A stretch of DNA of 64,000 nt from Phycisphaera sp. (GTDB lineage Bacteria > Planctomycetota > Phycisphaerae > Phycisphaerales > Zrk34). Positions within the stretch are counted from its first letter, which is position 1. Each line of letters starts with the position of its first letter. Below the pieces are notes generated by a model. That model did not search any database and had not been told where the DNA came from. It saw only the letters and a list, made by a program, of their open reading frames with translations. The stretch covers positions 1 to 64,000 of the forward strand of contig WGMA01000005.1 in assembly GCA_016125285.1 (NCBI GenBank), given 5' to 3'. Below are positions 1-64,000 of this stretch, in pieces. Both the position numbers and the translations under genes were made by a program.

Positions 1-2
1 GG

Positions 3-125
3 CTGCGTCGGGTCGCCGCCCGGGCATTCGACGCGATCGGCCAGGCGTTGGTCGAGGTGCTGCAAACGGTCGATCCGACCGAGTGCGCCAACTACATGCG
101 GTCATGTGGATATGAAACTGATTGA
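3..125 (+). CDS. IS630-like transposase, C-terminal fragment (5' end outside window)
   Basis: An open frame enters from the left edge and stops at 123-125, giving the last 40 residues of a protein. The ending ECANYMRSCGYE resembles the C-terminus of IS630/Tc1-type DDE transposases, where a Cys/Arg-Asn-Tyr-Phe...Gly-Tyr motif follows the last catalytic acidic residue. The helical stretch before it (AIGQALVEVLQTV) also fits. The catalytic DDE residues lie outside the window, so intactness cannot be judged. No terminal inverted repeat was identified in the following 140 bases. The assignment rests on a short motif and is moderate. Confidence 0.5.
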   Translation: MRRVAARAFDAIGQALVEVLQTVDPTECANYMRSCGYETD

Positions 126-265
126 TGCAAGATGCTCTAGGATTTGACCTGATTACATCATCGCACGCGCGCACAGCGGCGACGCCCGACACGCGGGACA
201 CGCGGGGCACGGTTGACGTTGAAATGACACGTTGGAAAGCCGAGACGCGAGGCGGAGAAAACCGC

Positions 266-547
266 TTAAAAAACCGAGTCGTCCGGCCGGATATCCTTGA
301 ACGCCGCGTCCTGCTTCGCCAGGTAATCCGGGTCCGTGGGCACCATGTCCTGCCCGAATCCCTGCCCGTTGCACCCCGCCGTGGGACAGGCCCAGCCGCC
401 CAATACCTCGCCGTCGACCTGCTGCTCAGCCCACTGGATCAGGTAGCTCTCGTAGATCCGCCCGCACTGCGTGCAGCGCACCTCCGTCGTGATATCCGGC
501 GGAGCAAACGGGTCGGCTTCGGGATCGGGTTTCTGTGTCCGGCTCAT
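266..547 (-). CDS. Small zinc-ribbon protein, unknown function
   Basis: Encodes about 93 residues from the ATG at 547 (MSRTQKPDP...). An in-frame ATG at 592 would add 15 residues, but the shorter start gives a more typical acidic and proline-rich N-terminus. The middle holds a CTQCGRIYE knuckle followed about 30 residues later by WACPTAGC, a four-Cys set that should bind one zinc ion. No enzyme motif is visible. It lies convergent to or apart from its neighbours and is probably monocistronic. Function is unknown; small zinc ribbons of this kind are common in Planctomycetota. Confidence 0.6.
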   Translation of the reverse strand: MSRTQKPDPEADPFAPPDITTEVRCTQCGRIYESYLIQWAEQQVDGEVLGGWACPTAGCNGQGFGQDMVPTDPDYLAKQDAAFKDIRPDDSVF

Positions 548-630
548 ACCCACATCATTAGCATGACCCCCACAATAAGCAACTTTCGACACATAGTTTC
601 CCGTGAATTCAGGCGTTACGGATGCGTATG

Positions 631-673
631 GTTGTTGGGGGTTGGGGGTTCGGGGTTCGGGGTTGGGGGTTTG
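631..673 (+). repeat. G/T-rich short tandem repeat
   Basis: Irregular repeats of GGGGTTGGGGGTT and GGGGTTCGG, 43 bases, between the zinc-ribbon gene and aroC. The runs of four or five G could form a G-quadruplex on the plus strand. It lies about 140 bases upstream of aroC and outside its likely promoter. Confidence 0.7.
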
Positions 674-804
674 AAGTCAGAGGCATCAACGCAAAGCGGC
701 ATGGGCGAAGGTTCAACCCAAATACATCATCCGCGTTCATCTGCGTTGATCCGCGGCTGATTCATCGGCGTCGGCCGCCCGTCGCTCACTGCGCGCTCAT
801 CCGC

Positions 805-810
805 TACGAT
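805..810 (+). promoter_or_regulatory. Putative -10 box of a leaderless aroC transcript
   Basis: TACGAT ends 6 bases before the aroC ATG at 817. Transcription starting 6-8 bases downstream of a -10 box would begin at the A of the start codon. No clear -35 box is seen. Four other genes in this window show the same spacing. Confidence 0.4.
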
Positions 811-816
811 ATCGCC

Positions 817-1911
817 ATGGCTGGCAACACTTACGGACAACTCTTCCGCATCACCACGGCCGGTGAGTCGCACGGGCCGGGCAATGTCGTGATCATCGAC
901 GGCGTGCCGCCCGGGCTGAAGCTGTCCGTCGACGACCTCCAGCCCGACCTCGACCGCCGTCGCCCCGGCCAGTCCAAGATCGTCACTCAGCGCGACGAGC
1001 CCGACACGCCGGAGATCCTCTCGGGCGTGTTCGACGGCCGGACCACCGGCACGTCCATCGCCATCCTCATCCGCAACCAGGACCAGCGGTCGCGCGACTA
1101 TGGCGACATCAAGGACAAGTACCGGCCCGGTCACGCCGACTACACCTTCGACGCGAAGTTCGGATTCCGCGACTACCGCGGCGGCGGTCGCTCCTCGGCG
1201 CGCGAGACCACCGTGCGTGTCGCCGCGGGCGCGGTCGCGAAAAAGCTCCTCCGCCAGACGTTCGGCGTCAGCATCCTCGGCTACGTCACGCAGGTCGGCG
1301 ACCTGGTCTACCGCCCCGAAGACCCCACCGCCATCACGCTCGAGCAGGTCGAGGCCACGCCCGTCCGCTGCCCCGACCCCGCGACCGCCGAGAAGATGAT
1401 CGCGCTGATCGAGCAGCTGCGCAGCGAGATGGACAGCATCGGCGGCGCCGCGGAGATCGTCGCCACCGGCGTGCCCGCGGGTTGGGGCGAGCCGGTGTTC
1501 GACAAGCTCAAGGCCGACCTCGGCAAGGCGATGTTCACCCTGCCCGCGGTGCTCGGCGTCGAGTACGGCGCGGGCTTCGGCGTCTGCACCATGCGCGGCA
1601 CGCAGAACAACGACCACTTCACCACCGACGCCGATGGCAGGATCGTCACCAAAACGAATCGCCACGGCGGCATGCTCGGCGGCATCTCCAGCGGCATGCC
1701 CATCGTCATGCGCTGCGCCGTCAAACCCACCAGCTCGCTCCCCCAGCCCCAGGACACCGTCACCCGCACCGGCGAGCCGACGACGATCGCCACGAAGGGC
1801 CGACATGATCCGTGCCTGCTGCCCCGGTTCATCCCGATGGCGGAGGCGATGATGGCGATCACGCTGGCGGATCATGCGCTGAGGCAGCACGCGCAGACGA
1901 TGGGGCGGTGA
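817..1911 (+). CDS. aroC: Chorismate synthase
   Basis: Converts 5-enolpyruvylshikimate-3-phosphate to chorismate, the last shikimate-pathway step, in the cytoplasm using reduced FMN. The 364-residue length is normal. The N-terminus MAGNTYGQLF...GESHGPG is the family's first signature, FRDYRGGGRSSARET the second, and RHDPCLLPR near the C-terminus the third. The open frame extends upstream of 817, but that part is low-complexity and overlaps the G-rich repeat, so the ATG at 817 is chosen. No Shine-Dalgarno sequence precedes it, while a -10-like box does. The fused aroD-aroE of the same pathway is 9 kb away on the other strand. Confidence 0.97.
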   Translation: MAGNTYGQLFRITTAGESHGPGNVVIIDGVPPGLKLSVDDLQPDLDRRRPGQSKIVTQRDEPDTPEILSGVFDGRTTGTSIAILIRNQDQRSRDYGDIKDKYRPGHADYTFDAKFGFRDYRGGGRSSARETTVRVAAGAVAKKLLRQTFGVSILGYVTQVGDLVYRPEDPTAITLEQVEATPVRCPDPATAEKMIALIEQLRSEMDSIGGAAEIVATGVPAGWGEPVFDKLKADLGKAMFTLPAVLGVEYGAGFGVCTMRGTQNNDHFTTDADGRIVTKTNRHGGMLGGISSGMPIVMRCAVKPTSSLPQPQDTVTRTGEPTTIATKGRHDPCLLPRFIPMAEAMMAITLADHALRQHAQTMGR

Positions 1912-2041
1912 TGAACAACGCCACGTGCCACGGCTGTGTCAGCTGTGCGATACAACAGACAAATCTGCTCGATCAAGCACTGCTGCCATAGAGTGGCATA
2001 CAAACTCGGCGATCCGCCATTATTCCGTCACATGATCTCCC

Positions 2042-2674
2042 ATGAGTGAGCGTGCAACAAAGTCCAACCGGCGGCTCGTCATTTGGACGTCAATAGCATT
2101 GCTCGTAGCTGTTGTCGTGACCGTTATATTGGTCGACCGGATTGTCTACCACCCGCAGCGGTTCTTGCGCGACCAACTGTCATCTTTGGGATTCGCCGTC
2201 GGAACTGAACCGGCCATTCCTGTCGACAATGTATGGTTTCAGAGTAACTTCTTCCGAGTAAAGCAGGTTGTTTATTTGGGAAAACATCCAGTTCCGAGTG
2301 AAGCTTTCGCGTTGATAGGTCGAGCAGATCATTTAGAGGCGTTGGTACTCGATGATGCGGAGTTTGATCCAGTAGATCTCGCGGCAATCGAGCACTCGGG
2401 TTCTTTGCGCTATCTGAGTTTCGCAGATTCATCAATGAACGATGTGGGGATGAGGTCGGTGGCGAAGCTGAAGAAGATAGATATGTTGATTTTGTCATCT
2501 ACGAATGTCACCGACGATGGGCTGTCGGAATTGAAAGAACTCGAGTCGGTGGGAGAACTGGCGTTCACCACGTCAGGACCCGTGGGTGGTACAAAAGAGA
2601 TCAACGGTGGAATGATTTCATTGGATGCTGTCGAGCAATTGAAAAAGCGATTCCCGAAGATGGTTGTTCACTGA
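2042..2674 (+). CDS. Membrane-anchored LRR-like protein with atypical low GC
   Basis: 210 residues. A single N-terminal membrane helix (LVIWTSIALLVAVVVTVILV, about residues 11-33) is followed by an exported domain. Residues 95-170 contain leucine-spaced segments such as LRYLSFADSSMNDVGM and IDMLILSSTNVTDDGL, spaced about 25 residues apart as in the LRR-like 'VTDDGL..L' repeats common in Planctomycetota. The gene is clearly richer in A/T than its neighbours, with TTT, TCA, AGT and GAT codons that are rare elsewhere in the window. This suggests recent acquisition or weak codon selection. It probably sits in the inner membrane facing outward. No specific function is supported. Confidence 0.7.
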   Translation: MSERATKSNRRLVIWTSIALLVAVVVTVILVDRIVYHPQRFLRDQLSSLGFAVGTEPAIPVDNVWFQSNFFRVKQVVYLGKHPVPSEAFALIGRADHLEALVLDDAEFDPVDLAAIEHSGSLRYLSFADSSMNDVGMRSVAKLKKIDMLILSSTNVTDDGLSELKELESVGELAFTTSGPVGGTKEINGGMISLDAVEQLKKRFPKMVVH

Positions 2675-2715
2675 AGATCGAGCATCTTCTGCAAGGTCCA
2701 CTAAACGGCGGGTGG

Positions 2716-2798
2716 CTGTGGCAAAGGAGCAAAGCGACGTGCCACAGGCGTTGTCCGTTCTGACTCCATTCGCTGTGGCACGCTCCGCTTTGCCACAG
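2716..2798. repeat. Paired-hairpin REP-like element (CTGTGGCA family)
   Basis: Two hairpins, 2716-2747 and 2773-2798, each closed by CTGTGGCA / TGCCACAG arms. The second is roughly the reverse complement of the first, so the element is an inverted pair of palindromes (BIME-like). It shares the core GTGGCA/TGCCAC with the elements at 10398, 16325 and 51744. Confidence 0.75.
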
Positions 2799-2837
2799 GC
2801 ACCCAACGGTGACAGAGCCCCGAACGGGACGACGGAT

Positions 2838-3021
2838 TGTAGCCACGGGTGAAGCGAGCCGAAGGCGAGCGCAACCCGTGGACACGTGTCGCCCACAACG
2901 ATGGAGCCCCGGAGGGGCGACTGTATCGTCGGCGTTTCAATCGCCCCTCCGGGGCTCACACCTCATCACCGCACACATCCCACGGGTTCCGTCCGCTGCG
3001 CGAACTCCACCCGTGGCTACA
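2838..3021. repeat. Nested inverted-repeat element
   Basis: Outer arms TGTAGCCACGGGTG (2838-2851) and CACCCGTGGCTACA (3008-3021) are perfect reverse complements. Inside lie a second inverted pair, GGAGCCCCGGAGGGGCGA (2903-2920) and TCGCCCCTCCGGGGCTC (2941-2957), each of which is also a palindrome. The region has no convincing gene; open frames across it are produced by the repeat composition. Confidence 0.8.
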
Positions 3022-3027
3022 ATCAGC

Positions 3028-3101
3028 GACCCCTTCGGGGTCGGCGGCAATGGTGCGTAGCTCGGTCTCTCCGAGACCGAGTGCGTGTCTCGGAGAGACA
3101 C
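3028..3101. repeat. Cluster of short palindromes
   Basis: Three hairpins in a row: GACCCCTTCGGGGTC (3028-3042), CTCGGTCTC...GAGACCGAG (3061-3081) and GTGTCTCGGAGAGACAC (3085-3101). The last two resemble an inverted pair of one palindrome. Together with the two preceding elements they fill the gap upstream of the SGNH-like gene. Confidence 0.7.
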
Positions 3102-3181
3102 GCCTACGCTCTCTGCAATATCCCCGCCGCCCATCCGTTGCACTTACGTCACTTCTGCACGCACGGGATCGGAGACACACC

Positions 3182-4351
3182 ATGTTGAAACGCACACCGC
3201 CACGCGGGGCGATCGCGCTTGGATTGAGTTTGCTGATCGTCGTCGCATCCGCCGGGCTCGCGGCGGACGGCGCGGCGGAGCAGATCGACTTCAACAAAGC
3301 CAAACAGCTCCTGCAGAAGCAGCGTGCGGGCGAGAAGCTCACCGCCGAAGAACAGGCGTACCTGCAACGGGCGCGCGAGGCGCGGCAGAATCGCAACCGA
3401 CCCCAAACCGACAACGCCACACGCCCCAACACGACCGGCAAGACCACCATCGGCATCAAACCGCTGACCGAGATGTCGGCCGATGACCAATACAAAGGAT
3501 TCGACGGCGGACTGTACGGCCAGGGCCGCAACGCGCCGCCCGCCGAGCAGTTGTCACATGCGATGGCGGCGTCGGCGCGCATCCAGCCGCTCGACGCCGA
3601 CGGCAAGCCGTCGCCCGATGGGAAGATCGTGCTCGTGTCGGTCGGCATGAGCAACACGACGCAGGAGTTCACCGCGTTTATCCGCATCGCCAACCCCGAT
3701 GCGGATCGCAACCCGAAGCTGGTGATCGTCGACGGCGCGCAGGGCGGGCAGGAGGCCAGCGACTGGGCCGACCCCGAGAACCGGTATCGCAAGGAGAAGC
3801 CGTCGACGTGGGACGTGCTCGATCAACGACTTTCGCAGGCGGGTGTGACGTGGCGGCAGGTGCAGGCGATCTGGATGCTGCAGGCCCGGCGCAAGCCCGC
3901 GGACCTCGGCGCGTTCCCGAAGCACGCGCAGGTGCTCAAGGAAAACCAGGTCGCGATCCTCAATCTGTTCGCGGCGAAGGCGCCGAATCTTCAACTGGCG
4001 TACCTGTCGAGCCGGGCGTATGGGGGTTACGCGTCGACGGACCTGAATCCCGAGCCGTACGCGTTCGAGGGCGCGTTCGCGAATCGGTGGATCATCGAGG
4101 ATCAGATGAGCGGCAAGGCGGACGCGGTGCAGCGGCCGGTCGTGCTGTGGGGGCCGTACCTGTGGGCGGACGGGATGACGGGGCGGAGGGGAGACGGATT
4201 GAAGTACGAGCGTGCGGATTTCGTGGGCGACGGCACGCACCCCAGCGACTCGGGCCGGTCGAAGGTGGCGCAGATGCTGCTGACGTTTTTCAAGACCGAC
4301 GCGACGGCGCGAACGTGGTTCACGAAGGGTGACGCACCGACCGACAAGTAG
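3182..4351 (+). CDS. Secreted SGNH-hydrolase-like protein
   Basis: 389 residues from the ATG at 3182. Residues 1-27 form a signal peptide (GLSLLIVVASAGLAADG). A charged, Gln-rich helical segment (KAKQLLQKQRAGEKLTAEEQ) and a flexible linker follow. The main domain has VSVGMSNTT, which fits the nucleophile block of SGNH/GDSL hydrolases (G-x-S), and DGTHPSDSGRSKVA near the C-terminus, which fits the Asp-x-x-His block. It should act outside the cytoplasm as an esterase or lipase-like enzyme, perhaps on acylated glycans. The longer upstream frame crosses palindromic repeats and is rejected. An intrinsic terminator follows at 4377. Confidence 0.7.
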   Translation: MLKRTPPRGAIALGLSLLIVVASAGLAADGAAEQIDFNKAKQLLQKQRAGEKLTAEEQAYLQRAREARQNRNRPQTDNATRPNTTGKTTIGIKPLTEMSADDQYKGFDGGLYGQGRNAPPAEQLSHAMAASARIQPLDADGKPSPDGKIVLVSVGMSNTTQEFTAFIRIANPDADRNPKLVIVDGAQGGQEASDWADPENRYRKEKPSTWDVLDQRLSQAGVTWRQVQAIWMLQARRKPADLGAFPKHAQVLKENQVAILNLFAAKAPNLQLAYLSSRAYGGYASTDLNPEPYAFEGAFANRWIIEDQMSGKADAVQRPVVLWGPYLWADGMTGRRGDGLKYERADFVGDGTHPSDSGRSKVAQMLLTFFKTDATARTWFTKGDAPTDK

Positions 4352-4376
4352 ATTCCGCCTGTCAGGGCGACACGGA

Positions 4377-4407
4377 CCGGGCCGCAACGACGCGGCCCGG
4401 TTTTTTT
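4377..4407 (+). terminator. Intrinsic terminator after the SGNH-like gene
   Basis: A 9-bp perfect GC stem (CCGGGCCGC / GCGGCCCGG) with a 6-base loop, followed by seven T residues at 4401-4407. Confidence 0.9.
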
Positions 4408-4676
4408 ATCGCCGCACGACCCGCCTCGGCCAGATTAATTTTAGGCTTATGTTTGTATTTCGTGCCGGTTCTTGGTATGATGAGTGGACGTTGAGATCGC
4501 CGAGACGCCTGCCCACTCACGCGCCGATGCCGTGAGCGGGTATGCTGTTGTGCGCAGAGGGTTACGACATGCACGGAACCCACGCCATGTGGCCCACGAA
4601 TCAAGCTCCGCACGCCCCCGCCACGACGTGTGCCGCGGCGTGCCCAGCCCCGCTGCCGACCCGAAATGGAGCGATC

Positions 4677-6200
4677 ATGATGGATCAGCGACACCCCCCC
4701 CTCCCCCCCCACGCGCCGTTCGCAACGCCCGGTCGCCGCACGCCCCCTCGGATGCCGGTCGCGCTCCTGCGGGTCCCGCTGGTGACCCTGATCGCGACCA
4801 TTGCGATGCTCACGCCGACCATTCGGGCCGCCGAGGACCCGATCACCGACCCGATCCCGGAGAAGATCGCCAAGAGCGACATCCGCGTCGAGCTGCAGCA
4901 GGTCGCCGAGGGGCTGGGCTCGCCGGTGTGGCTGACGCACGCGAACGACAAGTCGGGGCGGCTGTTCGTGTGCGACCAGGCGGGCAAGGTCTGGCTGATC
5001 AAGGACGGCAAACTGCTCAGCACGCCGTTCCTCGACGTGACGGATCAACTGGTGGAGCTGAAGAAGGGCTTCGACGAGCGCGGCCTGCTGGGGCTGGCGT
5101 TTCACCCCGGCTTCGCGGACCCGGCCAGCCCGGGCTATCGCAAGTTCTACACGTATCAGTCGGAGCCGGTGAGCACGACGGACAAGCCGATGTTCACGGT
5201 GGACCTGAAGGTGGGCGACGTGACGCTGCCGCCGGACCATCAGTCGGTGATCGCGGAGTGGCAGGTGAAGTCGGTGGACGACGACGTGGCGGACAAATCG
5301 TCCAAGCGGGTGGTGATGCGTTTCGACGAGCCGCAGTTCAACCACGACGGCGGGTGCCTGGTGTTCGACAACGAAGGGATGCTGCTGTTCGGCACGGGCG
5401 ACGGCGGCGCTGGCAACGACCTGGGGCCCGGCCACACGAAGGGCGGCAACGGGCAGGACACCGAGGTGCTTCTCGGCAAGATCCTCCGGCTCGACCCGAC
5501 CGGCGCGAAGGGCAAGCGGAAGTTCGACGGCGCGTACTCCATCCCGTTCGATAACCCGAAGTACGGCGCGGGCTGCTGCCTCGAAGAGATCGTCGCGTAT
5601 GGCATCCGCAATCCGTGGCGCATGAGCTACGACCACAAGACCGGCACGCTGATCGTCGGCGACATCGGCCAGGAGCAGATCGAGGAGATCAACCTCGTCA
5701 ACGTCAAGGAAGGCGCGAACTACGGCTGGCCCGTGAAGGAAGGCCCGTTCTACTTCCACCAGGAGGCGCCGAAGGGGCAGAACATCACGCGCGAGCCCGC
5801 GGCCGGCGACAACGTGCCGCCCGACATGATCGACCCCGCGGCGATGTACGATCACGATGAGGGCATCAGCGTCATCGGCGGGTTCGTCTACCACGGCAGC
5901 GCGATCGCCGCGCTGACCGGCCGGTACGTCTTCGGCGAGTGGCGGCTGATGGAGGCGCAGACGCAGCCCGACGGCAAGATCAAACGCGTGCCGATCGGCG
6001 GGCGGATGTTCGTCACCGATATCTACGCCAAGTCGCCGGTCATCACCGAGCTCCGCATCGGCGCCGATGATCGCAAGGTCGGCGACAGCATCACCGCGTT
6101 CGGCGAGGGCGGCGACGGCGAGCTGTACCTGATGACCAACACCGGCGCCAGCCCGCTCGGCGACGGCGGCAAGGTCTACAAAATCGTGCCCGTGAAGTGA
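4677..6200 (+). CDS. Secreted PQQ-dependent glucose/sorbosone dehydrogenase-like protein
   Basis: About 507 residues from the ATG at 4677, or 506 from the adjacent ATG at 4680; GGAG at 4668 is a usable ribosome site. A signal peptide (VTLIATIAMLTPTIRA) precedes the mature AEDPITDP. The body matches the GSDH six-bladed propeller family: LQQVAEGLGSPVWLTHAND, GLLGLAFHPGF, FGTGDGGAGND, YGIRNPWRMSYD and VGDIGQEQIEEINLV are its usual blade motifs. These enzymes oxidise sugars in the periplasm with PQQ and pass electrons to the respiratory chain. A TATGAT box at 4476-4481 may be its promoter. Substrate cannot be inferred. Confidence 0.88.
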   Translation: MMDQRHPPLPPHAPFATPGRRTPPRMPVALLRVPLVTLIATIAMLTPTIRAAEDPITDPIPEKIAKSDIRVELQQVAEGLGSPVWLTHANDKSGRLFVCDQAGKVWLIKDGKLLSTPFLDVTDQLVELKKGFDERGLLGLAFHPGFADPASPGYRKFYTYQSEPVSTTDKPMFTVDLKVGDVTLPPDHQSVIAEWQVKSVDDDVADKSSKRVVMRFDEPQFNHDGGCLVFDNEGMLLFGTGDGGAGNDLGPGHTKGGNGQDTEVLLGKILRLDPTGAKGKRKFDGAYSIPFDNPKYGAGCCLEEIVAYGIRNPWRMSYDHKTGTLIVGDIGQEQIEEINLVNVKEGANYGWPVKEGPFYFHQEAPKGQNITREPAAGDNVPPDMIDPAAMYDHDEGISVIGGFVYHGSAIAALTGRYVFGEWRLMEAQTQPDGKIKRVPIGGRMFVTDIYAKSPVITELRIGADDRKVGDSITAFGEGGDGELYLMTNTGASPLGDGGKVYKIVPVK

Positions 6201-6316
6201 CCTGATCACGGCGAACGGGGACACGCGCGCCGCGCGACGCCGCGCAGCATTCGTACAATCACAGTGGAATTACACGTGAAATCACCTATGCTTACCCATC
6301 GAAGGAGGTTTCACGC

Positions 6317-7672
6317 ATGAGCGAGGTCCAGCAGTTCGGCGTCACGGGCGACGGCGTCACCGACGACACCGACAACATCCAGCACGCCATCGACAACGCC
6401 GACGGACGCGTCACCTTTCCGCGCGGCGTGTATCGCATCACCCGGCCGATCGTCATCGACCTCGACCGGCGCGACCGCACCGGCATCGACGGGTCCAACG
6501 GCACGGCGAAGATCGTCATGGACGGGCCCGGCCCGGCGCTGCGTATCATCGGCACGCACGAGGGCACCGGCGACCCGCTGTCGTTCAAGCCCAACGTCTG
6601 GACGAAGCAGCGCATGCCCACGCTGACGAACATCGAGATCGAGGGGCGGCACGCGGAGGCCGACGGCGTCGAGCTGACCGGCACGATGCAGGCGACGCTC
6701 GAGGGCGTGCTCATCCGCCGGTGTCGGCACGGCGTCCACCTCGTCAAACGCAACCGCAACGTGATCATCAGCCACTGTCACATCTATCACAACACAGGCG
6801 TCGGCGTGTTCCTCGAAGACCTCAACCTCCACCAGATCAACATCGCCTCGTCGCACATCAGCTACAACCGCCTCGGCGGCATCCGCATCGAGCGCTCGGA
6901 GGTCCGCAACCTGCAGATCACCGGCAACGACATCGAGTACAACAACGACCGCGTGCACAAGCTCGGCAACGAGCCGTCCGCGGAGATCTACGTCGACACC
7001 ACCGCGCCCGGCGCGAGCGTCGCGGAGGTGACCATCGCGTCGAACACGATCCAGGCGACCGACATGCCCGGCGGCTGCAACATCCGCGTCATCGGCTCGC
7101 TCGATCAGACCAACCCGCCCGGCCTGTGGACGATCGCGTGCAACATCATCGGCTCGCAAGACACCAACGTGCACCTGACTGAGTGCGTCGGGTTCGCGAT
7201 CACCGGCAACTTCATCTACTCGTGCCTCAACCGCAACCTGCTGCTGGAGCGCTGCCGCCAGATGACCGTCGCGTCGAACAACTTCCGGCGGCACACGCCG
7301 AAGATGAACATGGGCGTGCGCCTCGTCGAGTGCGAGGACTGCCTGATCAACGGCTGCAACCTGTTCGACGAGCACGAGACCGGCCAGCCCACCGGTGCGT
7401 CGCCGCTCGAGCTCGTGCGCTGCAACCGCGTCAACGTCACCGGCTGCCAGGTGCTCAACGGGGTGCCGTTCGGCGTCGACGTCGACACGTGCTCGGTGAT
7501 CAACATGACCGGCAACACGATCGTGGACAAGCGCGAGAAGCCCGTGATGAAGCGACCGATCCGCTGGATCGGCAACGGCACGCAGAACCTGATGAGCGGC
7601 AACACGATCCCCGACGGCGCGGACGGCGGCGTGGCGATCGGCAACGAGGCGGGCGTTACTCTGCGACCTTGA
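6317..7672 (+). CDS. Right-handed beta-helix protein with pectate-lyase_3-type N-terminus
   Basis: 451 residues, started by an excellent ribosome site (AAGGAGG at 6302-6308). The N-terminus FGVTGDGVTDDTDNIQHAID is the typical entry of pectate-lyase_3/polygalacturonase-like beta-helices, also found in phage tailspikes. The rest is a series of 20-25-residue coils with NNxI and GN-type turns (ITGNDIEYNN, ASNTIQAT, ITGNFIYS, MTGNTIVD). There is no signal peptide, which is unusual for a polysaccharide lyase and suggests a cytoplasmic or alternatively exported protein. A TACAAT box at 6254-6259 is a possible promoter. The 3' end overlaps the convergent DUF1080 gene by 17 bases. Confidence 0.8.
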   Translation: MSEVQQFGVTGDGVTDDTDNIQHAIDNADGRVTFPRGVYRITRPIVIDLDRRDRTGIDGSNGTAKIVMDGPGPALRIIGTHEGTGDPLSFKPNVWTKQRMPTLTNIEIEGRHAEADGVELTGTMQATLEGVLIRRCRHGVHLVKRNRNVIISHCHIYHNTGVGVFLEDLNLHQINIASSHISYNRLGGIRIERSEVRNLQITGNDIEYNNDRVHKLGNEPSAEIYVDTTAPGASVAEVTIASNTIQATDMPGGCNIRVIGSLDQTNPPGLWTIACNIIGSQDTNVHLTECVGFAITGNFIYSCLNRNLLLERCRQMTVASNNFRRHTPKMNMGVRLVECEDCLINGCNLFDEHETGQPTGASPLELVRCNRVNVTGCQVLNGVPFGVDVDTCSVINMTGNTIVDKREKPVMKRPIRWIGNGTQNLMSGNTIPDGADGGVAIGNEAGVTLRP

Positions 7673-8357
7673 TGCGGATGTCCTTGAACGCCACCGCGCA
7701 ACCCTTGCCGTGATCCTGCAGAGCGATCAGGCCCTTGCTCATCGCGTATTTCGCGTCCTCATCGACAATCTCGCTGAAGGTCACGCCGTTGATGATCTGC
7801 ACGAGGCGCGGGCCCTGCGCGATGACCGTCATGTCGTTCCACGCGTCTTCGCGATACGAGGCCTTGATCTTCGCGGCGTCGGCGACCTGATCGACGGTCT
7901 TCGTGCCGTCGGCCGCGTAGTGCGACTTCTCCCCGGCGAGCGCGAGGCTGTGGCGGTAGGTCTCCGGGCTGAACGAGTGGTGCCAGAGGCCCATCTTGCT
8001 CTGCTCGGCGACCTCGACCTGGTAGCCCTGCACCCAGTGCGGGTGGTCTTCGACGATGTGGCTGCGGACCTGCACGCCGGAGTTGCCCTTCGTCCATTTG
8101 AACTTCAGCCGCAGCTCGAAGTCGCCGGGCTCACCGCCGCGCCAGATGATCCAGTTGCGTTCCTTCGCTGTGCCGGTGCACGTGATCGCGCCGTCGGCGA
8201 CGGTCCAGTGACCATCTTCGCAGTCCCAGCCGGTCAGGTCTTTGCCGTTGAAGATGGACGTGAAGCCGGTCTCGTCGTCGGCCGCGTGCAGCGACACGGG
8301 GACCAGCAGCAGCGCGAGCAGCGTGATCGGAACGACGCGTGCGAGGGGCGCGTTCAT
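7656..8357 (-). CDS. Secreted DUF1080 protein (3-keto-disaccharide hydrolase family)
   Basis: 233 residues with a signal peptide (VVPITLLALLLVPVSLHA). The mature part is a concanavalin-like jelly roll with the usual DUF1080 motifs: FTSIFNGKDLTGWDCEDGHW, FELRLKFKW, NSGVQVRSHI, GYQVEVAEQ and GLIALQDHGKGCAVAFKDIRI. Some members hydrolyse 3-keto-glycosides. It is the last gene of a minus-strand operon with a ChdC-like gene 15 bases upstream and a PQQ-like propeller before that. It should act outside the inner membrane. A second DUF1080 gene at 16593 is only distantly similar. Confidence 0.88.
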   Translation of the reverse strand: MNAPLARVVPITLLALLLVPVSLHAADDETGFTSIFNGKDLTGWDCEDGHWTVADGAITCTGTAKERNWIIWRGGEPGDFELRLKFKWTKGNSGVQVRSHIVEDHPHWVQGYQVEVAEQSKMGLWHHSFSPETYRHSLALAGEKSHYAADGTKTVDQVADAAKIKASYREDAWNDMTVIAQGPRLVQIINGVTFSEIVDEDAKYAMSKGLIALQDHGKGCAVAFKDIRIKVAE

Positions 8358-8372
8358 CGAGGTCTCCGTGAT

Positions 8373-9092
8373 TCAGCCCTTCGACTGGTACACCGCGTGT
8401 CCGACGAAGAACGGGCCGAGCGACTCGAGGTATTGCGAGGTCTGCGTGGTCTTGCGCATGGCCTGGACGATCGCGCTGAGCGGGTGCAGTTCCTTGCCGA
8501 TGAGGCCGATGACGAAGTCGTTGTCGTTGCGGTCGAGGCCGGTGCTGACGAGGCGGACGTCGTGGGCGTAGTCGGCCGAGGCGTACGCCATGCCGATCTT
8601 CGCGTGCTCCATGAGGATCGTGCGCTGCGTGCCCTGGTCGAGCTTCTCGAACGCCCCGGCGCGCCGCAGCGGGTACCACACGGCCCACCGCTCGTCGGGG
8701 TTTGTCGCGGTGCCGATCGGGCGATCGAACAACCACTGTTGGATGTCCGGCTCGTGGCCCAGCGTGTAGCTCCGCCCGATCATCGTCAGGTCCTGCTTCG
8801 GCCAGAGGTTGATGAAGGGCTCGGCGAGCAGCAGCTTGCGGAGCGTGGTGACGAAGAACGTCGGGTCTTCGGCCCACGTCAGCAGCGCCACGCCGCGTGC
8901 GTCGTTCACGTCTTCGTACACCACGGCGGGGATGCCCGCGGCCTTGACCGCGTCGACCACCGCGCCGCTGTCCGTGCACTCGCCGAACGCCAGCAGTTGC
9001 ATGAACAGCCGCGTCGTCGACACCTGCCCGTTCGCCGCGTGCTCGTCGATGTCGGGCTTCTCAACCTGAAGGTGCGGCGGACGTCCACTCAT
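8373..9092 (-). CDS. Chlorite dismutase/HemQ family heme protein, probable coproheme decarboxylase
   Basis: 239 residues without a signal peptide. The C-terminal half matches the ChdC/HemQ branch: WYPLRR (Tyr140) corresponds to the YPM-x-K/R motif bearing the catalytic tyrosine, and RTILMEHAKIG (His163) to the proximal heme-ligand helix. The end SQYLESLGPFFVGH also matches the family's C-terminal (x)xPFYxG motif. Family members decarboxylate coproheme III to heme b, or dismutate chlorite. The usual chlorite-dismutase distal arginine region could not be confirmed by eye, so heme synthesis is favoured. Its start overlaps the stop of the upstream propeller gene by 4 bases, showing translational coupling. 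Confidence 0.85.
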   Translation of the reverse strand: MSGRPPHLQVEKPDIDEHAANGQVSTTRLFMQLLAFGECTDSGAVVDAVKAAGIPAVVYEDVNDARGVALLTWAEDPTFFVTTLRKLLLAEPFINLWPKQDLTMIGRSYTLGHEPDIQQWLFDRPIGTATNPDERWAVWYPLRRAGAFEKLDQGTQRTILMEHAKIGMAYASADYAHDVRLVSTGLDRNDNDFVIGLIGKELHPLSAIVQAMRKTTQTSQYLESLGPFFVGHAVYQSKG

Positions 9093-10357
9093 TGTCCAGA
9101 CTCCTCGATGCAGAACAGATGCTTATCGCTTCGCAAGAACAGCTGACCTTCGCTGACCGCGGGCGACGCGTAGCACGGCTCGCCGAGCACGTTCGTCGTC
9201 ACGATCTCCAGCTTCGGCCCGGGCTTGATGACCGTCATCACGCCCTCTTCGCCGCGCTCGACGCCCTGGTCCGCCAGCAGGTAGACCAGGCCGTTGGCGA
9301 GGATCGTCGACGCCGCGTAGTGCCGCGCCAGCTTTTCGCTCCACATCACCTCGCCGGTCGCCGCTTTGTAACAGGTCACCGTGCCGAAGTCATCCGGGCA
9401 GATGAAGTAGTCGCCCACGGCGATCGGGCTCGGCACGTACGCCGCGTCGTTCGTCTTGTGATGCCACGCCACGTGCGTCCTGGTCACGTTGCCCTCGCCG
9501 TCGGCGCGGATGCCCATGACGTGCTGCTCGGGGAAGCCGCACGTGAGGAACACCAGGTCGCCGTTCCACACCAGCGACGCGACGTACTGCTCGGTCGGCC
9601 CGTCGATGATCCACCACTGCCTGCCGGTGTCCGGGTCAAAGCTCGCGACGCACTTCGAGCCGCTGAGCATCATCTGGTTCCGCCCGGCGATGTTGCGGAT
9701 GATCGGCGTGCAGTAGCTGCGTGTCTTGTTGGGGCGGTCGGTCTTCCACACGGTCTTGCCCGTCGCGCGGTCGAGCGCGACGATGTACGCGTCGCCGTCG
9801 TGATCGCCGTTGACGACCAGCGTGTCCTTCCACAGGATCGGCGACGAGCAGTAACCGTGCACCGACTTGAACGGGCCGGGGTGCGTCTCCCAGAGGCGCT
9901 GGCCGTCGAAGTCATACGCGGCGATGTACATCTGGTCGCCGTCGAGGAAGCTGACGTAGACGCGCTGGCCGTCGGACACCGGCGTCGACGACGCGCGGCT
10001 GTTGAGCTTGTGGATGTGCTCGAACGACGCGGTCAGCACCGTCTGCTTCCACACGATCTCACCCTGGCGGTTCAGGCAGTACAGCAGACGCTCGTTGGTG
10101 TCTTCGATCGCGGTGACGAGGAAGATGCGGTCGCCGACGACGATCGGCGAGGAGTGGCCGATGCCGGGGATCGCGGTCTTCCACTTGACGTTCTTTTCGC
10201 CGGTCCAGTGCAGCGGGACGCGGGTTTCGGTGACGGTGCCGTCGCCGCGCGGGCCGCGCCAGCCGGGCCAGTCCTCGGCGTGGACCGCGGCGGTGGCCGA
10301 GACGAGCGCGACGATCAGCGCGGCGATCACGGTATTTCTGCGGGGGATTCGTGCCAT
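9089..10357 (-). CDS. Secreted PQQ-like beta-propeller repeat protein
   Basis: 422 residues. After the signal peptide (VIAALIVALVSATAAVHA) comes EDWPGWRGPRGDGTV, the standard opening of planctomycetal PQQ-like propellers. Repeated blades follow with A-x-D-x-x-TGK-x-x-W motifs (ALDRATGKTVWKT, SFDPDTGRQWW, CYKAATGEVMWSE). It may be an outer-membrane or periplasmic scaffold like BamB rather than a true PQQ enzyme, since no dehydrogenase catalytic motif is evident. It is the first gene of the operon with the ChdC-like and DUF1080 genes. Confidence 0.88.
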   Translation of the reverse strand: MARIPRRNTVIAALIVALVSATAAVHAEDWPGWRGPRGDGTVTETRVPLHWTGEKNVKWKTAIPGIGHSSPIVVGDRIFLVTAIEDTNERLLYCLNRQGEIVWKQTVLTASFEHIHKLNSRASSTPVSDGQRVYVSFLDGDQMYIAAYDFDGQRLWETHPGPFKSVHGYCSSPILWKDTLVVNGDHDGDAYIVALDRATGKTVWKTDRPNKTRSYCTPIIRNIAGRNQMMLSGSKCVASFDPDTGRQWWIIDGPTEQYVASLVWNGDLVFLTCGFPEQHVMGIRADGEGNVTRTHVAWHHKTNDAAYVPSPIAVGDYFICPDDFGTVTCYKAATGEVMWSEKLARHYAASTILANGLVYLLADQGVERGEEGVMTVIKPGPKLEIVTTNVLGEPCYASPAVSEGQLFLRSDKHLFCIEESGQ

Positions 10358-10397
10358 GGTCGGGCATTGTATGGCGCATCACGCCGGGCGGCGCGGG

Positions 10398-10495
10398 GTG
10401 CCACTGGCGGCTTGTCCGCCAGTGCGTCGAATGCCGTGATTTGCGACGTATGAAACGCCACCACCCTGCACTGGCGGGCAAGCCGCCAGTGGCAC
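10398..10495. repeat. Paired-hairpin REP-like element (CACTGGCGG family)
   Basis: Two 27-base hairpins at 10398-10424 and 10469-10495, with stems CACTGGCGG / CCGCCAGTG. The second is the near-perfect reverse complement of the first, separated by 44 bases. The same pair, with a 22-base spacer, lies inside the debranching-enzyme gene at 51744-51819. Here it separates the propeller gene from the end of aroDE. Confidence 0.85.
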
Positions 10496-10500
10496 ACGGC

Positions 10501-12099
10501 CTAGTCACCGCCCAGCTTTTCACGCACCACGGCCTCGAACACGTCCACCGGCGCGGGCTGCGCGGTCCACAGCTCGAACTGTCCCGCGGCCTGGCGCACG
10601 AACATGTCGACGCCGCTGACGGTCACGCAGCCGCGCTCGCGCGCCTCGCGCAGCAGGCGCGTCTCGATCGGGTTGTAGATCGTGTCGAACACGACCGTGT
10701 CCGCGCCGGACGCGGAACCGACGTGCGCGGGCCAGTCGGGCATCGGCGTGTCGTCGACGTTGGGGTGCATGCCGATGGGCGTGCAGTTGATGAACACGTC
10801 GGCGGTGGCGTCGGGCAGCCGGTCGAGCGGCGCGCCGCGGACGACGCCGCCGGTGTCGGTGTGCACGCCGTGCGTCGCGGTGAGCGACTCGGCGAGGCGG
10901 TGGGCCTTGTCGACCGAGCGGTTGTAGATCGTGACGCGTGCGCCGTAGTGGGCGAGCGCGGTGACGATCGCCATCGCCGCGCCGCCCGCGCCGATCATCG
11001 CGACACCGCGATCGGCCAGGCCTTCGCGTTCGATGCCCATCGCGGCGCACAGCGCGTCGATCGCCGCGGCGTAGTCGGTGTTGGTCACGTAGAGCGACCC
11101 GTCGTCGCGCACGACCAGCGTGTTCGCCGCGTCGATCTTCGCCGTGAGTTCGTCGACCTCGCCGCCACGCTCGCGGACGAACCTCAGCAGGTTCTGCTTG
11201 TGCGGGATCGTGACCGACGCACCGCGGAAGTGCAGCGGCGCGAAGTCGAGCCACGCGCCGACCGTCGCCTTGAAGTGCTCGTACTCCGGCGGGATCGGCA
11301 TCGGCAGGTAGACGGCGTTGTGGGCGACACGGTCGAACCCGGCGTTGTGGATCGCGGGGCTCATCGAGTGCCCGACGGGCCAGCCGATCACGCCGTACAC
11401 ACGCGTGTCGGCGTTGATCGCGTCCCAGCGGTACAGGCGTTTCATCGTCTCGACGCCGACCTGGCCCGGTGCGGTGACGGCCGCGTCGTCGAGGCCGGTG
11501 AAGGTGAGCAGCGCGCCGAACTTTTTCGCCAGCACGCGCGACGGCTGACCGAACTCGCCCATGCACAGCGCGATCATCGGCTTGTGCCGATGGGCTAGCA
11601 GCTCGAACGCCTCGAGGTTGTCCCGCAGCGACCGCGCCCGCCACGCGAGCTTGATCACGCGGCACGCGTCGGCGTGCGCCATGCGTTCGACACGCTGGAG
11701 CAGGTCCGCGGGGCGCGTCTGGAAATCGTGCGACGAGAGGATGAGCCCGGCCGCCTCGTGCGCGTCGTCGGTTGGCAGGTCGGCCTGCGTGGCGAGCCAG
11801 CCGTCCAGCGCCGCGAGTTCGATATCAACGTACGCCGCCGCGAGCCGCGCCAGCCGCGACTGGAACGCCAGCCGCGTCGCCTCGTCGGCCTCGCACGCGC
11901 CGCCCTCCCACGCGGCGCGACACGTGGCGATGCACGGCAGCGGCGAACGGCGGACGATCTGCTCGGCGTCGTCCGGCGTGTCGGCGATGCGGTCGAAGCG
12001 GTACTCGACGATGTCCGCCCCGCGCTCCGCCGCGAGCGCAGCCTGGGCCAGGGCCTGTTCGACCGAGTCGACCATGATGGACACCGCGAGCATCGTCAT
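10501..12099 (-). CDS. aroDE: Bifunctional 3-dehydroquinate dehydratase (type I) / shikimate dehydrogenase
   Basis: 532 residues catalysing two consecutive cytoplasmic shikimate-pathway steps. Residues 1-225 are type I dehydroquinase: VEYRFDRI (acidic active-site residue), SSHDF (catalytic His) and VIKLAWRA (Schiff-base Lys). Residues about 250-532 are shikimate dehydrogenase: GWPVGHSMSPAIHN, VTIPHKQNLLRF (catalytic Lys), the Rossmann loop GAGGAAMA and NCTPIGMHPN. Such fusions are known in plants and some bacteria including planctomycetes. TATACT lies 7 bases upstream of the ATG. The upstream gene is the divergent TIR gene. Confidence 0.95.
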   Translation of the reverse strand: MTMLAVSIMVDSVEQALAQAALAAERGADIVEYRFDRIADTPDDAEQIVRRSPLPCIATCRAAWEGGACEADEATRLAFQSRLARLAAAYVDIELAALDGWLATQADLPTDDAHEAAGLILSSHDFQTRPADLLQRVERMAHADACRVIKLAWRARSLRDNLEAFELLAHRHKPMIALCMGEFGQPSRVLAKKFGALLTFTGLDDAAVTAPGQVGVETMKRLYRWDAINADTRVYGVIGWPVGHSMSPAIHNAGFDRVAHNAVYLPMPIPPEYEHFKATVGAWLDFAPLHFRGASVTIPHKQNLLRFVRERGGEVDELTAKIDAANTLVVRDDGSLYVTNTDYAAAIDALCAAMGIEREGLADRGVAMIGAGGAAMAIVTALAHYGARVTIYNRSVDKAHRLAESLTATHGVHTDTGGVVRGAPLDRLPDATADVFINCTPIGMHPNVDDTPMPDWPAHVGSASGADTVVFDTIYNPIETRLLREARERGCVTVSGVDMFVRQAAGQFELWTAQPAPVDVFEAVVREKLGGD

Positions 12100-12106
12100 G
12101 ACGCGA

Positions 12107-12112
12107 AGTATA
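12107..12112 (-). promoter_or_regulatory. Putative -10 box of a leaderless aroDE transcript
   Basis: TATACT on the minus strand, ending 7 bases before the aroDE start codon. It faces an identical TATACT for the divergent TIR gene about 55 bases away. No consensus -35 is evident. Confidence 0.45.
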
Positions 12113-12167
12113 GTCCATCGCGCCGCAACGGCAGAACGGGCCTGGCTGATTCTCCCGCGGGCTGGGG

Positions 12168-12173
12168 TATACT
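12168..12173 (+). promoter_or_regulatory. Putative -10 box of a leaderless TIR-gene transcript
   Basis: TATACT on the plus strand, ending 7 bases before the ATG at 12181. This leaves no room for a Shine-Dalgarno sequence in the transcript. Confidence 0.45.
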
Positions 12174-12180
12174 TGGTCGA

Positions 12181-14274
12181 ATGCCGCGCGTGTTTATCTC
12201 ATACCGACGCACCGACGCGCAGTACGTCTCGTCGATGATCTACGAGAAGCTGTCCGGCCGCTTCGGCGAGGACAACGTGTTCATCGACGTCGACAACATC
12301 CCGATCGGCGTCGACTTCCGCAAGCACCTCGACGCCGCGGTGGGCCGGTGCGACGTGCTGATCGTGGTGATCGGCGAGCAGTGGCTCAACGTGAAGAGCG
12401 AGACGGGCGAGCGGCGGCTGGACGACCCGGCGGACTTCGTGCGGATCGAGATCACGTCGGCGCTGCAGCGCGGCATCCACGTCGTGCCGGTGCTCGTGGG
12501 CAACGCGGCGATGCCGCGCGAGCAGGACCTGCCCGAAGCGCTGCGCGACCTGGCGTACCGCAACGCCGCGGAACTCCGCGCCGGGCGCGACCTCAAGCAG
12601 CACATCGAGCGGCTGATCCGCGGCCTGGAGCTGCTCGACGGCGACACCGCCGCCGCCGCGCCGACCACCGAGCCGAGTCCGCCGAGTGAACCGCCGGTTG
12701 AACCGGAGCCGACCGTCAGCCGGGCCGAGCCGGACGCCGCGAGTGAACCTGACGCCGCGCCACCGGCGCCGACGCCGGAACCCGATCCCCCGCAGAGCGC
12801 CGCGCCGCGCGAGGACGGTCGTCGCCACAGCGATCGACGACAGTCCGATCGCCGCACCGACGCACGCCGCACGACCGGGGTAACCGAGACGACCGAGGAG
12901 GCGCACATCGCCGATGCCGCCGCGCCGGCCACGCGCCCCGCGCCCACCGCCGTCGCGCCGCCGCGCACCCGTCTCGCGATCGCCGGGATCGGCGTCGCGA
13001 TCGTCACGGGCATCGTCTACACGCTGATCTCCACGCGGGTCTACGGCTTTTCGGGCGACGGGCCGCTGATGCTGCTGATCGCCATCGGCCTCGGCGTCGT
13101 GTCGGCGCTGCTGACGCGTCACGTCGTGCTGGCGCCGCTGAGCTGTGTCGCGTTCATGCTCACGTGGCTCGTGTTCCACGACCTCGACGAAGGCTTCGAG
13201 GCGGACCAGTCGTCGCTCGTGCTGGTGGCGAGCGTGATCCTGGCGATTCCCGCGTGGCTCACGGTTTTCGTGCTGCGCTGGCGGGCGCGACGGCTCGCCA
13301 AAGGGCCCGACCGGAAGCGGACCCCCGTCGAGCGCGCGGTCGCGTATGTATTCGACGCCACGCCGCCGCGCCGGACGCGACTCGCCCTGTCGCTGCTGAC
13401 CTTCTCGATCGCCGTGTCGGTCGCGCTGGGCTACGCGGCGATCGAGGACGACGACTTCGTCGTCCTGCTGTGCGCGGTGGGGATCGTGACCGCGCTGGTC
13501 TCCGCGATCACCACGCGACACGTCGTGCTGGCGCCGCTGACGCTCTGGCTGGGCGTGACCGTGGCGGCGATGACGTGGCGCATCGTCGACGGCCGGCACA
13601 GCGTGGTCGACGAACCGGCGATCGTCTCGGCCGCGGTGACGCTGGCGGGCCTGGCGGTGTTCGGCGTGGCGCTGGCGATGCATCGGCGCGCGAAGCGGAA
13701 GGCGCTGACGCCCCGCTACACCGAGCCTCGCCTCCGCTGGGTGCTCGGAACGGTCGCCGCGCTCGTCGTGAGCAGCGGCGTGGCGATCGCGGTGCTGCGC
13801 AGCGTGTACCTCAACACGAAGATCACCGAGTCGCGTCAACACCTGAAGGTGATCTACAACGCCATACAGCTGTACGACACGCAGAACGGTCACCTGCCCG
13901 CGAGCCTCAACGACATCGCCACCACCCCCGGCCACGACTACATCCCGACCTACCTGTTCGAGTACCTGCTGTCCGATTACGAGATGCGCCGCACCAGCAC
14001 CTGGAGGCCGGCCGACACGCCGCCCAGGCCGGCGCTGCGGCCCGTGTCCATCGATGAACTGCCGCAGCCGGCCACGACCCCGCTGGTCTGGGACTACTCG
14101 ACGTTCGACGGCCAGAACTGCAACGTGCTGACGGCCGACGGCGAGATCCGCATCACCGACAAGGGCGATCTGTACGTGCGTCTGATCGACGATGTGATCG
14201 ACATGCTCGCGTCGCACTTCGCGCAGGTCGAACCCCTGCCCGAGGCGACCAGATCCGAGGCGCCCGCGAAATAG
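12181..14274 (+). CDS. TIR-domain membrane protein with pseudopilin-like C-terminus
   Basis: 697 residues from the ATG at 12181. Residues 1-150 are a bacterial TIR domain: RVFISYRR (box 1), the loop FIDVDNIPIGVDF, LIVVIGEQWLN, and DFVRIEI, whose Glu90 sits where NADase TIR domains carry the catalytic glutamate. Residues about 155-260 are a Pro/Glu-rich then Arg-rich linker. Residues about 262-550 hold roughly nine hydrophobic segments in blocks of similar sequence (LLTRHVVLAPL and ITTRHVVLAPL), suggesting internal duplication. After a last helix (VLGTVAALVVSSGVAIAVL) comes a domain resembling processed pseudopilins (HLKVIYNAIQLYDTQNGHLPASL, then NVLTADGEI). Function is unknown; TIR proteins may degrade NAD or signal. 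Confidence 0.8.
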   Translation: MPRVFISYRRTDAQYVSSMIYEKLSGRFGEDNVFIDVDNIPIGVDFRKHLDAAVGRCDVLIVVIGEQWLNVKSETGERRLDDPADFVRIEITSALQRGIHVVPVLVGNAAMPREQDLPEALRDLAYRNAAELRAGRDLKQHIERLIRGLELLDGDTAAAAPTTEPSPPSEPPVEPEPTVSRAEPDAASEPDAAPPAPTPEPDPPQSAAPREDGRRHSDRRQSDRRTDARRTTGVTETTEEAHIADAAAPATRPAPTAVAPPRTRLAIAGIGVAIVTGIVYTLISTRVYGFSGDGPLMLLIAIGLGVVSALLTRHVVLAPLSCVAFMLTWLVFHDLDEGFEADQSSLVLVASVILAIPAWLTVFVLRWRARRLAKGPDRKRTPVERAVAYVFDATPPRRTRLALSLLTFSIAVSVALGYAAIEDDDFVVLLCAVGIVTALVSAITTRHVVLAPLTLWLGVTVAAMTWRIVDGRHSVVDEPAIVSAAVTLAGLAVFGVALAMHRRAKRKALTPRYTEPRLRWVLGTVAALVVSSGVAIAVLRSVYLNTKITESRQHLKVIYNAIQLYDTQNGHLPASLNDIATTPGHDYIPTYLFEYLLSDYEMRRTSTWRPADTPPRPALRPVSIDELPQPATTPLVWDYSTFDGQNCNVLTADGEIRITDKGDLYVRLIDDVIDMLASHFAQVEPLPEATRSEAPAK

Positions 14275-14318
14275 CCGACGCGCCCCGGCGCATCGAGCGC
14301 CCGCGCCACCCGCCCCGG

Positions 14319-14346
14319 TTGAACGATTCGCGGCTGACGCTAGAAT
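14319..14346 (+). promoter_or_regulatory. Sigma70-type promoter of tRNA-Tyr
   Basis: TTGAAC (14319-14324), a 16-base spacer and TAGAAT (14341-14346). Transcription would start near 14353, just ahead of the tRNA 5' end at 14362. Confidence 0.65.
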
Positions 14347-14361
14347 ACCTCGTCCGCGACC

Positions 14362-14444
14362 GGGCGGTTGCCTGAGCGGCCAAAAGGGACGGGCTGTAAA
14401 CCCGTTGACGTAAGTCTACGAAGGTTCGAATCCTTCACCGCCCA
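14362..14444 (+). tRNA. tRNA-Tyr (anticodon GTA)
   Basis: 83 bases without encoded CCA. The acceptor stem pairs GGGCGGT with ACCGCCC, with discriminator A at 14444. The anticodon stem ACGGG/CCCGT holds the loop CTGTAAA with GTA at 14396-14398. The long variable arm is typical of bacterial tRNA-Tyr, and the T arm carries TTCGAAT. Confidence 0.96.
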
Positions 14445-14445
14445 T

Positions 14446-14473
14446 TAAGGCGACTTCGCGAGGAGTCGCCTTA
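14446..14473 (+). terminator. Hairpin after tRNA-Tyr
   Basis: A 10-bp perfect stem (TAAGGCGACT / AGTCGCCTTA) starts two bases after the tRNA. The downstream T run is weak, so termination or 3'-end processing is likely but not certain. Confidence 0.6.
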
Positions 14474-14562
14474 TCCTTGCGCGGCGCGCGTGCGCCGCGT
14501 AACCGATCCGCCCCGGCGGACATCATGGAGTGGTGAGGGCTGCGTTGAAAGACGAATCGAGC

Positions 14563-16302
14563 ATGACCAAATCCAGCGGCTCGTCGCTGGGCTACGCGGT
14601 GCGGCAGATCATCTGGCCGCGGCGGTGGCTGCTCGCGCTGGGCCTGCTGCTGATCGTCATCAACCGACTGTCCAGCCTCGTCCTGCCCGGCGCCAGCAAG
14701 TACCTCATCGACGACGTGATCGCCAAGAGCGACCGCGACATGCTGCTGTGGCTGCTCGTCATCGTCGCCGCGGCGATCGTCGTGCAGGCCACCACGTCGT
14801 TCTTCCTCACGCAGCTGCTCAGCGTCGAGGCGCAGCGCCTGATCTCGCAGCTCCGCGCCACCGTCCAGCGGCACATCATCTACCTGCCCACCCGCTACTT
14901 CGACAACACCCGCAGCGGCGAGCTCGTCTCGCGCATCATGTCCGACGTCGAGGGCGTGCGCAACCTCATCGGCACCGGACTCGTCCAGCTGTTCGGCGGC
15001 GTCCTCACCGCCGTCGTCGCCTTCGTTCTGCTCGTCAACATCAACGCCACGATGACCTTCGCCGCGCTCGTCCCGTTGGCGATCTTCGGCGTCATCTCCC
15101 TCAAGGCGTTCGGCTACATCCGACCGATGTTCCGCAAGCGACGCGAGATCAACGCCGAGGTCACCGCACGGCTCACCGAGTCGCTCGGCGGCGTCCGCGT
15201 CATCAAGGGATTCAACGCCGAGAAGCACGAGGTCGGCGTGTTCGAGGCCGGGGTCGAGCTGCTCTTCCAGAACGTCCGCAAGACCCTCACCGCCACCAGC
15301 CTGCTCACCTGCACGTCCGTGCTGCTGCTCGGCCTGACCACCGTCGGCATCATGGGACTCGGCGGCAAGTTCATCATGGACGGCAAGATCACCGTCGGTG
15401 AGTTCTTCGCGTTCACGCTCTACCTCGGCTTCCTCGTCGCGCCGATCGTGCAGATGAGCAACATCGGCTCGCAGATCGTCGACGCCGTGGCCGGGCTCGA
15501 CCGCATGCAGGAGGTGCTGTCGATGGCGCGCGAGGACGACGACGCGCGGCGCACCCTCAACCTCGACACGATCCGCGGCGACTTCGAGTTCGACCACGTC
15601 ACCTTCGCCTACGACAAGGGCAAGGACGTGCTGCACGAGATCAGCTTCACCGCGCCCGCCGGGTCCGTCACCGCGCTCGTCGGCAGCTCGGGCTCCGGCA
15701 AGACCACCATCGCCACGCTCGCCGGCGGGTTCAACGCGCCCGACGCCGGGACCATCCGCGTCGACGGGATCGACCTCGCCACCGTCCGCCTCGACAGCTT
15801 CCGCAGCCACCTCGGCGTCGTCCTCCAGGACGACTTCCTCTACGAGGGCACCATCCGCGAGAACGTGCTGTTCGCCCGGCCCGACGCCAGCGACGAGGAC
15901 CTCAAGGCCGCGGTCAAGGCGGCGCACGTCGACGAGTTCACCGACCGCTTCGACGAAGGCCTCGACACGCTCATCGGCGAGCGCGGCGTCAAGCTCTCCG
16001 GCGGGCAGCGCCAGCGCGTCGCCATCGCCCGCGCCATCCTCGCCGACCCGCGCGTCCTCATCCTCGACGAGGCGACGAGCAACCTCGACACCGAGTCCGA
16101 ACGCTACATCCAGGAAAGCCTCCGCAACCTGCTCAAGGGCCGCACCACGTTCGTCATCGCCCACCGCCTCAGCACCATCCGGGCCGCGGACCAGATCCTC
16201 GTCATCGAGGACGGCCGCATCGTCGAACGCGGCACGCACGACGAGCTCATCGATAAGGACGGCCGGTACCACGAGCTGTACACGTTCCAGGCCCGCATCT
16301 GA
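14563..16302 (+). CDS. ABC exporter, fused membrane and ATPase domains (MsbA-like)
   Basis: 579 residues from the ATG at 14563 (MTKSSGSSLGY...). GTG codons at 14530 and 14533 would add 10-11 residues but lack room for a ribosome site. Residues about 1-310 form six membrane helices, with the ExbA/MsbA-type coupling region ESLGGVRVIKGFNAEK. The C-terminal ATPase has Walker A GSSGSGKTT, Q-loop VVLQDDFLYEGTIRENV, signature LSGGQRQRVAIARA, Walker B VLILDEATS and the H-loop IAHRLSTI. It should work as a homodimer exporting lipid, glycolipid or drug. No substrate clue comes from the neighbours. Confidence 0.93.
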   Translation: MTKSSGSSLGYAVRQIIWPRRWLLALGLLLIVINRLSSLVLPGASKYLIDDVIAKSDRDMLLWLLVIVAAAIVVQATTSFFLTQLLSVEAQRLISQLRATVQRHIIYLPTRYFDNTRSGELVSRIMSDVEGVRNLIGTGLVQLFGGVLTAVVAFVLLVNINATMTFAALVPLAIFGVISLKAFGYIRPMFRKRREINAEVTARLTESLGGVRVIKGFNAEKHEVGVFEAGVELLFQNVRKTLTATSLLTCTSVLLLGLTTVGIMGLGGKFIMDGKITVGEFFAFTLYLGFLVAPIVQMSNIGSQIVDAVAGLDRMQEVLSMAREDDDARRTLNLDTIRGDFEFDHVTFAYDKGKDVLHEISFTAPAGSVTALVGSSGSGKTTIATLAGGFNAPDAGTIRVDGIDLATVRLDSFRSHLGVVLQDDFLYEGTIRENVLFARPDASDEDLKAAVKAAHVDEFTDRFDEGLDTLIGERGVKLSGGQRQRVAIARAILADPRVLILDEATSNLDTESERYIQESLRNLLKGRTTFVIAHRLSTIRAADQILVIEDGRIVERGTHDELIDKDGRYHELYTFQARI

Positions 16303-16324
16303 CCGCAATCGGGTGGCGTTCCGG

Positions 16325-16444
16325 GTGGCACTGACAAACACAGCTTGTCAGTGGCGTTTTGCCTATTGATCACGTACATCGAAGAGACACGCTCGCGGCG
16401 CGCAGCTTTCGTCCACTGACAAGGTCCCCTTGTCAGTGCCACCC
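16325..16444. repeat. Paired-hairpin REP-like element (CACTGACAA variant)
   Basis: Two hairpins at 16325-16353 and 16414-16442 with stems CACTGACAA / TTGTCAGTG, bordered by GTGGCAC and GTGCCAC. The layout is that of the 10398 and 51744 elements, but the stem sequence has changed on both sides, as expected when hairpin arms co-vary. Confidence 0.8.
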
Positions 16445-16592
16445 GATCCATCTCGCCTAGCACATCCGCACCAACACCTAGCACAGACCCCCCACTTTCC
16501 CCGCCCCACACGCAATCCGTTACCGCGTACACGCGTTGGACGTATACAATCGGACGTGGAGCATCCGCACCGAATCCCCACGAGGCTCACGC

Positions 16593-17300
16593 ATGAAGAC
16601 CGCCCTGACCGCGACATCGCTGACGCTCCTGCTGACCACCGCCGCCCTGCTCGCCGCGGACGACACGCCGACCACGCGCGTGCTGTTCGACGGCAAATCA
16701 CTCGACGGCTGGGAGTTCACCGAGGGCGGCTGGGTGCTCGAGCCCGACGGGTCGATGACGTGCCGCAACACGAAGGTCAAGGACAAGAAGGGCAACGAGA
16801 CCGAGCGGCCGATCAGCAACATCTGGGCCGCGGGCACGTACGGCGACTTCGTGCTCACGCTGCAGTACAAGCTCTCCGAGGGCGCGAACTCCGGCGTGTT
16901 CTACCGCAGCAACCCCGCCGACCCCGTCAACGGCGGCTTCGAGATCCAGCTCATGGACAACGTCGGCTTCCAGAAGACGCACGGCCAGAAGGACGCCAAG
17001 AAACTCAACGGCTCGTTCTACGACTGCAAGGAACCGTCGTGCGATCCACAGAACCCCATCGGCGAATGGAACTTCCTGTTCCTCTACTGCAAGGGCCCGG
17101 AGATCGCGCTGAAGATCAACGGGCAGCAGACATTTTCGGTCAACGTCAACGACTGGGACACCGCGGGCAAGAACCCCGACGGGACGACCAACAAGTTCAA
17201 GACCGCGATGAAGGACCTGCCGCGTGTCGGCCGCATCGGGTTTCAGAATCACGGCCAGAAGGTGTGGTTCAAGGACGTGAAGATCATCGAGCTGAAGTGA
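16593..17300 (+). CDS. Secreted DUF1080 protein (3-keto-disaccharide hydrolase family)
   Basis: 235 residues from the ATG at 16593, with signal peptide ending near LLAADDTP. DUF1080 motifs are clear: VLFDGKSLDGWEFTEGGW, TYGDFVLTLQYKL, NSGVFYRSN, GGFEIQLMDN, GEWNFLFLYC and GRIGFQNHGQKVWFKDVKI. It acts outside the inner membrane, probably on oxidised glycosides. It stands alone between two repeat regions, so it is likely monocistronic. A TACAAT at 16545-16550 may be its -10 box. Confidence 0.88.
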   Translation: MKTALTATSLTLLLTTAALLAADDTPTTRVLFDGKSLDGWEFTEGGWVLEPDGSMTCRNTKVKDKKGNETERPISNIWAAGTYGDFVLTLQYKLSEGANSGVFYRSNPADPVNGGFEIQLMDNVGFQKTHGQKDAKKLNGSFYDCKEPSCDPQNPIGEWNFLFLYCKGPEIALKINGQQTFSVNVNDWDTAGKNPDGTTNKFKTAMKDLPRVGRIGFQNHGQKVWFKDVKIIELK

Positions 17301-17309
17301 CCGGACTCA

Positions 17310-17440
17310 CTCTCCCTTCCAGGGAGAGGGCCGGGGTGAGGGTGACGCGCCCGATTACGGCGTACACCACACTCGCATGCGCCGCGTCCGATGATCCATC
17401 CACCTCACCCAACCTCTCCCCCACTTGGGGGAGATGGGTC
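17310..17440. repeat. Inverted pair of CTCTCCC palindromes
   Basis: CTCTCCCTTCCAGGGAGAG at about 17310 is followed by a GGGGTGAGGG motif. Then CCTCACCC precedes the palindrome CTCCCCCACTTGGGGGAG at 17416-17433. The two halves are mutually inverted. Similar 'CTCTCCC...GGGGTGAGGG' repeats occur in many bacterial genomes. It separates two convergent genes. Confidence 0.7.
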
Positions 17441-17447
17441 AATCACA

Positions 17448-18599
17448 TCACGCCTCCAGCGACCACCGCGCCGCGCGCAGCTGCGCCTTCGGGCTCGACG
17501 CCGGGCGCTCGTACCACACGGTGAACAGCGACCCGTCAGCCAGCTCCGCCGTCGACGGATACCCCAGATCACCCGACGCACCGTCATCGCTGATCGTCAG
17601 CGGGTCGGTCCACGTGATACCACCATCACTGCTGACGCGCGCCTGGTTGCCGTAAGGTTTGCGACGGTAGCCGTAAGTGCAGAGCAACCGACCGTCGCGC
17701 AGGCGCAGCAGGTGCGACGGCAGGCCCCACACGCCGATCGGGTGCGGCGTGGTCCACGTGCGGCCGCCGTCGGCCGACTCGCTCTGCAGCAGCTCGCCGC
17801 TGTTCGCCTTGTTGTGGTTGCGGATGTGCACGACGAGTCGGCCGTCCGTGCACTCGACCGCGTGCAGCTCGTGGTAGTTCGCCACGCTGTCGCCGTCACG
17901 CGTGGGGATCGTCGCGAGCCACGCCCACGTCGCGCCGTCGTCTTTCGATTCGCACACGCCGACGCGCTTCTCGCCCGTCCACAGCTCCTTGCCCGCGTAC
18001 AACACGCGGCCGTCGTTCAGCTGCACCGGCCCGTGCGGGCTGTTGACGATGCTTGAGTAACGCTGCGACCACGTGATCCCGCCGTCCGTCGAGCGGATCA
18101 TCCACTGCCCGAGCTCCGCTTTCCGTTGCTCGGCGGTGAGCCGGTTGTGCACCTCCGCCCACCGCCCGCCGTGCTTGCCGACCTGCGGCTCGTACGCCAG
18201 CGACGTGAACGTCGTGACGAGCAGCGCCCCGCTCGCCGTCTCGATCACGCCGGAGTCGCGATCATCGATCGGCCCGTCCAGCAGCACGCGCGGCCAGAGC
18301 CACGTCGCGCCGTCGTCCTTCGATCGCATCATCTCCACACGCCCGAACGGACACACGTGTGCCTCGCGCCCGCCGGAGTACGTCACGATCAACTCCCCGT
18401 CGCGCCGCCGCGCGAGCGTCGGCCAGCCGTGGTAGTACTCCGCCTGCTTGCTGATCGTGGCGATGTCGCCGACCTTCGCCGCCGGCGCGGCGCGCGCCAC
18501 GCCGATGACGCCGAACGCCCCCGCGCCGAACGCGCCCACCGCGCCGAGCGCCGCGGCGTCGTGCAGGAACTGCCGCCGATTCGAGTGCGACTGGTTCAC
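17448..18599 (-). CDS. Tat-exported sialidase-like (BNR repeat) protein
   Basis: 383 residues from the GTG at 18599, 5 bases after the DUF1552 stop. The N-terminus SNRRQFLHDAAALGAVG is a Tat signal ending near ARAAPAA. The body has Asp-box repeats of the sialidase fold: SKDDGATWLW, STDGGITW, SKDDGATWAW, SADGGRTW and SSDGGITW. GWPTLARRRDGELIVTYSGG starts the first blade. Family members are exo-sialidases or related glycan-active proteins, and the six-bladed propeller is clear, but catalytic residues could not be confirmed. It is third in an operon after the DUF1592 and DUF1552 genes. Confidence 0.87.
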   Translation of the reverse strand: MNQSHSNRRQFLHDAAALGAVGAFGAGAFGVIGVARAAPAAKVGDIATISKQAEYYHGWPTLARRRDGELIVTYSGGREAHVCPFGRVEMMRSKDDGATWLWPRVLLDGPIDDRDSGVIETASGALLVTTFTSLAYEPQVGKHGGRWAEVHNRLTAEQRKAELGQWMIRSTDGGITWSQRYSSIVNSPHGPVQLNDGRVLYAGKELWTGEKRVGVCESKDDGATWAWLATIPTRDGDSVANYHELHAVECTDGRLVVHIRNHNKANSGELLQSESADGGRTWTTPHPIGVWGLPSHLLRLRDGRLLCTYGYRRKPYGNQARVSSDGGITWTDPLTISDDGASGDLGYPSTAELADGSLFTVWYERPASSPKAQLRAARWSLEA

Positions 18600-18604
18600 G
18601 TGTC

Positions 18605-19948
18605 TCACGCCTTCTTGAAGTCGAGGCCGCGCATCGTGCCCGTCGAGGAGCCGAAGTGGTCCTCCTCGAGGCCGAGCCGCTGGAGCATGCTGACGAACAG
18701 GTTCGCCAGCGGGTAGTTGTGCTTCGTGTCGAACGCCAGGTGCTGGCCGTGTCGGTACGCGCCGCCGGCCAGCGCGATCGGCAGGTTCGTGGTGATGTGT
18801 CCGCTGGCGTTGCCGAGATTTGACCCGAGCAGCACCTGCGTGCGATCGAGCAGCGTGCCGTCGCCCTCGGGCGTGGCCTTGAGGTCCGCGACGAAGTCGA
18901 CCCACGCCTGCATCGTCGCGCGCTCGACGATCTCCAGCTGCTGGATCATCGCGGGGTTCTTGCCGTGGTGCGACAGGCCGTGGTAGCCCTGGTCGACGCC
19001 CTTGAGCGGCGGGACGAGCCCGCCGCCGTTGCCGCCGAGCGTGATCACGCGCGTCGAGTCCGTCTGCAGCGCCAGCCGCATCACGCCGTAGAACGCCGCG
19101 AGCCGACCCGTCACGTCCGCCGCGTCGATCTTGCCCGGCGCCTTCGCCTCGACCTCCGGCTTCGGCGTGTCCGACCACTTCTCCGCCTTCACCAGCTCCT
19201 GCTCGGTCTGCCGGACCGCGGTGAAGTACTGGTCGAGCTTGTCGCGGTCCGCCGTGCTGACCTTCGCCTGCATGTCCTTCGCGTCTTCGAGCACGGTGTC
19301 CATCACGCTGCGTCCGTCGCGCAGGCCCTGCTTGAGCGCGGCGATCTCCTTGTCCGAGCCGCGCGTGAACAGCTTCGTGTACGTGTTCGTCGGCGAGTGC
19401 TCCGTGGGGATCGACACGCCGTTGGCCGACCACGACAGGCTCAGGTCGCCGAGCGTCATCGAGGCGAACCGCGTGTGATGCCCGATGCGCTTCGCGACGA
19501 ACTGGTCGAGCGAGATGGAGTTCTTGAAGTTCCGCGCGCCGGGGTGCGGGGCGCACGTGAGGTACGACTTCTCGGCCGAGTGCCCGCCGTCCACCTCCGG
19601 GTGACTGACGCCGGAGCAGACGGTGAAATCGTCACGCAGCTTCGCGGCGAGCTTGAGGTAGTCGCTGGGTTCGTAATCGCGCCCGGGCTTTTCGGGGAAG
19701 AACGCCGGGCCGTAAAAGCCGAGCGGGATGCAGACCGCGACCATGCGCTGCGGCGTGGCGGCGTCGTGTGCGCCGGCGGCGCCCGCGGCGATCGCGCGCG
19801 GGCCGATCATCGCGTCGAGCGCCGGCAGCGCCATGCCCACGCCCACGCCGCGCAGGAACAGACGCCGCGACAGGCGCGGCGCGCGGACGCCGAACACCGA
19901 CACCGTGCGCGGCTCGGATCGCATGTCATCGCGTGAACGTCTCATCAC
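18605..19948 (-). CDS. Tat-exported DUF1552 protein
   Basis: About 447 residues from GTG at 19948 (446 from ATG at 19945). An alternative ATG at 19924 keeps the Tat signal (SRRLFLRGVGVGMALPALDA). GAGGTGA overlapping the upstream stop serves as ribosome site. The body matches DUF1552: RMVAVCIPLGFYGPAFFPEKPGRDYEPSDYLK, FTVCSGVSHPEVDGGHSAEKSYL and GLSHHGKNPAMI. This family nearly always follows a DUF1592 gene in Planctomycetota and Verrucomicrobiota, as here. Function is unknown; an extracytoplasmic enzyme is likely. Confidence 0.9.
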   Translation of the reverse strand: MMRRSRDDMRSEPRTVSVFGVRAPRLSRRLFLRGVGVGMALPALDAMIGPRAIAAGAAGAHDAATPQRMVAVCIPLGFYGPAFFPEKPGRDYEPSDYLKLAAKLRDDFTVCSGVSHPEVDGGHSAEKSYLTCAPHPGARNFKNSISLDQFVAKRIGHHTRFASMTLGDLSLSWSANGVSIPTEHSPTNTYTKLFTRGSDKEIAALKQGLRDGRSVMDTVLEDAKDMQAKVSTADRDKLDQYFTAVRQTEQELVKAEKWSDTPKPEVEAKAPGKIDAADVTGRLAAFYGVMRLALQTDSTRVITLGGNGGGLVPPLKGVDQGYHGLSHHGKNPAMIQQLEIVERATMQAWVDFVADLKATPEGDGTLLDRTQVLLGSNLGNASGHITTNLPIALAGGAYRHGQHLAFDTKHNYPLANLFVSMLQRLGLEEDHFGSSTGTMRGLDFKKA

Positions 19949-22363
19949 TCACCTCGTTATGAAGGTCGGACTCCGCACGATCTCGTGCACGAGCGTGCGC
20001 AGGCCGTCGCCGTTTTCCATCGAGCTTTTCACGATCGCGTGCACCGCGTCGCGATCCGCGAAGCCCAGCTCCCGGCCGAGCCCGTACGTCAGCAGCTTCT
20101 CCGCCATGCACCGCGTGAAGTCCTCGCGGTGGCTCAGCAGCAGCTTCTTGAGCTCGCGCACGTTCGCGAACTTCTCGCCACTCGGCAGCTCGCCCGACGC
20201 GTCGACCGACGCCGCCTTCGCCACGCTGCCCCAGCCCTTCTCCGGATGCTCCTTGTGCGGCACCCACTGCAGGTAGTTGTCGCGGTACGCGCCGACCGGG
20301 TCGAAGCTCTCCAGCGCGAAGCCCGGGGGATCGATCTTCGCGTGACACGCGCTGCAGCTCGGGTCGTTGCGGTGCGCCGCCAGTCGCTCGCGGATCGTCG
20401 TCGCGGCGCGGATGTCCGGCTCGATGCCGTTGACGTTCGGCGGCGGAGGCGGCGGCGCGTGGCCGAGGATGTTCTCCATCACCCACACGCCGCGGATCAC
20501 CGGCGACGTCGTCGTGCCGTTCGCCGTGACCTTCAGCACCGCGCCCTGCGTCAGCACGCCGCCGCGCACGCTGTCGGCGGGCAGCTTCACCTTGCGGATC
20601 GCCAGACCGACGACGCCGTCGATCCCGTAGTGCCGCGCGAGCCGCTGGTTGAGCATCGCGAAGTCCGAGTCGATCAGGTTGTCGATCGACAGGTTCTCGC
20701 TCAGCAGCGTGCGGAAGAACGCCTGCGACTCCTGCACCATGCTGTACTCGAGCAGCTGGTCGAAGTCGGGGTAAAGCTTGCGGTCGGGCGTGGTCGCGGC
20801 GATGTCCCGCAGCCGCAGCCACTGGCCGGTGAAGTTGTCGATGAACCGCTCGCCGCGCGGATCGTTGAGCAGCCGCTCGACCTGCCTGTCCAGCACGTCC
20901 GGCTCGTGCAGCGTGCCCGACGCAGCGAGCGTCATCAGCTCGTCGTCCGGCATCGAGCTCCAGAAGAAGTACGACAGCCGCGACGCCAGCTCGTAGTCGC
21001 TCACGCGTGTCGAGCCCGGGCTCACGTCCTCGCGCAGATACAAAAAGTTCGGCGAGCAGAGCACGCCGGTCAGCGCGAGGCGGATGCCGTCCTCGAACCT
21101 GCGCCCGCTGCTCGTGGCGTTCTCGACGAGCCTGACGTACCGCGCGACCTCGGCATCGGTCACCGGTCGGCGGAACGCACGCGGCATGAACTTGCGGAGG
21201 ATGCGCTCGGCGTCGGCGGCGGCGCCCTTCGCGAGATCGACGTCGCCGAACAGCTGCGTGTGATGCTTCGGCGGCCACTGGTCGTAGATCGGGCCGGTGA
21301 TCTCGATCGGCGAGACGCCCACGCCGGGGTGCTCGCCGTTGCCGGGGTCGCGGACCCAGCTCGGCAGGCCCTGCGCGAAGAACTGGATCGCCCAGCGTCG
21401 GCCCGGCGCGGCCTCGATGACGAACTCCTTGGGCTCGGGACCGGCCTCGTAGTAGCCGATGATCTTCGTCTGCGCGCCGACGCCCGCGAAGTCCGACGCC
21501 GCGACGCAGAACGCCACCGGCGTCTCGCTCTTGTACGACGCGGCGGTGAATTTGAAGCGGTACACGCCGTCGGTCGGCACGCGCGCGTCGCGCGTCGAGA
21601 TCTTCGAGTAGCTGATGTCGTTGCGCGACGTGAACATGACCAGTCGGTCGCCGTCACGCACGAAGTTGTTGGGGATGTACTTCTCGGTTTCCTTGTACGA
21701 ATCGCTGTGCAGCGTGACGACCTTCGGCGCGGGGCCGGTCTCGATCGCCGCGTCGAGCGCCGCCTGCGCCGCCTCGATGTAGCTGCCCATCAGCTCCGTC
21801 GAGATCGCCAGCGCCTCGCCGTTGTTGTCGAATCCCCCGGCGTGCTGGTCCTCGGGCAGGTCGCGACGCAGGTCGATGTCGATGCCGAGCAGGTCGCGGA
21901 TCGTGTTGTTGTATTCCTCGCGGTTGAGCCGACGCTGCACGACCTCGCGCCGCGTGCGGTCCGCGGTGACGAGGTGCGGCTTGATCCAGCCGAGCATCGT
22001 CTGCACCTCGGCGGGCTTCGGCTGCGGCTTCTTCTTCGGCGGCATCTCGCCCCTGGCGATGCGGTCGTAGATCGTCGTCCAGCGATCCATCAGCGGCCGC
22101 GTCGACATGTCGCCGGTGAGCTTCGTGAGGTCGAGGTTGCCCTTGGTGACGCCGTCGCCGTGGCAGTCGTAGCAGTGGTCTTCGAGGAAGAACTTCACGT
22201 CGTCGCCGAAGCGCGACGCGCCCGGCTGCGCCTTGTCCGCGGCGGGAGCGACGCCGACGACGTCGCGCCCCGCCGCGCCGAGCCACACCAGCGCGACGAC
22301 CAGAAGCGCACCCACCGCGCCTCGCCCGGACGCGGCTCCGATTCTCACCGACGATCTGTTCAT
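19949..22363 (-). CDS. Secreted DUF1592-family protein with two heme-binding motifs
   Basis: 804 residues with a signal peptide (GALLVVALVWLGAAGRDV). The planctomycete-type cytochrome motif CYDCHGDG is near residue 65. DUF1587 (RRLNREEYNNTIRDLLGID), a DUF1595/1592 core (FMPRAFRRPVTDAEVARYV; SRLSYFFWSSMPDDELM), DUF1588 with CSACHAKIDPPGFALE (second CxxCH) and DUF1585 (LLTYGLGRELGFADRDAV) follow in the usual order. An internal segment of about 100 residues after residue 240 looks like a carbohydrate-binding insertion. It probably transfers electrons in the periplasm or at the surface. It heads the operon with DUF1552 and the sialidase-like gene. Confidence 0.93.
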   Translation of the reverse strand: MNRSSVRIGAASGRGAVGALLVVALVWLGAAGRDVVGVAPAADKAQPGASRFGDDVKFFLEDHCYDCHGDGVTKGNLDLTKLTGDMSTRPLMDRWTTIYDRIARGEMPPKKKPQPKPAEVQTMLGWIKPHLVTADRTRREVVQRRLNREEYNNTIRDLLGIDIDLRRDLPEDQHAGGFDNNGEALAISTELMGSYIEAAQAALDAAIETGPAPKVVTLHSDSYKETEKYIPNNFVRDGDRLVMFTSRNDISYSKISTRDARVPTDGVYRFKFTAASYKSETPVAFCVAASDFAGVGAQTKIIGYYEAGPEPKEFVIEAAPGRRWAIQFFAQGLPSWVRDPGNGEHPGVGVSPIEITGPIYDQWPPKHHTQLFGDVDLAKGAAADAERILRKFMPRAFRRPVTDAEVARYVRLVENATSSGRRFEDGIRLALTGVLCSPNFLYLREDVSPGSTRVSDYELASRLSYFFWSSMPDDELMTLAASGTLHEPDVLDRQVERLLNDPRGERFIDNFTGQWLRLRDIAATTPDRKLYPDFDQLLEYSMVQESQAFFRTLLSENLSIDNLIDSDFAMLNQRLARHYGIDGVVGLAIRKVKLPADSVRGGVLTQGAVLKVTANGTTTSPVIRGVWVMENILGHAPPPPPPNVNGIEPDIRAATTIRERLAAHRNDPSCSACHAKIDPPGFALESFDPVGAYRDNYLQWVPHKEHPEKGWGSVAKAASVDASGELPSGEKFANVRELKKLLLSHREDFTRCMAEKLLTYGLGRELGFADRDAVHAIVKSSMENGDGLRTLVHEIVRSPTFITR

Positions 22364-22601
22364 GCGTGCGTGCCCTGCATACTCACCACGGCGTCACGGC
22401 CGTGTCCCCCTATGTTAAGCCCCCAACCGCCACCGGGCGAGCCGCCCACCCACGCGCGATCCTGACGACAAACGTCCACGCGCGGTAGAATGCCTTCACG
22501 CGTCCGACGGCCAGACGGACCGCGCGCGGCTTGCCCACGGGGCGGGACAAGCACGCGGCGCCCAATCCGGGGCCCCGACATGTCATGAAAGGACCCTGTC
22601 C

Positions 22602-24458
22602 GTGAGCGACTCCACTCAAGGATCTACGAAGCAGGGCTTCGTCAAGACGTTCGTGCTGCCGGCGCTGCTGATCTTCCTGATCCCCGTCATCTCGCTGCTG
22701 TTCTTCAAGCACGTGCAGTCGTACTACGACGAGCAGGCGCGCGTCCGGTTCCTGCGTCAGATTCGCGAAGACAAGAAGCTCACCGCCGAGAATCGGGCCG
22801 CCGCGGAGAAGCTGTTCACGGAGGTGCCGCTGTCCGAGCTCGTCACACGCAAGGAGTTCTCGAACCTGCTTACCTCAGAGGGCGAGTTCAACTTCGGCGT
22901 GTACCGCTGGGCCATCCGGCTGTCGATGTGGTCGATCATTGGCGGCGTCGCGGTGTTCGCGTTGGGCGGGATCTGCGTGCTCGCCTCCCTGCGATCGCAG
23001 TACGCCCAGTATGTCAGTCTCTCGATCGGCTGGCACGTGCTGCGGCTGTTCAGCGCGGCGCAGGTGTTCATTCAGGGCGTGCTGATCATCGCCCTGTCGT
23101 ATTGGGTCACCGCCTTCTGGTTCGAGATCTATGTCCCCAAGCTCATCATCCTCGCGGCCGTGTTCACCCTGATCGCCGTCGGAGCGACCATCAAAGCCAT
23201 CTTTACGAAGCCCTCGAGCAGGTTCGAGGTGGAGGGCGTGGTCATCGATCGGGACGCCTCGCCCCCGCTGTGGCAGGAGCTCGAAGCCATCTGCAGGAAG
23301 GTCGGCACCGAGACGCCCGATCAGGTCATCGCCGGGATCGACGACAACTTCTTTGTGACCGAACAGCCGGTCATCGTCGACAAGGAGACCTACAAGGGCC
23401 GGACGCTCTTCGTGAGCCTGTCGCTGCTCAAGCAGCTGGAGGGCGGCGAGGCGGACGCGGTGCTCGCGCACGAGATGGCGCACTTCAGCGGGAACGACAC
23501 CGTGTATTCCGAGAAGATCTCTCCCCTGCTGATACGCTACGGACACTACCTGCAGGGGCTGTACGCGGGCGGCGCCTCGCTGCCGGTCTTCTACTTCATG
23601 AACTGCTTCCGCGCGCTGTTTCAGCTCTCTCTGGGACGGCTGAGCCGCGAGCGAGAGTTCCGCGCCGATCGCATCGCGGTGGAGGTCACCTCGCCCGACG
23701 CGATGGCCGGAGCGCTGCTGCGGATCGTCGCCTACGCCAACTACCGCGCGAAGGTGCAGGACGAGCTGTTCATGCAGGAAGAGGTGCTCGAGGTGGCCGA
23801 CGTCTCGAAGCGGATCGAAGACGGCTTTCCGCAATACGCGGCCTCGTTCCTCGCGCAGCCCGACGTCGGCAACCTCGAAACCGCGCACCCCTTCGACTCG
23901 CACCCGCCGCTCGCCGAACGATTGCAGGCGGTCGGCGCGTCCCTGCAGTCGGAACACTCGCAGCAGGCGCTGTCCACGCCGGGCGACGGCGCGTGGTTCC
24001 GGCGGATCGACGCGGCCGACGACCTCGAACGCGCCCAGTGGGACGAGTTCGAGCAGAAGTTCCGCGCGTATCACGAGGAGACGCTCCCCTACCGGTTCCT
24101 GCCCGCGACCGACCAGGAGCGAGCCATCGTTCTCAAGGCTTTCCCCGACGTCGCGTTCGCCGGCAAGGACGGCACGCTCCGGATGACCTGCGACCAGATC
24201 GAATACGATCCGTGGCCCGGCGCGATCCGATTCGAGAACATCACCCACTGCAAGCTGAACGAGGGCAACGTGCTCGCGATCTCGCACACCGGCGGCAAGC
24301 CGCAGAACCTGAAGCTGGCGCGGTTCGGAAACGGCCAGGAAATCCTCGCGGCGTTTCAGAAGTACTACGGCCGCTACCTCGCGGCGAAGAACTACCAGGA
24401 ACACATGAAGCAGAAGCGCGAAGCCGAGGCGGAGTCGTCAGCGGACGCTTCTTCCTGA
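22602..24458 (+). CDS. M48-family membrane zinc protease
   Basis: 618 residues. Membrane helices lie near residues 12-28, about 105-125, 145-165 and 170-185. The zinc site LAHEMAHFSGND (HExxH near residue 290) and the third-ligand helix REFRADRIAVE follow, and a further 300-residue cytoplasmic region has no motif I recognise. HtpX-like proteases of this kind remove damaged membrane proteins. The start is the first Met of the frame, preceded by GAAAGGACC. TAGAAT at 22486-22491 is a possible -10 box. Two other M48 genes lie at 57.7-61.8 kb but are not close paralogues of this one. Confidence 0.88.
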   Translation: MSDSTQGSTKQGFVKTFVLPALLIFLIPVISLLFFKHVQSYYDEQARVRFLRQIREDKKLTAENRAAAEKLFTEVPLSELVTRKEFSNLLTSEGEFNFGVYRWAIRLSMWSIIGGVAVFALGGICVLASLRSQYAQYVSLSIGWHVLRLFSAAQVFIQGVLIIALSYWVTAFWFEIYVPKLIILAAVFTLIAVGATIKAIFTKPSSRFEVEGVVIDRDASPPLWQELEAICRKVGTETPDQVIAGIDDNFFVTEQPVIVDKETYKGRTLFVSLSLLKQLEGGEADAVLAHEMAHFSGNDTVYSEKISPLLIRYGHYLQGLYAGGASLPVFYFMNCFRALFQLSLGRLSREREFRADRIAVEVTSPDAMAGALLRIVAYANYRAKVQDELFMQEEVLEVADVSKRIEDGFPQYAASFLAQPDVGNLETAHPFDSHPPLAERLQAVGASLQSEHSQQALSTPGDGAWFRRIDAADDLERAQWDEFEQKFRAYHEETLPYRFLPATDQERAIVLKAFPDVAFAGKDGTLRMTCDQIEYDPWPGAIRFENITHCKLNEGNVLAISHTGGKPQNLKLARFGNGQEILAAFQKYYGRYLAAKNYQEHMKQKREAEAESSADASS

Positions 24459-24848
24459 GGCGCCGGGCGCGCCGGGCGCACCGCGGTTACGCCGCGCGCG
24501 GGGCGGCGGCGCGTGCGTCGTGTGGGTCGTGCGCGTCGCGCCGGTGCGCACGCGGTGACGCTGCAGATGTGGCCCTGTCGCGCCTTTTTCGATGTATCGC
24601 GAGCCCCGTGACGACACCGTTTGTGCGATGGCGCGCCCCGGATGTGCCGGTTCGCGCCCCTTTCGCGCCCCGTTGGCGCCCCATCGAAATCGACGTCGGC
24701 GAACGTGAATCAACGGGTTACGACGATGCGGAGCGCACGGCGCGTCGTAAGTGCCTGTTTACGCGTGACGGGAGCGCGAAAGCGGACCCCGCGGACGTCT
24801 CGACGGACGCGGCGCGCACAGGATGACAGCAAAGTTTGCTGACGGGGA
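24459..24848. other. Intergenic region without recognised features
   Basis: 390 GC-rich bases between convergent genes. The first part is a run of GCGC-rich simple sequence (GGCGCGCCGGGCGCGCC and similar). No start with a ribosome site and no strong hairpin with a T run was found on either strand. Confidence 0.5.
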
Positions 24849-27225
24849 TCAGCGGCGGGATTCGATGACGATGCCGTTGAGGAACGGCTCGTTCTTGATG
24901 CGGGCGAACTGGATGTCGAGCACGCCGTCCTCGACGCTGACGTCGAGCCAGGGCGTGACGAGCGGCTTGCCCTTGCCGACCTGCTTGAACACGTCGAGCT
25001 CGCGGACGACGGGCTTGCCTTCCATCATGATCGCGAAGACGCGTTCGTTCGAGCTCTTGGACCAGTTGTCGACGAAGAGCATCCGCACGCGGTACTTGCC
25101 GTTGGGCACTGTAAACCGTGCGGCGGTCAGGTCGTAGCGGGCGGTCTTGCCGATGGGGTCGTCGGAGGTGCCGGTCTCGTCGCGGCCGCCGACGACGCCG
25201 TACCCGCCGGCCTTGAACTCGAAGCACTGCTGCCAGGCGTTGCCGGCGCCGTCGAGCGTCAGTCCGCCACCGACGTTGACGAGCTTGCGGTACGGCTCGG
25301 CGGCCACCGGCGCGGGGGCGGGGGCGGGCTGCGGCGCGGGCTTGGCCGGATCGGGCTTCGCGTCGGCCGGTTTGGGCTCGTCGGGCTTGACCGCGGGGGC
25401 GGGCTCGGGTGTCGGCGTCGGCGTCGGGTCGTTGCGGACGACGGCACGCGTGCCGCCGACGAGCTCGCGGTTGATGAACTCGACCTCGGCGTCGGACAGC
25501 GCCCGCGACCAGACCTGGATCTCGTCGAACTTGCCGGCGAAGCGGCGCTCGTTGTCGTTGCGGCGGGCGACGGTGAACCGCTCGACGCAGCGCGGGTCGC
25601 CCTGCAGGTCGTCGATCACCGTCTTCATCGCCATCGGCTTGCCGTCGGCGTAGATGTGGATGCCGGACGCCTTGCCCGAGCCGTCGTACGTCATCACGAC
25701 CTGCCGCCAGTCGTCGACCGGCGCGAGCTTCTCGACCGTGTGCACCTCGAGCTGATCGCTCGGCCAGGTGTGGGCGAAGTTGACCTGCAGCTGGCCGTCG
25801 AAGTTGACCCAGAACACCAGCCCCCGCCGGGCGGCGGTCATGTCGACCTTGCTGGCGATCGTCGCGCCCGGCTCGGGGTTGCCGTTGTACCACAGCGCGA
25901 TGGTGAACGGGTCTTCGCGGCCGTAGTCCGCGGCCAGGCCGAGGTCGAGGCTGCGGATGCTGCCGAGGTACAGCGCGTGGCCGGAGTAGCCCTCGATGAA
26001 CGACGAGATGCCGAGCACCTTGCCGTCGCTGACGCCCATCGCGTCGTTGGCGTCGCCCTCGAGCGGCCAGTGGTTGACCAGCCCCTTGCGGACGGACGTG
26101 GCGGTCGGCGGCGGCTCGACGGGCTTGGGTGCGGGCTTCGGCGCGGTCGGCGTGACGGCCGGCGGCGTCGGGTCGACCGGCGTCAAGGAGGCGACGGCGC
26201 GGTCGGCCGGCGTGTCGGTCACGGTCGGTGCGGGTGTCGAAGCCGGAGCCGGGTCGGGCGTCGACGTCGGGGCCGGTTCGGGCGTCGGCGCGGGCGTAGT
26301 CGTGTCCGTCGCGTCGGGCGCGGGGGTTGATGTGGCGTCGGGCGACGTGTCGGGCGCGGGGTCGGTGGACGGCGCGGCGTCGGGGTTCGTGTCGGACGCG
26401 TCGGTGCTGGCGTCGGTGGTGGTAGTGGCGGGCTTGGACGACGGCTTGGTCGTGGCCGCGGGCGTGTGACTGTTGGCGGCGACCTCGCGGCCGGGCTCGG
26501 TGTTCGACCCGCTCTGCGAGCTGGCGGCGATGACCAGCACGATAACCAGCACGCCGATGCAGAGGGCGACGACGATCATCGCGACGCTCGACTTGCGTTT
26601 GCCCGCGGCGGGATGGCGCACGCCGGCGCGATAGTTCGCCGGGCGGCGGTTTCGGCTGCCGGTGGTCGTCGTCGCGGCGGCCGCTGCGCCGAGCGGGGAT
26701 CCGCTGACGGCGGCGGAGCGCGTGGCGCGCGGCTCGACGGGGGTCGCGGGGCGTTTGCGCCGCTCGGGCTTGGACCGCGAACGCGTCGCCGGCTCGTCGG
26801 CACGGGTGGCCGGGGCCTCGGGGCCGGTCGCGTCGGCCAGACCCGCCAGGGCGTCGCCGGGATCGTCCGCGGGGGCGTCGGCGGCGCGCGACTTGTGAGA
26901 CGAGCCGCGTGACCGCTTGCCCGACGACGATGACGGCGTGCGTGACCGCGCCGGCTCGGGCGCGGGCGGCGCGGGCGGCGCGGGCGCCGCCGCATCGGCC
27001 AGTCCGGCCAGGGCGCTGTCGTGATCGGCGGCGTCGTTCGGGTCGTCGTAGAACTCGATGTCGCTGGCCTCGGCCTCGTCATCGATGCTCGTGGCGCGCG
27101 GCGTCCAGTCGGTCACGTCCTCGGCGCCCAGCTCCTCGAACTTGTCGCCGCCGCTCGCCGCCGCGTCGCGAGCCGCCTTCATCGCGACGATCAGCTCGTC
27201 GTACGAGTCGTAACGATCGTCCGGG
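24849..27225 (-). CDS. Receptor-like Ser/Thr kinase, C-terminal part: membrane helix, LamG and malectin-like ectodomain (after frameshift)
   Basis: About 790 residues continuing the kinase at 27191-28102 in another frame. It opens with PDDRYDSYDELIVAMK, the normal end of a bacterial kinase domain. A Pro/Ala/Asp-rich cytoplasmic linker, a basic stretch, one membrane helix (VAMIVVALCIGVLVIVLVIA, about 26525-26590) and a long Thr/Pro/Asp stalk follow. A LamG/concanavalin domain (about 25450-26085; LVNHWPLEGDAND, FTIALWYNG, KFDEIQVWSRALSDAEVEF) comes next. The end (24852-25290; VNVGGGLTLDG, YRVRMLFVDN, LDIQFA) is malectin-like. The ectodomain probably senses glycans. No start codon is proposed because translation should come from the upstream frame. 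Confidence 0.8.
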
Positions 27226-28102
27226 AGCGGGCGAGCATGCGATCGATGACGTCGATCGTCAGCGGATTGAGGTTCGGGCGGAGGTCGCCGATCGACGGCG
27301 CCGGGCCGGTGATGCGCTTCCGCAGCACCTTCTCCATGTCGTCGCCGCGGAACGGCGGACGCCCGGTGAGGATGTGGAACAGGCTGCCGCCGAGGCTGTA
27401 GATGTCGGACTTGAACGTGGGCGTCTTGCCGGTGACGGTCTCCGGGGCGATGTACAGCGGCGTGCCGGGCACCATGTTGCCTTCGCCCTTGGCCTTGCCT
27501 TCGAGCTGCTCGATCTGCGCCGTGCCGAAGTCGATGACCTTGGGCACGTGCTCGGAGTCGAACAGGATGTTGCCGGGCTTGACGTCCATGTGGAGCATGC
27601 CGGCCTCGTACGCCTGTCGCAGGCCGCGCGCCACGCCGATGCCCAGGTCGAGCACCTTGACCTCGTTGGCCAGCCCGCCGGTGCGGGTCAGCCGGTAGGC
27701 CGAGTCCTTCTCCAGCAGTTCCATGATGATGTAGGGCTGGCCGTCGTGCTCGCCGAGGTTGTGGACCTTGACGATGTTGGGGTGATCGAGCTTGGCCATC
27801 GCGCGGGCCTCGGCGATCACCGCCTCGTTGATCTCGTTGCGTGTCTCCTCGTCGTCGGCGACGAGGATCTTGATGGCGACCTCGCGGTCGAGGACGGTGT
27901 CGCGAGCGCGGAACACGCGGCCGAACGCGCCCTTGCCGAGCCGCTCGAGCACCTCGAAATGATCGAACATCGCCGGCACCGTCGACTTGTGCTCGCAGGC
28001 CTGGCAGACCACCGAGCGGAGGGGCGTGACCTTCGACACATCGATCGCTTCCCCACACTTGGGGCACTTGTAACCCTTGATGCGTCGAATGCGAAACGCC
28101 AT
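27191..28102 (-). CDS. Receptor-like Ser/Thr kinase, N-terminal part: zinc ribbon and kinase domain (frameshifted 3' end)
   Basis: 303 residues in frame. Residues 1-40 hold a zinc ribbon (CPKCGEAI...CQACEHKS). The kinase domain starts near residue 48: glycine loop GKGAFGRVF, VAIK (Lys78), catalytic loop HMDVKPGN (Asp173; Met replaces the usual Arg), DFG 191-193 and APE 219-221. All essential residues are present, so it should be active. After RMLARS the frame runs into TIVTTRTTS and stops. Adding one C to the CCC run opposite 27223-27225 restores RSPDDRYDSYDELI and joins the 24849 frame. Start ATG at 28102 has a CGAGGT ribosome site. Either a real mutation or an assembly error. Confidence 0.88.
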   Translation of the reverse strand: MAFRIRRIKGYKCPKCGEAIDVSKVTPLRSVVCQACEHKSTVPAMFDHFEVLERLGKGAFGRVFRARDTVLDREVAIKILVADDEETRNEINEAVIAEARAMAKLDHPNIVKVHNLGEHDGQPYIIMELLEKDSAYRLTRTGGLANEVKVLDLGIGVARGLRQAYEAGMLHMDVKPGNILFDSEHVPKVIDFGTAQIEQLEGKAKGEGNMVPGTPLYIAPETVTGKTPTFKSDIYSLGGSLFHILTGRPPFRGDDMEKVLRKRITGPAPSIGDLRPNLNPLTIDVIDRMLARSRTIVTTRTTS

Positions 28103-28814
28103 GGTCTACCTCGGAAACCCAGCCCGGCGACAGGCCGTGCGCCCCCACCTTGCGGTGTCACCCCACAGGCAGCCCCGACGTGAGGGTCGCGACGGGCTCT
28201 TTCCCGGCGAGCCCGGCACGTCACGCCGACATCACCAGCCCGTGACGTGGCGCACGACGCCGTGACGGTCACGCGACGGCCACGGCGCAGCGAACGCTAA
28301 CATTGTAAGTGCCTGGGTGCGGATTTCCTAATGCGGCCGCGCGGCCAAGTCCCGTTACGCAGCGAAACCGCCACCGAAGTCATCGGAGCGGTCCGAACGG
28401 TTGTGACTTCTACGCCGCGTGGGGACGACGGTTTCGCCGCACCCCGGAGCTTTTTGGCCGGCTCAGCGAGCCTGGCCGCGACGCAGAATGTTGTACACCT
28501 GCATAAGGACGGTCCGCAGGACCATCCACGATTCTTCTAAGCGCGTCTTGCTGGGCATTGTCTCATCTCCCACCGACCATCTCGGACCGGTCCAGGTTGT
28601 TCGTTGCGGACCGATCCGCTGCATTGTCCCTTACCCATATAAACGCGATTCAGCGGCCCGGCCTGCGCCGACGCGACGAATTTGCGTAGTATTCCCCGGA
28701 ACAAGCCTCTGGCAATGGCCCCGGGGGTCGCGGCGTTGATACAATGCCGCTGGCTCGCTAAGGCGTCGCAAGACCATTGTTTAAGCAGCGAATGCCGTCA
28801 CAGGCACCGAACGC
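28103..28814. other. Long intergenic region between divergent genes
   Basis: About 710 bases. The left third probably carries the kinase leader; TACAAT on the minus strand near 28300 could be its -10 box. One small minus-strand frame at 28463-28558 is listed separately. TACAAT at 28740-28745 may serve the plus-strand gene at 28815. Nothing else is recognised. Confidence 0.4.
28463..28558 (-). CDS. Possible 31-residue small protein
   Basis: MPSKTRLEESWMVLRTVLM begins a 31-residue product ending RRGQAR. It starts 6-10 bases after GGGAG and has a predicted amphipathic helix with hydrophobic Trp, Val, Leu and Met residues and a basic C-terminus. TTTATAT upstream near 28640 could be a -10 element. 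It stands alone in a 700-base gap. No family is recognised, and a frame this short can occur by chance. Confidence 0.3.
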   Translation of the reverse strand: MPSKTRLEESWMVLRTVLMQVYNILRRGQAR

Positions 28815-29798
28815 ATGACCCAGCAACCGCCGAACGCCGACTCCCAGACGACCGCTCCCGCGGCCGACGACGAGCTGGTCGTCCCGCAGGCCGCCGCCGC
28901 GCCCAGGCCCGCCGCCCAGCGTCCCCCGCAGGACCCGCGACTCCAGCCCGACCCGCTGCGCCCACACCGGTGCGTCGACTGCAAGCGATACTTCGCACCG
29001 CAGGAGATCGTCAACTACAAGGGCGACCTCGTCTGCTACCACTGCCTCGAGCACGGCCCGCCCGGCATGGACCCCCGCAAGAAGCAGTCCATCATGATGG
29101 TCGGCCTCGCGATGATGCCCATCATCGTCTTCGGCTCGTTCCTGCTGTATCGGTACGTCCTCCGCGAACCCATCCAGCGGGCCCTCAAGCCGCAGACCTA
29201 CGCCCAGCAGCAGGCCGCGGGCGTCAACGGCGAGGGCAGGACGAACGACGTCGGTGACGACCCCGACGTCAAGCCGACGTACACAATCGAACAGCTCGAC
29301 GCCGCGGTCGCCCAGCTGCTCCGCGCCGACAGCATCGGCCTCGTCGAGGTGCCCGCCGGGCCCGACACGCTCAGCGAGATGATCAAGAACGTCGCGCCGC
29401 ATCGCGAGGCGTGGGGCCGCTTCGCCAAGCTGCCCACGGATCACGCCGCGTTCCTCCACACGGACCTGGCGTCGTGGTCGCCGCAGCCGAAGTACATCGA
29501 CATCGTGCTCCGCTCGACGTCCGACCGCTGGGGCGATCTGCGTGACACGCTCGGCCCCGCCGAACGCTCGACCCCCGTCAGCCAGATCGACAAGCCCGTC
29601 ACCTCGCTCACCCTCGTCCCCGGCGACGCCACCACGTCGCTGCACAAGTTCACCGGCACGACCTGGGTCCGCTACGGCTACCTCGAGCTCGTGCTGTCGA
29701 CCGACTCGGCGCGCGGCTACGTGCGCGGCATCCGCCTGCACGTCCAGAAGTTTCTCGACTCGCACGTGCCCGTCGACAGCGTCGATCCCCGGCGCTGA
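28815..29798 (+). CDS. Single-pass membrane protein with N-terminal zinc-finger-like domain
   Basis: 327 residues. A Pro/Ala-rich N-terminus of about 50 residues leads to CVDCKRYF...CYHCLEHG, four Cys spaced as in LIM- or treble-clef-type zinc fingers. One membrane helix (MMVGLAMMPIIVFGSFLLY, about residues 94-113) separates this cytoplasmic finger from an exported domain of about 200 residues with predicted mixed alpha/beta structure. No family is recognised. Its layout (finger, helix, exported domain) parallels the adjacent receptor-like kinase on a smaller scale. It is transcribed divergently from the kinase. Confidence 0.65.
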   Translation: MTQQPPNADSQTTAPAADDELVVPQAAAAPRPAAQRPPQDPRLQPDPLRPHRCVDCKRYFAPQEIVNYKGDLVCYHCLEHGPPGMDPRKKQSIMMVGLAMMPIIVFGSFLLYRYVLREPIQRALKPQTYAQQQAAGVNGEGRTNDVGDDPDVKPTYTIEQLDAAVAQLLRADSIGLVEVPAGPDTLSEMIKNVAPHREAWGRFAKLPTDHAAFLHTDLASWSPQPKYIDIVLRSTSDRWGDLRDTLGPAERSTPVSQIDKPVTSLTLVPGDATTSLHKFTGTTWVRYGYLELVLSTDSARGYVRGIRLHVQKFLDSHVPVDSVDPRR

Positions 29799-29967
29799 TC
29801 GCGCGACCGGTCCCACACGTTTTCACCGCGCACACACGCGCCACGAACGGTTTTTCGTGGGCAACGCCCATGCGCCAAACGGGGTTTTCCTGATACGCCG
29901 TCGGGCGGCGCTTCGTCGATGATCAAGGTGTTGGATCACCACTCATCGAGCAGACGGAGGCGCCACG

Positions 29968-30446
29968 ATGCGACACTTGAATCGGTTCAGTTTCACGGCC
30001 ACGCTGGTCGCGATCGCGCTCGGCGCGGCCGCGGGGTGCGCGACCTCCGACGGCCCGGCGACCGAGTCTTACGCGCACCACGACGGCGCGGCCCGACCCG
30101 CCACCGCCGCGACCACCACGCAGCTGCGCAAGCCCGAGGGCGGCGTGCGCGGCGTGATGTACCAGAAGCTCGAACACGCCAACGGCGTCCTGCGCGGCCT
30201 CGCCACGGAAGACTTCCCGTCGATCCGCGCCCACGCCGTCGAGCTGTCGAAACTCACCCAGCAGGGGCAGTGGGCGACGATCAACAACCCGGATTACCAG
30301 CGGTACAGCGAAGAGTTCGAGCGCGCCGTGCAGTCGCTCGGCGCCGACGGCGAGACCGCCGACGTCGACGGCGCCACGCTGCACTACTTCCAGATGACCC
30401 TCGCGTGCGTCAACTGCCACCGATACATCCGCAAGATCCGCCAGTA

Positions 30447-30447
<1 letters not shown>
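29968..30447 (+). CDS. Cytochrome c-prime-like lipoprotein
   Basis: 159 residues. The signal peptide ends at a possible lipobox (ALGAAAGC, Cys near residue 24). The mature part is helical, with FERAVQSL and HYFQMTLACVNCHRYIRK at the C-terminus. A heme motif CVNCH at the very end is where class II cytochromes c carry it. It should sit in the periplasm, anchored by lipid, and may bind NO or carry electrons. An upstream GACGGAGGCG serves as ribosome site. It is followed directly by a GACAGC microsatellite. Confidence 0.75.
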
Positions 30448-30490
<43 letters not shown>

Positions 30491-30565
30491 ACGGGAGATC
30501 GGGGTCAGGGGAAAGGGAGGTCCGCGCGTGCTTGGCATGCGCGATGGGCTACGGACGCGTGAGGT

Positions 30566-31039
30566 TTAGCCGTAGAACACCATGAGGATGACGTTCATGC
30601 CGAGTCGGATGAAGTAGTGGGCCAGCACGTAGCCGGAGAACAGGCCGAGTCCGACGCTGACGAGCGTGTAGATCTGGACGCGGACCTTGCACATGTACAT
30701 CAGCGCGCCGGTGCCGATCGCGAAGATGTAAGACAGCGCCGCCCAGGCGATGAGGAAGCCCGCGGCGGTGGGCACCATGAACTCGAACACGCCGGGGTTG
30801 CCGTAGTTCATCACGGTGACCCAGCCGATGCCCATGCTGAAGATCACCGCGAGCAGGACCAGGTGGAAGGTCAGCAGGCCGATGCGGTAGGCCTTGAACA
30901 CGGCGCGACGACGACGAACGTCCTCCGCGACGCCGGGTACCGGATCGTGCGGCAGGTCAACGCTGGCCTTGTGAATCGCCACGATTCCCGCCATGTCAGA
31001 CGGAACCGCGTGCGCCGGCATCGTCGCGTGTTCAACCAT
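30566..31039 (-). CDS. Small integral membrane protein, unknown function
   Basis: 157 residues with about four membrane helices: GLLTFHLVLLAVIFSMGIGW, MVPTAAGFLIAWAALSYIF, IYTLVSVGLGLFSGYVLAHY and a last helix to the C-terminus (MNVILMVFYG). The N-terminal 45 residues are cytoplasmic, ending in RRRRAVFKAYR. No charged residues typical of transporters are seen within the helices. TATCAT near 31105 could be its -10 box. An in-frame ATG at 31021 is an alternative start. Function is not recognised. Confidence 0.7.
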   Translation of the reverse strand: MVEHATMPAHAVPSDMAGIVAIHKASVDLPHDPVPGVAEDVRRRRAVFKAYRIGLLTFHLVLLAVIFSMGIGWVTVMNYGNPGVFEFMVPTAAGFLIAWAALSYIFAIGTGALMYMCKVRVQIYTLVSVGLGLFSGYVLAHYFIRLGMNVILMVFYG

Positions 31040-31192
31040 GATTATGCGCCCAAAACCTGAAGTGATTCCTCAACCACGACACCCCGGCACTACTGCCCTC
31101 ATGATAGCCGGGCCTAAACCGGAGGCCAAGAAAAATCGCCAAGCCGAGGCAAGGATATTCGTACATTGAGCGTGAGCGTTTTTGACGCGGGG

Positions 31193-31843
31193 TCACGCTT
31201 TCGCCGCGGCCACGGCGTCCACAAACCGCTTGGCCAACTGGGATAAGGCATTCCAGTCACCGCTGCGCATCAGGTCCTTGCGGACGAGCGCCGAGCCGAC
31301 GCCCAGCGCCGCGGCGCCGGCGTTGAGCCACTCGCCGACGTTGTCGAGTTCGACGCCGCCGGTGGGCGTGAGCTTGACGTGCGGCAGCGGGCCGTGGATG
31401 TCGCGGAGGTACCGCGGGCCGAAGTGATTCGCGGGGAAGACCTTGACCATGTCGGCCCCGGCGTCCCACGCGGCGACGATCTCCGTGGGCGTCAGCGCGC
31501 CGGGGACGATCGGCTTGTCGTGGCGTTTGACCTCGGCGATCACGTCGAGGTTGACGTTCGGCGCGAAGACGAACGCGGCCCCGGCGTCGATCGCGCCGCG
31601 CGCCTGCTCGACGGTCAGCACCGTGCCGACGCCGACGACGCAGGTGTCGCCGAACTCGTCGACGGCGGCGCGGATCGCGTCGAGCGCGTCCGGCGTGGTC
31701 ATGGCGATCTCGTGGATCACCACCCCGCCGTCGCGCAGCGCGCGACACGCGTCGACCGCCTGCTGCGCCGAGTCGCCGCGGATCACCGCGATGAGGGTGG
31801 ACGATTGGATCTTCGCCAGCGTCGCTTCACGGTCGAGGGGCAT
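31193..31843 (-). CDS. eda: KDPG/KHG aldolase (2-dehydro-3-deoxy-phosphogluconate aldolase family)
   Basis: 216 residues, the normal length. It splits 2-keto-3-deoxy sugar phosphates to pyruvate and an aldehyde in the cytoplasm (Entner-Doudoroff or uronate pathways). The Schiff-base lysine is Lys134 in DMVKVFPA, Glu45 in HEIAMTTP is the general acid-base residue, and Arg22 and the PGALTPTEI loop complete the site. AAAAAGGACA is the ribosome site. Its promoter appears to overlap that of the divergent SDR gene at 31883-31889, suggesting joint control of sugar-acid breakdown. Confidence 0.9.
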   Translation of the reverse strand: MPLDREATLAKIQSSTLIAVIRGDSAQQAVDACRALRDGGVVIHEIAMTTPDALDAIRAAVDEFGDTCVVGVGTVLTVEQARGAIDAGAAFVFAPNVNLDVIAEVKRHDKPIVPGALTPTEIVAAWDAGADMVKVFPANHFGPRYLRDIHGPLPHVKLTPTGGVELDNVGEWLNAGAAALGVGSALVRKDLMRSGDWNALSQLAKRFVDAVAAAKA

Positions 31844-31882
31844 GATGTGCGTGTCCTTTTTTGCGGGGTCGTGCGAGGCCGA

Positions 31883-31889
31883 TATGATA
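31883..31889. promoter_or_regulatory. Overlapping divergent -10 boxes (eda and SDR)
   Basis: TATGAT on the plus strand (31883-31888) and TATCAT on the minus strand (31889-31884) share five bases. Only one polymerase could bind at a time, which would link expression of the two genes. Confidence 0.4.
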
Positions 31890-31935
31890 GCAACCCGTCA
31901 CGCACGTGCTTCAACGCAGGGGTAGGCGCAGCATC

Positions 31936-32733
31936 ATGCCGCAACTCGACGGCAAGTCGATCGTGATCATCGGCGGGACGACCGGCCTGGGCCTGTCGGC
32001 GGCGCGGGCGTTCGTCGCGGCGGGCGCGCGTGTGGTCGTCGTCGGTCGCAACGCCGACAGCGCCGCCGCCGCGGGCGACGTGCTCGGCGACACGGCGCGC
32101 GTGATGACGGGTGACGCCACGGAACCGACGACCGCCGACCGCGCGATCGCGACGGCCGTCGAAGCGTTCGGCGAGCTGCACGGCGTGTACCACGTGGCCG
32201 GAGGCAGCGGACGCAGGCACGGCGACGGCCCGCTGCACGAGCTGACCGACGAGGGCATCGCCTTCACCATCGACCTCAACCTCAAGTCGCTGATCTACAC
32301 CAATCGCGCGGCGGCGCGGTGGTTCGTGGCAAACGACAAGCCGGGCGTCGTGCTGAACATGGGCAGCGTGCTGGGCTGGTCGCCCTCGCCGACGTACTTC
32401 GCCACGCACACCTACGCCGCGACCAAGGCCGCGATCGTCGGGCTCACGAAGTCCGCGGCGGCGACCTACGCCCCGCGCGGCGTCCGCTTCAACGTCATCG
32501 CGCCGGCGCTGGTCGAGACGCCGATGGCGCAGCGTGCGGCGAACGACGAGACGATCCAGCGGTTCATCCAGACGAAGCAGCCGCTCGACGGCGGTCGCAT
32601 CCTCGACCCCGCGGACCTCGACGCCGCGGCGGTGTTCCTCATGTCCGACGCCGCGAAGATGATGACCGGGCAGGTGCTGACGATCGACGGCGGCTGGTGC
32701 GTCAGCGAAGGGCAGATTGAAAATGACCAATGA
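31936..32733 (+). CDS. SDR-family oxidoreductase
   Basis: 265 residues from the ATG at 31936. The Rossmann motif GGTTGLGL (residues 14-21) binds NAD(P). The family's NAG motif is changed to VAGGSG, Ser is in NMGSVLGWS, and the catalytic YAATK follows (Tyr-x-x-x-Lys). The C-terminus GQVLTIDGGW is typical. It likely oxidises a sugar or sugar acid next to eda. The last residues (QIENDQ) and the stop lie in an AATGACCAA repeat, so the C-terminal tail may be repeat-derived. Confidence 0.88.
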   Translation: MPQLDGKSIVIIGGTTGLGLSAARAFVAAGARVVVVGRNADSAAAAGDVLGDTARVMTGDATEPTTADRAIATAVEAFGELHGVYHVAGGSGRRHGDGPLHELTDEGIAFTIDLNLKSLIYTNRAAARWFVANDKPGVVLNMGSVLGWSPSPTYFATHTYAATKAAIVGLTKSAAATYAPRGVRFNVIAPALVETPMAQRAANDETIQRFIQTKQPLDGGRILDPADLDAAAVFLMSDAAKMMTGQVLTIDGGWCVSEGQIENDQ

Positions 32734-32760
32734 CCAAGCCCCAAGGACCAATTCTGCCAA
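32716..32760. repeat. (TGACCAA)-type short repeats
   Basis: AATGACCAATGACCAAG and AAGGACCAATT overlap the SDR stop. Related copies, in inverted pairs, fill the next two gaps. The sulfatase start (CCCAATGACCATG) also resembles the unit. Confidence 0.75.
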
Positions 32761-32799
32761 CCTAAGATTCAGCCACCACTGACCGAAAACGAGTGCCCA

Positions 32800-34293
32800 A
32801 TGACCATGAACAGAATCGCCCTGCTGTTAACGTTGATCGTCGGCGTTTATCTCGCGCCGCGCGCAATCGCCGCCGACAAACCCAACGTCCTGTTCATCGC
32901 GATCGACGACCTGAACGACTGGGTCGGCCCGCTCGGCGGTCACCCGCAGGTCAAGACGCCGAACATGGACCGCCTCGCGGCGCGCGGCGTCACCTTCACC
33001 AACGCCCACTGCCAGGCCCCGCTGTGCAACCCCTCGCGCACCAGCATCCTCACCGGGCTGCGCCCGTCGACCACCGGCGTCTACTCGCTGGGCACGTGGT
33101 TCCGCAAGAACGACAAGTACAAGGACTGGGTCACGCTGCCGCAGCACTTCATGGCCAACGGCTACGCCGCGCTGACCACCGGCAAGGTCTATCACGACGC
33201 GTTCCCGCCGAAGGCCGACCGCGCCGACGGCAAGGAGTTCACCGAGTTCGGCTACCACGGCAGCTTCGGTCCCCGGCCGAAGAAACCCTACGTGCCGGAG
33301 ACCGGTCACCCGATGGTCGACTGGGGCGTGTTCCCGGAGCGCGACGACGAGCAGGAAGACTACAAGGTCGCCGACTGGGCGATCGCGCACATCAAGGATC
33401 GCCCGAAGGACAAGCCGCTGTTCCTGAGCGTCGGGTTCCGCCACCCGCACGTGCCGCTGTACGCGTCGCAGAAGTGGTTCGACATGTACCCGCTCGAGAC
33501 GCTGCAGTTGCCGCCGATGCTGGAGCACGATCGCGACGACACGCCGCGGTTTTCGTGGTACCTGCACTGGCACCTGCCCGAGCCGCGGCTGAAGTGGCTG
33601 CAGGAGCGCGGGCAGCTCGAGCCGATGATCCGCGGGTACCTGGCGAGCGTCAGCTTCGTCGACTCGCAGGTCGGCCGGGTGCTCGACGCGCTCGACGCGG
33701 CCGGGCTGACCGACAACACGGTGATCGTGATGTGGTCGGACCACGGCTACCACCTCGGCGAGAAGGAGATCAGCGGGAAGAACACGCTGTGGCGTGAGTC
33801 GACGCGCGTGCCGCTGATCTTCGCCGGGCCGGGCGTTGCCCAGAAGGGCGTGAAGTGCGACCAGCCCGCGGAGCTGCTCGACGTGTTCCCCACACTGATC
33901 GACCTGTGCGGGCTGACCGCGCACGCGGACCTCGACGGTCACTCGCTGATGCCGCAGCTCAAGGACGCCACCGCCGCGCGCCCCTGGCCGGCGATCTGCA
34001 CGCAGGGGCCGGGCAACCACGTCATCGTCACCGACCGCTGGCGTTACATCCGCTACGCCGACGGGTCGCAGGAGCTGTACGACCGCACCGCCGACCCGCG
34101 CGAGTGGCGCAACATCGCCGACGACCCCAAGTACGCCTCCACCATCACCGAGCTCGCCGCGCAGCTGCCGAAGGACGACACCGCCCCGCTGCCCGGCAAC
34201 AAGACACGCCTCATCGAGATCGTCGACGGCCTGCCCCACTGGGAAGGCGAGCCGATCCATCCGAACGATCCGATCCCAAGCAAGTTCAAATGA
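32800..34293 (+). CDS. Secreted type I sulfatase, iduronate-2-sulfatase-like
   Basis: 497 residues (495 from the ATG at 32806). A signal peptide ends near RAIAADKP. CNPSRTSILTG contains the CxPSR motif whose Cys76 becomes formylglycine. Metal ligands IDDLND (Asp36, Asp37) and SDHGYHLGEK are present, as in iduronate-2-sulfatase-type S1 sulfatases. It removes sulfate from glycans outside the inner membrane and needs a formylglycine-generating enzyme, not seen here. It sits in a run with ROK, SIS and aldolase genes. The stop lies within a TGACCAA repeat. Confidence 0.94.
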   Translation: MTMNRIALLLTLIVGVYLAPRAIAADKPNVLFIAIDDLNDWVGPLGGHPQVKTPNMDRLAARGVTFTNAHCQAPLCNPSRTSILTGLRPSTTGVYSLGTWFRKNDKYKDWVTLPQHFMANGYAALTTGKVYHDAFPPKADRADGKEFTEFGYHGSFGPRPKKPYVPETGHPMVDWGVFPERDDEQEDYKVADWAIAHIKDRPKDKPLFLSVGFRHPHVPLYASQKWFDMYPLETLQLPPMLEHDRDDTPRFSWYLHWHLPEPRLKWLQERGQLEPMIRGYLASVSFVDSQVGRVLDALDAAGLTDNTVIVMWSDHGYHLGEKEISGKNTLWRESTRVPLIFAGPGVAQKGVKCDQPAELLDVFPTLIDLCGLTAHADLDGHSLMPQLKDATAARPWPAICTQGPGNHVIVTDRWRYIRYADGSQELYDRTADPREWRNIADDPKYASTITELAAQLPKDDTAPLPGNKTRLIEIVDGLPHWEGEPIHPNDPIPSKFK

Positions 34294-34389
34294 CCAATGA
34301 CCAAGCATCAATGACCAATACCCACAAATGACGACCGCCGGAGGATTCCGGCATGGGTCATTGGGGAATTGGTCATTCGTCATTAGATC
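34290..34389. repeat. Inverted pair of (TGACCAA)-type repeats between sulfatase and ROK genes
   Basis: Forward copies at 34290-34322 (AAATGACCAATGACCAAGC...) face reverse copies at 34353-34389 (GGTCATTGG...GGTCATTCG). The arms could pair into a long imperfect hairpin in the transcript. Confidence 0.8.
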
Positions 34390-34394
34390 CCATC

Positions 34395-35297
34395 ATGCCT
34401 TACGCCCTCGGCATCGACATCGGCGGCACGAACATCAAGGCCATCGCGGCTAAACCCGATGGCTCGGCGCTCGTGCGCCACACCGAGCCGACGACCGCGG
34501 CGCGCGACGAGCTGATCGACAACGTCGTGCGCGTCATCGGGCAGCTCGACGCCGAGATCGACGGGCCCGTCGGATGGGTCGGCCTGTCGAGCCCCGGACT
34601 CGCGCGGCCCGACGGTCGTTCTATCCAGTGGATGCAGGGCCGGCTCGACTGCGTGCAGGACCTCGACTGGACTACCGAGTTGGAACAGCGCGGCCTGTCA
34701 CACCGCGTGTGGGTGCTCAACGACGCCCACGCCGCGACGATGGGCGAGGCGTGGATCGGCGCGGCGCGTGGCGCGAAGAACGTCGTGCTGCTCACGCTCG
34801 GCACCGGCGTCGGCGGCGGGCTGATCATCGACGGACGCCTCGTCACCGGATGCCTCGGCCGGGCGGGACACCTCGGCCACATCAGCCTCGACATCGACGG
34901 CCAACCCGACATCGTCAAGACGCCCGGCTCGCTCGAAGACATGATCGGCGACTGCACGATCGCCGCGCGCACCGACGGGCGCTTCACCTCGACGCGCGAC
35001 CTCGTCGATGCCGCGACGAACGGCGACGCCGACGCGCAACGCGTGTGGGAGCGCGCGATCCGCGCCCTCGCCTGCGGCGTCGTCTCGCTGATCAACGTCG
35101 CCGACCCCGAGGTCGTCGTCATCGGCGGCGGCATCGCCGAGGCGGGCGACGCGCTGTTCGCCCCGCTGCAACACGAGGTCGACCAACGCGAGTGGCGCCC
35201 CACCGGCGACGCCGCCCGCATCGTCCCCGCCACGCTCGGCTCCTTCGCCGGCGCGATCGGCGCGGCGCGACACGCGATGCTGGAGTCGATCAAGTAA
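34395..35297 (+). CDS. ROK-family sugar kinase without the usual zinc motif
   Basis: 300 residues from the ATG at 34395. The upstream in-frame ATG at 34353 lies in a repeat and is rejected. ROK features are ALGIDIGGTNIKAIA (phosphate loop), VLNDAHAATMGE, and TLGTGVGGGLIIDGRL. The family's CxCGxxGCxE zinc motif is replaced by DGQPDIVKTPGSLEDM, with no Cys. It probably phosphorylates a hexose or amino sugar in the cytoplasm. It is followed by a SIS isomerase, giving a kinase/isomerase pair. Confidence 0.9.
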   Translation: MPYALGIDIGGTNIKAIAAKPDGSALVRHTEPTTAARDELIDNVVRVIGQLDAEIDGPVGWVGLSSPGLARPDGRSIQWMQGRLDCVQDLDWTTELEQRGLSHRVWVLNDAHAATMGEAWIGAARGAKNVVLLTLGTGVGGGLIIDGRLVTGCLGRAGHLGHISLDIDGQPDIVKTPGSLEDMIGDCTIAARTDGRFTSTRDLVDAATNGDADAQRVWERAIRALACGVVSLINVADPEVVVIGGGIAEAGDALFAPLQHEVDQREWRPTGDAARIVPATLGSFAGAIGAARHAMLESIK

Positions 35298-35396
35298 ATG
35301 ACCAATGACCAAGCACCAATGTCCAATGCCCGATAGACTCCCACGTCTGACGCCTCACGACATTGGTCATTGGTGCTTGGTCATTGGTCATTCCAA
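35297..35396. repeat. Inverted pair of (TGACCAA)-type repeats between ROK and SIS genes
   Basis: Forward copies at 35297-35330 and reverse copies at 35361-35396 (CATTGGTCATTGGTGCTTGG). The layout matches the previous gap. Confidence 0.8.
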
Positions 35397-35408
35397 AGGG
35401 CTTTCCGC

Positions 35409-36188
35409 ATGACACCCACCGACGATTACCTCACCAAGTGCCACGCCATCCTCGACACCGTCGCCGCGCAGGCCGACGCGATCGCGACCGCGGCGGACTG
35501 GTTCAGCGACGCGATCCTCGCCGGGCGGATGGTGCACGTGTTCGGCTCGGGGCACAGCCGGATCCCCGTCGAGGAGATGTGGCCGCGGTACGGATCGTTC
35601 CCGGGGTTTCACCCGATCGTCGAGCTGTCGCTGACGTACCACACGGGCGTGGTCGGCAACGGCGGGCAGCGGCAGGCGATGTATCTCGAAAACGTGTCCG
35701 GCTTCGCCGACCGCATCCTGCGGAACTACGACCTGTCCGAGCGTGACGCGGGCCTGGTGATCAGCTCGAGCGGGTGCAACGTCGTGCCGGTCGAGTTGGC
35801 CGAGGCGCTGAAGCGTGCGGGCATGAAAGTCGTGGCGATGGTCAGCAAGGAGCACGCGGACGCGTCGACGTCGAAGCACCCGCGCGGCGTGAAGCTCGCG
35901 GATGTGGCCGACCTCGTGCTCGACACCGGCGCGCCGAAGGGCGACGCGATGGTGCACGTGCCCGGCCTCGACACGCCGGTGTCGCCCGGCTCGACCATCG
36001 GCGGCGTGGCGCTGGTGAACTGCATCAAGGCCGAGACCGCCGCCCGCCTCACCGCCGCGGGCCAGCCGCCCAAGGTGCTCACCGCGTCGTGCCTCATCGG
36101 CGCAGAGAAGTCCGCGGCGCTGTTCGAGTCCGCGTACGACGAGCACGCGCATCGACTCGCGAAGCTGTTTGAGAAGGTCGGCGAGTAA
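35409..36188 (+). CDS. SIS-domain sugar isomerase-like protein
   Basis: 259 residues from the ATG at 35409. It matches sugar-isomerase (UPF0309-type) proteins: VHVFGSGHSRIPVEEMWPR binds the sugar phosphate, VISSSGCNVVPVELAEALK is the SIS Ser loop, and DLVLDTGAPKGDAM follows. The order after a ROK kinase and a sulfatase suggests it isomerises or binds a phosphorylated hexosamine in the cytoplasm. TTCCGC precedes the start, with no strong ribosome site. Confidence 0.85.
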   Translation: MTPTDDYLTKCHAILDTVAAQADAIATAADWFSDAILAGRMVHVFGSGHSRIPVEEMWPRYGSFPGFHPIVELSLTYHTGVVGNGGQRQAMYLENVSGFADRILRNYDLSERDAGLVISSSGCNVVPVELAEALKRAGMKVVAMVSKEHADASTSKHPRGVKLADVADLVLDTGAPKGDAMVHVPGLDTPVSPGSTIGGVALVNCIKAETAARLTAAGQPPKVLTASCLIGAEKSAALFESAYDEHAHRLAKLFEKVGE

Positions 36189-36310
36189 CGCGCTGGGTGC
36201 GCAGTTTCTACCAAAGGTCGCTCGATTTCTACCATGCGGGCCGCGACGCGACGGGGTAACATAAAAGGGCTTTGCGTCGCATCGCGGCGCGTGAGGTTTG
36301 AGGAGGTCGC

Positions 36311-37378
36311 ATGCAGCCACGCCCACTTCGCACCACGATCATCGGTTCGTACGTCTTCCCGTCCTGGCTCGAGTACTGCTCCGGCAATCTCGGCGCGTTC
36401 GGGTCGGCGGAGATCGAGGAGATGCAGCAGGACGCCGTGGTCACCGCGCTGCACGACCAGCTCGCCGCGGGGCTCGACGTGATCACCGACGGCGAGCAGA
36501 CGCGCTTCGATTTCAACCTCTCGTTCTACGGCTACATCGACGGCATCGAGCTCGAGTCGAAGTCCCCGCGGCTCCACGGCCCGCCCGCGCACGATCAGCG
36601 CGGCAAGCACCGGATCGTCGGCGAACTCGCCGCACCGCGCGGCCTCGGCGCCGTCGAAGAATTCGAACGCCTCAAACACCTCGCCGACGACCTGCTCCGC
36701 GACGTGCCGAAGGACAAGCGGCCCACGCTCAAGGCGTCGGTGCCCGGGCCGTACACGCTGTCCGGCCGACTGCTGCCCAACGCGCAGTACGCCGACCGCT
36801 ACGCGATCACCGAGGCGCTGCTGCCGATCGTGCGTGCCGAGTTGGAGAAGCTGGTGCTCGTGGCGGGCTGCACGGAGGTCACGGTCGATGAGCCGTCGAT
36901 GTCGTGCTACGCGCACAAGGAAGACCCGAAGCGGTTCGTCGACATCTTCAACCGCACGGTCGAGCCGATCGTCGGCCGTACGCGGCTGAGCACGCACCTG
37001 TGCTTCGGCAACTTCAAGGGACACGCGGTGGGCCCGCGGCGTTACGCGCCGATGTTCCCCGCGTTCCTCGACATGAACGTCGACGAGGTCCATGTCGAGA
37101 TGGCGTCGCGCGAGTTCGCGGAGCTGGAGATCATCAGGACCATCGCCGAGCGGCGCGACGTGGCGGTCGGCATCGTGGACGTGAAGAGCTACTACGTCGA
37201 GACATTCGAGGACATCGCCGACCGCGTGCGCCGCTGCATGGAGCACGCCCCGCCGGAGCGGCTGAGCTTCGCCCCCGACTGCGGCCTGAGCCAGACGGCG
37301 CGCTGGGCCGCGAGCAGGAAACTCGCCAACATGTGCGCGGGCGTGAAGGTCGTGCGGGATGAGCTCGGGCTGGAGTAA
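36311..37378 (+). CDS. Cobalamin-independent methionine synthase family protein (MetE C-terminal domain only)
   Basis: 355 residues, equal to the catalytic half of MetE. The start at 36311 has a GAGGAGGT ribosome site. Zinc ligands are visible as HLCFGN (His and Cys), VHVEMA (Glu) and FAPDCGLSQT (Cys). TTIIGSYVFPSW is the usual opening of the domain. It should transfer a methyl group to a thiol, as in archaeal-type core MetE, but the substrate may not be homocysteine. No S-box or B12 riboswitch is recognised upstream. TAACAT/ATAAAA near 36258 may be the promoter. Confidence 0.85.
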   Translation: MQPRPLRTTIIGSYVFPSWLEYCSGNLGAFGSAEIEEMQQDAVVTALHDQLAAGLDVITDGEQTRFDFNLSFYGYIDGIELESKSPRLHGPPAHDQRGKHRIVGELAAPRGLGAVEEFERLKHLADDLLRDVPKDKRPTLKASVPGPYTLSGRLLPNAQYADRYAITEALLPIVRAELEKLVLVAGCTEVTVDEPSMSCYAHKEDPKRFVDIFNRTVEPIVGRTRLSTHLCFGNFKGHAVGPRRYAPMFPAFLDMNVDEVHVEMASREFAELEIIRTIAERRDVAVGIVDVKSYYVETFEDIADRVRRCMEHAPPERLSFAPDCGLSQTARWAASRKLANMCAGVKVVRDELGLE

Positions 37379-37381
37379 TCT

Positions 37382-37459
37382 TGGATCTCGGATTTCGGAT
37401 TGCGGATGTTCCCCGCGACACATCAATCCGAAATCCGCGATCCGAAATCCGAAATCGAC
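37382..37459. repeat. Inverted pair of (AATCCGAA)-type repeats
   Basis: The left arm GGATCTCGGATTTCGGATT at 37384 is inverted in the right arm ATCCGCGATCCGAAATCCG at 37436. They fill the 81-base gap between two genes. The layout is the same as in the TGACCAA family but with another unit. Confidence 0.8.
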
Positions 37460-38326
37460 ATGATCAAACCCCTTCGCAAAGACGACGAACTGCTCGATGA
37501 CATCCGCGCCACGGACACCGGCGACGGGTACGCGCTGTGGTGGCTCGGGCAGAGCGGGTTTCTCGTCAAGCACCGCGGGCGGTTTCTGCTGTTCGATCCG
37601 TATCTGTCGGACGCGCTGTCGAAGAAGTACGCCACGACGGACAAGCCGCACGTGCGGATGACGGAACTGGTGATCGATCCCGCCCGGCTCGACTTCATCG
37701 ACGTCGTCACCTCAACGCATAACCACACGGACCACCTCGACGGAGAGACGCTCGCGGCGCTGCGGCGCGTGAACCCCGACATGAAGCTGATCATCCCGGA
37801 GGCGAACCGCGCGTTCGTCGCCGAGCGGTTGGGATGCGATACGGACTGGCCGATCGGGCTGGTGGACGGCGCGTCGGCGGAGGTCGCCGGGTTCACGATC
37901 CACGCGGCGCCCGCGGCGCACGAGGCGCTGGACACCGACGACCAGGGACGACACGTGTACCTCGGCTATGTCGTCGAGTTCGGCGCGGGCGATAATCGTT
38001 ATGCGATCTACCACAGCGGCGACACGGTGCTGTACGACGGCATCGTGGAGCGGCTGCGCAAGTTCGACATCGACGTGGCGCTGCTGCCGATCAACGGCGC
38101 GCTGCCCGAGCGGCGTGTCAGCGGCAACCTGTGGGGCGACGAGGCGGCGCGGCTGGCGCACGACATCGGCGCGCGTTGCGTCGTGCCCTGCCACTTCGAG
38201 ATGTTCGAGTTCAACACCGAAACGCCCGAGCGATTCGTCGCCGCGTGCGACGCGATCGGGCAGAGCTACGCGGTGCTGCCGAACGGCGGCCGGCTGGTGG
38301 TGAACGACGCGCTCCACGTTGAATAG
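37460..38326 (+). CDS. MBL-fold hydrolase, UlaG-like (L-ascorbate-6-phosphate lactonase family)
   Basis: 288 residues from the ATG at 37460. The metal motif STHNHTDHLDGETL (HxHxDH) and later ligands APAAHEALDTDD, YHSGDTVLYDG and VVPCHFEMF are present. LWWLGQSGFLVKHRGRFLLFDPY is the typical opening of UlaG-like lactonases. It may open a sugar lactone in the cytoplasm. The following gene starts 3 bases after its stop, so they are co-transcribed. Confidence 0.87.
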   Translation: MIKPLRKDDELLDDIRATDTGDGYALWWLGQSGFLVKHRGRFLLFDPYLSDALSKKYATTDKPHVRMTELVIDPARLDFIDVVTSTHNHTDHLDGETLAALRRVNPDMKLIIPEANRAFVAERLGCDTDWPIGLVDGASAEVAGFTIHAAPAAHEALDTDDQGRHVYLGYVVEFGAGDNRYAIYHSGDTVLYDGIVERLRKFDIDVALLPINGALPERRVSGNLWGDEAARLAHDIGARCVVPCHFEMFEFNTETPERFVAACDAIGQSYAVLPNGGRLVVNDALHVE

Positions 38327-38329
38327 GAT

Positions 38330-39214
38330 ATGTACATGGAACGACTGATCACCCGTCGTGGCGTGCTGGCCGGCTCGGCTGCCGTGGCGCTGTCGCCGCT
38401 CGTGCGCCAGCTGCGCGGCGACGACGCGAAGGCGAAGCACGTGTTCCAGATCGGCGCGTGCGACTGGTCGCTGGGCAAGCGGCAGGACATCGCGTCGTTC
38501 GACGTGGCGAAGGCGATCGGCCTCGACGGCGTGCAGTTCAGCTTCGACAACGTCGGCAAGCCGTGGGATCTGCGCGACGCGACGGTGCGTGAGCAGGTCG
38601 CGGGGAAGTCGAAGGAAACCGGCGTAGCGGTGTCGTCGCTGGCGATGGGCGTGCTGAACCGCGTGCCGTACGCGTCGAACGCCGACGCCGAGCGGTGGGT
38701 CGCCGAGTGCGTCGAGACGATGGCGAAGATGGAGCCGAACCCGAAGGTCGTGCTGCTGGCGTTCTTCGGCGCGGGCGACATCAACGGCAAGCGCGACCTG
38801 CAGGACGAGGTGATCGCGCGGCTCAAGCGCGTGGCTCCTGCGGCGGAGAAGGCGGGCGTGGTGCTGGGCGTGGAGAGCTGGATGAACGTCGACGACCATC
38901 GGCGGATGCTCGACGCCGTGGGCAGCGACGCGGTGAAGGTGTACTACGACGTGGCGAACATGACGAAGATGGGCTACGACATCAACGCCGAGGTGCGCGC
39001 GCTCGGCCGCGACCGCATCTGCCAGTTCCACTGCAAGGAGAACGGCTACCTGCTCGGCCGCGGCAAGGTCGACTTCGTCAAGCTCCGCGACGCGATCACC
39101 GACATCGGCTACGACGGCTGGCTGATCATCGAGGGCGCGACGGAGCGCGGCAAGAGCATGCACGACTGCTACGTGCACAACAGCCAATACCTGCGTGGCG
39201 TGTTCAACGGGTGA
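38330..39214 (+). CDS. Tat-exported sugar phosphate isomerase/epimerase-like TIM barrel
   Basis: 294 residues (292 from the ATG at 38336). ITRRGVLAGSAAVALSPLV is a short Tat-type signal. The barrel motifs of the xylose-isomerase-like family are ACDWSLGKRQD, GLDGVQFSFDNVGKPWDLRD, VVLGVESWMNVDDHRRMLDA, VKVYYDVANMTKMGYD and WLIIEGATERGKSM, with metal-ligand Glu, Asp and His in place. It is coupled to the UlaG-like gene upstream. An exported isomerase is common in Planctomycetota. Confidence 0.87.
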   Translation: MYMERLITRRGVLAGSAAVALSPLVRQLRGDDAKAKHVFQIGACDWSLGKRQDIASFDVAKAIGLDGVQFSFDNVGKPWDLRDATVREQVAGKSKETGVAVSSLAMGVLNRVPYASNADAERWVAECVETMAKMEPNPKVVLLAFFGAGDINGKRDLQDEVIARLKRVAPAAEKAGVVLGVESWMNVDDHRRMLDAVGSDAVKVYYDVANMTKMGYDINAEVRALGRDRICQFHCKENGYLLGRGKVDFVKLRDAITDIGYDGWLIIEGATERGKSMHDCYVHNSQYLRGVFNG

Positions 39215-39329
39215 GGCGGCGGGCGAGCGACCCTCACCTCAACGAGAAGTGCCGCGGTCTTGCGTTCGCCGCGCGGATGGTACAATGGTGTGGCACGTCG
39301 GGGGGAGGCGTTTTCAGAAAGGCACGTCC

Positions 39330-40325
39330 ATGCGTTACGCGATGCGTTTGATGTTGTTGGCGCTGGTGTTGACCGTCGTCACGCCGTCGGTTCGGGCGGC
39401 GGAGAATCTGATCGGGAATCCGTCCCTCGAAGAGGCGCTGGGGTTCGACGGGCTGCCGGAGGGCTGGGCGTTGTATCAGTCGGAGGACGACGGGCAGTTT
39501 GTCGCGGAGGTGGTCGCGGGCGGGCACAGCGGCGACAAGGCGTTGCTGATCCGCGGGAAGGGGACGTACGGCGTGGTGCTGGCGCCGTCGATCGAGCCAA
39601 AGGCGGGCAGGCACTACGTGCTGAGCGGCTGGGTGAAGCTCGAGGGCAAGGCGGACGCGACGGCGACGATCAAGGTCGACTACCAGGACGACGACGGCGG
39701 GTACCTTGCGTCGGTGGAGGCCGGTCGCGTGACGACGGCGGACAAGGGCTGGCAGCCGGTGGTGCTGTCGGTGTGCCCGAAGGACGTGAGCAAGATCGCC
39801 GCGTCGATGGTGATCGCGGGCGAGGGCAAGGCGTGGTTCGACGACCTGAGGCTGATCGACGCGGGGGCGTCGCACGGCAACCTGATCCTCAACGGCGAGA
39901 TGGAGGATCGCATCGGCGATCGCGTCGGGTGCTGGTGGTCGGGCGCGAACGAGACGGGTCGGATCACGATGACGCGCAGCACGGATAACCCGCACGGCGG
40001 CGAGGCGTGCATGCGTCTGACGGGTGACGCGGAGTGGGCGGTGGCGGTGTCGAGCCACGTGCCGTTCGACAAGACCAAGACGTACACCGCCGCGGGATTC
40101 GTCCGCACGAACAAGGGCGCGTGCCAGGTGAAGATCGACTACTACAACGGCGACGAGTGGCTCGGCCAGACGGTGTCGGATAACGTCAGCGGCGCCACGT
40201 GGCAGAAGTCGAGCACGACGTCGGACGCCACCGCGTACCCGAACGCGACGCATATCGCCGCGACGGTGCTGTGCGCCGAGGGCTTCGACGTATTCGTCGA
40301 CGACGTGACGCTGACGAGCGACTGA
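39330..40325 (+). CDS. Secreted protein with two carbohydrate-binding-like jelly rolls
   Basis: 331 residues from the ATG at 39330. The signal peptide ends at SVRAAENL. Two domains of about 150 residues begin NLIGNPSLEEALGFDGLPEGW and NLILNGEMEDRIGDRVGCWW. Each shows the CBM4/9-like pattern of AGRHYVLSGWVKL / KTYTAAGFVRTN and FDDLRLID / FVDDVTLTS at its end. No catalytic domain is present. A TTGCGT-15-TACAAT promoter at 39260-39286 is plausible. A hairpin after the gene separates it from the convergent pseudopilin gene. Confidence 0.8.
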   Translation: MRYAMRLMLLALVLTVVTPSVRAAENLIGNPSLEEALGFDGLPEGWALYQSEDDGQFVAEVVAGGHSGDKALLIRGKGTYGVVLAPSIEPKAGRHYVLSGWVKLEGKADATATIKVDYQDDDGGYLASVEAGRVTTADKGWQPVVLSVCPKDVSKIAASMVIAGEGKAWFDDLRLIDAGASHGNLILNGEMEDRIGDRVGCWWSGANETGRITMTRSTDNPHGGEACMRLTGDAEWAVAVSSHVPFDKTKTYTAAGFVRTNKGACQVKIDYYNGDEWLGQTVSDNVSGATWQKSSTTSDATAYPNATHIAATVLCAEGFDVFVDDVTLTSD

Positions 40326-40351
40326 CGGCCGCGACATCTCGGCGCAATGAA

Positions 40352-40382
40352 ACACGCGGCGTCAGGGGAAAACGCCGCGTGT
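40352..40382. terminator. Hairpin between convergent genes
   Basis: An 11-bp perfect stem (ACACGCGGCGT / ACGCCGCGTGT) with a 9-base loop lies between the carbohydrate-binding and pseudopilin genes. T runs are poor on both sides, so it may act as a bidirectional terminator of the non-classical kind. Confidence 0.6.
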
Positions 40383-40409
40383 CTCGTCAGGTGGTCTTTG
40401 TTGTGTTGA

Positions 40410-41399
40410 TCACTTGTTCTTGCCGTTGCTGTTACCGTTGCCGTTGCCGTTGCTGTTGCCGTTGCTGTTGCCGTTACCGTTGCCGCCGCTGCCGTTGCCA
40501 CCGCTGCTGCCCGTGTCGCCGTTGTTACCAGCGCCGTTGGCGTTACCGTTGCCATTTCCGTTGCTGTTGCCGTTGCTGTTGCCGTTACCGTTGCCATTGC
40601 CGTTGCCGTTGCCGGGATCGGTGGGTGCGGACGCCAGTTCGACGCCCGGCACGAGGAACATGTCCGGCGTCAGGCGTTCCACGGCCTCGGAGTGCCAGTC
40701 GGCCATCAGGACCGTGCCGAGGTAGGGCGTGGTGGCGTGTCGGGTGCGGAACGAGCCGTAGTGGTAGTCCGCGATGTTGAACGGGACGTAGGCCTGGGCG
40801 CTGGACGCGAGGATGTCGCCGTGCTGGAGGTGGGCCGCGACGGCGCCGGCGCCGACGGAGATCAGGTGCGCCATCGCGGGGTTGCCCGGCGGGATGTGCA
40901 CGATGGTGACCTTGCCGGACGTCTTGGCCTGCGCGCCGCCGTCCTCGTTGCCGGTGTCGCCGAGCGTGCCGTCGTAATAGACCAGGCGCGTCGACGGGCG
41001 GTTCACCCGCTGGTAACCGACGCTCAGCGCGGTGTACTCCATGTTCTGCCCGAAGCTCAGCGGCAGGTCCTTGCCGTCCTGCATCGACTCGCCCGGCACG
41101 ATGTACGGGTCGTCGTCGGACGGGCAGATCAGCATGTCGGGCGTAAAGATCCTGGGGTACATGCTCACCGTCGGGAACATGAACAGGTAGTCGGTCATGT
41201 AGCTCTGCGTGGCGGGGCCCATCTGCTTCTGCTGGGCCATGCACACCGCCAGCCGGGCCCGCTCACGCGACCCGCGAAACGCGGGCAGGATGATCGCCAT
41301 CAGCATGGTGATGATCGAAACGACCACGAGAATCTCGACGAGCGTCACGCCTCGGTCGCGCCGCCCCGCCCCTTCGGAATTCGTTCTGCAGCCCCACAT
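40410..41399 (-). CDS. Type II pseudopilin-like protein with Gly/Asn/Ser repeat tail
   Basis: 329 residues, with AGGAG 7 bases before the ATG. RRDRGVTLVEILVVVSIITM is a type IV prepilin/pseudopilin leader, cut after Gly17 with Glu at +5. The core (residues 40-260) is a pseudopilin-like domain with an FPTVSMYP/LICPSDDDPY segment and VLMADWHSEAVERLTPD, common in planctomycete proteins of the DUF1559 kind. Residues about 262-329 are almost only Gly, Asn and Ser in GNGN and GNSN repeats. The tail may be flexible or bind a surface. The DUF1553 gene upstream is on the same strand, 163 bases away. Confidence 0.87.
   Translation of the reverse strand: MWGCRTNSEGAGRRDRGVTLVEILVVVSIITMLMAIILPAFRGSRERARLAVCMAQQKQMGPATQSYMTDYLFMFPTVSMYPRIFTPDMLICPSDDDPYIVPGESMQDGKDLPLSFGQNMEYTALSVGYQRVNRPSTRLVYYDGTLGDTGNEDGGAQAKTSGKVTIVHIPPGNPAMAHLISVGAGAVAAHLQHGDILASSAQAYVPFNIADYHYGSFRTRHATTPYLGTVLMADWHSEAVERLTPDMFLVPGVELASAPTDPGNGNGNGNGNGNSNGNSNGNGNGNANGAGNNGDTGSSGGNGSGGNGNGNSNGNSNGNGNGNSNGKNK
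40411..40616 (-). repeat. GGCAAC/GGCAACAGC coding repeat
   Basis: Degenerate hexamers and nonamers encode the Gly-Asn and Gly-Asn-Ser-Asn tail of the pseudopilin. Repeat number could vary by slippage while keeping the frame. Confidence 0.85.
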
Positions 41400-41562
41400 C
41401 GCGATGCTCCTGCCAATGAATGGCGATAGTTGATCGGTTCCGATGGGGACATCGGCCCGAATGCGCCGGGGTTGAGGCGAGCTGTGAAATATTGGTGCGA
41501 TTGGGGCGATTACCCCGGTCGCGGGCTCTCAGATTGAGAGGCCGGGCGGTCGGACGGCCGGG

Positions 41563-44460
41563 TCAGTCGATGAAAACGAACTCGTTGCTGAGCAGCAGGG
41601 CCTGCACGTAGCGTCGCCACGCGGCCTTATCCTCGGCGGCGATGAACGACTCGGCGAGGGTGATCTCGGCGTCGGACGGCTCGCGTGAGAAGATGATGCG
41701 GTAGAGGGCCGCGGCCTTGTCGCGACGGTTCGGGGCGCTGGTGAACTCGGGCCGGGCGAGCACGCCGCTGACCTGCTGCTCGACGAAGGGGCTGTTGAGC
41801 ATGAACAGGGCCTGCTGGGGCACGGTCGTGTCGGGACGGCCGGGCGACGAGGCGTCTGGGCTGGCGAAGTCGAACGCGCGGAAGAGGTTGGGCAGGTCCT
41901 GCCGGTCGACGTAGGCGTAGACACTGCGGCGGCGTTCGCCGGCGTTGGTGATCTCGACGGGTCGGCCGTGGACGGTCAGATCGAGCCGGGCGGCGACGGC
42001 GAGCATGGCGTCGCGCATGGGCTCGAACTCGAGGCGGCGGCGCTCGTGTCGCCACAGCAGGTCGTTTTCGGGGTCGATCTTCGCGCTCTCGGGTCGGATC
42101 GTCGACGCCTGCTGGTAGACCGACGACAGCATGATCATGCGGTGCATCTTCTTGATCGACCAGCCGGACTCGACGAACGACGCGGCGAGGTAGTCGAGCA
42201 GCTGCGGCAGCGCGGGGGCGTCGGCGCGGACGCCGAAGTCGCTGGTGGTCCGCACGAGGCCGGTGCCGAAGTGGTGGTGCCAGATGCGGTTGACCATGAC
42301 CCGCGCGGTCAGCGGGTTGGCGGGATTCGTGATCGCCCTGGCGAGCTCGAGTCGGCCGCCGGTCGCGTAGTGCGACGCGTCGACGTTGGACAGCACGAGC
42401 GGGAAGCGGCGCGGCACGCGCTCGCCGGGGTTGCGGTCGCTGCCGCGGAGGAACACGTAGGGATCGTGTGGGTGGTCGCGCTCGCTGAGCACCATCGCCC
42501 GCGGCGGCGCGAAAGGCGACTGCGCCCGGTACTCGCTGATCTTGCCCTCGGTGCGGTTCCGCTGGTCGCGCTCGCCCTGGCCGAACAGGTGCACGGCCTC
42601 GTCGTCGCTCATCACCGGCGGCGAGCCGTCCGCGTACAGCTCCTGCCGCAGCTGCTCCTCGGCGTCGTCGGGCAGGCGGGTCGCGTTGGCGTCCTTCTTG
42701 ACCAGCTCCTGCCACTGGTGATGCGACTCCTCGAGCAGGCGGCCATAGATCTTCGCGACCTCTTCCATCGACTTCGGCGGGTGCGCCAGCAGCTCGGCCT
42801 TGAGGCGTGCGTTGATCGGGCCGTGCTTCTGCTCCCACTCGTCGAAGTGATCCAGCGCCTCTTTCGCCTTCTGCTCGAACCCGTCGCGGTCGACGTTGGA
42901 GAAGAAGTGGAACGGCGACCAGACGGGGTCACGATCGCCGCCGCGGCCGTTGTGCAGCAGCATTTGTCGCCAGCGCTCGACGCCGCGCGGTCGCAGCGGG
43001 CCGCGCTCGCCCTGGAGCTTCACGTCGCCGGTCTTGTGCTTCGGCAGCGTCCGCGCGATGTAGCCGAGGTAGTCGCCCGCGCGGCTGCGCAGCTCCTCGG
43101 CGATCTGCCCGTGCACCTTCGCGACGTAGTCGTCCAGGTCCTTCTGCCGCTTGGCGATCTCCTGCTTGTACTTCTCGTAGCCCGGCGACGGCGTGGGCTC
43201 GGCGATCACCGGCATGTCGTCGCCGTCCGGCTCGTCGCTCGACCGCAGGATGCCGTACAGCGAGTAGTAGTCCGTCATCGCGATCGGGTCGTACTTGTGA
43301 TCGTGGCAGCGGGCGCAGGTGACCGTCAGCCCGAGCATGCCGCGGGTGATCACGTCGATGCGGTCGTCGATGATCTCGTTGATGCGGTTGGTGAAGCGGC
43401 GGCCGACGGTCAGGAAGCCCATCGCCGCGAGCGCCGACTTGTCGTCGCCGAGGTCGAGGCGGTCCGCGGCGAGCTGTTCGGTGATGAAGCGGTCGTACGG
43501 CTTGTCGGCGTTGAAGGCGTCGATGACGTAGTCGCGGTAGGTCCACGCGAACGCGTACCGCCGCTCCTCACCGCCGCCGACGTACCCCTTCGTGTCGGAG
43601 TACCGCGCCACGTCCAGCCAGTGCCGCCCCCACCGCTCGCCGTATTGCGGCATCGCCAGCAGGTGATCGACGACCTTCGCGAAGGCGTCCGGCGACTTGT
43701 CGGCGACAAACGCCTCGACCTGCTCGTACGTCGGCGGCAGGCCGATCAGATCGAAGTACGCGCGGCGGATCAGCGTGCGGCGGTCCGCCATCTCCGCGGG
43801 CTCGATCCCCGCGGCCTCCTGCTTCGCGACGACAAACCGGTCGATCGGCGACTTGATCCACGCCTCGTGCTTCAGCCCCGCGGGCGGCGTCGGTTTCGTC
43901 ACCGGCTTCATCGACCAGTGTTCGGCGCGGTACGCGTCGAGCTCGGCCTGATCCGGCGGGCCTCTGCGGAGCTGCGGACCGTCCGTGCTCACCTTGGGCT
44001 TGTCGGTGTCGGCGGTCGACAGGTTCGCCGGTTCGTTGCCCGCGGGCCACACCGCGCCCGTCGCCACCCACTGCTCCAGCACCTTCACCTGGTCGTCGGT
44101 CAGCTTCCGCTTCGGCGGCATCTGCAGGTCGTCGTCCGTGTAGCGCACCGCCACGACCAGCCGCGACTCGTCGGGCTTGCCCGGCACGATCGCTACGCCC
44201 GACTCGCCACCCTTCATCGCCGTCGACCGATAGTCAAGCCGCAGCCCCGCCTTGTGCTTCTTGGCGCCGTGACACTCCGTGCACGCCTCGACCAGCAGCG
44301 GGCGCACGCGCTTCTCGAAAAAGTCGGTCCCGTCGTCGCCCCGCGCCGTCGACACGCCCGCCCCCACAACGCACAGCGACACGGCGGCAAACACCGCGCC
44401 CAGCGTGGCGTAGCGACAGCGTTCGAACGATCGGGATGGCTGACGGCGGGAGTAAAACAT
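41563..44460 (-). CDS. Secreted DUF1549/DUF1553 protein with planctomycete cytochrome c domain
   Basis: 965 residues from the ATG at 44460 (MFYSRRQPSRSF). A signal peptide precedes GDDGTDFF. The PSCyt1 heme motif CTECHGAKKH is near residue 50. DUF1549 follows (IDRFVVAKQEAAGIEP, RRAYFDLIGLPPTYEQV, YGERWGRHWLDVARYSDT), then a second heme motif CARCHDHKYDPI, and DUF1553 at the end (PLTARVMVNRIWHHHFGTGLV, HRMIMLSSVYQQAS). It is probably a surface or periplasmic electron-transfer or glycan-active protein. The open frame continues upstream past 44460 but has no signal or homology there. Confidence 0.94.
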   Translation of the reverse strand: MFYSRRQPSRSFERCRYATLGAVFAAVSLCVVGAGVSTARGDDGTDFFEKRVRPLLVEACTECHGAKKHKAGLRLDYRSTAMKGGESGVAIVPGKPDESRLVVAVRYTDDDLQMPPKRKLTDDQVKVLEQWVATGAVWPAGNEPANLSTADTDKPKVSTDGPQLRRGPPDQAELDAYRAEHWSMKPVTKPTPPAGLKHEAWIKSPIDRFVVAKQEAAGIEPAEMADRRTLIRRAYFDLIGLPPTYEQVEAFVADKSPDAFAKVVDHLLAMPQYGERWGRHWLDVARYSDTKGYVGGGEERRYAFAWTYRDYVIDAFNADKPYDRFITEQLAADRLDLGDDKSALAAMGFLTVGRRFTNRINEIIDDRIDVITRGMLGLTVTCARCHDHKYDPIAMTDYYSLYGILRSSDEPDGDDMPVIAEPTPSPGYEKYKQEIAKRQKDLDDYVAKVHGQIAEELRSRAGDYLGYIARTLPKHKTGDVKLQGERGPLRPRGVERWRQMLLHNGRGGDRDPVWSPFHFFSNVDRDGFEQKAKEALDHFDEWEQKHGPINARLKAELLAHPPKSMEEVAKIYGRLLEESHHQWQELVKKDANATRLPDDAEEQLRQELYADGSPPVMSDDEAVHLFGQGERDQRNRTEGKISEYRAQSPFAPPRAMVLSERDHPHDPYVFLRGSDRNPGERVPRRFPLVLSNVDASHYATGGRLELARAITNPANPLTARVMVNRIWHHHFGTGLVRTTSDFGVRADAPALPQLLDYLAASFVESGWSIKKMHRMIMLSSVYQQASTIRPESAKIDPENDLLWRHERRRLEFEPMRDAMLAVAARLDLTVHGRPVEITNAGERRRSVYAYVDRQDLPNLFRAFDFASPDASSPGRPDTTVPQQALFMLNSPFVEQQVSGVLARPEFTSAPNRRDKAAALYRIIFSREPSDAEITLAESFIAAEDKAAWRRYVQALLLSNEFVFID

Positions 44461-44607
44461 CGTATGCCCTGTGAGCCCGCCCCTCGGCGAGCGTCGGATT
44501 ATAGACCACGCCTCACGGCCCGACCACGCGACACCATTTATTGAAATCCGACGATGATTCGTTACATCAGGACCCGTCATTTCGCGAAGCCCGTGCGGTG
44601 CAGCCGG

Positions 44608-44613
44608 TATGAT
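44608..44613 (+). promoter_or_regulatory. Putative -10 box of a leaderless rhomboid transcript
   Basis: TATGAT ends 6 bases before the ATG at 44620. No Shine-Dalgarno sequence fits between them. Confidence 0.45.
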
Positions 44614-44619
44614 GCGACG

Positions 44620-45537
44620 ATGTTCCGCCCGCCGCCGCCATCCGAGTTTTACAGGTATCCCGCCACGTCGGGCACGGCGGTGCTCGCGATCGCGGTGTCG
44701 CTGTGGTGGTGGATCGGCAACGGCGACATCGCGGTGCTGGAGATGAGCTACCGCGCGTGGGATCGCTTCGAGCTGTGGCGGCTCGTCACGTCGGCGCTGC
44801 CGCACGTCGACATCCTCCACCTGCTGTTCAACCTGTACTGGCTGTGGGTGTTCGGGTCCGTGCTCGAGCGCGAGTGGGGCTCGTGGGCCGCGGCGGGCGC
44901 GTTCGTGCTGCTCGCGGCGGGGTCGTGCGCGGCGGAGCACGCGGCGTTCAACGGCGGCGTCGGGCTGTCGGGCGTCGGCTACGGGCTGTTCGGGTTCATG
45001 TGGCTCGCCGGGCATCGGCAGTGGCGCTTCCGCGAGGTGATGGACCGCACGACCGTGCAGCTGTTCGTCGGCTGGTTCGTGTTCTGCATCGTGATGACGC
45101 TGGCGGACATCTGGCCGATCGCGAACGTCGCCCACGGCATGGGCGCGGTGCTCGGCCTGCTGCTCGCGGCGGCGACGACGTCGAAAGACAAGCGGCAGAC
45201 CGTCGCGTGGATCGCGGCGCTGGTGCTCGTCACCGCGGCGTGCGGCGCGGGCTCGGCGATCGGTCGGCCCTACGTCGGGCTCGGCGCTAACAGCGGGCTT
45301 GATCTGGCGTTCGACGGCGCCACCGCGCTGGAGCACACGGACAACGCGCGTGCGAAGGCGCTGCTCGAGCGCGCCGTGCGCATCGGGCCGCGACAGGCCG
45401 GGTGGTGGTACAAGCTCGGCATCGCGCGGTTCCGCACGGGCGACGTCGCCGGCGGGCGCGAGGCGTTCCAGAAGGCCGTCGACCTCGATCCGGGCAACGC
45501 GCAGTACCGCGACGCGCTGGAGTCCACGCCCCGCTGA
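44620..45537 (+). CDS. Rhomboid-family intramembrane serine protease with C-terminal TPR-like region
   Basis: 305 residues from the ATG at 44620. The upstream ATG at 44554 lacks a ribosome site and is rejected. The six-helix core carries HLLFNLYWLWVFG (His67, Asn71), nucleophile Ser117 in GLSGVGYGLFGF and His172 in VAHGMGAVLG. Residues about 225-305 form two helical repeats (ALEHTDNARAKALLERAVRI; GREAFQKAVDLDPGN) like TPRs, facing the cytoplasm. It cleaves membrane helices of unknown targets. It is convergent to the atp operon. Confidence 0.88.
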   Translation: MFRPPPPSEFYRYPATSGTAVLAIAVSLWWWIGNGDIAVLEMSYRAWDRFELWRLVTSALPHVDILHLLFNLYWLWVFGSVLEREWGSWAAAGAFVLLAAGSCAAEHAAFNGGVGLSGVGYGLFGFMWLAGHRQWRFREVMDRTTVQLFVGWFVFCIVMTLADIWPIANVAHGMGAVLGLLLAAATTSKDKRQTVAWIAALVLVTAACGAGSAIGRPYVGLGANSGLDLAFDGATALEHTDNARAKALLERAVRIGPRQAGWWYKLGIARFRTGDVAGGREAFQKAVDLDPGNAQYRDALESTPR

Positions 45538-45543
45538 AGGCGC

Positions 45544-45574
45544 AAAAAAAGCCCCGACCGTTCGGCCGGGGCTT
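45544..45574 (-). terminator. Intrinsic terminator of the atp operon
   Basis: On the minus strand AAGCCCCGGCC pairs with GGTCGGGGCTT (one mismatch) around a 4-base loop, followed by a run of seven T. It begins 28 bases after the atpA stop and ends the operon. Confidence 0.88.
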
Positions 45575-45601
45575 GTGATGCGTATCGGGGCGTCGCGTGT
45601 G

Positions 45602-47167
45602 TTACTTCGCCTTGGGCTTCCAGGCGTCCTTGAACTTCTTGATCCCCGCGTGCAGGGCCTTGCCCATCTCGCCGTCGTCGACCTTGCCGTCGAACGCACG
45701 CTTCTCGGCGAGCTTGTCGCGGAGGGCCTTGGCGTCGCTGTTCGTGCGGAAGTGCTCGAGCAGGTCCTTCTCGAAGGCGCCGACGTGCTTGAGGTCGAGG
45801 CTGTCGAGGTAGCCGCGCGTGCCGGCGAAGATGGAGATGACCTGGTCGATCACGTCCATCGGCACGTACTGCGGCTGCTTGAGCAGCTCGACCATGCGGG
45901 CGCCACGATCGAGGCGGGCCTGCGTGGCCTTGTCGAGCTCGGTGCCGAGCTGGGCGAACGCTTCGAGTTCGCGGTAGGCCGCGAGGTCGAGTCGCAGCGA
46001 GCCGGCGATCTGCTTCATCGCCTTGATCTGGGCGTTGCCACCCACGCGGGACACCGAGATGCCGACGTTGATCGCGGGACGCACGCCGGCGAAGAACAGC
46101 TCGGGCTCGAGGTAGATCTGTCCGTCGGTGATGGAGATGACGTTGGTCGGGATGTAGGCCGACACGTCGCCTTCCTGCGTCTCGATGATCGGCAGCGCGG
46201 TCAGCGAGCCGCCGCCGAGCTCGTTGTTGAGCTTCGTGGCGCGCTCGAGCAGGCGGCTGTGGAGGTAGAACACGTCGCCGGGGTACGCCTCGCGGCCCGG
46301 CGGGCGACGCAGCAGCAGCGACAGCTGGCGGTACGCCACGGCCTGCTTCGACAGGTCGTCGTAGACGCACAACACGTGCTTGCCCTGCCACATGAAGTAC
46401 TCGCCCATCGCGCAGCCGGCGTAAGGAGCGATGTACTGCATCGGGGCCGGGTCGGACGAACCGGCGTTGACGACGATCGTGTAGTCCATCGCGCCGTGGT
46501 CACGCAGGGTCTGCACGACGCCGGCGACGGTGGATTCCTTCTGGCCGACCGCGACGTAGATGCAGATCATCTCGTCGGGCGTGCCGACGTACTTCTTCTG
46601 GTTGATGATCGCGTCGATGCAGACGGCGGTCTTGCCGGTCTTGCGGTCGCCGATGACCAGCTCGCGCTGGCCGCGGCCGACGGGGATCATCGAGTCGACG
46701 GCCTTGATGCCGGTCTGCATCGGCTGGGTCACCGGCTGACGCTCGGCGATGCCCGGCGCGATGATGTCCATCTTGCGACGCTCGGCGCCCTCGATCGGGC
46801 CCTTGCCGTCCAGCGGCTCGCCGAGCGGGTTGACCACGCGGCCGAGCATGCCCTCGCCGACCGGCACGCTGAGCAGCTGACCGGTCGAGCGGACGTTGGC
46901 GCCTTCCTTGATCTGCAGGTAGTCGCCGAAGAGCACCGCGCCGACCGAGTCCTCTTCGAGGTTCATCACCTGGCCCATGACGGTGCCGCCGCCCTCGGCC
47001 TCGAACTCGAGCATCTCCGACGCCATGGCGTTCGACAGGCCGTACACACGCGCGATGCCGTCGCCGACCTCGAGCACCTTGCCGACCTCGGAGACCTCCA
47101 GCTCGGCGGAGTACTGGCGGATCTCCTTCTCGATCAGGCTGGCGATTTCGTCCGTTTTAATCTTCAT
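45602..47167 (-). CDS. atpA: ATP synthase F1 subunit alpha
   Basis: 521 residues. It forms the non-catalytic nucleotide-binding sites of F1. Walker A is GDRKTGKT in [31 protein letters not shown]-type and [22 protein letters not shown] motifs are typical. Full length. Its 48-base gap to atpH and same direction show one operon. The operon ends here: a terminator follows and the next gene faces it. atpG, atpD and atpC are absent. Confidence 0.97.
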
Positions 47168-47215
47168 GATGGTTCCTCGTGGGGCTCGTCATCGACGCCC
47201 CGCGTATCGTGTCGT

Positions 47216-47815
47216 TTACTGTTCGATCATCTGCCCGGCCCGCAGCGCCTGGCGGCTGCGCTCGATCATGTTGCGGCCGAGGCGCCGGAGCTGCGACGCT
47301 ACCGACGCGTCGATGAGCTTGTCGCCGATGCGGACCTTCAGCCCGCCGATCAGCGACTCGTCGATGTGCTGCGTGACCACCGCCTTCTTGCCCAGACCCG
47401 CGCCGATCCGCTCGCCGACCTGGTCCAGCTGCTCGCGGCTCAGACGCACCGCCGTGTACACCTCGACGTCGACCTGGCCGCGCTCGGCCTTGTCGATCTG
47501 GTCGAACGCGCGGGCGATGTTCCGCAGCTCGCTGAGCCGGCCCTTGTCGTTGAGCACGTACAGAAAGTTCAGCGTCGTCTCGCAGACCTGGCTGCCGAAC
47601 ATCTTCTTGATCGACTTGGCGCGGCGGGAGCGGTCGATCGTGCGGTTGCCGAACAACGCCGCGAGCTTCGGCATCTCGTCGAGCACCGTGGCGAGGCTGG
47701 CGATCTCGTCGCGCACCTGCACCAGCTCGACGCCCTTGGCCGCGGCGTAGAGCGCGCGGGCGTACGTCTCGGCGACGAGTCCGACCTGCCCGTTGTTGGC
47801 GTTGCTCTTCGACAT
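47216..47815 (-). CDS. atpH: ATP synthase F1 subunit delta
   Basis: 199 residues with the delta/OSCP N-terminus (VAETYARALYAAAKG) and C-terminal LIGGLKVRIGDKLIDASVASQLRRL. It links F1 to the peripheral stalk (b subunits). Placed between atpF and atpA as usual. Confidence 0.94.
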   Translation of the reverse strand: MSKSNANNGQVGLVAETYARALYAAAKGVELVQVRDEIASLATVLDEMPKLAALFGNRTIDRSRRAKSIKKMFGSQVCETTLNFLYVLNDKGRLSELRNIARAFDQIDKAERGQVDVEVYTAVRLSREQLDQVGERIGAGLGKKAVVTQHIDESLIGGLKVRIGDKLIDASVASQLRRLGRNMIERSRQALRAGQMIEQ

Positions 47816-47843
47816 GCAAGCTCCGTGGTGGCGTCGGGCGCGA

Positions 47844-48458
47844 TCAGCCGGCCCGGTTCAGGTCGTCCAGTTCCTTCAGCGACTCGTCCACGAGCCGCTG
47901 CGTGTCGTCCGCGGTGATCTTCCGCTGCAGGATCTTCGAGGCGACGGCGACGGCGAGCTCGGCGGCGTGGGCGTGCAGCTCCTGCACCGCCGACTGCTTG
48001 GCCGAGTCGATCTCCGCCGTGGCGCGCTGACGGATCTCCGCCAGCTCCTTCTCGAGCTCCGACACGCGGGTGACGCGGACGGCCTCGGCGTCGGCCTTGG
48101 CCTGGTCGAGCATCGCCCGCACCTCGGCCTGCGCCGCGGCGAGCTTCGCCTCGTAAGTCTCCAGCGACTTCTGCGCCTTGGCGTTGGCCGCCTCGGCGTC
48201 GGCGATCTCGCCGCGGATCTTCGCCTCACGCGCGTCGAGCGCGCTGGTGATCTGAGGCCAGACAAACTTGCCGAGCACGACGATCACCAGCACGAACAGG
48301 ATCAGCGTCCACGCCGCCATGTCCGTGCGGAAGTCCAGCAGCGGCGGGGCTTCGTGCTCACCGCCGCCGTGTGCGTCGCCGTGTTCCGCGGCGAACACGA
48401 GCGCCGGTGTGGCCCACGCGAGCAGGCCGTAGCCGAGCATATGTATGTTGCGCACCAT
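47844..48458 (-). CDS. atpF: ATP synthase F0 subunit b
   Basis: 204 residues from the ATG at 48458, preceded by GGAGGG. An upstream in-frame Met at 48512 is unlikely. The N-terminus (MLGYGLLAWATPALVFAAEHGD) looks like a cleavable signal or an extra helix before the usual membrane anchor (WTLILFVLVIVVLGKFVWP). A long coiled coil follows (residues about 80-180), which pairs in the stator stalk. A His/Gly/Glu stretch lies between the two hydrophobic segments. Confidence 0.94.
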   Translation of the reverse strand: MVRNIHMLGYGLLAWATPALVFAAEHGDAHGGGEHEAPPLLDFRTDMAAWTLILFVLVIVVLGKFVWPQITSALDAREAKIRGEIADAEAANAKAQKSLETYEAKLAAAQAEVRAMLDQAKADAEAVRVTRVSELEKELAEIRQRATAEIDSAKQSAVQELHAHAAELAVAVASKILQRKITADDTQRLVDESLKELDDLNRAG

Positions 48459-48543
48459 GAAGATGCCCTCCGGCGGTCCGAAGTCAGCACGTGACGTTGG
48501 CCGACGGCGCACGCGCGCCGCCGACGGGTCATCGCGCGGGGTC

Positions 48544-48810
48544 TCAGATGGACTTGCTCAGGAAGATCATGATCACGGCGAAGAACGCGAGGCCTTCGAC
48601 CAGCGCGGCCGCGATGATCATGTTCGTCGAGATCTTGCCGGCGGCCTCGGGCTGACGCGAGATGCCCGCGCAGGCGTCGCCACCGATGCGACCGATGCCG
48701 ATGCCGGCGCCGACCACCACCAGGCCCATACCGATGCCGATACCCACCAGACCCACGGGCGAAGAAGCCGCCGCCTGCGCCAGTGTCAAAAAGAGATCCA
48801 ACATTTCCAA
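48544..48810 (-). CDS. atpE: ATP synthase F0 subunit c
   Basis: 88 residues forming a two-helix hairpin. The first helix (GLVGIGIGMGLVVVGAGIGIG) has the Gly pattern of c rings, the loop is SRQPEAAGK, and Glu in ALVEGLAFF is the ion carrier. The lack of the Gln and Ser/Thr partners of sodium-type rings points to protons. Confidence 0.95.
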   Translation of the reverse strand: MEMLDLFLTLAQAAASSPVGLVGIGIGMGLVVVGAGIGIGRIGGDACAGISRQPEAAGKISTNMIIAAALVEGLAFFAVIMIFLSKSI

Positions 48811-48950
48811 TTCCTTTCAGCTGATGACTGAGCTGTCATTGCCAACCGTTCGTGGTTCGATGCGTCCGGCCCGTGTTGGCGTTGTCCGGCCCGGACGCGT
48901 CATTTCATTCCGTCAAATCAGTTCGCCTGACCCTATGACGGTGACCAGCC

Positions 48951-49892
48951 TCAGAGGCTAGCCACCACGGTAGGGTCCGTTTCGGTCTCCACCGCCTCGT
49001 GCAGCGGCATGTCTTCCAGTTCGTCGTGCGGCACATGCTCCTCGTGCGGCTCGTGCTCGTGCACGGCGCCCTGGGCGATGAACAGCACGGTCAGGAACGT
49101 GAAGATGAACGCCTGCAGGAACGCGACGAACACCTCGAGCAGCATGAACAGGGTCGAGCCGGCCAGCACGGGCACGGCGATGAAGTAGCCCGCCACGGTG
49201 CCGGTCATGAAGATCAGGCCGATCAGGGCCGCGAGCACCATGTGCCCCGCGAGCATGTTCGCGAACAGACGCATGCACAGCGCGAACGGCTTGACGAACA
49301 TGCCCACGACCTCGAGGACGATCAGCAGGATCGCGATCGGGGCCATGCCGATGGGCGTGAACGGGACCGGGGCGAAGTGCGCGAAGTACTTGATGCCGTG
49401 CTCTTTGATGCCGGCGTAGATGATCACGAAGAACGACACGCTGGCGAGCATCGCGGTGACCGCGAGGTTGCCGGTGGCGGTGCCGCCGAGGTGCTCGATG
49501 CCGAACGCCACGCCGAACAGCTCCGCCAGCGGCAGCAGGCCGAGCAGGTTGCAGGTGAGGATGAAGAAGAAGGTCGTCCAGATGTAGCCGATGTACTTCT
49601 CGGTGAGGTTGCCCAGCGCCGGGCGGGCCATCTCTTCCTTCAGGTAGATCAGCAGGACTTCGACCATGTGGGCGACGCGTCCCTTGGTGACGTAGTCGTC
49701 GGGGCGGTCGCCGGTGATGGCGATCTGCTTGGCGACGTGCCGCATCAGCAGCACGAGCACGATCGCGGCGAGGGTCAGCATCACCATGTGGTTGGTGACC
49801 TTGACCGGGCCGATCCAGAACATCGTGTGCGGCAGCACGTGATCGAGCGGGCCGGACGCGAGCGTCATCACACTGGCGAGCATCGGACTCAT
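48951..49892 (-). CDS. atpB: ATP synthase F0 subunit a
   Basis: 313 residues from the ATG at 49892, which overlaps the upstream stop (TGATG). Six hydrophobic segments are seen, with IWTTFFFILTCNLLGLLP and MRLFANMLAGHMVLAALIGL, which contains the essential Arg that faces the c ring. The C-terminus is a His/Glu-rich tail (HEHEPHEEHVPHDELEDMP). It conducts protons to and from the c ring. Confidence 0.95.
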   Translation of the reverse strand: MSPMLASVMTLASGPLDHVLPHTMFWIGPVKVTNHMVMLTLAAIVLVLLMRHVAKQIAITGDRPDDYVTKGRVAHMVEVLLIYLKEEMARPALGNLTEKYIGYIWTTFFFILTCNLLGLLPLAELFGVAFGIEHLGGTATGNLAVTAMLASVSFFVIIYAGIKEHGIKYFAHFAPVPFTPIGMAPIAILLIVLEVVGMFVKPFALCMRLFANMLAGHMVLAALIGLIFMTGTVAGYFIAVPVLAGSTLFMLLEVFVAFLQAFIFTFLTVLFIAQGAVHEHEPHEEHVPHDELEDMPLHEAVETETDPTVVASL

Positions 49893-50329
49893 CACGCGGC
49901 GGGCTCCATCGTCTGGGTGTTGTCGTTGTGCGCCGACAGGTAGCGGTAGACCACCGTGACCTCCGCGGCGAGCATCGCCAGGTACCAACCGGCGGTCCAC
50001 AGGCCGACCGACACCAGCGGCCAGCCCGCGCCGAGCACCAGCAGCGCCATCACGCCGCCGGACAGCATCATGCGGATCATCACGCCGACGAGGAAGCCGA
50101 GCACGGCGCCGTCGGCCTGGTTCGCCGACATCAGCCGGACGGGCACCAGTGCCACCATCGCCGCGAGCAGGCAGCCGGCGCCGGTCCCCAGCGCGACCGG
50201 AACGTGCGCGGTGAGCCCGAGGCTGGTCAGCACACCCGCGGCGACGGCCGCACACGCTGCGCAGACACCCACGAGGATCGCCATCGATCGGGCCAGAGGC
50301 AGCGGTGTGTTGGTGCTGGTGTGAATCAT
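49892..50329 (-). CDS. atpI: ATP synthase subunit I-like membrane protein
   Basis: 145 residues with four membrane helices (MAILVGVCAACAAVAAGVL; LGTGAGCLLAAMVALVPV; LGFLVGVMIRMMLSGGVMAL; VSVGLWTAGWYLAMLAAEV). Its place between atpZ and atpB fits the variable AtpI proteins, which help c-ring assembly or magnesium supply. The stop overlaps the atpB start. Confidence 0.8.
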   Translation of the reverse strand: MIHTSTNTPLPLARSMAILVGVCAACAAVAAGVLTSLGLTAHVPVALGTGAGCLLAAMVALVPVRLMSANQADGAVLGFLVGVMIRMMLSGGVMALLVLGAGWPLVSVGLWTAGWYLAMLAAEVTVVYRYLSAHNDNTQTMEPAA

Positions 50330-50353
50330 TTCACGAATTTCACGAAAGCCGGA

Positions 50354-50563
50354 TCACTGGTCGAGCTTCAAAACGTCTTTGATCACGTTGTACAGGCCTC
50401 CCACGATGCCGATCAAAGCGCCGCCGATCAGACCCCAGGGCGCCGAATCCAACCAGCGATCGACGCCGTATCCGATCCAAGTCAACACAGCAATCACGCC
50501 GGCGAGTTCGAGCCCTATCCCCGCGAACTTCATCGGGTTAGGGCCGTTGCCTTTAGAGGCCAT
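50354..50563 (-). CDS. atpZ: AtpZ/AtpI-family small membrane protein
   Basis: 69 residues from the ATG at 50563. The frame runs upstream to 50644, but that part is not conserved-looking. Two helices (FAGIGLELAGVIAVLTWIGY; GLIGGALIGIVGGLYNVIK) and YGVDRWLDSAPWG are typical of AtpZ, which pairs with AtpI. It is the first gene of the operon. Confidence 0.85.
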   Translation of the reverse strand: MASKGNGPNPMKFAGIGLELAGVIAVLTWIGYGVDRWLDSAPWGLIGGALIGIVGGLYNVIKDVLKLDQ

Positions 50564-50678
50564 CGCCAAGGTCACCTGCTGCCGGGCCGCCGAATGCTCC
50601 ACCACAACGCGCGGCCCGCCGGCTCGATTTCGGCCTGTGAACACCCGTCACAACGCCGGTCGACCGAGCCGGGCCCGT

Positions 50679-50707
50679 AGAATAGTGACCCCTCCAGCCA
50701 GTGTCAA
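50679..50707 (-). promoter_or_regulatory. Sigma70-type promoter of the atp operon
   Basis: On the minus strand TTGACA (50707-50702) is separated by 17 bases from TATTCT (50684-50679). Transcription would start near 50672, about 110 bases before atpZ. Confidence 0.75.
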
Positions 50708-50787
50708 CCAACCTTATCGGGTCTAAACTTTGCCTGTTTTCACGCGATTTTCAGCGTCACCCCGATGTGAACTCACGCTCCAGATCG

Positions 50788-50793
50788 TATGAT
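50788..50793 (+). promoter_or_regulatory. Putative -10 box of a leaderless debranching-enzyme transcript
   Basis: TATGAT ends 7 bases before the ATG at 50801. The in-frame ATG at 50789 lies inside this box, which argues for the start at 50801. Confidence 0.45.
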
Positions 50794-50800
50794 GGCGCGC

Positions 50801-52954
50801 ATGAGTGAACCCAACGACCAAACCGCCGTGTCGCGCCCCGATGGGGCCTGCGAAGCGGCTTTCGTACTCGATCTGCCCACCCAGCCGACCGACCACGAAA
50901 CCGCCGTTCCGCCCGACGTCGCCCTCAACACCGAATGGCTCCTGACCAACGGCCTGGGCGGATTCGCCATGGGCTCGGTCTGCCGAGCCACCACACGCCG
51001 ATACCACTCGCTGCTGACCGTCGCGACCATGCCGCCCGTCGGACGCATCAATATGATGCCCACCGTCGACGACGCCGTGGAGTTCAACGGCGAGACCTAC
51101 CGCCTGTCCTGCCACGAGTTCGAGGCGCCCGGGGGATCGGTCTTTCACCCCCGCGGCTGGCGCTGGCTACGGCGGTTTACCCGCGACGCCATGCACGGGT
51201 CGTGCACGTGGACCTACGAGATCGGGCCGATCCGCGTCATCCGCACGCTGCGCCTGGTCTGGGGACACGACGTGGCCGTGATGACCTACCGCGTCGAGCC
51301 CGCCGTCGCGCCGGGGCCCGACGTGCCGATGCCCGACAAGGTCGACGTGACGATCAGCCCGCTGGTCGCCCTGCGTGACTTCCACCAGCAGCCCAAGGCC
51401 GCGGACGGCTACCCGTTCCACGTCCAGCACCGCGACGCGACCGTCACCGTCCGCGCCATGGACACGCAGGGCCCCACGCTGCACATGTACGTCGAGCCCG
51501 GCCGGTTCGTCGGATCCATGGACTGGTGGTACGGCTTCGTCCGCCGCCGCGAGTCCGAACGCGGACAGGACCACCGCGAAGACCTGTTCTGCCCCGGCTG
51601 GTTCCGCCACACCTTTAAAGACATCGTCGGCCAGCCCGCCGAGCTGCGCCTGATCCTCGGCGCCGAAGCGATCGACCTCGACGTGGTCGACACCAACGAC
51701 GGCCGCGCCGAGCACCTGCAGAAGCAGATCGATCACATCATGGGTGCCACTGGCAGCTTGCCTGCCAGTGACGCCAAGACCGCGAAGGGACGCACTGGCG
51801 GGCAAGCCGCCAGTGGCACACTCTCACTCGACGCCACCACGCTCGCCACGCTCGTCTGCGCCGCCGATGACTTCGTCGTCGAACGCCAGGTCGACGGCGA
51901 GCCGATGGCGACCGTGCTCGCCGGCTACCCGTGGTTCGCCGACTGGGGCCGCGACACGATGATCAGCCTGCCGGGCCTGATGCTGTGCACCGGCCGGTTC
52001 GACGAGGCGCGGCGCACGCTGCTGACCTACGCGACGCACATGCGCAACGGGCTCGTGCCCAACCGCTTCGACGACTACGGCGGCGAGCCGCACTACAACA
52101 CCGTCGACGCGTCGCTGTGGTTCGTGCACGCCGCGCTGGAGTACCGCCGCCTCAACCCCGCCGGCGACACCGACGAGGCGTGGGGCGACGTGCTCGCCGG
52201 GGCGTGTGACGAAGTCATCCGCGCGTACACCGAGGGCACCGACGGCGACATCCGCATGGATGACGACCAGCTCGTCTCCGCCGGCAACCCCGACACGCAG
52301 CTGACGTGGATGGACGCGGCGCGCGACGGCGTCGTGTTCACCCCGCGCCACGGCAAGGCGGTCGAGATCAACGCGCTGTGGCACCGCGCCCTGGTCGGCC
52401 TCGGCTTCGGCGCCCGCGCCAAGCAGGTCAAGAAGTCCTTCGGCAAGCTGTTCTGGAACGACGAGCTCGGCTACCTGATCGACCACGTCAACGAGCACGG
52501 CGTCGACCGCTCGCTGCGCCCCAACCAGTGCTTCGCCATCTCGCTGCCCGGCGACCTGCTCACCGGCGACAAGGCCAAGAAGGTCGTCCGCACCGTGCGC
52601 GACCGCCTGCTGACCCCGATGGGCCTGCGCACGCTGCCGGTCGACGACCCGAACTACCACGGCCGCTACGCCGGGTCGATGTTCGAACGCGACCGCGCCT
52701 ACCACCAGGGCACCGTCTGGGCGTGGCTCATCGGCCCGTTCATCGAGGGCTGGCTCCGCGCCCACAAGTTCTCCGACAAGTCCCGCACCGAGGCCCGCAG
52801 CTACATCGCCCCGCTGCTCGAGGAACTGCCCCGCCACAGCGTCGGCCAGCTCCACGAGATCTTCGAAGGCGACCCCCCGCACAACCCCCAGGGCTGCATC
52901 GCCCAGGCGTGGAGCATCGCGGAGTTGCTGCGCGTCGCCGTGCTCGCGGGGTAA
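50801..52954 (+). CDS. Glycogen debranching enzyme (amylo-alpha-1,6-glucosidase)
   Basis: 717 residues from the ATG at 50801. The N-terminal GDE_N domain opens with EWLLTNGLGGFAMGSVCRATTRRYHSL. The C-terminal alpha/alpha toroid (GH133-type) has GYPWFADWGRDTMISLPGLML, FDDYGGEPHYNTVDASLWFV, PRHGKAVEINALWHRALV and CIAQAWSIAELLR, with the likely acid/base Asp in WGRDTM. It removes alpha-1,6 branches of glycogen in the cytoplasm. Residues about 314-340 (linker between the domains) are encoded by a paired-hairpin repeat (51744-51819) and are probably surplus to the fold. The gene stands alone with a leaderless-type promoter. Confidence 0.93.
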   Translation: MSEPNDQTAVSRPDGACEAAFVLDLPTQPTDHETAVPPDVALNTEWLLTNGLGGFAMGSVCRATTRRYHSLLTVATMPPVGRINMMPTVDDAVEFNGETYRLSCHEFEAPGGSVFHPRGWRWLRRFTRDAMHGSCTWTYEIGPIRVIRTLRLVWGHDVAVMTYRVEPAVAPGPDVPMPDKVDVTISPLVALRDFHQQPKAADGYPFHVQHRDATVTVRAMDTQGPTLHMYVEPGRFVGSMDWWYGFVRRRESERGQDHREDLFCPGWFRHTFKDIVGQPAELRLILGAEAIDLDVVDTNDGRAEHLQKQIDHIMGATGSLPASDAKTAKGRTGGQAASGTLSLDATTLATLVCAADDFVVERQVDGEPMATVLAGYPWFADWGRDTMISLPGLMLCTGRFDEARRTLLTYATHMRNGLVPNRFDDYGGEPHYNTVDASLWFVHAALEYRRLNPAGDTDEAWGDVLAGACDEVIRAYTEGTDGDIRMDDDQLVSAGNPDTQLTWMDAARDGVVFTPRHGKAVEINALWHRALVGLGFGARAKQVKKSFGKLFWNDELGYLIDHVNEHGVDRSLRPNQCFAISLPGDLLTGDKAKKVVRTVRDRLLTPMGLRTLPVDDPNYHGRYAGSMFERDRAYHQGTVWAWLIGPFIEGWLRAHKFSDKSRTEARSYIAPLLEELPRHSVGQLHEIFEGDPPHNPQGCIAQAWSIAELLRVAVLAG
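51744..51819. repeat. Paired-hairpin REP-like element inside the debranching-enzyme gene
   Basis: Hairpins at 51744-51770 and 51793-51819 are near-identical to the pair at 10398-10495. The 22-base spacer is 22 bases shorter than there, and the reading frame is kept without a stop. The encoded peptide is GATGSLPASDAKTAKG followed by RTGGQAASG. Confidence 0.88.
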
Positions 52955-52982
52955 CTACGCGTGGAAGATCCGGGGTGCGACT

Positions 52983-53642
52983 ATGGGCATGTACTACATG
53001 TACATCACGCTCAGCGACGAGAAGATCGCTCGCCTGCGCCGGTCGCCCGAGTTGGCTTACCTGATCATCCGTCCCTATGACCCGACGCACTACGTCGACG
53101 CGGTTCGACCGCCCCGATCGGGGCTTCGAAAGTTCGTCGATGCGATGATCGATCGAGGGCCGGACGAGGTCGACATCCCCCGCCTGACCTATGCCGAAGG
53201 CGAAGGCGTGCTGAGTGACCTGCACGAGGACTGGCAGGCGTGCCACCACGTGCTGACCGGCACGCCGTCGGACGGTGAGCCGCCGCTCAACGCGTTGCTC
53301 GGCGGCGCGCCGCTGACCGGCGCCGGGATCGAAAAGTGGCAGCCGCGCACATTGACCAGCGACCAGGTCCGCGCGTTCGCCGACGCGCTTGGCTCGCTGT
53401 CCGAAGCCGACCTCGTCGCGCGGTTCGACCCGTTCAAGATGGAGGCCGACAATGTCTACCCTGAAATTTGGGACGCCGACTCTGACGTGGACTGCCTCCT
53501 CGGAACCTTCGATGTGCTCATCCCGAGCATCCACGATGCGGCGGCGCATGGTTACGGTCTGCTGACGTTCTTCCAGCATTCACTCAACCGCTGTCGACTT
53601 CGCCACGAGTACGAAGAACGCCGACCGCATTCCAACGCGTAA
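52983..53642 (+). CDS. DUF1877 (YfbM-like) protein
   Basis: 219 residues. The opening MGMYYMYITLSDEKIARLRR and the segment LHEDWQACHHVLTGTPSDGEPPL, close to the family's KxWHxLHxLLTG, identify DUF1877. GLLTFFQHSLNRC ends the fold. It is cytoplasmic with unknown role. It begins 28 bases after the debranching gene and may be co-transcribed. No ribosome site stronger than GGGG is seen. Confidence 0.8.
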   Translation: MGMYYMYITLSDEKIARLRRSPELAYLIIRPYDPTHYVDAVRPPRSGLRKFVDAMIDRGPDEVDIPRLTYAEGEGVLSDLHEDWQACHHVLTGTPSDGEPPLNALLGGAPLTGAGIEKWQPRTLTSDQVRAFADALGSLSEADLVARFDPFKMEADNVYPEIWDADSDVDCLLGTFDVLIPSIHDAAAHGYGLLTFFQHSLNRCRLRHEYEERRPHSNA

Positions 53643-53664
53643 CCCTCACCACGCAATCCGCAAG

Positions 53665-53780
53665 ATTATCGCGGACGCATGCTGTGCGTTCGTTCGTTTT
53701 CCACTGGCGGAAGGGCACGATGCGGATCAATCAACGTAACGGGCTTGCGGTGTGCTTGTCGGCCGTGCTGCTCGGCGCGG
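53665..53780 (+). repeat. Duplicated leader and signal-peptide cassette, copy 1
   Basis: 116 bases covering the 5' leader, ribosome site (GGAAGGG) and the first 20 codons of the DUF4838 gene. They match 56284-56399 without gaps at about 101 of 116 positions by eye. Outside these limits the two regions do not match. Confidence 0.85.
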
Positions 53781-56239
53781 TGCACGGCGGCGCACTCGCC
53801 GCGGACGTGACGACGGCTCTGTCGCGCGACAAGCAGGCTCAACTCCCCGTGGTGATCGCCGAGCAGGCGTCGCTCGAGACGCGCAAGCTCGCCGAGGAGT
53901 TCGCGGCGTACCTCGGTCGCATGAGCGGCGCGACGTTCACCGTCGAGGTCGGCGACGGGAGCCGCGGCGTCGTGCTCGGCAAGGCGTCGGACTTCGCGAA
54001 GCTGCCGTTCAACGACGCGGCGTTCGACGACGATCCGTTTCACCGCGAGGCGTACGTGTTGCGGAGTCACGCGCAGGGGCTGTACCTGCTCGGCGCGTCG
54101 GACCTGGCCGTGTCGCACGCCGCGTGGGACCTGCTGCATCGGCTGGGCTACCGGCAGTTCTTCCCGGGCCCGACGTGGGAGGTGATCCCTCCGGCGCACG
54201 ATCTGAGCATCGCGATCGACGTGCGCGAGACGCCGGACTTTTACTCGCGGCGCATCTGGTACAACTGGGGCCTGTGGGGATACAACAACGAACCCTACCG
54301 GCAGTGGTGCCAGCGCAACCGCGCGGTGCAGGGCTTCAGGCTCAACAGCGGCCACGCCTACGGCAGCATCCTCGCGCGGAACAAGGCGGCGTTCGACGCA
54401 CACCCCGAGTACTACGCGCTGAACGACGGCAAGCGGCGCACCACCGGCGGCGACATCAAGTTCTGCATCTCCAACCCCGGCCTGCGCCAGCTCGTCGTGG
54501 ACTACGCGGTCGCGACCATCAAGGCGAACCCCAAGCTCGACAGCATCTCCATGGACCCCAGCGACGGCGGGCACTGGTGCGAGTGCGACGCCTGCGCGCA
54601 GATGGGCAGCGTCAGCGACCGCGCGTTGACGCTGGCGAACGACGTGGCCCGCGCGATCAACCAACTCGGTCTCGGCGAGAAGTACGTGGGCATGTACGCC
54701 TACAACGTCCACTCCCCGCCGCCGAGCATCGACGCCGACCCGCACGTGATCATCAGCGCGACGACGGCGTTTCTGCGCGGCGGGTTCACGTTCGACCAGA
54801 TCCTCGAGGGCTGGCAGGCGCGCGGCGCGACGATGGGCGTGTACGACTACCTCAGCGTCGTGGCGTGGGACTGGAACCTGCCGCGCAACGCCAAGGGCGG
54901 GAACCTCGCGGCGATCCAGAGTTCGCTGCCGAAGTTCCATCGGCAGGGCGCGCGCTTCTACGACGCGGAGTCCGGCGACTGCTGGGGCCCGTGCGGCCTG
55001 GGCTACTACTTCGCGAGCCGGGTCTTGTGGGACGTCGACGAGGCGTCACGCATGGACGCGATCGTCGACGACTTCCTCACCCGCGCGTTCGGCAACGCGA
55101 GCGAGCCGATGCGTGAGTTCTACCGGCTGATCAACCAGGACCGCAGCCGCCGTCCGCCCGCCGACCTCGTCGGCCGCATGTACCGCCAGCTCGACGCCGC
55201 GCGGCGCGCCACGAGCGACCCCGCGGTCCACGCGCGTCTCGACGACCTGATCCTCTACACGCGCTACGCCGAGCTCTACTACGCGCACGCCGCGGGCAAG
55301 TCGCCCGTCGAGCCCGTCGCGCGGCACGCCTACCGCATGCGCCAGACGATGATGGTGCACAGCTACGGCCTGTGGGCGCGGCTCGTCAGCCAGAAGGCCG
55401 CGCTCACCGACGGGCACCCGTGGAAGAACGACACGCCGTTCGCGCCTGACGAGATCACGCAGATGCTCACCGACGGGATCGCGCACAACACGCCGGTCGA
55501 CCCCGGGTTTGAGAGCGTGGCGTTCAGCAGCAAGCTGATCCCCGCCGCGGCGCGGCTGAAGCTGCCGAGCGTCGCGCCGGGCCGCTTCCCCGCGAGCCCG
55601 CAGGACCATCAGCGGTACTACGTGTGGCTCGAAGACGGCGCCGGAAGCCTCGACATCCAGGTGCGCGTCGAGAAGGTCTGGGCGAATCGGATGCCCGTGA
55701 TCAAGCTGTATTCACCGCTGGAAGTGAAGGTGGAGCCGGTGGCGATCGACGAAGACGGCAAGCCCGACGGCACGGTCCGCGCGTTGAAGCTGGTCACGCC
55801 GTACGCCGGTATGCACCGCGTCGAAACGATCGACGGCGGCGACCACACGTTCATCGACTGGCCGAAGGGCATGCCGGTGACGATCGAGTCGGGGATCGAC
55901 ACGACGGGCGTCACGTCGCACTTCCGCGGCGCGTGGACGCTGTACTTCTACGTGCCGCGCGGCACGAAGGTGGTCGGTGGGTGGGCGTCGCGCATCGCCA
56001 ACTGGGCGCCGCGCATCTCCGGCAGGCTGCTCGACGGCTCCGGCCACGAGGTCGCCGACTTCGGCAAGATGGACGAGGGCTGGTTCAGCGTGCCGGTCCC
56101 CGCGGGTGAAGACGGCAAGCTGTGGAAGTTCGACAACGCGCAGGGGCAGCGGCTGCTGATGACCGTGCCGCCCTACCTCGCGCGCTCCGCCGAAGAGCTG
56201 ATGCTGCCCGCTGAAGTCGTCGACGCCGACGCGCGGTAA
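53720..56239 (+). CDS. Secreted DUF4838 protein
   Basis: 839 residues from the ATG at 53720. Its signal peptide (GLAVCLSAVLLGAVHGGALAAD) lies in a duplicated cassette. Residues about 30-150 form an alpha-glucuronidase/hexosaminidase-like N-terminal domain (LETRKLAEEFAAYLGRMSG; LLGASDLAVSHAAWDLLHRLGYRQFFPG). The DUF4838 barrel has YYALNDGKRR, SISMDPSDGGHWCECDACA and YDYLSVVAWDW. A C-terminal jelly-roll-like domain follows. These are probably glycoside hydrolases of unproven substrate acting outside the inner membrane. Confidence 0.87.
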   Translation: MRINQRNGLAVCLSAVLLGAVHGGALAADVTTALSRDKQAQLPVVIAEQASLETRKLAEEFAAYLGRMSGATFTVEVGDGSRGVVLGKASDFAKLPFNDAAFDDDPFHREAYVLRSHAQGLYLLGASDLAVSHAAWDLLHRLGYRQFFPGPTWEVIPPAHDLSIAIDVRETPDFYSRRIWYNWGLWGYNNEPYRQWCQRNRAVQGFRLNSGHAYGSILARNKAAFDAHPEYYALNDGKRRTTGGDIKFCISNPGLRQLVVDYAVATIKANPKLDSISMDPSDGGHWCECDACAQMGSVSDRALTLANDVARAINQLGLGEKYVGMYAYNVHSPPPSIDADPHVIISATTAFLRGGFTFDQILEGWQARGATMGVYDYLSVVAWDWNLPRNAKGGNLAAIQSSLPKFHRQGARFYDAESGDCWGPCGLGYYFASRVLWDVDEASRMDAIVDDFLTRAFGNASEPMREFYRLINQDRSRRPPADLVGRMYRQLDAARRATSDPAVHARLDDLILYTRYAELYYAHAAGKSPVEPVARHAYRMRQTMMVHSYGLWARLVSQKAALTDGHPWKNDTPFAPDEITQMLTDGIAHNTPVDPGFESVAFSSKLIPAAARLKLPSVAPGRFPASPQDHQRYYVWLEDGAGSLDIQVRVEKVWANRMPVIKLYSPLEVKVEPVAIDEDGKPDGTVRALKLVTPYAGMHRVETIDGGDHTFIDWPKGMPVTIESGIDTTGVTSHFRGAWTLYFYVPRGTKVVGGWASRIANWAPRISGRLLDGSGHEVADFGKMDEGWFSVPVPAGEDGKLWKFDNAQGQRLLMTVPPYLARSAEELMLPAEVVDADAR

Positions 56240-56283
56240 GCAACCGACCGATCGCGCGTAACCCCCGACGCGGGTTCAGCAAC

Positions 56284-56399
56284 ATTATCGCGGACGGACG
56301 CCGTGCGTTCGTCCGTTTCCCACTGACGGAAGGGCACTATGCGGTTCAAACAACGTAACGGGCTTGTGGTGTGTCTGTCGGTGATGCTGCTCGGCGCGG
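56284..56399 (+). repeat. Duplicated leader and signal-peptide cassette, copy 2
   Basis: The partner of 53665-53780. It covers the leader, ribosome site and first 20 codons of the beta-helix gene at 56339. Confidence 0.85.
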
Positions 56400-57739
56400 C
56401 GGGCGTGGACGCGGCTGTCGACAGCGCGGCGGCGCTGGTCGCGGCGGTGCGCGACGGCGCGGAGGGCGCGACGATCGACGTCGCGGCGGGAACCTACGAG
56501 CTGAGCGCGCCGCTCGAACTCAAGGCCGGCATGACGCTCAAGGGCGCGGGCGCCGAGCAGACCGTCATCACCAACGCCGCGGGGTGGAAGCCGGCGACCA
56601 ACACGCTGCCCGACCCCGAGATGAAGACCAAGGGCATGGACACGCGGGCGTACCTCATCCGGCTCAACGACGACGCGCCCAACATCACGGTCTCCGACAT
56701 GACGCTGCGCGGCCCGCAGGTGCACGGCGCGATCTTCGGCTGGCACAACGAAAACCTCCACATCCACCACGTCCGCGTGCAGGACACCCTGTGGACCGGC
56801 ATCCGCACGTTCTCGATGAAGGGCGCGAAGATCCACGACTGCGAATTCATCGACGCGGGCGGACGCTGGGAACGCGGCAAGCCCGGCGTCAACGGCGGCA
56901 TCACCGGTGGCGCGATCTTCGCCATTTGGATGAAGGACAGCGACATCGCCCACAACCGATTCACCCGCACGCAGACCGACAAACAGGACGAGTTCTACGG
57001 CATCAAGATCCGCCAGGCCAAGCAGAGCCGCGTGCACCACAACACCATCGACGTGAACTTCTCGATCGAGATGCCGTTCGAGAACGACGAGGACGTGGAG
57101 ATCGACCACAACCTCTGCGCCGGCACGATCTCCATTCCGAAGCACGCCGGAGGACCGGTGCCCGCGAGCGGCAAGACGTTTCACATCCATCACAACGTGT
57201 TCCGCAACAGCTACTCGATCGAGTTCGTGCGCAACGGCGTCGAGATCGATCACAACCTGTTCGACTTCGACGTCAACCAGGACGGCGGCAACCTGATCTC
57301 CGGCTTCGGCAAGGCGCCCGCGCCCGGGCCCGCGAGCTTTCACAACAACCTCGTGTCGAACCCCGGCCGCGGCGTGATCTGGATCAACGAGCCGTTCGAC
57401 CACCTCACGATCCGCAACAACCACATCATCACACGCACGACCACGACGCCGCGCACCGAGGGGCTGTTCGGGTTCAACGAGAAGTGCGACTTCAAGACGA
57501 TCACGATCCGCGACAACATCATCGAGTGCCAGGGCACGCCCCGGCCGCTGCTCCGCAACACGCCGAGCTACAGCGCGCAGATCGGGAACAACGAACTGAC
57601 CAACGTGTCGGACAGCGGCAGCTACTCCAACCCGCAGTCCGACGTACGCGGCGGGCTCGAGGCCCCGCTGCAGTTCACCTGCGGCGTACACGACGAGCTC
57701 ACGGTGGATGGCTGGCAGACGCATCCGACGTCGAAGTGA
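56339..57739 (+). CDS. Secreted right-handed beta-helix protein
   Basis: 466 residues. The signal peptide lies in the duplicated cassette. VDSAAALVAAVRDGAEGATIDVAAG and LSAPLELKAGMTLKGAGAEQTVI are typical openings of pectate-lyase-like helices. Repeated coils (IHHVRVQDT, IAHNRFTRT, VHHNTIDVN, IDHNLCAGT, IHHNVFRNS, IDHNLFDFD) stack His and Asn in the turns. It probably binds or cleaves a polysaccharide in the periplasm or outside. The 3' end overlaps the convergent M48 gene by 41 bases. Confidence 0.87.
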   Translation: MRFKQRNGLVVCLSVMLLGAAGVDAAVDSAAALVAAVRDGAEGATIDVAAGTYELSAPLELKAGMTLKGAGAEQTVITNAAGWKPATNTLPDPEMKTKGMDTRAYLIRLNDDAPNITVSDMTLRGPQVHGAIFGWHNENLHIHHVRVQDTLWTGIRTFSMKGAKIHDCEFIDAGGRWERGKPGVNGGITGGAIFAIWMKDSDIAHNRFTRTQTDKQDEFYGIKIRQAKQSRVHHNTIDVNFSIEMPFENDEDVEIDHNLCAGTISIPKHAGGPVPASGKTFHIHHNVFRNSYSIEFVRNGVEIDHNLFDFDVNQDGGNLISGFGKAPAPGPASFHNNLVSNPGRGVIWINEPFDHLTIRNNHIITRTTTTPRTEGLFGFNEKCDFKTITIRDNIIECQGTPRPLLRNTPSYSAQIGNNELTNVSDSGSYSNPQSDVRGGLEAPLQFTCGVHDELTVDGWQTHPTSK

Positions 57740-59798
57740 CGACCGCCTGATCCGTCGACGGGATGTCGCGCCGCATACCGTGCAGGTACCAGATCACGGC
57801 GGACAGGCCTAGACCGGCGACGACGAAACAGATGCCGATCGCCATGTAGTTGAACCCGTCGCTGTGCCGATGCAGATCCGCGTTCTCTGCGCTGCGCCAC
57901 ACGCCGGCGTCGATGAGCACGCCGGTCAGCCCGACGAACCCGAAGAGGACGAACGCGGTCAGCCCGCCAAGGAAGAACACGACGAACTTGACGGCGCGCC
58001 ACAGCGATCGCCACACCGAAGGTGTATCGCGCGCGGTCGGAATCGGCGGCGGTGTGGGGGTCGGTCGCTCGCGGACAACCCCGCCGGCCGTCTCGACGCC
58101 GGCCGGAGGCGCGTCGGTCAGCGTGAGCGGCTCGTCCGATGCGCCACCGCCACCGCTCGGTTCGGCGTCGACCCGCGGCGTGACCGGAACCCCGGGCGCC
58201 GAGTTCTGCGCGTCGCGGCGCGCCAGTTGAAAGCGGATCACCATGCTTGCGCCCATCGCGATCGGCCCGAGCGCTATCGTCCATATAAAAACCAACCCGT
58301 CCGCGTCAAAAGGTTCACCTTGCGGGTGGAACGTGATCGACCACGCGAGCGCGCCGAACAACCCGCCGAGGATGATCATGATCCAACCGAGCACAAACTG
58401 CGCCGTCGAGCCGGACCGCGTCGGGTAGAGGCTCCGCTCGAACTCCACCGGCTCGTGCTCGTTGCCCGGCTCCCGCCGGAACGCCCAGCTCCGGATCGCG
58501 CCGGGCACGAGGCTCGCAACGAGCAACGCTACGATGATCGACACTAGCGTAAGTTGCTGCCCCCGAAGCACCGGAATCACCAGCGTCGCGATCGCCAGAA
58601 CACCGCCGACAAGCCTCGCGGCCAAGCCGACCTTCACGCGGCGCGGGGTCTCAGAAGCAAAGCGAAGCGACGCGCCGCCGTCGGGCATCGCTCCGATGGC
58701 GCGCAATCGTGTGATCAGGTTGGGGTGCGTGTTCATCTCCTCCTGGTCGCCGATCGACGCGGGCGCCAGCGCGGCGTTGTAGAGGCGCGTCAACGCCCGG
58801 CCGTAGAGGCTCGCGTCACCGCAGCGCTCGGCGGCGAACCGATCACACGTGATCTCACACCGGCGCGACAGCGACGTGTGAATCAGCAGCAACTGCGCGA
58901 CGTAGATCAGCAGACCCCACGTCAGGCTGCCCCATCCGATCGCGATCATCGCGACGGTAAAAGCCGCCTGCCATGTGAAGGCGGTCGCCTCGTACAGCAG
59001 GATGTGGCGGTAACGGTGGTGCGCCAACTCGTGCATGAGGACGGCCGCGGCCTCGTCGGTGCTGAGCTTCTCAAGCAGGTAGTCGGTGATCGATACATAG
59101 GCGCCGCGACGCGCGCCCCACGACGCAAAGGCGTTGGCGATCTGGGCGTTGGCGGTGTCGATGACATACAGCGACGGAAGGTCGCCGGAGCCGCCCGGCT
59201 CGCCGTCGGGCGCCGCACCCCACTCCGCGTACCGTTCGGCAACGGGGCCCGTGAGCGGTCGCAGCGGACCGACCAGCCAACGCAGCGGGACCACATACCG
59301 CGCGACCATCCCGATGAGCACCCACACCGCGCCCTGCCACTGCGGCGCCTCGATCCCCGCCGTGTCGAACCCCCATTGTGTCACCAGCGCGCCAATCGTC
59401 GCGATCACGATCGGGGTGTACGGCGACAGCATCGTGTAGATGAAGTAGCGAAACATGCCCGCTTCGTTCCAGTTGCTGCCGCGCAGGACCCGCTCGGCGC
59501 GATAGAGGAACCGGAAGCAGGCCAGCAGCACGCCGACGATGATCACGGCGCCCGCAGTGGTCGCCGCCCAGCCATGCGGGACGCCCAGCGTAATCACCGT
59601 GGCGATCGCGCCAACCCCGACGCCGAGCACGGTCCGCGTCAGACGCTGGACGTACGCCGAACGGCGCGCCGCAGCGCGCTCGGGTTCGCGACGAAACGCC
59701 GCGGCGAGCCGCCGCGATGCGCCGTCCATCACACCGAGCGCGACCAACCCGAACCCAAGCCAGATCAATGCACCAATCAGATTATAAACCGGCATCAC
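57699..59798 (-). CDS. M48-family membrane zinc protease, paralogue 1
   Basis: 699 residues from GTG at 59798 or ATG at 59795. An N-terminal membrane helix and further helices flank the zinc site VLMHELAHHRYRH (HExxH). Glu or Asp in CEITCDRFAAERCGD provides the third ligand. The C-terminal half has several more helices and a Pro/Ala/Glu-rich cytoplasmic loop. The upstream gene (59845-61824) is a paralogue throughout, including the ribosome-site region (TTCAGGGG). They form a tandem pair, probably co-transcribed. Confidence 0.88.
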   Translation of the reverse strand: MMPVYNLIGALIWLGFGLVALGVMDGASRRLAAAFRREPERAAARRSAYVQRLTRTVLGVGVGAIATVITLGVPHGWAATTAGAVIIVGVLLACFRFLYRAERVLRGSNWNEAGMFRYFIYTMLSPYTPIVIATIGALVTQWGFDTAGIEAPQWQGAVWVLIGMVARYVVPLRWLVGPLRPLTGPVAERYAEWGAAPDGEPGGSGDLPSLYVIDTANAQIANAFASWGARRGAYVSITDYLLEKLSTDEAAAVLMHELAHHRYRHILLYEATAFTWQAAFTVAMIAIGWGSLTWGLLIYVAQLLLIHTSLSRRCEITCDRFAAERCGDASLYGRALTRLYNAALAPASIGDQEEMNTHPNLITRLRAIGAMPDGGASLRFASETPRRVKVGLAARLVGGVLAIATLVIPVLRGQQLTLVSIIVALLVASLVPGAIRSWAFRREPGNEHEPVEFERSLYPTRSGSTAQFVLGWIMIILGGLFGALAWSITFHPQGEPFDADGLVFIWTIALGPIAMGASMVIRFQLARRDAQNSAPGVPVTPRVDAEPSGGGGASDEPLTLTDAPPAGVETAGGVVRERPTPTPPPIPTARDTPSVWRSLWRAVKFVVFFLGGLTAFVLFGFVGLTGVLIDAGVWRSAENADLHRHSDGFNYMAIGICFVVAGLGLSAVIWYLHGMRRDIPSTDQAVVTSTSDASASHPP

Positions 59799-59844
59799 GT
59801 GAACCCCCTGAACCGCGGAACCAACGCATCATACCATCGGCCAG

Positions 59845-61824
59845 TCACCGCCGTTCGCGGCACACCGACACGTACTCGACGCATCCCCCGTCGTCGGTCG
59901 CGGGCTCCGCTCCGGCTTCGGTCTCGGCTTGCGATTCCGCCACACGTGTCAGTGCGGCGAGCGCGTTCATGTCGTGGCTGATGCGGCGGACGTGCCACAC
60001 GGCGAGCGCGATGCCGACCGCGCCGATCAACAGGCAGACCGTACTCATCAGCGTCAGGTTGTTCTCCGGGTGATTCCGCTCGGCGGGAACGATCTCGAAG
60101 TCGATGGCCAGCAGCACCAGGCCGCTGAGCCCCGCGAGCGTGCCGACGAAGACGCCGACGAGGAACCCCACGAAGCTCAGCACGCGGCCGAGCATGGAGC
60201 GGCGCTGCAGCTGCGACAGCGTCTCGGCGTCGAGCGCGGCGTGCGCGGCGCGTTGCGCGGCGCTGAAGCGCACGAGCATCGACACGCTCACCAGGGCGCA
60301 CAGCGCCACGACCGCCCACGTGAGGCCGGTCAGCTTCGGGTCGAGCGGCCGGTCGGGGTGGACGACGGAGACGTACATCACCAGCACCGCGACCAACGCG
60401 CCGAGCAGGAGCAGCAGCCATGCGCCGACATACTGCGACAGCGAACCGGTCTTCGTCGGGTCGACACGCCGCTCGAACTCGACGGGTTCAAACTCGTTGC
60501 CCGGCTCGCGGCGGAACATCCACACCTGGATGAAGCCCGGCGAGATGATCATCACGAGGAACGCGCCGACCAGCGCCCACACGCCGGGCGGACGACCGGT
60601 CATCAGGCTCGTGACGACGAGCACCGCGATCGCCAGCAGCGCGCCGAGGAGCAGCGCGGGGCGGCCGATCCTGACCTTCTTCGGGGCGTCGGATTCGAGC
60701 CGGGTGGTTTCGTCGACGTCGGGCGCGGCGCCGATCGCCCTGAGGCGCGCCAGCAGGCTCGGGTGGGTCTGGCGTTCGTGCTGCCCGAACGACGAAGGGA
60801 GCATCGCCGCCTCGTGCAGGCGGCGCAGCGCGTTGCCGAACACGTGCGGATCGCCGCAGCGTTCGGCGGCGAAGCGGTCGCACGCCAGCTCGCAGCGGCG
60901 CGAGACCGGCGTGCGGATCACCACGAGCTGGAGCATGTAGACCAGCACGCCCATCCACACGTTCGCCAGCCCGATCGCGATCAGCACGAGCGTGCCGAGG
61001 ACCTGGCAGCCGATCATCATGCCCTCGTAGAGCGCGATGTGACGGTAGCGGTGATGCGCCAGCTCGTGCATGAGGACGGCGGCGGCCTCGTCGGTCGTGA
61101 GCTTGCCGAGGAGGTAGTCGGTGATGCAGATGTAGCGGCCGTCGCGCGGGCTCCACATCGCGAACGCGTTGGCGACCTGCGCGTGGTGCGTGTCGAAGAC
61201 GTACAGCGGCGGCAGGTCGGTCGGATCGTCGGCGTCGCCGCCCCACTGCCGGTAGCGCTCGGCGACGTCGCCGGTGAGCGCGCGCCGCGTGCCGATGAGC
61301 CGCTCGAGCGGCAGCGCGTACCGCGAGAACAGGGCCGCGAGCATCCACACCGCGCCCTGCCACGGCGGCGGCTCGATCCCCGCCGCGCCGAGCCCCCAGC
61401 GTGTCGCCGCGTCGCCGATCACCGCGATGACGATCGGGCCGATGAGCGACAGCAGGAAGAACAGCTCGAAGCGGATCGTGCCGGCCATGTTCCACCGCGG
61501 GCCGCGGATCACGCGCTCGGCGCGGTGCAGGTGGTAGTTGTTGACGTAGATCGTGCCGATCACGATCACCACGGCCGCCGGGTAGAGCGTCAGATCGTCG
61601 ACGCGCAGGTCGAGCGCGATCACGGTCGCGGCGCCGGCGACGGCCACGCCGATCGCCGACCACGCGTTGCGCTGGATGTAGGCGAAGCGCCGGGCCGCGG
61701 CGCGCTGCGGGTCGCGTGCGAACGACGCCGCGAGCCGCCCCGCCACGCTGCGCATCACGCCGATCGCGATCAGCGCGTAGCCCGTCCAGAACATCATCGC
61801 GATGGCGTCGTGAATCGATAGCAC
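59845..61824 (-). CDS. M48-family membrane zinc protease, paralogue 2
   Basis: 659 residues from the GTG at 61824. This start is chosen because TTCAGGGG-ATTCGCGTG aligns with the leader of the paralogue at 59798, and residues after it align with that protein's N-terminus. The zinc site is VLMHELAHHRYRH, with CELACDRFAAERCGD as third-ligand helix. About eight membrane helices are predicted. It is longer than HtpX and may have added sensory or scaffold segments. It probably degrades membrane proteins. Confidence 0.87.
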   Translation of the reverse strand: MLSIHDAIAMMFWTGYALIAIGVMRSVAGRLAASFARDPQRAAARRFAYIQRNAWSAIGVAVAGAATVIALDLRVDDLTLYPAAVVIVIGTIYVNNYHLHRAERVIRGPRWNMAGTIRFELFFLLSLIGPIVIAVIGDAATRWGLGAAGIEPPPWQGAVWMLAALFSRYALPLERLIGTRRALTGDVAERYRQWGGDADDPTDLPPLYVFDTHHAQVANAFAMWSPRDGRYICITDYLLGKLTTDEAAAVLMHELAHHRYRHIALYEGMMIGCQVLGTLVLIAIGLANVWMGVLVYMLQLVVIRTPVSRRCELACDRFAAERCGDPHVFGNALRRLHEAAMLPSSFGQHERQTHPSLLARLRAIGAAPDVDETTRLESDAPKKVRIGRPALLLGALLAIAVLVVTSLMTGRPPGVWALVGAFLVMIISPGFIQVWMFRREPGNEFEPVEFERRVDPTKTGSLSQYVGAWLLLLLGALVAVLVMYVSVVHPDRPLDPKLTGLTWAVVALCALVSVSMLVRFSAAQRAAHAALDAETLSQLQRRSMLGRVLSFVGFLVGVFVGTLAGLSGLVLLAIDFEIVPAERNHPENNLTLMSTVCLLIGAVGIALAVWHVRRISHDMNALAALTRVAESQAETEAGAEPATDDGGCVEYVSVCRERR

Positions 61825-61935
61825 GCGAATCCCCTGAACGACGTGGTGACGCAGCCATCTTACCACGACGCGCTGTCGCGTGTGGCGCGGCCGGGGGCGG
61901 CTGCGCCACATGGCCTGGCCGGGCGACCGCGGGCC

Positions 61936-62577
61936 CTACTTGATGCCGTGCTCGCGTTTGTAGTCGTTCCAGTTCTTCTTGAGGTGCCAGAACGCGTCGA
62001 AGTCCGGCTGCGTGAGGAAGGGGTTGCCTGCGCGCTCAGCGCCGATGGTCGAGTGCGAGCTGACGCCGAAGTCATGGCCGGGCCAGACCTCCACCGCGTC
62101 GTCGAGCGTCATGAGTTTCTGGTGGAGGCTGTGGTACTGCTGGCGTGCGGAAGACTCGTGCGCGGTGCCGCCGATCTTGCCGACGAACAGCTCGTCGCCG
62201 CTGATGAGCTTCGCGTCGTTCAGCAGCAGCGCGATCGAGTCGGGCGAGTGGCCGGGGCAGTGGATCGCGCGGACGGTGATCGAGCCGACGCGCACCACGT
62301 CGCCGTCGTCGAGCGGCAGGTCGATATCGGGCACCGTCCTGTACGCCACGAACACCGCGCCGGTCGCGGCGCGCAGCGCGGGGACCGCGTCGACGTGGTC
62401 GTAGTGCGAGTGCGTCGCGAAGATGTGCGTCAGCTCCAGGCCCATGTCGACGCAGCGGTCGAGGATCACCTCCGGGCTGTAGCCGACGTCCACCGCCGCC
62501 GCGACACCCGCGTCGGCGTCACCGAAGAGATACGCGAAATTCCGATTGCCCCCAATGGCGATCTGTTCGAAAAGCAT
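61936..62577 (-). CDS. MBL-fold hydrolase, glyoxalase II/persulfide dioxygenase-like
   Basis: 213 residues. The metal motif THSHYDHVDA (HxHxDH) and later CPGHSPDS, SGDELFVG and VWPGHDFGVSSHS are the usual ligands. The C-terminus LTQPDFDAFWHLKKNWNDYK is close to that of glyoxalase II-type enzymes. It likely cleaves a thioester such as S-lactoylglutathione or an analogue in the cytoplasm. It lies downstream of the DegP-like gene on the same strand, beyond a terminator. Confidence 0.87.
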   Translation of the reverse strand: MLFEQIAIGGNRNFAYLFGDADAGVAAAVDVGYSPEVILDRCVDMGLELTHIFATHSHYDHVDAVPALRAATGAVFVAYRTVPDIDLPLDDGDVVRVGSITVRAIHCPGHSPDSIALLLNDAKLISGDELFVGKIGGTAHESSARQQYHSLHQKLMTLDDAVEVWPGHDFGVSSHSTIGAERAGNPFLTQPDFDAFWHLKKNWNDYKREHGIK

Positions 62578-62590
62578 GTCCTTATTGTAG

Positions 62591-62705
62591 GCATTTTGGG
62601 TTTTTGAATTTTGATTTTTGATTGCCTCGGCGCGCAGAGAAAAGCGGCGCCCACCGTTGATGAGCGCCGCTTTAAAATCAAGAATCAGAATTCGAAATTC
62701 AAAAA
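62591..62705. repeat. Inverted pair of AT-rich (TTTTTGAATT)-type repeats
   Basis: GGGTTTTTGAATTTTGATT near 62599 is inverted in AATTCGAAATTCAAAAATCC at 62687. They flank the terminator at 62636. The A/T content is far above the surrounding sequence. The layout is the same as in the TGACCAA and AATCCGAA families. Confidence 0.75.
62636..62673 (-). terminator. Intrinsic terminator of the DegP-like gene
   Basis: On the minus strand AAAGCGGCGC pairs with GCGCCGCTTT around a 13-base loop, followed by TTTTCTC. It lies 40 bases after the protease stop. Confidence 0.75.
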
Positions 62706-62712
62706 TCCAGCG

Positions 62713-64000
62713 CTACTCGTTCGGCAGCGTCAGCACGACGAACCGCTTCGCCCCGCCGTACGACACGCGGAACCGCACGCCCTTGGACAGGTCGAGCTTC
62801 GCCGTCGCCTGCGCCAGGTCCGTCACGGTCGTCACGTCCTCGCCCTGCACCTGCGTGATGATCACGCCCGGCTGCAGGCCCGCCGTCGCCGCGACGCTGC
62901 CCGGACGCACCGACTCGATCACGATGCCCGGCTCGGCGTCGATCTCCAGACGCGCCGCCAAGTCCTTCGTCACCGTCTGCATCCGCTCGATGCCCAGCTT
63001 GCGGAACGTCTCGAGCTTCTCGGCGTCGAGGTCCGCCGGCTTGTCCGGCACGATGCCCGGCCGACCGCCGCGCACCGCCAGCTCGTCCGGCTTCTCCTCC
63101 AGCTTCACCTTCAGCTCGATCCGCTTGCCGTCGCGGAACACGTTGACCGTGATCGTCTGCCCCGGCGGGATCGACGCGACGTTGCGACGCAGCGAGCTGG
63201 CGTCTTCCACGTCGTTGCCGTCGACCTTGTAGATGATGTCGCCGGCCTTCATGCCCGCCTTCGCCGCGGGGCTCGAGCCGTCGGTGATGTTCTCCACCAG
63301 CGCGCCGTGGCCGTCGTAGCCGAACGTCTTGGCCATGTCCGGCGTCAGGTCGCCGATGAACACGCCAAGGTAGCCGCGGCTGACCTTACCCTTGTCGATG
63401 ATCTGCGTGACGACCGCGCGGATCATGTCCGCCGGGATCGCCAGGCCGATGCCGTTGAACGCGCCCGTGCGCGTCGCGATCGCCGAGTTCATACCGACGA
63501 CCTCGCCGTAGATGTTCATCAGCGGGCCGCCCGAGTTGCCGGGGTTGATCGCCGCGTCCGTCTGGATGAAGTTCTCGTAACCGCCCACGCCGCGCAGGAT
63601 GCCGATCTCGCGGCCCTTGCCCGACACGATGCCCTGGCTCATCGAGAACTCGAACTGGAACGGCGAGCCGAACGCGAACACCAGCTCGCCCTGATCGACC
63701 GGCTTGGTCGCCAGCTGCGCCGGGTGCATCTGGATCGCGCCCTTGATCTTGATCACCGCGATGTCCGTCTGCGGGTCCGTCCCCACGACCTCCGCGTCAC
63801 GCGTGGTCTTGTCGAAGAACTTCACCGTGATCTCGTCCGCCTTCTCCACCACGTGGTTGTTCGTGACGATGTAATTCTCGCCGTTGTGCTGGTACACCCA
63901 GCCCGAACCCGAGCCGATCGTCTGAGGCACGTTGTACTCGTCGTACTGATCGTCCTGCTCGTCCGGCTGAGGCGCCTGACCACGCGGGGCGCCGGGGTTC
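62713..64000 (-). CDS. DegP/HtrA-family serine protease, 5' end outside window
   Basis: 429 residues are visible and the frame is open to the window edge. The trypsin-like domain has the triad TNNHVV (His), DIAVIK (Asp) and INPGNSGGPLM (Ser). Two PDZ domains follow (SRGYLGVFIGDLTPDM...; AGLQPGVIITQVQGEDV). Residues at the edge (QPDEQDDQYDEY) are an acidic linker before the protease domain. It degrades misfolded proteins in the periplasm. The signal peptide is outside the window. A GTG at 63930 is internal and is not the start. Confidence 0.94.
   Translation of the reverse strand, partial: NPGAPRGQAPQPDEQDDQYDEYNVPQTIGSGSGWVYQHNGENYIVTNNHVVEKADEITVKFFDKTTRDAEVVGTDPQTDIAVIKIKGAIQMHPAQLATKPVDQGELVFAFGSPFQFEFSMSQGIVSGKGREIGILRGVGGYENFIQTDAAINPGNSGGPLMNIYGEVVGMNSAIATRTGAFNGIGLAIPADMIRAVVTQIIDKGKVSRGYLGVFIGDLTPDMAKTFGYDGHGALVENITDGSSPAAKAGMKAGDIIYKVDGNDVEDASSLRRNVASIPPGQTITVNVFRDGKRIELKVKLEEKPDELAVRGGRPGIVPDKPADLDAEKLETFRKLGIERMQTVTKDLAARLEIDAEPGIVIESVRPGSVAATAGLQPGVIITQVQGEDVTTVTDLAQATAKLDLSKGVRFRVSYGGAKRFVVLTLPNE

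Follow-up and report, generated by a model that had tools for sequence, protein, structure and literature searches.

A REPIN-like palindromic element in frame in the interdomain linker of a planctomycete glycogen debranching enzyme

Introduction

The window analysed here is a stretch of 64,000 nt from the genome of a Phycisphaera sp. (assembly GCA_016125285.1, contig WGMA01000005.1). It contains a gene for a glycogen debranching enzyme (GDE) in which a pair of inverted hairpins is read through in frame, and the locus raises the question of how a palindromic repeat came to be part of an enzyme and what allows it to stay there. The original prediction, made from the letters of the window, described a mobile palindromic element that the protein seems to tolerate as an insert, nearly identical to an intergenic pair at 10398–10495 and comparable with the palindromic elements of Rickettsia. 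It proposed that orthologues be aligned and that the hairpins be counted genome-wide, with their share in genes, and named orthologues sharing the peptide with no DNA similarity to the repeat as contrary evidence. The genome containing the window (G000; 6.09 Mb in 90 contigs, 97% complete) and its relatives were searched accordingly.

The element and its second copy in the window

The element consists, as predicted, of two inverted 27-nt hairpins, GTGCCACTGGCAGCTTGCCTGCCAGTG and CACTGGCGGGCAAGCCGCCAGTGGCAC, flanking a 22-nt loop (Table 1). The 23-nt hairpin core CACTGGCGGGCAAGCCGCCAGTG is present at four sites in the window with ≤3 mismatches (10402−, 10469+, 51748− and 51793+) and is absent from dinucleotide shuffles of the window. 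The near-identity claimed for the two copies holds only for their hairpins; the loops are unrelated, and the GDE copy spans 76 nt and the other 98 nt. As single-stranded DNA, the element folds at −35.9 kcal/mol, compared with −18.0 in shuffles (z −7.4); as RNA, it reaches −60.8 kcal/mol, compared with −33.5 (z −8.1), and the RNA folding of two neighbouring stretches of the GDE gene is unremarkable. In the 5′ hairpin, stem position 8 shows a compensatory double change from G–C to A–T. Compared with the consensus, the codon GGC has thereby become AGC (Gly to Ser) and CCC has become CCT, which is silent.

Table 1. Location of the GDE gene, the palindromic element, its relatives in other genes and the associated mobile elements. 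Plain coordinates are window positions; REPIN denotes two inverted REP hairpins with a loop.
Feature	Location	Strand	Remarks
GDE gene (GDE_N + GDE_C)	50789..52954	+	721 aa
REPIN in frame in the GDE gene	51744..51819	.	residues 319–344
5′ REP hairpin	51744..51770	−	
Loop, 22 nt	51771..51792	.	encodes about DAKTAKGR; unrelated to loop of 10398–10495 copy
3′ REP hairpin	51793..51819	+	exact consensus
Second REPIN, same family	10398..10495	.	not in a gene; 98 nt; longer, unrelated loop
Y1 transposase gene (RAYT)	G000:C31:212-841	−	Y1_Tnp over cut-off; NF047646 over cut-off
Genic copy: GDE	G000 window 51744..51819		in frame; Pfam support
Genic copy: MnmG	G000, L223		in frame; Pfam support
Genic copy: FG-GAP/DUF7133 protein	G000, L245		stretch between those domains; Pfam support
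Genic copy: EamA transporter	G000, L061		between its two EamA repeats; Pfam support
Genic copy: CMP-NeuA-like cytidylyltransferase	G017, L257		in frame
Genic copy: dihydrouridine synthase (Dus)	G017, L355		in frame
Genic copy: MnmE, decayed REPIN	G017, L365		Pfam gives GTPase domain; MnmE name from sequence reading
IS ends adjoining hairpins, loop side	L218, L224, L229, L244, L247, L248		6/8 observed IS ends

The host enzyme and the encoded insert

The reading frame of the GDE gene is open across the element, which encodes GATGSLPAS...TGGQAASGT. The addition of about 25 residues to the interdomain linker, with the frame kept and no stop, was thus correctly predicted; the insert lies between GDE_N (residues 49–276) and GDE_C (358–715). 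As 76 nt is not a multiple of three, the bare 76 nt cannot have preserved the frame; the net change must also involve bases on the flanks. The coding signal (hexamer coding score) is strong on either side of the insert, both Pfam domains are recovered with high scores and all the residues that are invariant across 30 relatives are retained.

An AlphaFold model of the GDE with its insert, built with 30 aligned sequences, has a mean pLDDT of 89.6 and a pTM of 0.90; Foldseek matches for the model are glycogen debranching enzymes and related glycosidases. Residues 321–340 of the insert (pLDDT 56/44), located between helices 306–320 and 349–360, form the sole long low-confidence stretch apart from the N-terminus. 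The model is in keeping with a floppy loop that lies away from the catalytic domain, in an otherwise confidently predicted enzyme fold. The intact frame and fold suggest that the enzyme works and that the insert is tolerated; most likely, it acts as a spacer and nothing further.

None of the 70 aligned GDE orthologues, which comprise relatives and members of other phyla, has the insert or its peptide, so the contrary case named in the original prediction was not encountered. The linker between GDE_N and GDE_C varies in length across this alignment; the orthologues are distant (≤57% identity), and the linkers are compared at the protein level. The nearest named relative, Planctomycetales bacterium ZRK34, has a GDE 57% identical over the alignment. 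It is apparently genome G006, in which the GDE match has identical contig coordinates and an identical linker sequence. The repeat family is present elsewhere in its genome (18/16 hairpins), and no hairpin was found in the region around its GDE gene (L259). A strain-level empty site was not found in the collections searched. The GDE copy of the REPIN is lineage-specific and in frame, and the surrounding frame and domains are intact.

The hairpin family in this genome and its relatives

The genome-wide count proposed earlier gave 67 hairpins at ≤3 mismatches in the 6.09 Mb of G000, and a reversed-pattern control across the same genome gave none. The hairpins mostly form facing ‘−+’ pairs with a GTGC foot outward, usually after GG or GT; most sites read in two further genomes, G017 and G081, are arranged likewise. 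In the 70 hairpins read, pairing is kept at 623 of 630 stem positions, and eight compensatory double changes were counted, one of them in the GDE copy, compared with a mean of 0.52 and a maximum of three in shuffles. Since the covarying set includes non-genic copies, upkeep of the stem is to be ascribed to the element and not to the host gene; palindrome correction, perhaps by template switching, may be an alternative source of this upkeep. The consensus hairpins are free of stop codons in all six frames.

Four REPINs of G017 share an identical 20-nt loop, CTTAAAACGTACGGCTTTTT, and have hairpin arms differing by ≤1 nt each, which is consistent with recent copying of hairpins and loop as units. 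The loops differ between the copies of G000. An origin of the loop from the target site was considered and is weakened by the identical loops of G017 and by the near-constant length and weak consensus of the loops in G017 and G081.

A class-wide scan identified the strict REPIN pattern in four of 397 genomes, a patchy distribution. A window pair at 16322–16445 is also REPIN-like and inverted, with a different sequence (CGGGTGGCACTGACAA..TTGTCAGTGG / CCACTGACAA..TTGTCAGTGCCACCCG); a hairpin related to it is located near the L247 end, beside a copy of the main family. Several short repeats of the AATGACCAATGACCAAG type, direct and inverted, are present at 32707–35403 of the window.

The associated transposase

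A gene for a Y1 transposase (RAYT) in G000 is flanked by hairpins of the same family, at 182(+), 839(−) and 915(+) of contig C31. Its product and a homologue in G017, a genome of the same order, pass the cut-off of the NCBIfam equivalog NF047646 (REP_Tyr_transpos). The two proteins are 58% identical, and the G017 gene (contig C53) is placed between one ‘−’ and one ‘+’ hairpin of the family, a REPIN-like bracket. The C31 protein has HVH at residues 83–85 and Y163 as its putative catalytic residue; its best solved relative is TnpAREP (4er8), a weak match (E 0.0047). The shared hairpins and the transposase family indicate that this is a REPIN/RAYT system, with the GDE insert as one non-autonomous copy.

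Among the four genomes with the family at high copy, a RAYT was found in two and no close RAYT in the other two. G081 has 28 intact REPINs and no close RAYT match; an assembly gap and a diverged enzyme are the only explanations that we can offer. In the single-contig genome G006, hairpins are present, but neither the strict REPIN pattern nor a close RAYT was found; decay following loss of the transposase may account for this.

A second Y1 transposase gene of G000 (L252:2256-3100, at about 51300 of contig C44) has another palindrome on its flanks, GTTTAGCGACGCCCCGCAGGGGCGTGCT / GAGCACGGCCC..GGGCCGTCGCTAAAC, and probably represents a second REP/RAYT family.

Other in-frame copies

The genic share of the sites, judged by a home-made hexamer coding score and Pfam on the regions around them, is four of 41 in G000; three further genic copies were found in G017 (Table 1). 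If the genome is about 85% coding, an assumed figure, four of 41 is far below random expectation, which indicates strong removal or avoidance of genic copies and shows tolerance to be rare. Long ORFs across REPINs at L246 and L251 have no Pfam domain and were rejected as spurious. A REPIN of G017 (L298) that interrupts what may be an IS630-like transposase was excluded from the genic count.

Absence of the insert elsewhere was checked with orthologues for GDE and MnmG; the analysis of the other five hosts covered their domain annotation. The MnmG insert is absent from 11 relatives, in which the matches break at about 540–580 and resume at 615–634, and from the aligned E. coli MnmG structure. 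Six of the seven genic copies are entered in the GATGG..PAS frame, rich in Gly, Ala, Ser and Thr, and MnmE in a frame of the VPLAACPPV type; the exit frames vary with loop length. For six of seven copies in any one frame P = 0.02, in a set found partly by requiring open frames, and the frame bias is therefore modest and suggestive only.

Three of the seven host proteins modify tRNA (MnmG in G000; MnmE and Dus in G017), in a small set; MnmE and MnmG are partners. The MnmG gene contains a second, unrelated palindromic repeat in frame (L223:1784-1819, at about 86785 of contig C12), CCCTCTCCCnnnGGGAGAGGG, encoding LPLPPGEGRGEG; this repeat has 40 copies in G000. The Dus and MnmE-like proteins of G017 have other repeat-derived-looking stretches beside the REPIN (PPSSEGGAGGG..., PLPLKGEG), and the MnmE-like protein also has a QQAP tandem; the same loops seem, from these sequences, to accept several unrelated repeats. 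At L372:2456-2529 (G017, contig C15), a REPIN appears to provide the stop codon for a gene whose product ends with an AraC-like helix–turn–helix sequence.

Origin of the insert and alternative explanations

The absence of the insert from orthologues, the dispersed copies, the hairpin-flanked RAYT and the predicted disordered loop support the view of a mobile palindromic element tolerated within a protein. Very probably, the element is a REPIN, non-autonomous, mobilised by a RAYT (an HUH/tyrosine transposase) and tolerated in the GDE linker. The RAYT would cleave the hairpins out of a single-stranded donor and join them, as a unit, to the GDE gene. Genic insertions would mostly be harmful and hence lost; the GDE copy may have survived because the linker is variable in length, the element has no stop and keeps the frame, and the frame read encodes a flexible peptide rich in Gly, Ala, Ser and Thr.

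The hairpin might instead serve in the mRNA, slowing the ribosome at the domain boundary so that the N-terminal domain folds before the catalytic domain. The strong RNA fold amid unremarkable neighbouring stretches, the position of the element between two domains and the paired change that keeps the stem in the GDE copy would suit such pausing. It is nevertheless very unlikely, as all 70 aligned relatives manage without the element, the stems covary throughout the family, non-genic copies included, and unrelated proteins carry the same element, both between and inside domains.

Insertions usually inactivate genes, and the low genic share in G000 agrees with this, so the interrupted GDE could be a decaying pseudogene or a non-functional enzyme. 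The open frame of 721 aa, the coding signal on both sides, the two Pfam domains, the confident fold and the presence of the invariant residues leave this reading with a very small probability.

A third possibility is that the repeat is a fragment or an end of a larger transposon of the IS3 family and not a REPIN mobilised by a RAYT. At six contig ends of G000, a hairpin is separated by 3–20 nt from an end of one IS3-family-like element (TGAGGTTCCCCACGAA...). The IS, however, has its own terminal repeat, TGAGGTTCCCC...GGGGAACCTCA; its position is on the side of the hairpins that faces the loop, which suggests insertion in REPIN loops; IS sequence is missing from most REPIN copies; and the IS ends at L225 and L227 have no adjoining hairpin. 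The different termini and the loop-side position led us to reject the hairpin as an IS end, and this origin is extremely improbable. The arrangement looks like an IS3-family element that inserted in REPIN loops or targets REPs. IS1397 and ISKpn1 target enterobacterial BIMEs.

That the insert is an ancestral segment of the protein resembling the repeat by chance, as the variable linker length might allow, has virtually no probability and was ruled out by the lack of shuffle matches, the DNA identity to dozens of dispersed copies and the absence of the peptide from every orthologue.

Comparison with known systems

REPIN/RAYT systems (Bertels and Rainey 2011, PMC3116915) and the classes of TnpAREP (PMC6006769) have been described previously. 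The present family resembles them in that two inverted REP hairpins with a variable loop form the mobile unit, dispersed mostly outside genes, and in that copies of the same REP lie on either side of a cognate Y1 HUH transposase gene (C31 of G000, C53 of G017). Unlike most of these systems, it has a GTGC foot instead of GTAG/GTGG and a planctomycete host, and the motifs of its RAYT (EHVH / WQ / YVHANP) do not exactly match the subclasses listed in PMC6006769. The GTAG/GTGG foot is common and not universal, being absent from the structures that flank classes 2.6 and 3 (PMC6006769), so the GTGC foot lowers the probability of membership without excluding it. In-frame REP insertions have been reported within some REP-flanked tnpAREP genes (PMC6006769).

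Di Nocera et al. (2013, PMC3733652) described GTAG and CGTC REPs inside genes of many species, most frequent in Opitutus terrae and R. conorii. Over half of these intragenic REPs are dimers or groups encoding 20–30 residues; the hosts include genes for a tRNA pseudouridine synthase and DNA repair, and linkers and loops were suggested to tolerate REPs. In GDE and six other conserved genes studied here, the REP likewise lies wholly inside the ORF of a known protein and keeps the frame. The likeness extends to REP dimers in conserved genes, the length of 20–30 residues and the placement in linkers or loops, including the cases in Opitutus terrae of the PVC superphylum; the repeat family and the lineage are different.

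The comparison with Rickettsia palindromic elements (RPEs) is a good analogy, since these are also palindromic repeats in frame in the ORFs of unrelated, likely functional proteins. The GDE element is, however, a different repeat and not an RPE, being a REPIN with an identifiable RAYT; it is set apart by this RAYT and the GTGC foot. A CGTC tag marks the R. conorii elements, and REPs with this tag were reported without a dedicated transposase (PMC3733652). Insertion of IS elements into REPs has been reported for Pseudomonas, Neisseria and Sinorhizobium (PMC3733652); the IS3-family element appears similarly within several REPIN loops, but here the IS is not the cause of the GDE insert.

Significance

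In-frame REPs in genes have already been published (Di Nocera 2013; Rickettsia RPEs), and the GDE case is a well-supported new example. What is added here is the link between the insert and a RAYT, the comparison with 70 orthologues, the structure prediction, a compensatory change located in a coding copy and the tally of frames; in-frame protein inserts are thereby tied directly to an identifiable transposase system. Short GATGG..PAS or TGGQAASGT stretches in planctomycete proteins should be treated with caution, as they can be inserts of mobile elements and not conserved domains.

REPINs might, further, be a recurrent source of new protein linkers in this planctomycete lineage, given the stop-free hairpin, the flexible-peptide frame of six of the seven genic copies and the apparent over-representation of tRNA-modifying hosts; we consider this unlikely. 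If true, it would mean that properties of the element, due to chance or selected, make the hairpin tolerable inside proteins. The presence of the family in four genomes allows its entry into proteins, the frames that survive and mere tolerance to be tested.
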